DNA from: a virus
DNA: 26,665 nucleotides
IMG/VR virus record: IMGVR_UViG_3300042197_002134
Span: 1 to 26,665 of that record
Strand: one strand, 5' to 3'
Under the pieces are notes generated by a model that was not told where the DNA came from, did no database searches, and worked only from the letters and a program-made list of their open reading frames with translations. How positions within the stretch are numbered: the first letter of the stretch is position 1; every line of letters starts with the position of its first letter. A program made the position numbers and the translations under genes. Below, piece after piece: positions 1 to 26,665 of the stretch.

Positions 1-3000
1 ACCAACATAATATTCTAATGCTTCCCAAGTTTTTGGGTTTTGTGTTTTCGATTGAGCCAATGGCACTTCAGGTGGTAGATTACCAAACTCATATGGACTA
101 TAGTTTATTGGGTTTTCAATAAATTGAGTAGAGAAAGTATAAAATAGTCTTCTATTAAAATTACTTGGATTTCCGAATTTAAAAGCAATGTTATAATTTA
201 AAAATCCACTTAGGGCTTGTTGGAATGTTGTATTTTGATTATCTATTGCTGACTGAAGTTTTGTTTCGGGTGAAGTTCCTGTTGGTTTTGAAACTTTCAT
301 TAAATTTCTCATTAGAAGATGAAAGTTTTGATAACTTTTTTCAACGTCGGGAACTTGGTTTTGACTTTGTTGTGCAGTGACTTGTAAATTGTCTTTAGAT
401 TGATTCGAAGGTAAAATATCAACGTAATCATAAATGGATCTACTAAAGTTCAAAAAGTGAGTTTCGAAATCATCTAATAATTGTATTTCAAAGGTTGTGA
501 ATAATTCTTCAAAATTAGTGTAGTCGTTTATTTTACCTGAAATCAAAAAGTTTTGTTGATCTTTTTCGTTATTTATTATTTGTTTAAGATATGTTCCAGG
601 ATTGTTTTTAACAAGTTTTTGATTATCAAACCAACCGTATTGAGGACAATTCCAAAATAACCTCACACTACCATTAAAAAGTGAGGGGTTGTTTGATATT
701 TCAACTTTCATATTTCCATTTTTAAACGCCTCTTCTTTTGCTTGATTAAAATTGGATCCGAATGATGGTAAAATGTAGTAGTTATCAGGTTCTACATTTG
801 ACCTAACTAATAAAGACCAAGGTGAAACTCTCATTGTTCTACTCGCGTTATTTGGGTCAAATCCTGGTAATTCAAAAAGATTTGAATTTGTTGTGTTAAA
901 CATTAAAAGTTTTTCATCATTCAAATAACCTTGTATTGTTGTGGATGAAATTCCTTGAGTATATGAGTTCAAAACTACAAATGACGAATTAGTTGGTGGA
1001 GCGATGTTTGTTGTTTGATATAAACCAATACCACCCGTTGTTCCTGATATTTGTGAAATAATCTTAACATCACCACTTAAGAAAGGTCCATTTATTATAG
1101 TCCCTCCAGATAATACATTATTTGTTATTTGAGTGACTTGTATAGGTGGGTTGATTACAGTAAAATTAAAGGTCTGTGCAGATACTGAACTTACCTTACA
1201 TACTAAATTGGGTGTTGAAACTCCACTTACTATTTTTTGAACAGTAACTCCAGTTGTTGAAGATCCACTAAATATTTGTCCCACCTCTACAGGGACTGTA
1301 GAATTATTTGTTACGTTCGCGTAAGTTCCTAATATAAATGTTAAACCTGAAAACGAAACATTAAATGGAAGTGGTGTCGTATAACTTCCTGTTCCACCCG
1401 TTACACCATTTATTTGTCCCGTAATTAAAATGTTTGCATTAAATTGTGGAATAAAAATTGTATCTCCACTCTGAATAAAATTATTGGTAATTGAGCTAAT
1501 AGTAATTCCTGTTCCATTAGACTCGCAAGTTCCTGTAACTTCGTAAGTTGAGCAGGATCCTGTTATATTTAAACCAAAGCAGTTTCCGTTATTTTGTGTT
1601 TGACCGCTAAATAATTTAAGTCCTTGGATAAAGACGTTATAGTCATCTATCAATTGTGGATAAAATCCTGTATTAATTTCTGTAAAGGGCGGAGTTCCAG
1701 TTGTGTTGTCTAAAACTAAACTTCTTGGTATTCCATCTAGAACTAAATTGTATGTATATGTAGTTGCTGAGTTTGCTGGATCCCAATTTTTTTTGTAGTT
1801 GAAATCTGTCCAAACATCATCTAAAATATCTTTTCCCGTTTTTTTATATACTTTATATCTGTGCCATATTGATCCATATTTCAAAATCCAAGCGTAGGGT
1901 AATTTATGAACTGCACCGAACTTTTTTAAAGTGGAGACTATGTAGTCTAAATCATTCACACTACCATTACTTAAGGTTCTATATTTTTCTCTTAGTGTCG
2001 CCAAAGGCAAACTATTCAAAAATAGATAAGCCGCCAACTTATATGGTGATGTTTCTCTTTGATTGTATCTAAAATTATTAACTCCTTTTTGAATAGCGTT
2101 TATAAAGTAAGGACTATTCAACATTGACGTAGTTTGATTTCTTGTTAAGAAATTATCATAGTTTTCGTAAAACAAATTACCCTCAGTTGCAAATTGATTT
2201 TTGTATGTTCTACCTTCGTAAAAATTTTTAAAGGATAGGATTAAAGAATTTCCAGTAAATGATAGGAAATTAAAATGTGTAAATGGTCTTTTATCATTTA
2301 CGGTGTCGTTTAAATCAAAGTTTACTAAAGTTTTTTGAATGTCGTTATAACTGATTACGTTTTTGGTGTCGTAAACTTCATTAACATTATTTAACGCCTT
2401 TCCGTTTGCTAAGTTATTTTTATCCCATTTAAAATCTATAATCGGATATGTATCAACAAAATCAAATTCATTCGTTATTGATGTTCCTGTGAAATATTTG
2501 TCTAGATTAACCAAACTTTTTGCATTTGATAAAGAAACACTTGGTTGTGATTTTAATGAATCAAATATATCACCATTTAGAATAACGTTTGGATTAGAAA
2601 CATCGTTTCTAATATATGGTGTTACAAACTCTCCCCTTACAAAGTTTTGCCAACTTTCCCCTTGTCCTTGATTTGATATGTGTTTTAAAAAAGGAACATA
2701 GTTTGTGCTATTTAATAGATACTCTTTAATTTTTTTAATTAAAAATGGATTGTCGGCACCCAAACTTTGCAACATGTTAACGGCTTCATTGTCCGCTTCA
2801 ACTTCATAAATAGAATAAACATAACCCGATTTTTTGTTAAATCTTGCATAGAATGAGTTTAACATCAATCGTTCATATATTTCATAAAAATATTTTGACT
2901 CCTCCTTATTTTGAAATACTTCGTTTGAAACTGCGAAATCTATTGAGTTAAGTGAAATTCTTGTTGGTTGTGTATTTGTTTCAAATACCACAGTATCAGC

Positions 3001-5007
3001 ATTTGCCGTTGTTTGTCTTTGAGTATAACCTTTAATGAATTGCTCAACAAACTCAACCTCAGGCCAAACTTCAGGATTGTATGCTCGGTATGATGAAGCA
3101 ACGGTTTGATCGCCAGGATATATAATTTCAAACTTTTCTTTTTTATCATCACCAACAGATTCTCTAATAACTTGTGGCCATGGATATATTGGTTCGTTGT
3201 TTTGTGTTGATGTTTTAATGTCGACACTTGGTGCCGTAGTTTGACTTCCAAAAATTGCAGCTCTTCTATATGTGTTTTCTCTTTGATCCCAAGCTTTTTT
3301 ATGAACGTCATCTAAAAGACGTAAGAAGGCTTCCCCTTGACAATAAAAAACCGCCAAGATATTTCTAACACTTGGGACAAATCCCAAACTACCATTTCCC
3401 TGACTATTAAACTTAGTTGCTAAACTGGCGGTTATTTCAGTTTCAACTTGTTTTCTTTTCTCTCCTGCTGTTTTGGAGACATCATCCGTTATAGAAATAA
3501 ATGATTTTGGTCCTTCAAAGAAATACGAGACATCGAAGTTTTTTAATAGTTGGGCTTGTAGAGTTGTTTTAAATTGTTGAATAACAGCGTCACTTTCTTT
3601 AAAATCACCAGTAGGCGCATTTTTTTGAGACACATAAGTTTTTACTAAGTCTATTTCATCAAGGGATATTTTCTTTTGGAATGTTTGAAGTGTTATAGGA
3701 ACCGGAATGCTTGATGTTGTTGTAATACCTCCAATAGTGTATTTACCATCGGCCCCAAAAACGCTATTTTGTGCTAAGACATCATTGTATTTTTTTACCT
3801 CACTTTCTAATTTTGTTGCTGCGTCCACCTTAAATGATGCGGTCGACTCTTTGAATAGATAAACGTTTTGTGCATTAGTTTTCAACACAATAGGATTATC
3901 TTTATCCATGTAGGTCGCAAACCAAGACGAATTAGAAAAGTAAAATATGTTTTGTTGGTAATTTAGAAGATTAGTTTGATATACTGTCATATCGGTCAAC
4001 ACGCCCATATTTTCATCTTGGAATTGCTGTAGAATTGTTTTGATAAAGTTTTGTAGTCTATATTTTAATTGCTGAAGTGTTATTTCAGGAAAATTATCAT
4101 CGATCAATCCTTTTGATTTATAGATAGAATATACTTCTTTCATTTTTTGGTATCCACGACTAACAACGACTGGTGTTGTTGCAGTTTGAGTTGTTTTAAT
4201 TTCGTTTCCTTGTTCGACAGAAACGGGCGTTTGTGTTACAACATTATTATACATTTGAGGAACGGCCATTAACGCCCCAAAATTCACATATGATAAAAGC
4301 GTGTATTTGTATCCATAAAATTGTAACGACACACTAAAGTTATGAGTTTGAGGATCAAACCTTGATGTGAAAGATTGTAGCATTATTGGAAACTTTATGG
4401 CCTTTCCAAAATATCCTTTTAATGTTAGTGTAAATTGTGGGTAAGGTAATTGAAAGAAAGCTGCGTATGGCGAATCATTTCCCCCTTCAAATAATGTTCT
4501 TCCTTTTACGTCTTCGAGCTCGATATTGATAACAGGTAAAAATGACGTATCGATTTTTAATTTGATTGTTTTCATTCCTAACAATCCATTATCAACCGCA
4601 CCTGGAGTTCCGTTTGAATAAAGATTTTGTTTGATATAATAGTCATCAGACTTGTTAGGGTTCTTAACTGCAGTTTGTTTTGGTTGATTTACTCCTTGAC
4701 CTGTTAAAGTGTCCTTTCCCGTTAATTCATCAGACCAAGCAGTATTTAAAAATGTTTTATGTCCAGGGTTCAAAAAATTTATCTTACCAACTGAAATTGT
4801 TCGAGATGAATCGTTCATGGCAGAACCCACTGCAAGTTTTGTTCTTGGAAGCACATTACATTCCAAATTAGCATACATAACTAAATCTTCTTGTCTTACT
4901 AACCTATCACTTACATTACCTTCTTCATCAATAACTTTATTTGGATCGATAAGACTTATATTGTCGTAGTCTAATTCAACTAATATGTTTTCTTGTTTAT
5001 CTACCAT
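1..5007 (-). CDS. Giant baseplate/tail structural protein (3' end outside window)
   Basis: The frame is open from an ATG at 5007 to the window edge without a stop, giving at least 1669 residues. The start overlaps the gp53-like gene's end by 11 bases, so the two are probably translated together in the baseplate operon. The N-terminal third has a beta-rich section (about residues 145-250) with alternating hydrophobic strands and motifs such as FQLPYPQFTLTLKGYFGK. Around residues 1170-1211 and 1292-1333 there are two copies of a small beta repeat, each beginning with ITNN and ending in a TGG-x-G-x-Y turn. No enzymatic motif was seen. The context (gp53, tape measure, tube, sheath) and the size indicate a baseplate or baseplate-attached component. 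I do not recognise a T4 counterpart. The structural role is inferred from position; the open frame is seen directly. Confidence 0.8.
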   Translation of the reverse strand, partial: MVDKQENILVELDYDNISLIDPNKVIDEEGNVSDRLVRQEDLVMYANLECNVLPRTKLAVGSAMNDSSRTISVGKINFLNPGHKTFLNTAWSDELTGKDTLTGQGVNQPKQTAVKNPNKSDDYYIKQNLYSNGTPGAVDNGLLGMKTIKLKIDTSFLPVINIELEDVKGRTLFEGGNDSPYAAFFQLPYPQFTLTLKGYFGKAIKFPIMLQSFTSRFDPQTHNFSVSLQFYGYKYTLLSYVNFGALMAVPQMYNNVVTQTPVSVEQGNEIKTTQTATTPVVVSRGYQKMKEVYSIYKSKGLIDDNFPEITLQQLKYRLQNFIKTILQQFQDENMGVLTDMTVYQTNLLNYQQNIFYFSNSSWFATYMDKDNPIVLKTNAQNVYLFKESTASFKVDAATKLESEVKKYNDVLAQNSVFGADGKYTIGGITTTSSIPVPITLQTFQKKISLDEIDLVKTYVSQKNAPTGDFKESDAVIQQFKTTLQAQLLKNFDVSYFFEGPKSFISITDDVSKTAGEKRKQVETEITASLATKFNSQGNGSLGFVPSVRNILAVFYCQGEAFLRLLDDVHKKAWDQRENTYRRAAIFGSQTTAPSVDIKTSTQNNEPIYPWPQVIRESVGDDKKEKFEIIYPGDQTVASSYRAYNPEVWPEVEFVEQFIKGYTQRQTTANADTVVFETNTQPTRISLNSIDFAVSNEVFQNKEESKYFYEIYERLMLNSFYARFNKKSGYVYSIYEVEADNEAVNMLQSLGADNPFLIKKIKEYLLNSTNYVPFLKHISNQGQGESWQNFVRGEFVTPYIRNDVSNPNVILNGDIFDSLKSQPSVSLSNAKSLVNLDKYFTGTSITNEFDFVDTYPIIDFKWDKNNLANGKALNNVNEVYDTKNVISYNDIQKTLVNFDLNDTVNDKRPFTHFNFLSFTGNSLILSFKNFYEGRTYKNQFATEGNLFYENYDNFLTRNQTTSMLNSPYFINAIQKGVNNFRYNQRETSPYKLAAYLFLNSLPLATLREKYRTLSNGSVNDLDYIVSTLKKFGAVHKLPYAWILKYGSIWHRYKVYKKTGKDILDDVWTDFNYKKNWDPANSATTYTYNLVLDGIPRSLVLDNTTGTPPFTEINTGFYPQLIDDYNVFIQGLKLFSGQTQNNGNCFGLNITGSCSTYEVTGTCESNGTGITISSITNNFIQSGDTIFIPQFNANILITGQINGVTGGTGSYTTPLPFNVSFSGLTFILGTYANVTNNSTVPVEVGQIFSGSSTTGVTVQKIVSGVSTPNLVCKVSSVSAQTFNFTVINPPIQVTQITNNVLSGGTIINGPFLSGDVKIISQISGTTGGIGLYQTTNIAPPTNSSFVVLNSYTQGISSTTIQGYLNDEKLLMFNTTNSNLFELPGFDPNNASRTMRVSPWSLLVRSNVEPDNYYILPSFGSNFNQAKEEAFKNGNMKVEISNNPSLFNGSVRLFWNCPQYGWFDNQKLVKNNPGTYLKQIINNEKDQQNFLISGKINDYTNFEELFTTFEIQLLDDFETHFLNFSRSIYDYVDILPSNQSKDNLQVTAQQSQNQVPDVEKSYQNFHLLMRNLMKVSKPTGTSPETKLQSAIDNQNTTFQQALSGFLNYNIAFKFGNPSNFNRRLFYTFSTQFIENPINYSPYEFGNLPPEVPLAQSKTQNPKTWEALEYYVG

Positions 5008-5320
5008 AATAGAAAAAATAATTTTCGTATGCGTTTTTATAATCTTGTAATGAAGCTATTAAAGGAAATGGAATTGTCAATATAGCACCGTCGGGTATTG
5101 AGTATTCATTTCCCGAATATTGGGGGTTTGCCATTTGTATTAACCAACCAAAATAAGGTGTTCCGTAGAATTGTTGAGATATTTTATCTAATCTACTTTG
5201 ACCGACCTTGAATATGTAATTTTTATCTGAAGTTTTTGATGGAACCTGAACAAATGGAAGAACGGTTTGTTGTCCATTTATTAAAAAGTCAGAATATCTG
5301 TTCCAATATTGTAATGCCAT
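4997..5320 (-). CDS. gp53: Baseplate wedge protein, gp53-like with LysM-type fold
   Basis: A 107-residue protein whose middle (about residues 35-85) resembles the LysM-like core of T4 gp53, the wedge subunit that locks the baseplate together. Visible signatures are a FKVGQSRLDKISQQFYG segment, then a YFGWLIQMANPQ stretch and an IPDGAILTIP ending typical of LysM-like domains. It is shorter than T4 gp53 (about 196 residues) and seems to hold only this core plus short flanks. The ATG lies one base after the stop of the 1695-aa gene, and its stop overlaps the next gene by 11 bases, which fits a tightly coupled baseplate operon. A generic LysM tail protein is the main alternative. Confidence 0.8.
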   Translation of the reverse strand: MALQYWNRYSDFLINGQQTVLPFVQVPSKTSDKNYIFKVGQSRLDKISQQFYGTPYFGWLIQMANPQYSGNEYSIPDGAILTIPFPLIASLQDYKNAYENYFFYYGR

Positions 5321-5321
5321 T

Positions 5322-8300
5322 TTAATTTAATGTTACTTTACCATTGAAGGTTTGTTTATCTTGATTTAAGTTTTGGTTGGAATAAAGATCTTTTAATTTT
5401 TTTGTTCTACCACTAACATCGTCAGTAGCAGGATAAAGGTAATTACAAGTTTTAACCGTATTGTCAGGAACTTTCCAAGTTGTTGCTGTTTTGAAGAAAT
5501 CAGTTTCTTGTATTTTTTTGGTGAATTGGTCTTTGAATCCGTTTTGTAATTGTGTGTAATTATCTCTTAAACTTTCTGACTTTAGTCTTATACCCTCGAC
5601 CATTTGTGTGTTCTGTTTTATTTCGGGACCATTAGATAAATCATTAATAAATGTTGTTAAAAATTCAGGATTTGTAAATAATGGGGTGCAAAGTATATAA
5701 AATCTATTTGCCTCACAATCATTAATTGTGAATGGTGAAAATCCATTAACTTCTAATCTACAGTTTCCAGCATTTTCTACAGTAGAATTATTTTCTTTAT
5801 ATAAATCTTTTGTCATTTCAAAAGTTTGAAGTTCGGTTTCAAAATTATTTATGGTTGAAACAACGCTGTAAGTCGCATCACTTGTATAAACATCAAAAAT
5901 CCCACCTTGGGCGTTTTCACCAAAAAAAGTATCACCACTAAGTTGATATACAAGTGGTTCATTTGATGGACTCATATTTCCATCGGTTTGCGAACATATT
6001 ACATCTAATTGTCTAAAAATATAGTTCAGCTCATTTTGTATATTGGTTATATTTGTGGTGTTATTTAATATAACATCCAAAATCGCATTTTGTCTTTGAC
6101 TTACAATATTCGATAACTTTTCTTGAAGCTCCCTTATTTGTTTTGCAGTTGGGTCAAACTCTGGACTATTTAAGTATGAAGTAAAAGGATCTTTTTTATT
6201 TTCTATATCTTTTTTTACTTCGATCACAAGTTTCTCAACTAACTCCTGATATTTATTTGTTTTTCCATAAATTTTACCTTCTTTCTTTTGACTTGTATAT
6301 TCCGATAATAATCCTTTGGTATAATTTCTATTTTTATTTGCAATTTGTAAGGCACCATACCCGTAATCACTATTGATTTTGTATAATGAATCATAGTAAG
6401 TTTTAAAATATTGTTGGAGTTTTTCACTTAATGATGCGTATAAACCTGAGTAATCCATAACTGTTGTATCAACAATAGTTCCGATTGTAGAATCTCCTCG
6501 TCTCGGTTGAACGCTGTTAATTGCCTGTATTTGTTGTTCTCCAACTGGAGGTAATCCTCCTGTTATCTTTTCGACAACATATTTGTCCAATTTACTTGTA
6601 TCTTCTGTCGGAGTTGCTCTTTCATCATACACTTCTGTATTTGCATAATAATTGAAAGAAAGTGCGTTTTGTAATTCTTGAACAGGTTCTTTAAGCCCCA
6701 TCCCTCCGATTATATTAAATGACAGTGTAATTTTTGCCAACATGGGTTGAACTCCAATACCTTCAGGATTAATGTCTAACCCCTCAAATGTAATTCCCAA
6801 ACTATTAGGTATTATTTTCGTATGGAAAAAATCTCCAATTCTTAAAACTAAAACCGGTGGAGCTCCAAATGATGTGTTAAGTGCGTCATTATATTTAGGT
6901 CTACCGTCAGGTCCAATAACAGGAATTGTTTGACCTGGTCTTGTGCATTGATGAAGAAAGTTTAATCTAGCATTTAAACCTTCAGGAGTCATCGAGTGAA
7001 ACGCCGGGTTGAAAAACTTTATACGATCTTTTATCGTATCATAGACCATAGGATCTGTTTCTTTAATAACTTGGAAATAATCGCATTCAGTGAACAAATT
7101 TCTAAGTATTTTTTTGGATATTCCGTCTTTAATTTTTTGTTCTACGGTAAGTTGGGGCTCGGGTTTAACGCTTTGAGTTGGTTCTGTTTGGATGTTTTGG
7201 ACGTTATCTACGTTTGCGTTTGTACTTCCGCTTGGATTTGTAACCACGGTAGGAGGTGTTGGTTGTTCTATTTTGGATGCAATAATTTTTGTTATATACA
7301 CTCTCCTACAAGCCATGGCAGGAATACTAAAAACTTGTGAAACTGGTTGGACTGGATTTCCTGCCACATCTAAATTTTTAATGTCTTGAGTACAATTCAC
7401 TTCTGCAGTTAAAAAATCACCACCACTTGCTGTGGTAACTGTGGCATCATTTGGATCGGTTGTTCCTGAAGCCGCTGCTCTTGATTTTGGTATTGATATT
7501 GTTTCACCTTTAGCAGTCAAATTTACTTTGAAATTACCACTACTAATATAGGTGCTTATTGCAGTTCCATCTTTCAAAACTTGTTTCGAAAACCATTGCT
7601 CCACAGAATTATTTCTTCTTTGTGATAATTTGTCATTATAAGAAACAGATGCAGTCGGTGATGCGGACCCTACCATTTGAATTTCAACTTTACCTTTATT
7701 TGTTAATATATCGTCAATCTGTGGTAATAATTTGTCTTTAATAGCACTAAAATTACCTTCTACAATTTCAGTAAAAAAGTTCGAAACGTTTGCTCCTGAA
7801 AAAATAGTTGGGCTCCCTTCAGGTTGCACTTTAGCAGGTGCTTTTTGTTGGTATATAGTTTTATTTCCAATATAACCATTATACCAATAATCAAATGGTT
7901 GGCTCGCAACCACTGCCGTTGAGTTAGTGCATTCGGGACAATCGTTGTCAAAATAAAATCCTAATCCTTCAAATTCATTTAATGGAACATCAACAGTTGC
8001 AGGAGTACCAGCAGTAGTGGTTCCATTATTAGTTTGTCCTCCTGGTGTAAAAACTCCTTCTGCATTACCTGGTTTATCAGTTTCAATATTAGCAGGAATG
8101 TTCTGTAAAACCTGTATTTGTTCTTCTGTTGTTAATCGTGGGTTATTTAATATTTGTTGATATGTAAATAAATCTTTTGTTGGGATTGTATTAAATTTAA
8201 TACCTAACTCATATAAATCATATTTAACACAACCGGCATAGAAAGAATCAACAATACTTTGAACTCTTTCTTTTCCAGCGCCTTTTAATTGTTTTTCAAT

Positions 8301-10409
8301 TATTGTGTTCATCATAGCAGGATTATCGACAATAATCGTCCAATTTAATGAACCTGATCTTGCAGTATTTTTATATGTATATATTGGTTCTGGTCTTCCA
8401 ATAAATGTTGTTGTTGTAAAATCAGGTTTAGAATCATCAGAAAATTTTAAATCGTATGGTGGAAACCACATTATCCTACCTCCGTTTGGACCTCTTTCAC
8501 AAACAGGCAAGTCATCATAAGTAAATCCTGGTCTATCAGAAGTTCTCCAAGCTAAGTTTTCTAATGAGAACATATATTTTTTAACTTTACCATCAACAAT
8601 ATTTGTCGATCCAGGATTTCTTAATGGTGCAATATTCAAATTATACGTGTTGTCAAATATTGAATAGTCAAATCTTCTTCCTGATTTTGTAATACCATCT
8701 GTCTTTTGTAAATCGGCAAATGTATAATACGGAGTATCTTTTTGAAATATTCTACAATATTCGAGACCCGCCTGTGTTCCATCGGCTTGATTTACATATG
8801 ATAAGACTTGAGATCCTTTAGTTATTTCTTTATATCCATCGTTAAAGACTTTAGAGACTTGGTTAATAGCGGTTCCGACGTGTTTTAGTCTTGTTTGTCC
8901 TTGTACTTGGTCGGCTGAATCAACAAGTCTTTGTGTTTCGTATAAAATTGATCCAGGTCTAAACTCAATATCGGTTGATTGATATTGTAGATAATCCGCA
9001 GAAATTTGATTAAACTCGTCGTCCAAACTACCAGCTCCACCGCCCGCTGTGGCTCTAAACCCCGCATTTGGTTTATATTTAGGTGAAGTCCATATTAATT
9101 GACCTGAAGTTCCACCTCCATCAGTATATGATCTTCCTTTTAAACCAAACTTAATTGTCTCTTCATTTCCTTCATATAATATTCCTAACTCTTGTGGTCC
9201 ATATACAATACTTTGTTGTTGAACCCCAAATTGGTTTACTGGAAGTTGATTCGGAGGTCCGTCAATTTGAGCGGGTTCAGAATTCTGACTACCAACGTAA
9301 TATCCCGATGATTGTGCTTTATCTTGGTCAAATAACCTATTTATTGCGGCCGAGGCTCCCGCAATTAAACCACCAATTAATCCTCTGTTATATGCTGGTC
9401 TGTATAAATTATAATCTAATGCTGAAAATAAAGCGGATCGTGTTCCGTTACCTGTATTTGCAACAAATATTTCAGATGGTGTTCTATACTTGTTGATTAT
9501 AGGTGCTAATAAACCACCAGTTAGATTATTTACAACACCTAAAGCCGCTTCAGTTTGTGGTTTGTTTATAGGGTTGTCATCATCAAAATAATCTCCTGGT
9601 ATAAACGAAACGGGAAAGTAAGTTCCTGTCAATCTATTTGCCAATGAAACTGCTGCTAACACAGGATTTTCTGGTACCGTAATTCTCCAATCACGTATGA
9701 AAAAAGGTTGTTGTCCTGTTGCTAATAAACTAGCGGAAAATGGATCACTTATTGTGTCCAAATTTATAACACCAATTGTTGCTTGTTGTATTTCTTGAGA
9801 AACTCTTTCATTAAACGCAAATTTTAATTGCGATGCGCCTATTTGAGCTAAGAAAGTGTCAGATGATAGAGGCCCGTTAGATCCAATTGGATCGTCCTGA
9901 AATACTATATTAAACGTAGGGTAGGATGAATAATTATAATATCCAGGATCCCAATATGGCTGATAAATGTTTCCTGCATTTTGTATATCAGTTATTATAA
10001 TTAAATCTTTATAACCACCGCTTGGACCCCACTTATTTGTAACATAAGCAGATTCAATATAAAATTCATTAACAACATCTAAATTAGTCCCTTGTCTTGG
10101 ATAATAAGGTCCTTGATTTGTTCCTTCAGGATTGTTTGTTGACGCAACACTATTCAACCCGATAGGACTACCAAATCCACCCTCAGGTCCGTATTCATTA
10201 AGGGGGTATAGGTCAGTTGCAAATAGATTAGTGGAGACATAGTTGTTTGGTGAATCGACCACATTTGAAACCGTTAGGTTTGTTTCATAATTAATTGGAT
10301 TTCCTGGTGAAGCGTAACTTCCAGGAACGTTGTATGCTGGTAAGTTTCTTACCAACAATTGTTTTCTGAAAGATTCAGAATTACCAAAAGACAAAAAACT
10401 TTCAGCCAT
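5322..10409 (-). CDS. Giant baseplate/tail protein with an OmpA-like domain
   Basis: A complete 1695-residue protein in the baseplate operon, between the tape measure and gp53 genes. Roughly residues 875-1045 look like an OmpA C-terminal (peptidoglycan-associating) domain: a strand with QMVGSASPTAS, then SYNDKLSQRRNNSVEQWF, which matches the family's N-x-x-LS-x-x-R-x-x-x-V helix. A later section (about residues 1190-1290) is beta rich and looks like a virion assembly domain, for example VLVLRIGDFFHTKIIPNSLG. The last 350 residues are predicted helical and rich in Gln, Asn and Lys. No signal peptide or enzyme motif was seen. A T4 homologue is not obvious. OmpA-like domains bind peptidoglycan in cell envelope proteins; here one could anchor the baseplate to the wall after contraction, which is inference. 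A TATTTATA motif lies just upstream. Confidence 0.8.
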   Translation of the reverse strand: MAESFLSFGNSESFRKQLLVRNLPAYNVPGSYASPGNPINYETNLTVSNVVDSPNNYVSTNLFATDLYPLNEYGPEGGFGSPIGLNSVASTNNPEGTNQGPYYPRQGTNLDVVNEFYIESAYVTNKWGPSGGYKDLIIITDIQNAGNIYQPYWDPGYYNYSSYPTFNIVFQDDPIGSNGPLSSDTFLAQIGASQLKFAFNERVSQEIQQATIGVINLDTISDPFSASLLATGQQPFFIRDWRITVPENPVLAAVSLANRLTGTYFPVSFIPGDYFDDDNPINKPQTEAALGVVNNLTGGLLAPIINKYRTPSEIFVANTGNGTRSALFSALDYNLYRPAYNRGLIGGLIAGASAAINRLFDQDKAQSSGYYVGSQNSEPAQIDGPPNQLPVNQFGVQQQSIVYGPQELGILYEGNEETIKFGLKGRSYTDGGGTSGQLIWTSPKYKPNAGFRATAGGGAGSLDDEFNQISADYLQYQSTDIEFRPGSILYETQRLVDSADQVQGQTRLKHVGTAINQVSKVFNDGYKEITKGSQVLSYVNQADGTQAGLEYCRIFQKDTPYYTFADLQKTDGITKSGRRFDYSIFDNTYNLNIAPLRNPGSTNIVDGKVKKYMFSLENLAWRTSDRPGFTYDDLPVCERGPNGGRIMWFPPYDLKFSDDSKPDFTTTTFIGRPEPIYTYKNTARSGSLNWTIIVDNPAMMNTIIEKQLKGAGKERVQSIVDSFYAGCVKYDLYELGIKFNTIPTKDLFTYQQILNNPRLTTEEQIQVLQNIPANIETDKPGNAEGVFTPGGQTNNGTTTAGTPATVDVPLNEFEGLGFYFDNDCPECTNSTAVVASQPFDYWYNGYIGNKTIYQQKAPAKVQPEGSPTIFSGANVSNFFTEIVEGNFSAIKDKLLPQIDDILTNKGKVEIQMVGSASPTASVSYNDKLSQRRNNSVEQWFSKQVLKDGTAISTYISSGNFKVNLTAKGETISIPKSRAAASGTTDPNDATVTTASGGDFLTAEVNCTQDIKNLDVAGNPVQPVSQVFSIPAMACRRVYITKIIASKIEQPTPPTVVTNPSGSTNANVDNVQNIQTEPTQSVKPEPQLTVEQKIKDGISKKILRNLFTECDYFQVIKETDPMVYDTIKDRIKFFNPAFHSMTPEGLNARLNFLHQCTRPGQTIPVIGPDGRPKYNDALNTSFGAPPVLVLRIGDFFHTKIIPNSLGITFEGLDINPEGIGVQPMLAKITLSFNIIGGMGLKEPVQELQNALSFNYYANTEVYDERATPTEDTSKLDKYVVEKITGGLPPVGEQQIQAINSVQPRRGDSTIGTIVDTTVMDYSGLYASLSEKLQQYFKTYYDSLYKINSDYGYGALQIANKNRNYTKGLLSEYTSQKKEGKIYGKTNKYQELVEKLVIEVKKDIENKKDPFTSYLNSPEFDPTAKQIRELQEKLSNIVSQRQNAILDVILNNTTNITNIQNELNYIFRQLDVICSQTDGNMSPSNEPLVYQLSGDTFFGENAQGGIFDVYTSDATYSVVSTINNFETELQTFEMTKDLYKENNSTVENAGNCRLEVNGFSPFTINDCEANRFYILCTPLFTNPEFLTTFINDLSNGPEIKQNTQMVEGIRLKSESLRDNYTQLQNGFKDQFTKKIQETDFFKTATTWKVPDNTVKTCNYLYPATDDVSGRTKKLKDLYSNQNLNQDKQTFNGKVTLN

Positions 10410-10417
10410 TTTTATTT

Positions 10418-10425
10418 TATAAATA
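10418..10425 (-). promoter_or_regulatory. TATTTATA motif upstream of the 1695-aa baseplate gene
   Basis: Read on the minus strand, this is TATTTATA, 8 bases before the ATG at 10409. The same octamer recurs ahead of most transcription units in the window on both strands, so it is a candidate phage promoter core. Confidence 0.5.
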
Positions 10426-10460
10426 GATAATAGGCTAGTTTTTTTTATAATAAAATATCA

Positions 10461-12266
10461 CTATGTGTTCTTTCCTCCTGTTGATGCGGAGACAGTTCCT
10501 CCGGCTAATATCTTATTGAGTTGAGTGGCAAATGTGGGATCCGTCAACATTGCTTGTTTTATTTTTTCAATATCGGCCGTGGTAAGGTTAGCACCTGTAA
10601 CATTTAAACCAATATTGATGTTTGAATCTGCCTTTGCCTCGACTTTTACAGGTTTCGAATAGGCGGTTTGTATGTCTTGAACTATTTTTGTTTGAGTTTC
10701 GTTTACTGACGCTTTGAATCTTGTTTCGAAATCTCCTAATGTTTTAAATATATTTTGTCCTAATTCTTGAGTTGATTTTGCCATCATTTCTTTATCTCCC
10801 GTTAACCCACCCTGAACTATTCCTGATACAGGTTGATAAATTGATTCTTGAGCATTTCTTTGTTGTTTTGTGTTTCCAATCACCTCAGAGGTGCTTTTTG
10901 CAATATTCTTATATGCGTTTGATACTTGACCATAAAATTTTGATAATGTCGGTGTAGTTGCCTTAGCAAACTTTGTGGCCACTACTCCACTTTCTAATAA
11001 ACTTTTAATTTGTGTTGTTTCATCTAACTGGTTTTGTGCTAGTTCCTCAATACTTTTTGATGATTCTTCATTTGCCTTTTGTAACTCTTTTATATCATCA
11101 GGGGTAAGTTCCTCTACCTTTTTTTCTTCAATTTTTCCTGTTTCTGAATCTTTTACTTTGATTGTTGCCACACCATCTTTCATTTGAGCCATAGAGGCAA
11201 TTAACTCTTTAGTCTCTTGATTTCCACCTACAATGTCGGGCATTTTAATTTGTTTCAATTTCATTTCGAAATCAGCAGATTTTAAAGCCATTTTAGAAAA
11301 CTCTTCTGCGGTCATCCCTACCGCACTTGCGACTTCCCTCATTCTACGTTTTGCACCAGGTAAAATTTCCATCTTTCCTGTTTTTTCGTTAAAGGTTGTA
11401 AACTCCTGACCTAATTTAACCATTTCCTTTTGTAGGGCTTCAGGATCATTTTGTGCCATATCCATTGCCCTTAACGGATCTAATAACCCCGATGAAGTTA
11501 CTCCAAGTCTTTGAAGTGCCGCTGACATGTCTATTGCTTTTTCAGGACTCATTAAGTCCTCAGCGGTTTGGAAAACGTGCTCCATAGATATTCCTAATCT
11601 TTCCGATGTTGCTGCCATTTTGGCTAATCCTACCACTCCGTTTTCGAAGTTATATAAGTTCATTTTACTTAAGCTACTAACAACTTCTCCTGCAACCCCT
11701 TTTACGGATACACCCACACTTCTAGCATAATCAGTAACTTTTTTCATTTCTTCACCTACATCATATATTGATACACCAACACCATGGAAGTTTTTTGCTA
11801 AAGTTCCTACACTTTGGTCGGTTACTTGAGCAGCGGCCGTTACCTCAACAATAGCCTCTTCTGTGAGACTTGCCGTCGTTCCCAATCCTTCCATAATATT
11901 TGTCAAATTTGTCGTGATTTGTGATTCACTTAATCCCATTTTAATTAGTTCAGGACCCGCATTTGCTATAGTATCTTTGAACTCATCCATTCTGTTTTTG
12001 GCTAAACCAAATGTTGATTGTATTTTAGTTGCGTATTCATCCATTGCCTTGAAAGCATCGGAGTCTAATGGATTCAAGGCGTCTACCAAGGAACTAAAAG
12101 TATTATTAATTTCTCCAGTAATTGCCTCCATGTTTAATGAAAAGGCGTTGAACGTTGTACTTGTAGAATTAGCCATGTCCGAAAATATCTTAGTTTGTTT
12201 TGCAGACCAATCAGCATTCGCATTTGTCGTTTCCTGTTGTAGTCTTAGGTATTCTTCATCGTCCAT
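10461..12266 (-). CDS. Tail tape measure protein, gp29-like
   Basis: A 601-residue, largely helical protein placed directly after the gp26-like chaperone gene, the standard position for a tape measure protein. Residues about 155-265 resemble the conserved TMP segment: repeated Gly and Ala-rich helices such as KNFHGVGVSIYDVGEEM and SERLGISMEHVFQTAEDL. Long Lys/Glu/Gln-rich helices follow, and the C-terminus is Gly/Ala rich. There are no transmembrane runs or lysozyme motifs. The length is close to T4 gp29 (590 residues), so by the usual rule of about 1.5 angstroms per residue the tail would be around 90 nm, similar to T4. The assignment rests on context, helical composition and the TMP-like segment. 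Another hub protein is the alternative. Confidence 0.7.
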   Translation of the reverse strand: MDDEEYLRLQQETTNANADWSAKQTKIFSDMANSTSTTFNAFSLNMEAITGEINNTFSSLVDALNPLDSDAFKAMDEYATKIQSTFGLAKNRMDEFKDTIANAGPELIKMGLSESQITTNLTNIMEGLGTTASLTEEAIVEVTAAAQVTDQSVGTLAKNFHGVGVSIYDVGEEMKKVTDYARSVGVSVKGVAGEVVSSLSKMNLYNFENGVVGLAKMAATSERLGISMEHVFQTAEDLMSPEKAIDMSAALQRLGVTSSGLLDPLRAMDMAQNDPEALQKEMVKLGQEFTTFNEKTGKMEILPGAKRRMREVASAVGMTAEEFSKMALKSADFEMKLKQIKMPDIVGGNQETKELIASMAQMKDGVATIKVKDSETGKIEEKKVEELTPDDIKELQKANEESSKSIEELAQNQLDETTQIKSLLESGVVATKFAKATTPTLSKFYGQVSNAYKNIAKSTSEVIGNTKQQRNAQESIYQPVSGIVQGGLTGDKEMMAKSTQELGQNIFKTLGDFETRFKASVNETQTKIVQDIQTAYSKPVKVEAKADSNINIGLNVTGANLTTADIEKIKQAMLTDPTFATQLNKILAGGTVSASTGGKNT

Positions 12267-12277
12267 AGTTTTTACTT

Positions 12278-12285
12278 TATAAATA
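12278..12285 (-). promoter_or_regulatory. TATTTATA motif upstream of the tape measure gene
   Basis: The minus-strand octamer TATTTATA sits 11 bases before the tape measure ATG at 12266, in the 31-base gap after the chaperone extension frame. It is one of the recurring gene-start motifs in this window. Confidence 0.5.
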
Positions 12286-12297
12286 CCGTTTTACAAA

Positions 12298-12480
12298 TTA
12301 TTTTTTGTTTTCTTCAACGTATTTATTAACCAAATATTTTCTTACGTAAGTAGGCATATTCAAAAACTCAGAATACTGTGTTCTAAATATTCTAGAAAAG
12401 TAATAGAACTCGTCTAATATTATAGTTTTATACTGATAAGAAAGGCCGAAAAAACTCCACCCCAAAAGTAATGTCGACCA
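12298..12480 (-). CDS. Overlapping tail-assembly chaperone extension, probably made by frameshifting
   Basis: A 60-codon frame open from 12480 (just after an in-frame stop) to a TAA at 12298-12300, overlapping the end of the gp26-like gene in the +1 frame. It lacks an ATG near its beginning; the first ATG is deep inside (codon MPTYVRK) and only a poor TTG occurs earlier. Its protein is strongly coding-like: ILDEFYYFSRIFRTQYSE, then NMPTYVRKYLVNKYVEEN. This resembles the short helical proteins (T4 gp51-like or lambda T-like) made next to tape measure genes. The most economical reading is a fusion: 250 residues of the gp26-like protein, a +1 or -2 slip at the six-T run at 12449-12454, then 49 more residues. 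This is inferred from sequence only. Confidence 0.65.
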   Translation of the reverse strand, partial: WSTLLLGWSFFGLSYQYKTIILDEFYYFSRIFRTQYSEFLNMPTYVRKYLVNKYVEENKK

Positions 12481-13198
12481 TTACTCTTTCTCCTGACGGG
12501 GCGATTACTTCTCGTGATAGATCTAATCTAGGTTCGTTGTCTAATAAAAATCTTCTGATATATTTAGAATCGCCGATTGGCATTTGTTGAATGAATGTTG
12601 AGATTTTAGATTTATCTTTATCTCCATCCAACTCAACAATATGATATAATAGTTTTGTAGTAATGGAAGGTGCGGTTCGTTCAGACGGATATGATTGAAT
12701 TATTCTTGTAATTTCTACTTTATCACCACTATTTAAAAATTTCACTTTAACTTTTTTTCCCGATACAGGTAGTGTTGTTTCTAACAGACCTTCGTTATTG
12801 GGGATAACATTAGTTTTTTTAATGTTTAACTCGTCCAACTGAATTGTCACGGTAAATTTTTCGTCATTTGCTGGGTCTATCGCCGTAATTTTATATTCAG
12901 GTCCAAAAGATGTGTTTCTTAAAAAAAGAAGTATTGCTTCAACATCACCATCTAATAATTCTTCAGGTCTGAGATCTCTTTCATATAACTTGTTTCTAAG
13001 TAAAGGAAGAATGATACTTTCTTGAATACTTTTTTTAAAATCAGCCTCTGCAATGATGTTTTCATCCATCGCTGTTAGATATCCAACTTTGACTGATTTC
13101 TTTTTCGATTTGTAAAAAATTCCCCCTGATGGTAATTGGACCACGTCATGTGGTAAATTAAATTCTGCTTGTCCAGCAGCGTATACGTCTTGTTCCAT
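12428..13198 (-). CDS. gp26-like baseplate hub / tail-assembly chaperone protein
   Basis: A 256-residue protein resembling the T4 base plate protein family (gp26/gp51 group). It has the characteristic opening LPSGGIFYKSKKKSVKVGYLTAMDE near residues 22-48, where a Pro-Ser-Gly-Gly turn is followed by strands and then a TAMDEN segment. Next comes a helical region with LRNKLYERDLRPEELLDGD and a beta-rich middle (about 100-190). In related phages this family's gene lies just before the tape measure and acts as its chaperone or as a hub subunit. The arrangement here is the same, and an overlapping +1 frame probably extends it. The ATG is only two bases past a TATTTTATA variant of the recurring motif, and a terminator separates it from the tube gene upstream. 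Confidence 0.75.
   Translation of the reverse strand: MEQDVYAAGQAEFNLPHDVVQLPSGGIFYKSKKKSVKVGYLTAMDENIIAEADFKKSIQESIILPLLRNKLYERDLRPEELLDGDVEAILLFLRNTSFGPEYKITAIDPANDEKFTVTIQLDELNIKKTNVIPNNEGLLETTLPVSGKKVKVKFLNSGDKVEITRIIQSYPSERTAPSITTKLLYHIVELDGDKDKSKISTFIQQMPIGDSKYIRRFLLDNEPRLDLSREVIAPSGERVMVDITFGVEFFRPFLSV
12446..12458 (-). promoter_or_regulatory. Candidate ribosomal frameshift site (GGAG-TTT-TTT-CGG)
   Basis: Read on the minus strand, the zero frame runs GTG GAG TTT TTT CGG. A Phe tRNA on the second TTT can slip forward one base onto TTC while the A site holds CGG, a codon expected to be rare in such AT-rich DNA. The GGAG lies 3 bases upstream of that TTT, the same close spacing of a Shine-Dalgarno-like element that stimulates +1 shifting in release factor 2 mRNA. 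A -2 slip on the homopolymer, as in phage Mu tail genes (six G then CGA), reaches the same frame. Confidence 0.5.
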
Positions 13199-13200
13199 AA

Positions 13201-13209
13201 TATAAAATA
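13201..13209 (-). promoter_or_regulatory. TATTTTATA variant motif at the gp26-like gene start
   Basis: A nine-base variant (one extra T) of the recurring TATTTATA motif, read on the minus strand, ends two bases before the ATG at 13198. It lies just past the tube-gene terminator, where a new promoter would be expected. Weaker than the exact matches. Confidence 0.3.
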
Positions 13210-13220
13210 CTTTTAATTAA

Positions 13221-13264
13221 AAATAAAAAAGACCTACCACTAGTAAAGTGAATAGGTCTTTTAA
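13221..13264 (-). terminator. Rho-independent terminator after the tail tube gene
   Basis: The minus strand reads AAAAGACCTA, then CAC, a TTTACTA loop, GTG, TAGGTC and TTTTTTATTT. The six-base GACCTA/TAGGTC stem, extended by CAC/GTG with a small bulge, is followed by a T-rich run. It lies 17 bases past the tail tube stop. Confidence 0.85.
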
Positions 13265-13280
13265 GTAAAAAAATTTTATA

Positions 13281-13769
13281 TCAATATACCAAAATACAAC
13301 GGTCCATTCTCATTTGACAAGAAATTTTTGCAATTCCATCTGACGAATAAGTTAAAGATCCCCCGTCATAACCTGTTAAAAATGTCCCTTCTAAAATCCA
13401 TTTCTCAACAACAACACCTGTTGGGTCTAACATCTCAAGATCAACATTTTTCTTGTATCCCGCAGCATACCCCATACGACCTGTTACTGACTCAGCGCAT
13501 AAACGAATCCACTCCATAACTGCTTGTGACGCGGAAGGTCCGATCGGGTCACGGAATGTGACAGGTAGTTCACCCCAATTGAATCGACCTGCAACATAAG
13601 TTGAAGTATTCAAGAACTGTATTTCAGTTGCTGTAATTGTAAGTTTTGGTCTTGATGTTGTTTCAACATACCACTCGTTAATACCAAGTGATGATGGAAA
13701 TCTCAAAATCCATCGGTTCTCCCTTTTTGGCTCGTAGGGAATCGGCATTTTCATCAACAAATCAGCCAT
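13281..13769 (-). CDS. gp19: Tail tube protein, gp19-like
   Basis: The 162-residue length is almost identical to T4 gp19 (163). The sequence follows the contractile-tail tube pattern: an N-terminal strand with NRWILRFPSSLGINEWYVETTSRP, the RFNWGELPVTFRDPIGPSASQAVMEW section near the middle, and a closing strand with SDGIAKISCQMRMDRCILVY. Hexamers of this protein stack to form the rigid inner tube that is driven into the host. The gene has its own upstream TATTTATA motif and downstream terminator, so it can be expressed at high level independently of neighbours. In T4, genes 18 and 19 are adjacent; here a HAD-family gene lies between them. Confidence 0.92.
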   Translation of the reverse strand: MADLLMKMPIPYEPKRENRWILRFPSSLGINEWYVETTSRPKLTITATEIQFLNTSTYVAGRFNWGELPVTFRDPIGPSASQAVMEWIRLCAESVTGRMGYAAGYKKNVDLEMLDPTGVVVEKWILEGTFLTGYDGGSLTYSSDGIAKISCQMRMDRCILVY

Positions 13770-13802
13770 TTTTTAATTTTTTAATTTTGTTTTATTTTTT
13801 AT

Positions 13803-13810
13803 TATAAATA
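13803..13810 (-). promoter_or_regulatory. TATTTATA motif upstream of the tail tube gene
   Basis: The minus-strand TATTTATA lies 33 bases before the tube ATG, with an A/T-only leader between them. Same recurring motif as at the other gene starts. Confidence 0.5.
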
Positions 13811-13880
13811 TAGTGGTTTGAAAAATTTTCTATTTACTTCCAATTTTTTTCAAATTATATATTAACTAGTCCGGTTTTCA

Positions 13881-14711
13881 TTATTCAAATTTAGTTTTTA
13901 CTCCTCCTCCTGTATGATAAATATCTAATCCACTTTCATCATCAAAATGTTTTTTCATTGCTTGAACATTTTTTAAATCGTCGTCTGAAAATCCAATATA
14001 AGGTGTGAAGTAATTTGAAATCTTGTTTTTGAAATAAGCCTTTTCTTGTAGTCTTTGAGACAAGTTTTTAACATATTCCATAAATTGTCTCATTGCACTA
14101 ACTTTTAATTCCTCGGGATTGGCAGCAGATCCTTCACCAAAACTAACAGGGTGGTATTTACACATCTCTAAATATGTTTCGATAAGTTCATCGTCAGTTA
14201 AATCGTCTTCATCGGAAATATCTCTATACTTTCTTAGATTTTTGACAATTTCTTTTTTGTCCAAACCATACTTGTTCTTGTTGATTAAATTGTGAATAGT
14301 ATCTTTTAATACATTAGGGGTATGTCCTCTAGCGGTGATTATTGCAAAAATTGAACCGTTATTAACCGCCTCAACAAAATCGGACCATGCCGGACCAATT
14401 TCAGCGGACATTGCATCGGTCATAAATTTTTTATCTCCCGAAACTCGGAAATCTCTGAAAGCCTCATCGTCAAAATCAACTATGGTGTTACCTTCATATT
14501 TAACAGGTTTCTTTCCAATTTTAGACCTATACTCTGCAAAATCTTCCGTAGACATACCAACAACGTTACCTTTATCATTTTTTAAATATATTTTTGTTGG
14601 CATATACATTAAATTGTCATCCCAATCAAACGCATAATATTTCATGGTCGGTTTTAATTGGTCTTGTATAATTTCAGATATAATATTTTTTACTTTATTA
14701 GAATAATTCAT
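13881..14711 (-). CDS. HAD-superfamily phosphatase-like protein with N-terminal leader
   Basis: A 276-residue protein with haloacid dehalogenase motifs. Motif I is FDWDDN (nucleophile D29, acid/base D31), motif II is IITARGH (T126) and motif IV is GFSDDDLKNV (acidic residues 243-245). A motif III lysine is less certain. Residues 40-115 form a cap-like insert and 150-230 a helical insert. HAD enzymes usually remove phosphate from small metabolites, nucleotides or DNA ends; the substrate here cannot be told. The catalytic fold seems to begin at M23 (MKYYAFDWDDN), leaving a 22-residue helical leader containing IISE, a possible prohead-protease site. It lies between the tube and sheath genes, where T4 has none. 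The start at 14711 is supported by an adjacent TATTTATT motif; M23 is an alternative start. Confidence 0.8.
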   Translation of the reverse strand: MNYSNKVKNIISEIIQDQLKPTMKYYAFDWDDNLMYMPTKIYLKNDKGNVVGMSTEDFAEYRSKIGKKPVKYEGNTIVDFDDEAFRDFRVSGDKKFMTDAMSAEIGPAWSDFVEAVNNGSIFAIITARGHTPNVLKDTIHNLINKNKYGLDKKEIVKNLRKYRDISDEDDLTDDELIETYLEMCKYHPVSFGEGSAANPEELKVSAMRQFMEYVKNLSQRLQEKAYFKNKISNYFTPYIGFSDDDLKNVQAMKKHFDDESGLDIYHTGGGVKTKFE

Positions 14712-14714
14712 ATT

Positions 14715-14734
14715 AATAAATATCCATATAAATA
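14715..14734 (-). promoter_or_regulatory. Paired TATTTAT motifs upstream of the HAD-family gene
   Basis: On the minus strand TATTTATA (14734 to 14727) is followed by TATTTATT (14722 to 14715), with the ATG at 14711. The first copy is at a spacing similar to other genes; the second is very close to the start. Confidence 0.45.
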
Positions 14735-14765
14735 AAAAAAGGGGAACATTTGTCCCCCTCTTTTC
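14733..14765 (-). terminator. Rho-independent terminator after the sheath gene
   Basis: The minus strand reads GAGGGGGACAAATGTTCCCC followed by TTTTTTTATTT: a GGGGA/TCCCC stem, short loop and T run. It lies about 20 bases past the sheath stop and partly overlaps the motif region of the HAD gene. Confidence 0.85.
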
Positions 14766-14783
14766 TTTTATTTATTAACCACT

Positions 14784-17700
14784 TTAAATATTCTCAAAAG
14801 AAGCTCCAGTCGGAGTGATATAGAATGTTATATCAATAAACTCGAGTGCTCTTGTAGGTTTAATATAAATCTTACCTGTTAATTGGTTTCTGTCAATATC
14901 TTCAGGGTCAGATGAAACCGTTACTCTAAAGTCGTAGAGACCTCGGTCTCTTCTAATCGCATCTAAGATTGGATTGACAGCGTTTAAGAAGTCTTGTCTT
15001 ACTTGAGCGTCGTTTTGTTCAAACAATAATCTTACAGATACTGCTGAAATCAACTTACGTGCTTGAAGTAACAATCTTCTAACGTTGATTCTATCAAGTG
15101 CCGACTCTCTTACTTGTAATGTTTTATTACCCCAAATTACGGTTCCTACGTCAGAGAAGGTCGCAATTGGGTTAATTCTACCAACATAAAGAATGTCTCT
15201 ATCTTCTTGTGTCAACTTCTTACGAGCTTTTATACAATTAACAATACCACGAGTGTAACCCGCCGCCGCGAACCATGGAAATGCAATGTTATCTGTAAGT
15301 GCTAAGTTTCTTGTTACCTCAGCTGTCGGTGGGATATAAATTTGAGTGTTATTTACACTATCTCTTGTTAATACCCACGGATAGTAAGTAGCCGTATAGT
15401 TAGAGTCGATTCCTGTGTTATCCAAATTATCAACCGCCTCAGTAGGATAGATGAACAAATCCGTTCCTGAGTTTGCGGGTGAAAACAAATCAGCATCAGG
15501 TGTTGTACAAACATATAATGAGTCCGCTCTATTGAATTCTATCATCTGAACTGCGTCCTCAACAAGATTACTATTATTTACATAATCAATACCCGGTGTT
15601 ACAAAAACGTTAATGTTTGTAGCTTCAGGATTTGCGAACGTTTGTTGTCCTAATAGGTATGCGTAGTAGTCAGTGTTTGCAAAGTTTTGAGTTCCGTCAC
15701 CTAAAGAAATTTCTTTAAATGCTCCCCAACCTTTAGCGTTAGGGTATCTTGTTGATGGACATGCCCCATTTAAATAACCTGCTCTACCAATTTGGAATCT
15801 GTCTTCGTTTGTTCTCCATTCTCTATATATATCCCAACCATCAAAACCACCCTGAACTAAGAAAGTGAATTTACGAGCGAATAATCTGTAGTATGCGTTT
15901 GTTGGAAGTTCTGGTTCTGTAATGAAAGAAGAATTACCACAAATAAATCTTGGGTCACCGCTTGTTGAAAACTCAGGTCCGATTGTCAAACCACTTGCAT
16001 TTATATCCATGTGGAAACCTGTTGATCTGTAGTTGAACGGAAGACCATCAATATCACAGGAATTAACTGGATTTCTTTTACCTACGTATTCAAAGAATGC
16101 TGGATCCCATCCATATGAATTTGAAATTCCTAAGTAAGTTCTTCTAACATTATCCCCTGGACTAACAAGTGCGTTGTCGTTTCCTGAGGACAATCCAAAT
16201 GGTGGGTTGTAGATTACTTCACCAGGGAAGTCATATTTACCTTTAATAATTGGGAACGGTGATTGTGCTCCTGCGTAATTTCTAAAGTTAAATCCGTTGA
16301 AACCACATGGAAGAGCGTCTATTGGAGCATCTTCCGACATTTCAACCATAACATATTTAGAGTTCAACATGTATTCACCATCCAAAGTTCCTATTTTATT
16401 TGCGATAAAGTTATTTTGACCTGGATCCATGGTGCAATTTGTGAATTTTTCTAAAACTACAGGATTTGCATCAGTATCAAAATAATTACGAATTAATACG
16501 TCGAATGTTAGATTACTATACGTTTGATTGATGATCGATATTTTTATCAAAGTATTCGCACCATCACCATCAGATATGGTGTAGAACCTAAATAAGTCAT
16601 ATACCTTATTACCTCTTAATTCAGATACAACAAATGGTGAATATGGTGTTTGCCATTTATCTAAATACCAACCGATTGAATTGGGATCTCCACTTTGAGC
16701 AGAATCTAAAGAAATTAAATTGGGATTCAAACCTTTGATATAACCTTTTCTCCAAGAGTAATTTAACCATGATTGGAAATTTTCTTCGGCAAAAACTGGA
16801 ACCTCAAGTCTTGGTTTTTGGAAGTTAGTTATACCGAATACTTTTGACCAATACTCAGGATCGTTTTGAGTAAATGAAGTTTCAAAGAAATAAGATGTTC
16901 CAAACTTATCTACAACATTTACACCAAATGTGGAATAAGGATTTTTCAATACAGCTGAATATTGACCTGTCATATTAAGAGTAACATCGGTGATACCAGT
17001 TACTGAATATGCTGGGTTTGTTGCATTTACATAAGTCGCAACACCTCTTGATCTAAGGGTTCCTACAACTACATTATCATAGTTGGTATAAGATGTACCA
17101 GTATAGTAATACAATTTGATATACAAATTACCCGAATAACAATTAACCGGTAATGTTGTTGTTGTAGTTGTGCTTGTAGTCGGAACAGGTGTAACACAAG
17201 GATTAGTTGTTGTAGTAGTAGTCGATGAACTAGTTGATGTTGTAGTTGTAATTGGGGTTAATGTTAAACCTGATACAAAACTAAAGAATGAATAACCACT
17301 ATAGTTCGTGTTTCCTGTTGTATTAAATAATGCGTAATACCAAGCGTCGTTTAAAGGAGATTCTAAATTAGTTTCATCCAAAGATACTGAAGGAACGCCT
17401 AAAACGTTAGTTGAAGCCGTCCAACCTGCGTTAGTAATAGTATCATAATCCATCGTTGGAATAGAACCCCAATATGAAATAAACTCATCTTCTGCAACAA
17501 ATGGGTTAGAACTTGTAATTACATCAAAGATCAAACTTCTAATATCATCGTCTAATGTTGATGTGCCCCCGTTGAATTGTTCGTATTGTGAATACAATAT
17601 GTCTTGGATCTCATCAGGAAATGAAGATAAGTAAGAAATACTTGAGATGTCATTATTACATCCTGTAAAAGGTATAGCGTATACCTCATCATAATAATCC

Positions 17701-18119
17701 ACACAAATTGTCTCACAAGTCGCCGTGCTTGTTACAGAACTCAAACACCATAATCCTACCGTAGATGGATTTACGTTGGCTACGGTTGTTACGGACCAAG
17801 ATGGACCCGCATCATAACCTGACAAACCTAAAATTCTTGTTACAAATAATTGGTTTGATTGTTGTAAATATGCCTTAGCAATATAAGCCGCCTCATATTT
17901 AGGTATTGTTGTGTTAATAAATTTTTCAGGAGATGTTCCCCCGAATACTGTTTGAAATTCATCAAAATTTCTAATAAAGATCGGCTCAAATGCCGGACCT
18001 ATCAACGTTTCACCAACGATGCCCAGTGTTGTTACACCGACACTTTGAGCGACAAAACTTAAGTCAACTTCAGAGGTATAAACACCTGGAGAAACAAAAA
18101 CTTTACTATTAGTTGCCAT
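14784..18119 (-). CDS. gp18: Contractile tail sheath protein, gp18-like, with large insertions
   Basis: A 1111-residue sheath protein, far longer than T4 gp18 (659). The N-terminus has the usual sheath opening (FVSPGVYTSEVDLSF, then GIVGETLIGPAFEPIFIRN). The C-terminal 180 residues hold the conserved sheath core: WFAAAGYTRGIVN, RINPIATFSDVGTVIWGNKT, RRLLLQARKLISAVSVRLLF and a final beta strand IDITFYITPTG. Between about residues 105 and 430 there is extra sequence, split by a Thr/Ser-rich linker at 288-323. This insertion probably forms surface domains facing outward on the tail. In infection the sheath contracts and drives the tube through the envelope. The gene has a TATTTATA motif upstream and a strong terminator downstream. 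Confidence 0.95.
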   Translation of the reverse strand: MATNSKVFVSPGVYTSEVDLSFVAQSVGVTTLGIVGETLIGPAFEPIFIRNFDEFQTVFGGTSPEKFINTTIPKYEAAYIAKAYLQQSNQLFVTRILGLSGYDAGPSWSVTTVANVNPSTVGLWCLSSVTSTATCETICVDYYDEVYAIPFTGCNNDISSISYLSSFPDEIQDILYSQYEQFNGGTSTLDDDIRSLIFDVITSSNPFVAEDEFISYWGSIPTMDYDTITNAGWTASTNVLGVPSVSLDETNLESPLNDAWYYALFNTTGNTNYSGYSFFSFVSGLTLTPITTTTSTSSSTTTTTTNPCVTPVPTTSTTTTTTLPVNCYSGNLYIKLYYYTGTSYTNYDNVVVGTLRSRGVATYVNATNPAYSVTGITDVTLNMTGQYSAVLKNPYSTFGVNVVDKFGTSYFFETSFTQNDPEYWSKVFGITNFQKPRLEVPVFAEENFQSWLNYSWRKGYIKGLNPNLISLDSAQSGDPNSIGWYLDKWQTPYSPFVVSELRGNKVYDLFRFYTISDGDGANTLIKISIINQTYSNLTFDVLIRNYFDTDANPVVLEKFTNCTMDPGQNNFIANKIGTLDGEYMLNSKYVMVEMSEDAPIDALPCGFNGFNFRNYAGAQSPFPIIKGKYDFPGEVIYNPPFGLSSGNDNALVSPGDNVRRTYLGISNSYGWDPAFFEYVGKRNPVNSCDIDGLPFNYRSTGFHMDINASGLTIGPEFSTSGDPRFICGNSSFITEPELPTNAYYRLFARKFTFLVQGGFDGWDIYREWRTNEDRFQIGRAGYLNGACPSTRYPNAKGWGAFKEISLGDGTQNFANTDYYAYLLGQQTFANPEATNINVFVTPGIDYVNNSNLVEDAVQMIEFNRADSLYVCTTPDADLFSPANSGTDLFIYPTEAVDNLDNTGIDSNYTATYYPWVLTRDSVNNTQIYIPPTAEVTRNLALTDNIAFPWFAAAGYTRGIVNCIKARKKLTQEDRDILYVGRINPIATFSDVGTVIWGNKTLQVRESALDRINVRRLLLQARKLISAVSVRLLFEQNDAQVRQDFLNAVNPILDAIRRDRGLYDFRVTVSSDPEDIDRNQLTGKIYIKPTRALEFIDITFYITPTGASFENI
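17151..17258 (-). repeat. Thr/Ser-rich low-complexity linker inside the sheath gene
   Basis: Codes for sheath residues 288-323, two runs of mostly threonine separated by a short NPCVTPVP segment. It divides inserted domains in the sheath protein. Such linkers are common in secreted and surface proteins, and here likely form an exposed flexible tether. Simple triplet repeats also make it prone to length change. Confidence 0.85.
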
Positions 18120-18151
18120 GTCTAGTATTAATTTTAAATTATTTATTTTTC

Positions 18152-18159
18152 TATAAATA
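18152..18159 (-). promoter_or_regulatory. TATTTATA motif upstream of the sheath gene
   Basis: The minus-strand TATTTATA lies 32 bases before the sheath ATG. It faces away from a plus-strand copy at 18196-18203, so the 91-base gap looks like a divergent promoter region. Confidence 0.5.
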
Positions 18160-18195
18160 CTTGATAAAACACCAAAAACTTTACATCTACAAAAC

Positions 18196-18203
18196 TATTT
18201 ATA
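18196..18203 (+). promoter_or_regulatory. TATTTATA motif upstream of the small RHH-like gene
   Basis: A plus-strand TATTTATA, 40 bases before the preferred ATG at 18244. It pairs back to back with the sheath-gene copy on the other strand. Confidence 0.45.
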
Positions 18204-18243
18204 TTATGGTATGATTTTATTCTGCCTTTTTTCTACCAACCAT

Positions 18244-18405
18244 ATGGAAGACAACAAGAAGATCAAAAATTTAAAAATAGACTCCAAAGTTCATGAAGTC
18301 CTAAAAAAATATTGCGACAAAAGAGGAATTAAAATGTATAAATTTTTAGAGACTTTAATTTTAGAAAAGTGTAAAGAAAAAAAAGATATATACGGAGAGG
18401 ACTAA
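18244..18405 (+). CDS. Small ribbon-helix-helix-like protein
   Basis: A 53-residue basic protein: a short strand-like segment (KIKNLKIDSKVHEVLKKYC), then a turn with RGIKMYKFLETLILEKCKEKK. The strand-helix-turn-helix order and length fit a ribbon-helix-helix DNA-binding protein of the CopG/Arc type. It is the only plus-strand gene among the tail genes. Translation could begin upstream at 18211, adding MILFCLFSTNH, but that extension is hydrophobic and unlike the family, so I prefer 18244. Neither start has a clear ribosome binding site. Its stop codon overlaps the stop of the convergent gp15-like gene (18402-18405). It may regulate the flanking late genes, which is a guess from fold and location. 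Confidence 0.65.
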   Translation: MEDNKKIKNLKIDSKVHEVLKKYCDKRGIKMYKFLETLILEKCKEKKDIYGED

Positions 18406-19445
18406 ACCAACTTTTGAGAAAAAATTAATTCAGGGATTTCCAGTCCCATTCCTACAACAATATCAATTCTTAAAATATCACTAGTGGTAATTTGAATTAA
18501 TCCAACGTCGTCCCCATAATATTGATCGTTAATATAAACGGAATAGGATTCAATATTAGTTGATTCGGTAAAATACAAATTACAAGTGTATTCGAAGTTG
18601 TATTCTTCAGAAGTTGATCCGCTAACATACTCCAAAACAATTTTAGACAATTCAACAGGTTCTATCTTTTTCTTTGGTCGTTTGATATTTCTTTGGTCAA
18701 CTTCTATTACGGTTAGAGTTCGGGAAATCGCTGGACTAACTTCAAATTCATTTTCATCAATCAAAAAACCCATCATTGTGAAATCATACTTCTGAACATA
18801 GTATTTTCTTTTTTCTAAATCCATCAAAGACTCGTCGGTGAATCCATCATTAATAATTGGAATATAATGTCCGTTTATTGTTTGATACGCCTGTCTTGAA
18901 GCAAAAGTTTCCATTACTCTTTGATTTAATGTATTAACCTCTCTCATTCTATTACAAACAATTGCGACCGAGTATTTCAAATCAATTGGAATTGGTTGTG
19001 GTATTTTATAAACGTCAGCTCCCACGATATTTCCATTCCATGTTGGAACTTCCATATAATAATACATTCTTCTATTAGGAATATTATACATCACAGCAGG
19101 GTTATTTCCGTATTTAACTTCGGGACTTCTAATTACCGTTAAAAAAGGAGGTTCCAAGTTTTTATCAATATTTTGAAAGTCCCATGTTTCAACAAACTGA
19201 GACCAATTTTGAGTTGTCACTAATATATCAACAACAGGTATATTAATTCCTTCAGAAACAATTTTAAATTTTTCTTTTACAAAATCCAAAAACCCACGAT
19301 CCAAATCTGCATGAAGAAGTGACTTAGGAAGATAAGTTCCATCTTTGGTAATCATATCTTTGATTTGTTCTCTCCTTGGTAAAAGAGTTTTTGGATAAGT
19401 CAAAGGTAATGTAGGTTTAACAGGTCTTTTCTTTGGTATTGCCAT
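18402..19445 (-). CDS. Tail completion / sheath stabiliser protein, gp15-like
   Basis: A 347-residue protein whose middle follows the T4 gp15 layout. A PPFLTVIRSPEVKYGNNPAVMYNIP section is followed by the strand MYYYMEVPTW, then IPIDLKYSVAIVCNRMREVN and NQRVMETFASRQAYQTING, and finally KYDFTMMGFLID. In T4 gp15 caps the finished tail and joins it to the neck. The last 110 residues (from about 238) are an extra beta-rich extension not expected from T4. The start codon shares a base with the previous gene's stop (TAATG), so translation is coupled to the 170-aa neck protein. The assignment comes from pattern resemblance and position near sheath and neck genes. Another head-tail connector protein is possible. 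Confidence 0.65.
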   Translation of the reverse strand: MAIPKKRPVKPTLPLTYPKTLLPRREQIKDMITKDGTYLPKSLLHADLDRGFLDFVKEKFKIVSEGINIPVVDILVTTQNWSQFVETWDFQNIDKNLEPPFLTVIRSPEVKYGNNPAVMYNIPNRRMYYYMEVPTWNGNIVGADVYKIPQPIPIDLKYSVAIVCNRMREVNTLNQRVMETFASRQAYQTINGHYIPIINDGFTDESLMDLEKRKYYVQKYDFTMMGFLIDENEFEVSPAISRTLTVIEVDQRNIKRPKKKIEPVELSKIVLEYVSGSTSEEYNFEYTCNLYFTESTNIESYSVYINDQYYGDDVGLIQITTSDILRIDIVVGMGLEIPELIFSQKLV

Positions 19446-19957
19446 TATAATCCTCTAAATTCATTTGGCCCAACAGGAGCCGCGATTATGGTCCTGTAAA
19501 AAGGTTTGAATCCTTTATACGTATGTTTTGTGTCTGATACAACACGACCATCATTTACAACCGTATAATAACGAACAAAATTTTCACTATCGTAATAACC
19601 GATGTAATCTCCAAAATCAATATCTATTTGTAAATCTTGTAAAGTTTTTAAATAAACCGATATTGTAATGTTTCCTGGCTCAACCTGATCCATTCTTGTG
19701 GACCCAATCATTTTGTTTTCAGGAGCCGCAATAGTTACTTGAGCATTAAACTCAACTGGAGGTAAAAATTTTATTCCATCACTTACAACTTCACCATAAA
19801 CATCATCGGTTTTAATTTTGTTTCGGTCAATCTTGTATAAAACACAAGTGTAGTTCATGTCACCAATTAACCACTCTTGACCCATACCAATCTCAAGTTC
19901 AAAATCTCTATCTCCAAAAAATTTACCAAGTCTTGTTATTGGAACATTGCTCTTCAT
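19445..19957 (-). CDS. Probable neck / head-tail adaptor protein
   Basis: A 170-residue, mostly beta-strand protein with sections such as EFNAQVTIAAPENK, ITISVYLKTLQDLQIDIDFG and GYYDSENFVRYYTVVNDGRV. No catalytic motif, signal peptide or membrane segment was seen. It is co-translated with the gp15-like gene (TAATG overlap) and preceded by a TATTTATC motif. The place in the order corresponds to the T4 gp14 neck protein, and the composition fits a connector-ring subunit. I do not see convincing sequence identity to gp14, so the role is inferred from neighbours. A tail-terminator or stopper protein is the alternative. Confidence 0.55.
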   Translation of the reverse strand: MKSNVPITRLGKFFGDRDFELEIGMGQEWLIGDMNYTCVLYKIDRNKIKTDDVYGEVVSDGIKFLPPVEFNAQVTIAAPENKMIGSTRMDQVEPGNITISVYLKTLQDLQIDIDFGDYIGYYDSENFVRYYTVVNDGRVVSDTKHTYKGFKPFYRTIIAAPVGPNEFRGL

Positions 19958-19971
19958 TATATTGTTTTATT

Positions 19972-19979
19972 GATAAATA
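19972..19979 (-). promoter_or_regulatory. TATTTATC motif upstream of the neck/gp15 pair
   Basis: The minus-strand TATTTATC lies 14 bases before the ATG at 19957, just past the terminator of the upstream 137-aa gene. Confidence 0.5.
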
Positions 19980-20000
19980 TTCAGACGATTATTTTATAAA

Positions 20001-20030
20001 TAAAAAACCCCTCCAATGAAGAGGGGTTTT
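20001..20030 (-). terminator. Rho-independent terminator after the 137-aa gene
   Basis: On the minus strand AAAACCCCTC, a seven-base loop and GAGGGGTTTTTTA form a perfect ten-base stem ending in a T run, about 20 bases past the stop. The flanking A tract could allow weak function on the plus strand too. Confidence 0.92.
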
Positions 20031-20049
20031 GAACATATATAAACCTTTG

Positions 20050-20463
20050 TTAACCTAAACTCAAAGCATATTTAACGGCAGCCTCAGCTCCCGATTTACC
20101 CGCATCAAAAGATTTTAAATTTTGACCACCTTTGTTGTAAACTTTTATCTTCCAAACCCCCGTGTTACCAGAACCACAATCTAAAAAAACATTAGTTCCT
20201 TTGTCATGACTTCCTTTATACATGTAAGTGCAACACTTATAGTGACACGGTCTATTTAAACCTGGAACTTCGGGTTCAGTTTTAGACACAAAACCCGCCG
20301 CTTTTAGTTTTGGTGCCAAATCTAATTTCCACCAATCTCTATCAGCACCGCCTTCATCTTTGATTTTTGGGTCACCACCACCCTCACTTTTTGGTTGTTC
20401 ACTAATAACTCGTCTAACAATACGAGCCAAATCTTGTTCTGTAAGCCTTATTATTCTTTTCAT
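20050..20463 (-). CDS. Small Cys-containing protein with a possible capsid-targeting leader
   Basis: A 137-residue protein of unknown function. Residues 1-22 form a basic amphipathic helix containing RLTE (E9) and ending VISE (E22), both matching the (L/I)-x-E sites cut by T4-type prohead proteases. A disordered Gly/Asp/Lys-rich stretch (23-42) follows. The rest (43-137) looks like a compact domain with four cysteines (C73, C77, C78, C96) and a WKIKVYNKGG strand. The layout of short helical leader, cleavage motif and small soluble domain is that of T4 internal head proteins, which are packaged with DNA and injected. There is no secretion signal. It has its own TATTTATA motif and a strong terminator, so it is a single-gene unit. 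The role is inferred. Confidence 0.75.
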   Translation of the reverse strand: MKRIIRLTEQDLARIVRRVISEQPKSEGGGDPKIKDEGGADRDWWKLDLAPKLKAAGFVSKTEPEVPGLNRPCHYKCCTYMYKGSHDKGTNVFLDCGSGNTGVWKIKVYNKGGQNLKSFDAGKSGAEAAVKYALSLG

Positions 20464-20480
20464 AGTTTTTCAATTTTATA

Positions 20481-20488
20481 TATAAATA
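20481..20488 (-). promoter_or_regulatory. TATTTATA motif upstream of the 137-aa gene
   Basis: The minus-strand TATTTATA lies 17 bases before the ATG at 20463. A second minus-strand copy, TATTTATC (20542 to 20535), lies further up in the same 113-base divergent gap. Confidence 0.5.
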
Positions 20489-20554
20489 TATCAAAAAAAA
20501 AAACAATCTTTTTTATTAAAAAATTGATTTCATTGATAAATATCTTTTTTATTA

Positions 20555-20576
20555 GTATTTTTATTAAAAGGTAGTT
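20555..20576 (+). promoter_or_regulatory. Motif variant and ribosome binding site for a TTG start
   Basis: TATTTTTA at 20556-20563, a variant of the recurring motif, is followed by AAAAGG at 20566-20571. The latter is a fair Shine-Dalgarno match five bases before TTG at 20577. An in-frame TAA at 20565-20567 rules out a start further upstream. Confidence 0.5.
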
Positions 20577-22340
20577 TTGGAAAATACGCAAACCCTATTA
20601 GAACATAAAGCACTCGATCTACTCGAGTCATATTCGGGCGCAAATAACTACATTCTTTATTTAAAACAAAAAAAAGAAAATTCTAAAAAGTTTTATCCTA
20701 CAAGAACACAATCTGATTATATTGTTAATTATTACGATTCGGTTCCTAAAGTCGCAAGAAAGTGGGTTGACCTTGATAGTTATTTTGCTAAAAAGTTTGC
20801 TGAAGAAAAATATCTATTGGAAACTCCATCACAAATTTATATTGAAAAATTGTTGGTTGAGAAAGAAAAGTCTTATCACATTTGGGGAAAGTTTTTTGAA
20901 AAAGATTCTTTATCAGAGTTTTGGGTTCCTAAATCGGCACTTATTAAAACCCATAATGTTCAAAGTGTTGAAATAGATTATTCAAAGTATTCACATAGAC
21001 CTCCATTAAATCATCAAAAAATTGCAATTGAAAAATTGGCAGGATCAAAAAGATTTATTTTAGCCGATGATATGGGTCTTGGAAAAACAACATCAACAAT
21101 TATCGCGGCATTAGAAACAGGATCCAAAAAAATATTAATTGTTTGTCCGGCTTCATTAAAAATAAATTGGCAACGGGAAATTGAAAACTATTCAGATCGT
21201 CCTGTTTTTATTTGTGAAGGAAAAAAGTTTTCAACCGAACATGATTTTGTGATTATCAATTATGATATATTAAAAAACTTTCACGATCCAAAAAGTAAGG
21301 AATTAACTTTATTAGAACAATGCAATTTTGATTTAGTTATTTTGGATGAAGCTCATATGATTTCAAATGCTCAAGCACAAAGAACAAAAATCATAAATAG
21401 TTTTGTTAAAAAGATTAATAGAGTATGGTTGTTAACGGGAACACCAATGACTTCACGACCTATGAATTATTACAATCTTTTGAGTATCATCGAAAGCCCT
21501 GTCGCGCAGAATTGGATGGCTTACGCCATTCGATACTGCCAAGGGTATCAGTTTAAAGCGGGAAATAGAAAAGTATGGAATGTTTCAGGGGCTTCTAACC
21601 TTGAGGAACTAAGAGATCGAACTTCTAAACAAATTCTTAGACGATTAAAAGAAGAGGTTTTAGATTTACCTGATAAAATCATTACACCCGTTTATTTAAG
21701 ATTACAATCAAAAGAATATGAAAATCTGATGGGTGAATACTATGATTGGTATGATAAAAACCCTGACGAGTCATCATCACTTACCGTTCAGTTCTCAAAG
21801 TTAATGAAAGTTAGAAAAGTAATTGCAAATGAAAAAACAAGACAAACAATTGAATTTGCTGAAAACATTTTAGAACAAGGAAAAAAAGTTATTATATTCA
21901 CAAACTTTACAGACTCACTTCAAACAATCTATCAACACTTTAGAAAACAAGCGGTTTATTTGGACGGTAGTTGTTCAAACTCAGTTCGTCAACAAGCTGT
22001 TGACTCATTTCAAAATGATGAAAGAATAAAAGTTTTTGTTGGTAATTTAAAAGCGGCTGGCGTTGGTTTAACTTTAACATCCGCTGAGGTTGTTATTATG
22101 AATGATTTATCATTCGTTCCTGCAGAACACGCACAAGCAGAAGATCGGGCATATCGTTATGGACAAAAATCAAACGTTTTGGTTTATTATCCTTTATATG
22201 AAAACACAATTGAAGGTGTTATTTACGATATTTTAAATAAAAAAAAAGAAATAATTAGAACCGTGATGGGTGATCAAATACCTGAAAATGTTGGTGACGT
22301 TGCCGAAGAAATTCTTAACATGATTCTTAAGTATAAATAA
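20577..22340 (+). CDS. SNF2-family DNA helicase/translocase
   Basis: A 587-residue superfamily 2 ATPase of the SNF2 class. Visible motifs are Walker A DDMGLGKT (164-171), IVCPASLKINW (188-198), DEAH (257-260), LLTGTP (285-290), the second RecA domain with VIIFTNF (438-443), NLKAAGVGLTLTSA (490-503) and motif VI QAEDRAYRYGQ (520-530). All core motifs are intact, so it should be an active dsDNA translocase, most like the SMARCAL1/HepA-type fork remodellers. The first 130 residues are family-specific and unrecognised. The gene starts with TTG, backed by an AAAAGG site; the next in-frame Met is at residue 165, inside Walker A. It probably acts in replication fork handling or recombination. It lies among virion genes, beside two possible internal head proteins. 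Confidence 0.93.
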   Translation: MENTQTLLEHKALDLLESYSGANNYILYLKQKKENSKKFYPTRTQSDYIVNYYDSVPKVARKWVDLDSYFAKKFAEEKYLLETPSQIYIEKLLVEKEKSYHIWGKFFEKDSLSEFWVPKSALIKTHNVQSVEIDYSKYSHRPPLNHQKIAIEKLAGSKRFILADDMGLGKTTSTIIAALETGSKKILIVCPASLKINWQREIENYSDRPVFICEGKKFSTEHDFVIINYDILKNFHDPKSKELTLLEQCNFDLVILDEAHMISNAQAQRTKIINSFVKKINRVWLLTGTPMTSRPMNYYNLLSIIESPVAQNWMAYAIRYCQGYQFKAGNRKVWNVSGASNLEELRDRTSKQILRRLKEEVLDLPDKIITPVYLRLQSKEYENLMGEYYDWYDKNPDESSSLTVQFSKLMKVRKVIANEKTRQTIEFAENILEQGKKVIIFTNFTDSLQTIYQHFRKQAVYLDGSCSNSVRQQAVDSFQNDERIKVFVGNLKAAGVGLTLTSAEVVIMNDLSFVPAEHAQAEDRAYRYGQKSNVLVYYPLYENTIEGVIYDILNKKKEIIRTVMGDQIPENVGDVAEEILNMILKYK

Positions 22341-22375
22341 TTAATCGAATCGGTCTTAGTTTTTTTTTTACTTAA

Positions 22376-22383
22376 TATTTATC
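22376..22383 (+). promoter_or_regulatory. TATTTATC motif upstream of the 716-aa gene
   Basis: A plus-strand TATTTATC ends four bases before the ATG at 22388. If it is a -10 element, the transcript would begin at or inside the start codon, implying a leaderless mRNA. Confidence 0.4.
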
Positions 22384-22387
22384 AGAA

Positions 22388-24538
22388 ATGAAAGTTTACA
22401 TTAAATACGAATCTCCCGAATTAAAAAAAAACAAAAATTTTGTAGAAAAATTTATCGATCTGCTACAAAAAGAATATCCTTTGAAAACAAATTTGAAAAT
22501 AATGTTTTTGAATGATAGAAATGGAGAAATGTCTACAGGAAGTAGAAGGGGGGACAATTTGATTAAAGTGCTGGCCAAAGGTAGATTGAACAGAGATATC
22601 ATGAGAACTTTGGCACATGAATGGGTTCATGAATACCAAATGACAATTTTAAAAAGAAAACAAGGCCCAAATATTGGGGGAGTCAATGAAGATGAGGCGA
22701 ACGCATTTGCAGGTCAAATTGTTAAAAAATTTGAAGAATCGTATCCCGAACTTGAATCAATAATGTATGAATCAAAATCAATTACAGGAAAATTAAATCT
22801 TTTGACGGAACAAATATTATTGACTGAAAAAAATTTAATTAAGGATAACCTGATTTTAGAAATGAAAAAAATTGGTATTGAAAAATTACCATATTCATAT
22901 TCATCTCTGAAAAAATTTATTGATACAAAAACTATGGATATTCACTACAACAAACATTACAAAGGTTATGTTAATAAGTTGAATAAGTCTTTAAAAAACA
23001 AAGACGGTGACATGGAATTAGAAGAAATTATAAAATCTATAAGTAGATTCGACACTAAGATCAGAAACAATGCTGGCGGTGCGTTCAATCATGCGTTGTT
23101 TTGGAAAATGTTATCACCAAAAAAACAAATACCCAAAGGAGAGATATACAAACAAATAAAAAAAGATTTCGGAAATATTAAAAAAATGAAAGACGAATTT
23201 AATCAAGCCGCCAAAGATCGGTTTGGTTCTGGATGGGCTTGGTTATATCTTTCTAAAGATGGTAAATTAAAAATAATGTCCACCCCAAATCAAGATAATC
23301 CTTTAATGAATGTTGTAAAAAAAGGTGGTTTTCCACTTTTAGGTTTAGATGTTTGGGAACACGCTTATTATTTGAAATACCAAAATAAGAGAGACGAATA
23401 TATAAATAATTTTTGGAATGTTGTGAATTGGGAGTTTGTTGAGGAGTTATATTTGTCAAAAACTAAAAAAGATAAAAAAACTATTAAAGAAGATACTTCC
23501 GATAAAGAAATTATCAATGAGATTAGTAAAACTTTTGCATTCCCATATACCGCAAAAGGATTAAGAGAACTTATGCATTCCCAATATGTTGGTTGTTACA
23601 ATAAACAATATAAGGATGGTTGTTTAGGTAGAATAGAAACAAAAAAATGCACAACTGAATTAGGTATTTTGGGTGGTGATTATTCTGAAAAAAAATTCGG
23701 AGGAACCAGTCAGTGGTCCATTATCAATAGATTCGATACCAACAGTCGTGTAAAAAAAGAAATTTACAACATTTGGTTAGAAGAAACTGAAGGATCAACC
23801 GACTTTAAAACATGGATTAAAGACCACGCATCTGATTTATTTTCAAACGATGGAATGTATTTGGATCGATTGGTAGAACCAAATATAGGAACAATTGAGA
23901 TTGGCAAAGAGAATGAAAGTTACGCAAAACAAATAATTAGACAAATATATAATCTCAGTCCTGATCAAGAAGGTATATCGTATGAATTATACGAACATTG
24001 TTCGGGGGATATTAACGATAGAAAAAAAGGACAAGATATTGTTTTAATTATAAAAGGGGGGGACACAATATATTTTCAAGTTAAACCATTTTTAAATCAA
24101 AATAACGACATTGAATTTTTTGATGGAGGAGATAGAGGATACTACTTTAAGGTCTCATCATGGCATAGACAAACAAAATATAAAGGAGAAAATGTCGATG
24201 TAATTTTATATGTAGACAGAACAGAAGACAAATATATAATGTTTAGAAATGATCATAATAAAATGTTAACAGTTAGTAATCCAAGAACACAACCACCTTT
24301 TCATATCTTCTATTATGAAATGCCACTACAGAGTAACTTTAAAATTCCTTTACAAAAAGAAATTCCTAAAACACCTGTTAAAAAGAGTATTGCCAAAGAT
24401 GTAAAAAAAGAAATTGAATTTTATAAAGAAAGAATTAATTATTTTACTAACAAAATAAAAGAACTTGGAGGTGAAAATCAAGATATAAATGAAATGATTA
24501 ATTTTTATAAAGAAGAGTTGTCTAAGACAATTATATAG
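22388..24538 (+). CDS. Multidomain protein: HExxH metallopeptidase-like, Mn-type superoxide dismutase, nuclease-like domain
   Basis: A 716-residue fusion. Residues 1-130 hold a zinc peptidase-like domain with HEWVH at 77-81 and a downstream EDEANAFA (E103 a likely third ligand). Residues 135-160 form a joint with LTE, LTE and ILE in close succession. Residues 163-357 are a full iron/manganese superoxide dismutase domain: LPYSY opening, ligands H186, H235, D321 and H325, and gateway Y194. Gly231 and Gln302 in NQDNPLM point to the manganese type. A second joint (360-380) contains IKE and INE. Residues 380-650 include D550 and Q564-V-K566 with E510 upstream, the layout of a PD-(D/E)xK nuclease. 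A coiled coil ends the protein. Superoxide dismutase converts superoxide to peroxide and oxygen. The (L/I)-x-E joints suggest cleavage into separate capsid-packaged parts, which is inference. Confidence 0.9.
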   Translation: MKVYIKYESPELKKNKNFVEKFIDLLQKEYPLKTNLKIMFLNDRNGEMSTGSRRGDNLIKVLAKGRLNRDIMRTLAHEWVHEYQMTILKRKQGPNIGGVNEDEANAFAGQIVKKFEESYPELESIMYESKSITGKLNLLTEQILLTEKNLIKDNLILEMKKIGIEKLPYSYSSLKKFIDTKTMDIHYNKHYKGYVNKLNKSLKNKDGDMELEEIIKSISRFDTKIRNNAGGAFNHALFWKMLSPKKQIPKGEIYKQIKKDFGNIKKMKDEFNQAAKDRFGSGWAWLYLSKDGKLKIMSTPNQDNPLMNVVKKGGFPLLGLDVWEHAYYLKYQNKRDEYINNFWNVVNWEFVEELYLSKTKKDKKTIKEDTSDKEIINEISKTFAFPYTAKGLRELMHSQYVGCYNKQYKDGCLGRIETKKCTTELGILGGDYSEKKFGGTSQWSIINRFDTNSRVKKEIYNIWLEETEGSTDFKTWIKDHASDLFSNDGMYLDRLVEPNIGTIEIGKENESYAKQIIRQIYNLSPDQEGISYELYEHCSGDINDRKKGQDIVLIIKGGDTIYFQVKPFLNQNNDIEFFDGGDRGYYFKVSSWHRQTKYKGENVDVILYVDRTEDKYIMFRNDHNKMLTVSNPRTQPPFHIFYYEMPLQSNFKIPLQKEIPKTPVKKSIAKDVKKEIEFYKERINYFTNKIKELGGENQDINEMINFYKEELSKTII

Positions 24539-24546
24539 TTTAAAGA

Positions 24547-24554
24547 TATTTATA
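24547..24554 (+). promoter_or_regulatory. TATTTATA motif upstream of the neck gp13-like gene
   Basis: A plus-strand TATTTATA lies 13 bases before the ATG at 24568, within an imperfect palindrome (AAAGATATTTATA ... AAATATCTT). Confidence 0.5.
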
Positions 24555-24567
24555 TATAAAATATCTT

Positions 24568-25695
24568 ATGGCAATTATTAACGAACCAGAAAGAAGTGAG
24601 TTTTATCAAAAAGTTAGGCACCTTTTAGGAGCACCACTGAGATCCGTAGAATTGGAGGACGAAATGATGGACACATTGTTAGAATATTCAATAGACGATT
24701 ATTCGCAATACGTTCAAGATTGGTTAATCGAATCTCAATGGACATCTTTATATAATCTAAATCTTGACACTCAATCGTTATCAAGAGCGTTTATCACAAA
24801 AAGTTTAGACTTTGAGACAAGATACACATATGCTTATTCTAAAATCGTAGGTTTACAGGCTGGAGGAGATTGGGAAATCAAAAAAGATTACATACAGTTA
24901 GTCCCAAATCAACAAATTTATGAAATACCTGCGGGTCGTGAAATCAATGAAGTTTTATGGTTTACACCATCAACACTAAATAACTTATTGTTTGGTTTAG
25001 GTGGGTTTGCTGGTGTTGGTATGGGTACAGGTATAGGAGGAGGGGGAGGACTTGCTCAAATTGGAAATATGGCAGGAAGTTACTATTTAACTCCAGCCTT
25101 TGACACTTTACTCAGAATGCAAGAAGTCAACATTCAAAGACGTATTTATGCTGGTGATTTAACTTATTACATTACAGCGTTACCAGGTGGTAAGAAGGCG
25201 TTACACCTTTTGAACACACCTGGAGGTAAATTTGATTTTGGTAACGCTGAATTGGCAAAAGGTCAAGTTTGGTATTGGTATTATGACACTACACAAGGAG
25301 ATAGAGATAAATGTTTGGCCGACAATCCTGATATTGTTTTGTTACCATCCGATGTTCCTTTTAATAAAATATCTTGGTACAAATTGAATAATCCCGCACA
25401 AGTTTGGGTTAGGAGATGGTTTACCGCCTATTGTAAAGAAACATTATCAAAAGTTAGAGGTAAATTTAGTGGTAGTTTAAAAACCCCTGATGGTGATTTA
25501 ACCATGGAATGGCAAAGTTTAGCGACAGAAGGTAAAGATGAAAAAACAAAATTGATCGAAGAACTTATAGGTGCTGATGGTCGTCTAACAAGACTTAGAC
25601 CGGAAAAAATAATGGAAAGGGAGGCTCTATTAGCTGAAAATCTTAACAAACAACTTAAGTTTAGAGCAATGCCAAGACAAATATATGTAATATAA
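24568..25695 (+). CDS. gp13: Neck protein, gp13-like
   Basis: A 375-residue protein resembling the T4 gp13 neck protein family (T4 309 residues). The N-terminus is helical and acidic (FYQKVRHLLGAPLRSVELED, then MMDTLLEYSIDDYSQYVQDW). A beta section follows (DWEIKKDYIQLVPNQQIYEI, then PAGREINEVLWFTP). The C-terminus has the conserved VWVRRWFTAYCKETLSKVRGK helix, DGDLTMEWQSL and a long charged helix. In T4 gp13 and gp14 close the filled head so the tail can join. Residues about 145-180 are a Gly-rich insertion that probably forms a flexible loop. It is followed four bases later by a 115-aa gene, so the two form one unit. It lies on the opposite strand to the gp15-like gene, unlike T4. Confidence 0.8.
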   Translation: MAIINEPERSEFYQKVRHLLGAPLRSVELEDEMMDTLLEYSIDDYSQYVQDWLIESQWTSLYNLNLDTQSLSRAFITKSLDFETRYTYAYSKIVGLQAGGDWEIKKDYIQLVPNQQIYEIPAGREINEVLWFTPSTLNNLLFGLGGFAGVGMGTGIGGGGGLAQIGNMAGSYYLTPAFDTLLRMQEVNIQRRIYAGDLTYYITALPGGKKALHLLNTPGGKFDFGNAELAKGQVWYWYYDTTQGDRDKCLADNPDIVLLPSDVPFNKISWYKLNNPAQVWVRRWFTAYCKETLSKVRGKFSGSLKTPDGDLTMEWQSLATEGKDEKTKLIEELIGADGRLTRLRPEKIMEREALLAENLNKQLKFRAMPRQIYVI

Positions 25696-25699
25696 TTTT

Positions 25700-26047
25700 A
25701 TGCCGATCATAAGAAACAAACCAATCAGAAAAACAGTTTTTAGAGGTGAAAGGTCTATAAATTTAGATACTTTCGACACTGTTATAATCAGTGATGAGAT
25801 TTATAAAACCAAAGGTGAAAATTTAATAATTGTTAAAGATGTAAACCAATCTAAAATTAAATTAGATTCCACCACAACAGATAAGATAAAAATAAAAACC
25901 TTAACCAACTGTACCATAATTCCTGACATAAATAGAATAGATGAGGAATGGGATGAGATATCAGTTGGAAAAGGTGCTTGTGTTGAATTACAAAATGTCG
26001 GAGGTGTTTGGTATATCCTCTCTTCCGATGGTATGAAACTTGAGTAG
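25700..26047 (+). CDS. Small beta-rich protein following the neck gene, probably structural
   Basis: A 115-residue protein with repeated short strands (TVIISDEIY, NLIIVKDVN, KIKIKTLTNCTIIPD) and a C-terminal ACVELQNVGGVWYILSSDG. Similar Gly-Trp-Tyr-Ser-Ser-Asp-Gly endings occur in phage virion and fibre-like proteins. No enzymatic motif was seen. It starts four bases after the gp13-like stop and is probably translated with it, pointing to a neck or decoration role. Its last 60 bases overlap, on the other strand, the end of the DNA polymerase gene. Its exact function is unknown to me. Confidence 0.7.
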   Translation: MPIIRNKPIRKTVFRGERSINLDTFDTVIISDEIYKTKGENLIIVKDVNQSKIKLDSTTTDKIKIKTLTNCTIIPDINRIDEEWDEISVGKGACVELQNVGGVWYILSSDGMKLE

Positions 26048-26665
26048 GTCATTTTTAGGAACATAATTCCACATCACTTCATCAGCATTTTTATACATGT
26101 GGTATGGAGTTTCACCAACTCTTTTCCAAAATGACATTTCCTCATCTGAAATTTCCATCACATCCTCCAACTTATCTTGATCACCCTCATCAAAAGGTTG
26201 TCCGTTTATAAGTTCACATTGTTCTTTAGTAAAGAAAGGTCTATCTTCAGGATTCTTGACTAACAATCCGTTTCTTACTTCTTGTTTGAATACAACAAGT
26301 AATGGTTCCACTCTTTTATTAAATGTTGCAATTGCTCTTTGAATATTATACTGACCTTTCATTGTTGGGTTATTTTCTAAATCCGAAGGATCAATACGGT
26401 AACAATTCAACTGAATTATAGAATCTAAGTTTTCAGGAATAGTTCCACCGTAAGTATCAATATGTTCTTGGGACCATCCTTTCTTTGGTTTGTTAACTTT
26501 CTGAACATCTCCGTGTGATGCTTTAGTTCCGTTGTTAACATAAAAGATTACATCACCAAGATTGACATTAAGTCCTTCCTTAATTGCAAGTTCCATATGT
26601 GCCTGACGAGACATTAAACTTCCTGCCTTTGTTGTTTGTTTACTACGAATGATATAGTCGTCAGT
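25988..26665 (-). CDS. Family B DNA polymerase, C-terminal part (5' end outside window)
   Basis: The frame is open from the right edge to a TAA at 25988-25990, giving 225 residues of a longer gene; an internal Met at 26614 is not the true start. The opening TDDYIIRSKQTTKAGSLMSR, followed by AHMELAIKEGLNVNLGDVIF, fits the thumb region of phage B-family polymerases, where an A-H-x-E-L-A helix precedes a G-D-x-I-x-Y strand. Helices with YNIQRAIATFNKRVEPLLVVF and an acidic DEGDQDKLEDVMEISDEEMSFW stretch follow. The catalytic exonuclease and palm motifs would lie outside the window, so the call rests on the C-terminal pattern. T4 gp43 is the functional counterpart. The short clamp-binding tail expected of T4-like polymerases is not obvious. 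An unrelated replication protein remains possible. Confidence 0.65.
   Translation of the reverse strand, partial: TDDYIIRSKQTTKAGSLMSRQAHMELAIKEGLNVNLGDVIFYVNNGTKASHGDVQKVNKPKKGWSQEHIDTYGGTIPENLDSIIQLNCYRIDPSDLENNPTMKGQYNIQRAIATFNKRVEPLLVVFKQEVRNGLLVKNPEDRPFFTKEQCELINGQPFDEGDQDKLEDVMEISDEEMSFWKRVGETPYHMYKNADEVMWNYVPKNDLLKFHTIGREDIPNTSDIL

Follow-up and report, generated by a model that had tools for sequence, protein, structure and literature searches.

In this study, we provide comparative sequence evidence that programmed +1 frameshifting very probably produces a long tail assembly chaperone, TAC-NC, from a gp26-like gene in a 26.7-kb viral contig, all 26,665 nucleotides of which were analysed (hereafter, the window). 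The gene is predicted to be the tail assembly chaperone (TAC) gene of a T4-like phage, and we infer its chaperone function. A programmed +1 shift in a gene of this kind was the central claim of an original prediction made from the DNA letters, and the comparison with relatives strongly supports it. The general phenomenon of TAC frameshifting in T4-like phages is already known, and the locus is not an isolated curiosity. Frameshifting is reportedly conserved in several T4-like groups, and T4 itself is said to use genes 26 and 51. On the present reading, a large group of T4-like phages, most of them uncultured, would also use TAC frameshifting, there in the rarer +1 direction.

Gene order and the second reading frame

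On the minus strand, the tail sheath gene is followed by a 276-aa ORF, the tail tube gene, a 256-aa gp26-like ORF and a 601-aa ORF. The features to which the text refers are as follows.

14784-18119, minus strand: tail sheath, 1111 aa
13281-13769, minus strand: tail tube gene (gp19-like), upstream neighbour; PHROG 4542 tail tube, E 8e-21
12428-13198, minus strand: gp26-like gene, putative short tail assembly chaperone (TAC-N), 256 aa; ORF, Pfam, PHROG and Foldseek
12457-12504, minus strand: predicted RNA hairpin upstream of the shift site, GCCCC/GGGGU helix plus AGUAAUG/CAUUACU stem
12298-12480, minus strand: +1-frame stop-to-stop ORF, 60 codons, overlapping the 3' end of the gp26-like gene
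12455-12463, minus strand: GGGGTGGAG, Shine-Dalgarno-like element or 3' arm of the hairpin; GGG invariant in 42/42, last G replaced by A in 26/42
12446-12454, minus strand: predicted shift site TTT TTT CGG; TTTTTTCG in 42/42 unique junctions
12301-12447, minus strand: predicted post-shift coding part (TAC-C), 49 aa, GLSYQYK...EENKK; open in all relatives, omega 0.097
12428-12430, minus strand: 0-frame TAA stop, terminating the short form
10461-12266, minus strand: probable tape measure protein gene, 601 aa; position as in Flavobacterium phage immuto (L074), SP-15 (L076) and the relative L077

The 256-aa ORF matches Pfam PF12322 T4_baseplate (34.5 bits, cut-off 24.5) and PHROG 150 baseplate hub (E 1e-12), in agreement with the gp26-like identity first proposed for it. 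It sits between the tail tube gene and the position-assigned tape measure gene, as is expected of a TAC. The claim that it lies directly before the tape measure gene stands as far as position is concerned, since the 601-aa ORF, which starts 32 nt past the +1-frame stop, is placed as in relatives. However, Pfam and PHROG gave no convincing family match by sequence for this ORF, and 'tape measure' is therefore a positional label.

The 60-codon frame overlaps the 3' end of the gp26-like gene as originally described and is +1 relative to it. The usual -1 shift therefore cannot reach it, as had been argued; the -1 frame is closed 8 nt past the gp26-like stop, and no downstream domain of the -1 type (lambda G/GT, T_TTT_TTC) was found there. 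Joining the two frames by a +1 shift reproduced the predicted fusion of 299 aa.

The protein is encoded in 67 IMG/VR loci at 59-100% identity (the window clade), and 63 IMG/VR loci carry the full junction, 42 of them unique. The +1 frame is open, with no stop, in all 42 unique junctions. Past the gp26 stop, none of 31 unique sequences has a stop in the +1 frame and all 31 have stops in the other two sense frames. Over the same stretch omega (pN/pS) is 0.097 for the +1 frame, and it is 0.23 in the gene body. The second frame is thus a real, constrained coding sequence, being open throughout and under purifying selection, with the other sense frames broken. Moreover, synonymous codon identity rises from approximately 0.57 in the gene body to approximately 0.87 over the last 25 codons. 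At first reading the arrangement was seen in a single contig, and a pseudogene, a sequencing error or a chance overlap might have accounted for it. The same arrangement is present, with purifying selection, in more than 140 independent contigs, and this conservation refutes such a reading, whose probability we regard as negligible.

Relatives among the T4-like phages

Behind the gp26-like gene, Flavobacterium phage immuto, Microcystis phage Mel-JY01 (L070) and 79 of the 80 IMG/VR relatives retrieved (the remaining one being incomplete) also have the C-domain in the +1 frame. This immuto-like clade (81 loci, 52 unique junctions) carries the site TTT [CT]T[TA] TGG CCT (TTT YTW TGG CCT), and at least 599 immuto-like stretches are present in IMG/VR. 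The +1 relation is likewise found in RM378, SP-15, LIS04, GXN1 and LR756508. A -1 frame behind T_TTT_TTC is found in cyanophage S-RIM50, the KVP40-like phi-ST2 and the jumbo phages Atu_ph07 and PA5oct. Profile comparison of the long forms aligned the two +1 clades at 99.8% (E 8e-28). On the gp26 tree, +1 cases cluster together, and explaining the -1 cases takes at least two changes on well-supported branches, a pattern to be read with caution in view of long branches. In the distant relative LR756511 (L072), the C-domain ORF has its own ATG at the gp26-like stop. This ATG, near position 5769, overlaps the stop (TAATGGATG) and may represent an escape from frameshifting through coupled initiation.

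The original prediction had named a separate gene with its own start in related phages as evidence that would count against it. LR756511 is one such case, and a distant one. The statement that the short frame lacks a good start also holds, with the refinement that an in-frame TTG is present at -11 in 41 of 42 window-clade sequences. A small gene of its own in the second frame, started internally or by coupling to the gp26 stop, is in our view very unlikely, even though this TTG, the ATG-started version in LR756511 and the separate small genes annotated in Mel-JY01, immuto and SP-15 speak in its favour. In the window no ATG or GTG start precedes the C-domain, and one member of the window clade (L064) lacks the TTG at -11. 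Start positions are not conserved within the immuto-like clade (33/65 at -11); 8/65 sequences lack a start codon of any kind before +45, and several members have a +1 stop 3-11 nt ahead of the site. A separate gene would, in addition, leave the invariant TTTTTTCG and the rare CGG unexplained.

It is described in papers citing Vladimirov, Gautam and Davidson (Virology 2022) that gp26 and gp51 are the short and long TACs, encoded separately in T4. According to two of these citing papers, a short gene and a fused long gene occur together in some T4-like phages (PMC10885494), and T4-like TAC-N genes are known to contain polyT -1 sites (PMC12846349). T4 gp26 terminates at GLKEFFELL, and T4 gp51 runs on into a C-terminal segment. 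Profile comparison connected the window-clade C-domain with that of the immuto-like clade (84.5%, E 7e-6), the latter with the -1 lineages (87.5%), and the -1 lineages with the C-terminal part of T4 gp51 (87.5%, E 4e-6). Neither the window-clade protein nor its C-domain matched T4 gp51 significantly by BLASTP or hhalign, and the C-domain of the window appears to be linked to gp51 through intermediates only.

An AlphaFold2 model of the fusion, built from 45 aligned sequences, has a pLDDT of 82.6 and places helices of the C-domain at 253-271, 275-279 and 283-297, at lower confidence. In Foldseek searches the model matched gp26-type baseplate hub proteins in BFVD; no relatives of the fusion or of gp51 were found in the PDB (Foldseek for the fusion model).

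The small 'hypothetical protein' genes annotated after the gp26-like genes of immuto (L074 3848-3958), SP-15 (L076 3812-3931) and Mel-JY01 (L070 5740-5976) are probably pieces of the C-domain of frameshifted chaperones, and their annotation would have to be corrected to C-terminal parts of fusions. Phage PQ819873 (L071), labelled a Streptococcus agalactiae phage and originating from pond water, has a T4-like tail module close to that of Bacillus phage SP-15; its host label may merit a second look.

The predicted shift site and predicted upstream hairpin

The junction at 12460-12428 (minus strand) reads GTG GAG TTT TTT CGG CCT TTC TTA TCA GTA TAA. Across window-clade junctions the 0-frame stop follows the first T of the site by 18 or 24 nt. 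CGG occurs once in the 4101 codons of six window genes, precisely at the shift site, which confirms the presumption that this Arg codon is rare. Among the 42 unique junctions the codon is CGG in 40 and CGC in 2, and these two codons account for 0 of 419 Arg codons elsewhere in the same genes of the clade. A +1 stop stands so close to the TTT in some relatives that only 2 or 8 nt of open frame precede it (L087; RM378 and nine others); the remaining stretch contains no start codon, and the shift is confined to approximately 30 nt. The conserved UUU_C slip codon and the rare CGN codon in the A site place the site in the UUU_CGN +1 class, which is defined by influenza PA-X (PMC3498833). In PA-X the sole Phe isoacceptor, with a GAA anticodon, favours UUC over UUU, and the +1 direction was established by product sequencing (PMC3498833).

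In the mechanism that we propose, most ribosomes would terminate at the TAA at 12428-12430 and yield the 256-aa TAC-N. A minority would pause at GAG UUU UUU CGG because the phage almost never uses CGG. With CGG waiting in the A site, the P-site peptidyl-tRNA-Phe (anticodon GAA) may slip one base forward from UUU to UUC. GGC would then enter the A site, and translation would continue into the 299-aa TAC-NC, with a 49-aa helical C-terminal domain and the predicted junction peptide VMVDITFGVEFFGLSYQYK, which has two F. Refolding of a hairpin behind the ribosome would probably aid the forward step, taking the role of a Shine-Dalgarno (SD) duplex. The short and long forms might both chaperone the tape measure protein, and, as T4-like TACs, they would be expected to bind it and to be missing from virions.

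It had also been suggested that the six-T run could serve a Mu-like -2 shift, in which tRNA-Phe slips back two bases and adds an extra Phe (VEFFFGLS), giving the junction VMVDITFGVEFFFGLSYQYK with three F. A -2 shift leads to the same frame, and T6 is invariant in the window clade. However, the run is missing in many relatives, and those with TTT CTT TGG, TTT CTA TGG, TTC TTT CGT or AAC TTT CTA keep the same frame relation with no run on which to slip back, so that +1 is favoured over -2. The conserved rare A-site codon and the 5' hairpin also suit forward shifting, and we regard the -2 route as unlikely. Of the two features that relatives might have been expected to conserve, the frame is kept in both +1 clades and the T run within the window clade.

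Slippage of RNA polymerase on T6 would give mRNAs one base short and the same fusion, and the conservation of a homopolymer tract in the window clade would be in keeping with it. We find it highly improbable, as six T are few for polymerase slippage, C interrupts 29 of the 52 unique immuto-clade sites and leaves them with at most three T in a row, and the codon bias in the A site would be left unexplained.

GGAG, TTT, TTT and CGG are all present in the overlap, as originally listed, but GGAG is GGAA in 26 of 42 junctions, and GGGGUGGA(A/G) stands directly before UUU UUU, with CGG rather than a stop in the A site. The proposal that the upstream element acts like the SD of RF2 has become doubtful: SD-like sequences are present at 2 of 16 window gene starts, GGAG is variable, and the conserved GGGGUG is able to pair with an invariant upstream GCCCC. 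Pairing of GGGGUG with the anti-SD is still possible (-9.2 kcal/mol), and SD action as the main stimulator is weakened.

The invariant rare codons GCC CCG (-48 to -43) and GGG (-9 to -7) are able to pair and enclose the AGUAAUG/CAUUACU stem, such that 2-5 nt separate the end of the predicted helix from the E-site codon UUU. The window segment from -60 to +3 folds at -19.3 kcal/mol, and none of 1000 synonymous-codon randomisations (mean -10.4) was as stable; by the same procedure z is approximately -2 to -4 in most members of the window clade and weaker in some. Pairing is possible in 94.7% of alignment cells (41-54% in slid controls), with mismatches in some members. At four pairs both bases differ in a few sequences, and covariation is uninformative for the GCCCC/GGGG core because the core never varies. 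Dinucleotide shuffles of a longer segment gave a z of only -1.69, for which reason support for the hairpin is moderate. In the immuto-like clade the hairpin is weak (mean z -1.25). No 3' stimulatory structure was detected; the downstream fold did not surpass those of shuffled sequences (z -0.29).

In vitro, 70S ribosomes shift more in the +1 direction and less in the -1 direction when a hairpin lies directly against the E site, where it acts like an internal SD (PMC6321510). Flavobacterium johnsoniae makes little use of SD sequences, and its frameshifting at prfB is poor (PMC12421855). A Bacteroidota host for the present phage would fit the 2/16 rate of SD and the cultured relative from Flavobacterium. 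We put forward, as a tentative proposal held at less than even confidence, a broader picture that includes a natural +1 shift on bacterial ribosomes driven by hairpin refolding behind the ribosome, which replaces the SD duplex in hosts that hardly use SD, together with a chaperone gene whose arrangement has switched among -1, +1, separate genes and duplication in T4-like phages. The locus may offer a natural test case of whether an upstream hairpin can replace an SD sequence in +1 shifting.

Known frameshift systems and other features of the window

The gene resembles other T4-like TACs in its gp26-family N-domain (PF12322), in a short form that ends just past an EFF-like motif, in a predicted long form with a small helical C-domain, and in its place beside the tape measure gene. 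It differs in that the long form would require +1, whereas the signals in the citing accounts are -1 polyT sites and T4 uses two genes, one short and one fused. The T_TTT_TTC sites of S-RIM50, phi-ST2, PA5oct and Atu_ph07 share the gene, the location at its 3' end and the downstream domain; they work in the -1 direction, on a heptamer without a CGG or TGG A-site codon.

The type of site is best known from influenza A PA-X (UCC_UUU_CGU), with which it shares the +1 direction, a UUU_C slip by a GAA tRNA-Phe and a host-rare CGN A-site codon. PA-X belongs to a eukaryotic virus, 80S ribosomes and an unrelated gene, and the accessible part of its description reports no hairpin. prfB (RF2) is similar in its +1 shift, pyrimidine slip codon, purine-rich upstream element and slow A-site codon. 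In contrast to prfB, the A-site codon here is the sense codon CGG and not a stop, the slip codon is UUU and not CUU (immuto relatives have CUU_UGG), and the upstream element probably forms one arm of a hairpin and not an SD. Frameshifting next to the tape measure gene likewise produces a short and a long chaperone in lambda (gpG/gpGT) and in phage tails generally (Xu 2004), but the lambda shift is -1; the +1 shifts of Listeria phage PSA are in capsid and tail-shaft genes. In the literature accessible to us, in which Vladimirov 2022 is represented through citing papers, we found no description of the +1 direction, of UUU_CGG or YUW_UGG sites, or of a 5' hairpin in these genes.

Rfam and tRNA scans of the window gave no matches, and a scan for Bacteroidota promoters found no excess (4 against 2.68 expected). 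The motif TATTTATA is present in 11 copies where 4.3 are expected, frequently a short distance 5' of genes (for example at 10418-10425, 12278-12285, 13803-13810 and 14727-14734, minus strand), and is similar to late promoters of the T4 type; the stretch separating the +1-frame stop from the tape measure gene contains one copy. The 1111-aa tail sheath contains a large insertion with Ser/Thr-rich runs, and its C-terminal sheath domain is intact. The gene at 5322-10409 (minus strand) encodes a probable baseplate protein of 1695 aa with an OmpA-like-looking stretch (LSQRRNNSVEQWF...) and no Pfam match. Lastly, the 716-aa protein encoded at 22388-24538 (plus strand) has a complete Fe/Mn superoxide dismutase in its middle (Sod_Fe_N E 1e-20, Sod_Fe_C E 7e-42), flanked by other sequence, which is unusual for a phage structural neighbourhood.

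Follow-up and report, generated by a model that had tools for sequence, protein, structure and literature searches.

A portable N-terminal leader of large T4-like phages is a probable capsid-targeting sequence

A leader gene in a record with T4-type tail genes

The stretch of DNA that we analyzed (the window), a virus record of 26,665 bases, has T4-type tail genes. One of its genes encodes a baseplate protein that matches Pfam T4_baseplate, and others encode a tube-like protein and a 1,111-aa sheath-like protein (both labels assigned by eye). The window also has an open reading frame for a 137-aa protein (Table 1) with the motifs RLTE at residues 6-9 and VISE at residues 19-22, and with cysteines at residues 73, 77, 78, and 96. 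The initial annotation had described the first 22 residues as a basic amphipathic segment that contains both motifs, and the translation, pI, and hydrophobic moment all bear this out. The pI was 11.4 for the leader and 9.0 for the mature part, and the hydrophobic moment of the leader was 0.68 at 100 degrees (p = 0.009 versus 5000 shuffles). An AlphaFold model made from the single sequence drew a helix at residues 9-21, with a mean pLDDT of 50.6 that is too weak for us to rely on.

Table 1. Coordinates of features of the leader gene and its surroundings in the window
Feature	Position	Strand	Comment
137-aa ORF	20050-20463	minus	ATG start
N-terminal leader MKRIIRLTEQDLARIVRRVISE, residues 1-22	20398..20463	minus	Common to the N-termini of 239 of 244 leader-model matches
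Codon of E9, end of RLTE	20437..20439	minus	Candidate first cleavage site; LTE is followed by Q here but mostly by S in relatives
Codon of E22, end of VISE	20398..20400	minus	Candidate final cleavage site; 124 of 128 proteins have [ILVM]xE that ends at residue 22 or 26
Presumed mature cargo (115 aa), linker and four-Cys domain	20053..20397	minus	No relative found
Promoter-like TATTTATA (TATAAATA on the plus strand)	20481..20488	minus	Roughly 25 to 18 nt upstream of the ATG
Terminator-like hairpin and T run	20004..20030	minus	Directly 3' of the leader-gene stop; 11-pair stem
Intergenic element, copy TTGATAAATATTC (plus strand)	19970..19982		Lower edge of the inserted cassette
Same intergenic element, copy TCATTGATAAATATC (plus strand)	20530..20544		Upper edge of the inserted cassette

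The leader is the part of the 137-aa protein that has relatives. Searches of Pfam and PHROG with the whole protein gave no match, and the best identities in a search for relatives fell in the leader rather than in the mature domain. The last 114 residues matched only themselves among the 6790 ORFs compared, and comparison of the mature cargo with phages gave nothing better than E 0.7. An Rfam scan of the window also gave no match.

The leader gene appears to have been inserted between two genes that are otherwise close together. The flanking 170-aa protein has relatives that are 88-98% identical. The two flanking genes are separated by 53-60 bases in relatives versus 619 in the window, and the slot between them was empty in all 75 relatives that hold both flanking starts (from the best 80 of 247 relatives; the other five did not hold both). 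An intergenic element that is present once in relatives is present twice in the window, with one copy on each side of the leader gene. Based on the close spacing in relatives and the element on both sides, we conclude that the leader gene is a cassette added to this phage, with its own promoter-like element and terminator-like hairpin. There were three terminator-like sites in the window versus 0.3 in shuffled sequence, and TATTTAT was found upstream of several tail genes as well as of the leader gene.

The promoter-like element is common upstream of leader genes. Of 187 leader genes, 107 had ATATTTAT in the preceding 120 nt, versus 7.0 expected, and it was within 60 nt upstream of 93 of 154 leader genes versus 216 of 923 other ORFs. 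It was also within 80 nt upstream of genes of the head module, including those for the scaffold (17 of 20), the protease (16 of 20), and another head-module family (15 of 15), but that for the capsid protein in only 8 of 20.

We looked for leaders on the other proteins encoded in the window. Only a 276-aa HAD-like protein (13881-14711, minus strand) came near (score -0.4), and we do not claim it as a leader protein; its start, MNYSNKVKNIISE, is just under the threshold for a minimal leader and is followed by a part beginning MKYYAFDWDD. Separately, the gene at 22388-24538 (plus strand) encodes a 716-aa fused protein with a HEWVH metallopeptidase-like part and an Fe/Mn superoxide dismutase (Pfam E 7e-42), and its C-terminal part resembles, by eye, orf318 of the head module in locus L162. 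Because its linker holds several LxE sites (LTE, LTE, and ILE), this protein may be a polyprotein that is cut.

Spread and extent of the leader

The leader is found on many different proteins. We searched with a degenerate DNA pattern for the first nine residues, MK[KR]IIRLTE, and found matches in at least 120 stretches of viral contigs, versus one match for a control pattern with permuted codons. The pattern had three matches in 84,980 prokaryote species genomes (257 Gb), of which one was a leader protein, encoded on a 4-kb contig that had been binned in a MAG, and the other two were not leader proteins. Among the matches listed, and with the window included, there were 193 distinct proteins with a leader-like start. 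The mature parts of the 191 that had enough mature sequence for clustering fell into 143 clusters, 113 of them singletons (single linkage, E <= 1e-3, under which remote relatives may be split). The initial annotation had proposed a search for the same leader on different domains, and that is the pattern found among these matches. As judged by these comparisons, the 22-residue tag is also on well over a hundred apparently unrelated proteins of uncultured T4-like phages. For example, a 175-aa protein in L122 that is unrelated to the window protein starts with a near copy of the window leader, MARIIRLTEQDLARIVRRVIKE, that is identical at 20 of 22 residues.

Leader genes are numerous in individual phages and patchy among relatives. 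There were 46 leader-bearing records of at least 60 kb; we searched 22 of them, and all 22 had 3 to 16 copies of the leader. Neighboring leaders were on different cargoes in several contigs, with five in 1.6 kb in L035, and tandem leader genes were frequent (37 adjacent pairs). A class I leader was present in only three of 11 records searched out of the relatives of the window's neighbor protein.

The cargoes are largely unlike known families. A Pfam scan of 143 leader proteins matched only five families, and a scan of the same number for defence families gave four weak single matches. The charge of the cargo was mixed, with a pI under 6 in 108 of 190 and over 8 in 69 of 190. Chitinase class I was matched by one leader protein, and a PHROG endolysin family was strongly matched by one (E 1e-36); a lysis-type enzyme bearing a head leader would be odd. 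The protein from the 4550 (plus) frame of L055 starts with a leader and has another leader helix in its middle. It seems to be a fusion of two leader proteins, because its second half resembles, by eye, a separate leader protein in L057. We also observed a second type of start, MKIIITESQ or MKYLITESQL, on about 40 mostly unrelated-looking proteins (L002, L099, L119, and others), with seven in L002 alone.

The leader was confined to uncultured phages in the material we searched. A tblastn search of annotated phage records with the leader gave nothing at E 10, and a regular expression for a leader-like N-terminus found none in 150 of the 160 kb of Flavobacterium phage immuto or in 41-kb stretches of LR756508 and Mel-JY01. 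When the capsid protein was compared, the nearest cultured relatives included phages of Flavobacterium and Microcystis. The literature searched, which included parts of PMC9026906, PMC10229621, PMC10052503, and PMC7824862, contained no virion proteomics for this group of phages and no cultured phage with this leader. IIRLTESDL, RIVKRVI, IIRLTE, and RLTESDL were absent from it, and it held no publication that had 'capsid targeting sequence' together with phage metagenomics.

Conservation ends sharply at E22 or E26. Among 128 leader proteins that were chosen on residues 1-9 only, 124 had [ILVM]-x-E ending at residue 22 (100 proteins) or residue 26 (24 proteins), compared to 80 of 1787 other ORFs (32 and 48, respectively). 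The longer variants, with four additional residues, likewise finish in [ILV]xE. The information content was 3.4 bits at E22; it was down to about 1.0 bit by residue 23 and was 0.2-0.4 bits at residue 27 and beyond. L7 and E9 were invariant across 167 leaders, and L7 was encoded by TTA (70), CTT (35), CTA (19), and TTG (4) in 128 leaders. This drift of synonymous third positions under constant residues indicates that selection is on the peptide and not on the DNA.

The leader is almost always at the N-terminus. A profile built from 123 leaders gave 244 domain matches in 5876 ORFs, and those outside the N-terminus (Table 1) were three C-terminal and two internal matches; one of the internal matches looks like an N-terminus. 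All three C-terminal copies (L104, L171, and L176) are at the extreme C-terminus of members of one basic protein family that is present also in head-module loci.

The residues that follow the two conserved glutamates are different. The residue after E22 in 142 leaders was mostly Q, N, S, E, G, or D (Q in 37, N in 28, S in 16) and was A in one. A small residue after the cut Glu, mainly Ala, is a feature of T4-type sites that is thus not found at E22. Residue 10, after E9, was S in 137 of 173 leaders.

Protease, capsid gene, and head-module proteins in leader-bearing records

Leader-bearing records commonly encode a gp21-type protease. Peptidase_S77 was found above the Pfam cut-off in 30 of the 46 large leader-bearing records, and a Gp23 capsid gene in 27, all of which also had the protease. 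None of 14 control genomes matched. The largest record that was negative for the protease, G043, shares four leader genes with G023, each shifted by the same 16,499 bases. G023 has its capsid gene and protease in its first 15 kb, indicating that G043 lacks these genes because the record starts after them. Another leader record, G047, has gp23 less than 2 kb from its end, and no protease was found on this fragment. The 11 relatives described above had the protease in two, the capsid gene in three, and the leader in three.

A gp21-like protease had been named in the initial annotation as something to find in the genome. It was found in the large leader records, including every one with a capsid gene, but the window is a 26.7-kb fragment on which we found neither a protease nor a head module. 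Because of this, the protease of the window phage is deduced from relatives. One of them, G003, encodes a neighbor protein 93% identical to that of the window, and has leader genes as well as the protease, whose gene is at 100750-101184.

The head proteins of these phages have sites of the type found in the leader. In all 20 head-module loci (19 of them distinct; L159 and L160 are from near-identical records), the conserved mature part of the capsid protein is immediately preceded, near residue 60, by LI[N/Y]E and then A. The orf441 family (385-458 aa), whose gene is close to that for the terminase, has pre-sequences that range from 7 to 43 residues, and all seven distinct pre-sequences among its eight members finish in [ILV]xE, after which the conserved mature part starts. 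The [ILV]xE boundary before the mature start is also found in 12 of 15 members of a basic family that is encoded near the capsid gene; of the three not counted, the L014 member is cut by the edge of the locus and those of L164 and L070 start inside the protein. Some pre-sequences in these two families are the leader helix itself, as in MDRLNKIIKRVIKE followed by ATSD and MGNRELERLVRKIIKE followed by APID.

The leader helix also occurs in a minimal form. A minimal leader-like helix was found directly after 42 of 2195 first methionines versus 7 of 8449 inner methionines at the same score. We scored all 359 proteins of the 20 head-module loci with a leader-helix profile. The scaffold and capsid proteins, which we had considered as carriers, were dropped; none of 20 in either case was above 99% of the null with the 13-residue profile, and the segment ISELVKESL of the scaffold is leader-like by eye only. 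Two portal genes were also observed, one in L167 (11401-15423, 1340 codons) and one in L166 (3874-6969, 1031 codons). That of L167 has an insert beginning CIAGDTKIATTDGF that looks intein-like by eye.

Function of the leader

The leader has both similarities to and differences from the T4 capsid-targeting sequences (CTS). T4 IPII and IPIII have a common 10-residue leader, MKTYQEFIAE, followed by A. IPI has TITE followed by A, which we take to be its cut site, and gp23 has FLTE followed by AEI. According to the parts of PMC9026906 that we consulted, gp21 cleaves after L/I-x-E, ten residues of IPIII suffice for packing, and the propeptide lengths of IPIII and gp23 place the cut sites after IAE and FLTE. 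A 10-aa CTS was used for loading LacI (PMC10229621, in part). Like the CTS of IPI, IPII, IPIII, and Alt, the leader is a short N-terminal segment common to unrelated mature parts, it starts with MK and ends in (I/L)-x-E, and the phage group encodes a gp21-type protease. In contrast to the T4 CTS, it has 22 or 26 residues, two LxE-type sites, many more cargoes, and an E22 without a following Ala, and its cargo is mixed in charge whereas the T4 internal proteins are basic. Beyond MK and (I/L)xE, no shared sequence was evident when the two were compared by reading. Membership of the leader in the T4 CTS family, as far as sequence goes, is therefore not established.

Two other systems are comparable in part. 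The capsid protein of the leader phages is like the T4 gp23 family (PF07068) in having a roughly 60-residue propeptide that ends in LI[N/Y]E followed by A, and the LTE before A in T4 gp23 is the same as that in the leader. However, the PF07068 propeptide is long, is on a structural shell protein, and has no profile similarity to the leader. In the giant phage SPN3US, a phage protease cuts head proteins that are ejected with the DNA, and two have short propeptides, of 20 and 24 residues. Unlike the leader, the SPN3US motif is A-x-E, most head proteins are uncut, and no common leader sequence is described in the parts of the article consulted (PMC10052503, for both statements on SPN3US).

Based on these comparisons, we conclude that the leader is a real, shared, and portable element of large T4-like phages, and we think it probable (about 0.7) that it is a capsid-targeting leader that acts like the T4 CTS propeptides and is unrelated to them in sequence. 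Late in infection, the leader helix would bring the attached cargo into the prohead core. There, a gp21-type S77 protease would cut after [I/L/V]-x-E, at LTE (residue 9), VISE (residue 22), or both, and the cut cargo would stay in the head and be ejected with the DNA. We infer the packaging, cleavage, and ejection of leader proteins from sequence patterns. The cargo would most likely be a host-directed or DNA-protecting accessory protein.

A cut at E22 is less certain than the conservation implies. The site at E22 is followed by Ala in one of 142 leaders, compared to all 20 capsid sites. The candidate site at E9, which is followed by S, fits better on this point, and cleavage may be there, after LTE, if Ala or some other small residue is required by the protease. 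The short MKIIITE-type starts would also suggest a candidate cut at residue 9. Capsid targeting, as proposed in the initial annotation, gains from the presence of the leader on unrelated domains and of the protease in relatives, but the head proteins have a different residue after the Glu than the leader has after E22.

The difference at E22 is what would be expected if the leader were an uncut docking helix that binds a late phage partner (the scaffold, the portal, or some other core protein) and is retained on the cargo, packaged or not, with E22 as the end of the helix and not a cleavage site. We consider this unlikely. Conservation stops sharply at E22 or E26, the same [ILV]xE boundary is on two head-module families with pre-sequences of varying length, and the protease was present in 27 of 27 leader records that bear the capsid gene. 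That the leader is basic and amphipathic would also fit a host-membrane or cell-export signal. However, it has no hydrophobic core, its terminal Glu motif matches the phage head protease, and it is in virus records with T4-type heads and shares a promoter element with head genes, all of which make such a signal very unlikely.

The segment might be kept as a recombination site for swapping of gene bodies and not as a working peptide. Insertion of the window gene between genes that nearly abut in relatives and the tandem arrangement of leader genes could be explained in this way. This explanation is already weakened by the codon drift, and the upstream DNA has only A/T-rich start-site and promoter signals, while leader copies are also at the C-termini of proteins; we regard it as highly improbable. 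Alternatively, KKIIRLTE followed by a helix resembles the first half of a ribbon-helix-helix-type domain, such that the leader could be a remnant of a small DNA-binding fold (strand-helix) or a regulatory N-terminal domain. We give this almost no weight. No such Pfam family was found among the 143 leader proteins, and conservation did not extend past residue 22 into the region expected to form the second helix.

Phage proteins that are carried in the head and injected are normally identified virion by virion. If the leader is a packing label, then its nine-residue pattern would list the head-borne cargo of uncultured phages from metagenomes and would be an address tag for loading of proteins into large phage heads. 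We see an even chance of a broader scheme in large uncultured T4-like phages, in which one portable peptide is a packaging code, used at either end of a protein and in standard, four-residue-longer, or minimal helix-only forms, and each genome has 3 to 16 swappable head-borne cassettes that have their own promoter and terminator and are gained and lost. If so, the leader alone would reveal a head-borne set of proteins from well over a hundred families, most of them unknown. Because the leader proteins matched only five Pfam families, this set would be a rich source of untested proteins, some of which may act against host defence.

Follow-up and report, generated by a model that had tools for sequence, protein, structure and literature searches.

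The 716-amino-acid protein encoded at positions 22,388 to 24,538 (plus strand) of the DNA analysed here, a viral stretch of 26,665 nucleotides hereafter called the window, is probably a polyprotein carried as cargo in the capsid, with peptides for targeting and cleavage inside its chain, a reading which draws on analogy with bacteriophage T4 and to which we assign a probability of about 0.6. The three-module build put forward in an earlier sequence-only reading was mostly borne out, the modules being a zincin-like domain with an HExxH motif, a full Mn-type superoxide dismutase (SOD) and a PD-(D/E)XK-type nuclease-like domain. Genes for SOD have already been reported from freshwater phages, as oxidative-stress genes proposed to protect the infected host (PMC6802176). 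No description of the fusion arrangement, or of a leader-joined capsid polyprotein, was found in the open-licence literature searched.

Gene, modules and neighbourhood

The open reading frame runs from an ATG through to a stop codon, and its limits, like the positions of D550, Q564 and K566, had been given correctly by the sequence-only reading. The protein had no Pfam match outside the SOD region and no match among the PHROGs. Median dN/dS values of 0.19 for the N-terminal domain (N-domain), 0.07 for SOD, 0.13 for the C-terminal module (C-module A) and 0.41 for the first joint, the least constrained segment, indicate purifying selection on all assayed segments.

The gene had been placed inside a phage structural gene block, which is roughly correct. 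The next gene (24,568-25,695, plus strand) encodes a T4 gp13-like neck protein (head-tail adaptor Ad2; phrog_211, E = 1.4e-9), a homologue of which comes after the gene for the N-domain and SOD (N-SOD) at most loci examined, and sheath, tube and baseplate genes, all on the minus strand, are found nearby in the window; the gene directly upstream (20,577-22,340, plus strand) encodes a helicase (PF00176, E = 3e-31; phrog_62, E = 3.5e-111), listed with a TTG start although its true start is uncertain. The tail sheath gene (14,784-18,119, minus strand) codes for 1111 amino acids, of which approximately the last 290 match known sheaths and approximately 800 are extra.

The N-domain (residues 1-130; 22,388-22,777, plus strand) was classed as zincin-like from its motif, an AlphaFold2 model (pLDDT 88.8, pTM 0.84) and fold matches. 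The zincin signature of an HExxH motif at residues 77-81 (H77-E78-x-x-H81) and a third-ligand Glu (E101, within NEDEANxFA) is present, H77, E78, H81 and E101 being conserved, and E78, E101 and Asn105 are invariant in 58 of 58 relatives. The peptidase function suggested earlier is plausible: the HExxH...E motif proved to be invariant, whereas the fold matches, to the zincins M61 aminopeptidase, IrrE/PprI and YbeY, were weak (all E ≥ 0.065). A sequence profile of the domain gave nothing credible against the PDB. The N-domain is also encoded alone, without a leader, in related phages (L060, 8001-8417; L247, 6193-6576) and, more distantly, in the freshwater cyanophages S-SRM01 and B23 (L181, L182).

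The SOD domain (residues 161-357; 22,868-23,458, plus strand) was identified by Pfam (PF00081 and PF02777), with matches to Sod_Fe_N (residues 165-243, E = 1.4e-20) and Sod_Fe_C (residues 249-353, E = 7e-42), and its closest PDB entry was 6gsc (E = 7e-66). The four metal ligands H186, H235, D321 and H325 and the Mn-type second-sphere residues G231 and Q302 are invariant in all 58 non-redundant relatives. Judged by its domains and residues, this segment is a Fe/Mn superoxide dismutase of the Mn type, complete with all metal ligands, as had been claimed. Both Pfam domains, the four ligands and the Mn-type Gly and Gln are shared with the Fe/Mn SOD family (6gsc, 5a9g); the bacterial relatives are single-domain proteins, many with a twin-arginine export leader, whereas the phage SOD sits between two other domains.

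In a genome scan the nearest bacterial SODs were nearly all Mn-SODs of Bacteroidota (L336-L381), many of them with a twin-arginine export signal, in place of which the phage enzyme carries a leader of the capsid type. The SOD tree gave weak support for one phage SOD group (54/63), because a long Fluviicola branch joins the phage group. A bacterial origin of the fusion was rejected, since none of 46 bacterial SOD contigs encodes an N-domain or a C-module A. An internal start of the SOD at Met159 was considered and also set aside, the related locus L203 having Ala at that position.

In C-module A (residues 385-716; 23,540-24,535, plus strand) the residues E510, D550, Q564 and K566 are invariant among 21 relatives of the C-terminal part. 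The AlphaFold2 model of the module (pLDDT 88.1, pTM 0.74) has E510 in a long helix, D550 at the opening of a strand and Q564-x-K566 in the next strand, which is the helix-strand-strand motif order expected of PD-(D/E)XK enzymes. In Foldseek the model had as its first PDB match the PD-(D/E)XK homing endonuclease I-Ssp6803I, with a probability of 1.00, an E-value of 5e-3 and a low whole-model TM-score of approximately 0.2 on the query, and further restriction-endonuclease-like folds were found lower in the list. A sequence profile of the module against the PDB gave nothing credible. The module resembles PD-(D/E)XK nucleases, among which I-Ssp6803I has the nearest fold, in the order of E510, D550 and Q564-x-K566, and differs from them in its large extra segments and in having no Pfam or sequence-level match. 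With this top match agreeing with the earlier claim of a nuclease-like fold, the model makes a good case for a predicted nuclease.

Joints and leaders

Joint 1 (residues 131-160; 22,778-22,867, plus strand), between the N-domain and SOD, has three (L/I)xE sites, LNLLTE141-QILLTE147-KNLIKDNLILE158-M, and joint 2 (residues 358-384; 23,459-23,539, plus strand), between SOD and C-module A, contains KKTIKE368-DTSDKEIINE378-ISKT. Across the family, (L/I)xE is 10.4 times as dense in the joints (261 motifs over 2,685 residues) as in the remaining sequence (299 over 31,990), and at least one was present in 58 of 58 first joints and in 40 of 40 second joints, the latter being those of relatives with a C-module. 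The joints resemble amphipathic helices. Because homology alone could keep (L/I)xE motifs in place, independent evidence was sought.

At locus L203, a SOD without N-domain has joint 1 as its N-terminus ('MKYIENKIQLIENSILME..'; the N-terminus 'MKYIENKIQLIENSILMESAKKSLIEEAKKIGIEKLPYS' was read from a Met that lies in frame within the ORF as listed), and the next gene encodes a lone C-module A with the start 'MKYIFTESQLDILKNKILINED', the counterpart of joint 2. The standalone module at this locus has the leader form 'MKYIFTESQ..ILINED'. At L055, joint 2 of the fusion, 'KKNIITENQSDKIN', is found again as 'MKIIITENQSDKIN', with which three standalone genes in tandem begin, and at L235 the SOD has joint 1 as its start and precedes two copies of C-module A, between which lies a third joint, 'KKLTESTRKNRLLLEGS'. 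Since the joint sequences are the N-termini of standalone modules at these three loci, the joints are, on this sequence evidence, leader peptides caught inside a fusion. The sequence-only reading had described them as resembling sites of a prohead protease, with which both the density of (L/I)xE and the identity of the joints with N-terminal leaders of separate modules agree.

Dozens of unrelated proteins in related phages open with a two-site leader of the general form M-K…(L/I)xE…(L/I)xE. In the relatives G004 (272 kb) and G002 (149 kb) the leader takes forms like MKRIIRLTESDLARIVRRVINEE or MKIIITESQ (loci L159-L180). It was found 26 times in G004, compared with 2.3 in shuffles (maximum 8 in 500 shuffles), and 9 times in G002, compared with 0.6; on mostly Bacteroidota contigs (397 genes) it was found once, compared with 0.6 in shuffles, i.e. 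without enrichment. The shuffles and the bacterial-gene control led to the rejection of a composition effect as the source of the motif. Furthermore, a matrix trained on the leaders of unrelated proteins had its best-matching segment inside a joint in 47 of 58 family members, the joints making up 8 % of positions.

The window itself encodes a protein of 137 amino acids (20,050-20,463, minus strand) which, by its sequence and by the leader enrichment in relatives, has the same kind of N-terminal leader (MKRIIRLTEQDLARIVRRVISEQ) and which had no Pfam or PHROG match. The two-site leader could serve as a cargo label throughout the lineage. A leader-like start was also seen at 13,881-14,711 (minus strand), followed by 'YYAFDWDDNL', which by eye reads as a HAD-type phosphatase motif.

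Comparison with T4 packaging and alternative readings

The window is a 26.7 kb fragment, and a T4-type S77 prohead protease (PF03420) was found in 5 of 13 partial related records. In the protease of the relatives the motifs ELNHP and SSRGxGSL of T4 gp21 are retained, and their major capsid protein is T4 gp23-like and of the processed type, with SYLINE↓A where T4 gp23 has FLTE↓A. In the T4 record, ipII and ipIII start with MKTYQEFIAE↓A and gp24 with MAKINELLRE↓S. Few sequence rules are known for gp21-type cutting, and motif matches are therefore no proof of cutting; that the S77 protease was found only in relatives counts against the polyprotein.

In T4, ten leader residues suffice for incorporation of a protein into the head, positions 8 and 10 govern cutting, targeting and processing residues are separable, and the leader has packaged and released foreign proteins, including EcoRI and staphylococcal nuclease (PMC9026906). 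The T4 internal proteins are diverse cargo behind a shared leader (PMC3012670). A short leader with an (L/I)xE site is common to the phage family and to T4 IPI, IPII, IPIII and Alt, which have a capsid-targeting sequence cut by gp21 (MEROPS S77), but the phage leader is longer and has two sites, and its cargo is SOD and nuclease. The T4 leader acts at the N-terminus of a protein, whereas the leaders of the phage chain are internal, occur two or three times per chain and separate enzymes. In the window, the protein opens with the N-domain instead of an N-terminal leader ending in (L/I)xE; N-terminal (L/I)xE leaders were found only in the standalone relatives of L203, L235 and L055. By analogy, the build would work like the packaging of T4 internal proteins, minus the N-terminal position of the leader. 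This internal position, with the N-domain ahead, counts against a polyprotein, as does the restraint that a packaged nuclease would need inside the head.

We infer the packaging, cutting, injection, enzyme activity and targets of the 716-residue protein as follows. The two joints would be internal copies of the leader that is set before many proteins of the phage lineage. The leader would bind the assembling prohead core, by analogy with the T4 capsid-targeting sequence, and a T4-type prohead protease would cut after (L/I)xE, so that the Mn-SOD and the PD-(D/E)XK nuclease would each be released within the head and the zincin domain would form the N-terminal fragment. The freed enzymes would be ejected with the DNA into the next cell, where the SOD could remove superoxide in the first phase of infection, a role also proposed for the SOD in virions of the chlorovirus PBCV-1 (PMC7019647), and the exchangeable nuclease could cut host, prophage or rival DNA. 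Alternatively, the SOD might protect the virion DNA. The PBCV-1 enzyme (A245R) is a Cu/Zn-SOD, expressed from a late gene, packaged and linked to lower superoxide after infection (PMC7019647); it is likewise a viral SOD, but an unrelated, standalone enzyme of a eukaryotic virus.

An ordinary multi-domain enzyme acting in the infected cell, its SOD relieving stress and its joints serving as flexible Glu-rich linkers, never packaged or cut, would fit with the host protection proposed for SOD and oxidative-stress genes of freshwater phages (PMC6802176), with the occurrence of N-domain-like proteins among cyanophage replication genes and with the helicase gene upstream. We consider it unlikely, given that the joint sequences recur as N-terminal leaders of modules encoded on their own, that (L/I)xE is 10.4 times denser in the joints than elsewhere and that the leader is lineage-wide and not enriched in bacterial genes.

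Somewhat less probable still is a protein packaged and cut as proposed, whose nuclease is no weapon against host or rival DNA and instead has a role in the head, in genome biology or on the incoming DNA of the phage itself, for example in repair or restriction evasion. At L249 the gene for a standalone relative of C-module A sits among the head genes, with the S77 protease gene on one side and the scaffold and capsid genes on the other, as such a role would suggest, but the exchange of unrelated C-modules behind a constant N-SOD fits arms-race cargo better. The placement at L249 also speaks for the polyprotein. The least probable reading is that the leaders dock proteins to the prohead or to some other part of the virion without being cut, so that the full-length product is a minor structural protein whose enzyme domains are dead or accessory. 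It is consistent with the amphipathic look of the joints, the adjoining neck gene and the separability of targeting and processing residues in the T4 leader (PMC9026906), but dead domains are contrary to the invariant catalytic residues and the purifying selection on the domains, and the (L/I)xE residues persist even though joint 1 is the least constrained segment.

The polyprotein reading can be extended to a lineage-wide virion cargo system, in which the two-site leader would bring dozens of proteins per genome into the virion and set them free there. Placed inside a chain, it would let the prohead protease split one polyprotein into several enzymes for injection, the peptidase-dismutase front being constant and the nuclease ends exchangeable; the odds for and against this extension appear about even. 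For comparison, T4 packages a few small internal proteins by a 10-residue leader. If the extension is true, abundant lake phages scale T4-style packaging to dozens of labelled proteins, and their polyproteins bundle a radical scavenger with changeable nucleases. The alike starts of many short unknown genes in these genomes would be explained, injected phage proteins could be predicted in metagenomes by a sequence rule, and what ejected enzymes do in uncultured phages would become testable. A natural internal leader would also be on offer for protein delivery by phage heads.

Distribution, exchangeable ends and host

Scans of IMG/VR gave 103 loci with the N-domain as the query, 261 with the full-length protein and 413 when a profile of the N-domain was used. 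The search of viral databases for the same domain order, which had been proposed as a check, was successful: the build of the window (N-SOD-A) was found in 35 distinct ORFs. Among the other distinct ORFs, 24 had the build N-SOD-B, three ended in module C, a small module, one ended in module D and 27 consisted of N-SOD alone; a fifth module, E, follows a SOD without N-domain in L203. The N-SOD front is constant and the C-terminal end is exchanged, with at least five kinds of C-module. A chance fusion or assembly error was rejected, since the 35 N-SOD-A and 24 N-SOD-B ORFs come from many metagenomes. The 27 proteins without a C-module keep joint 1 and have a C-terminal end without joint 2, and a C-module is therefore not required, a point that also counts against the polyprotein.

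The carriers of the N-SOD family are uncultured lake phages, and relatives of the C-module or of the neck gene were found in none of 50,697 named phages. A bS21 gene was present in 9 of 14 related records (8 over the family cut-off). In G002 it is located at 101,919-102,071 (plus strand), between the protease and portal genes, both on the minus strand. The same strand arrangement has been described for freshwater Bacteroidetes phages, where bS21 and the genes for protease, portal and capsid lie on opposite strands (PMC9723584); the likeness is one of gene arrangement, and superoxide is not mentioned in that work. The host is likely to belong to the Bacteroidota, because bS21 occurs as in freshwater Bacteroidetes phages and the nearest bacterial SODs are nearly all from this phylum.

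C-modules B, D and E have D..(E/S/Q)xK-like patterns when inspected by eye. Homology between C-modules B and A was undetectable with hhalign (probability 0.2), and for this reason the C-modules are not all claimed to be nucleases. At L055 (9607-10,959), C-module C is encoded by three standalone genes in tandem, every copy having a leader of its own, just behind a fusion ending in the same module, which looks like a local gene amplification.
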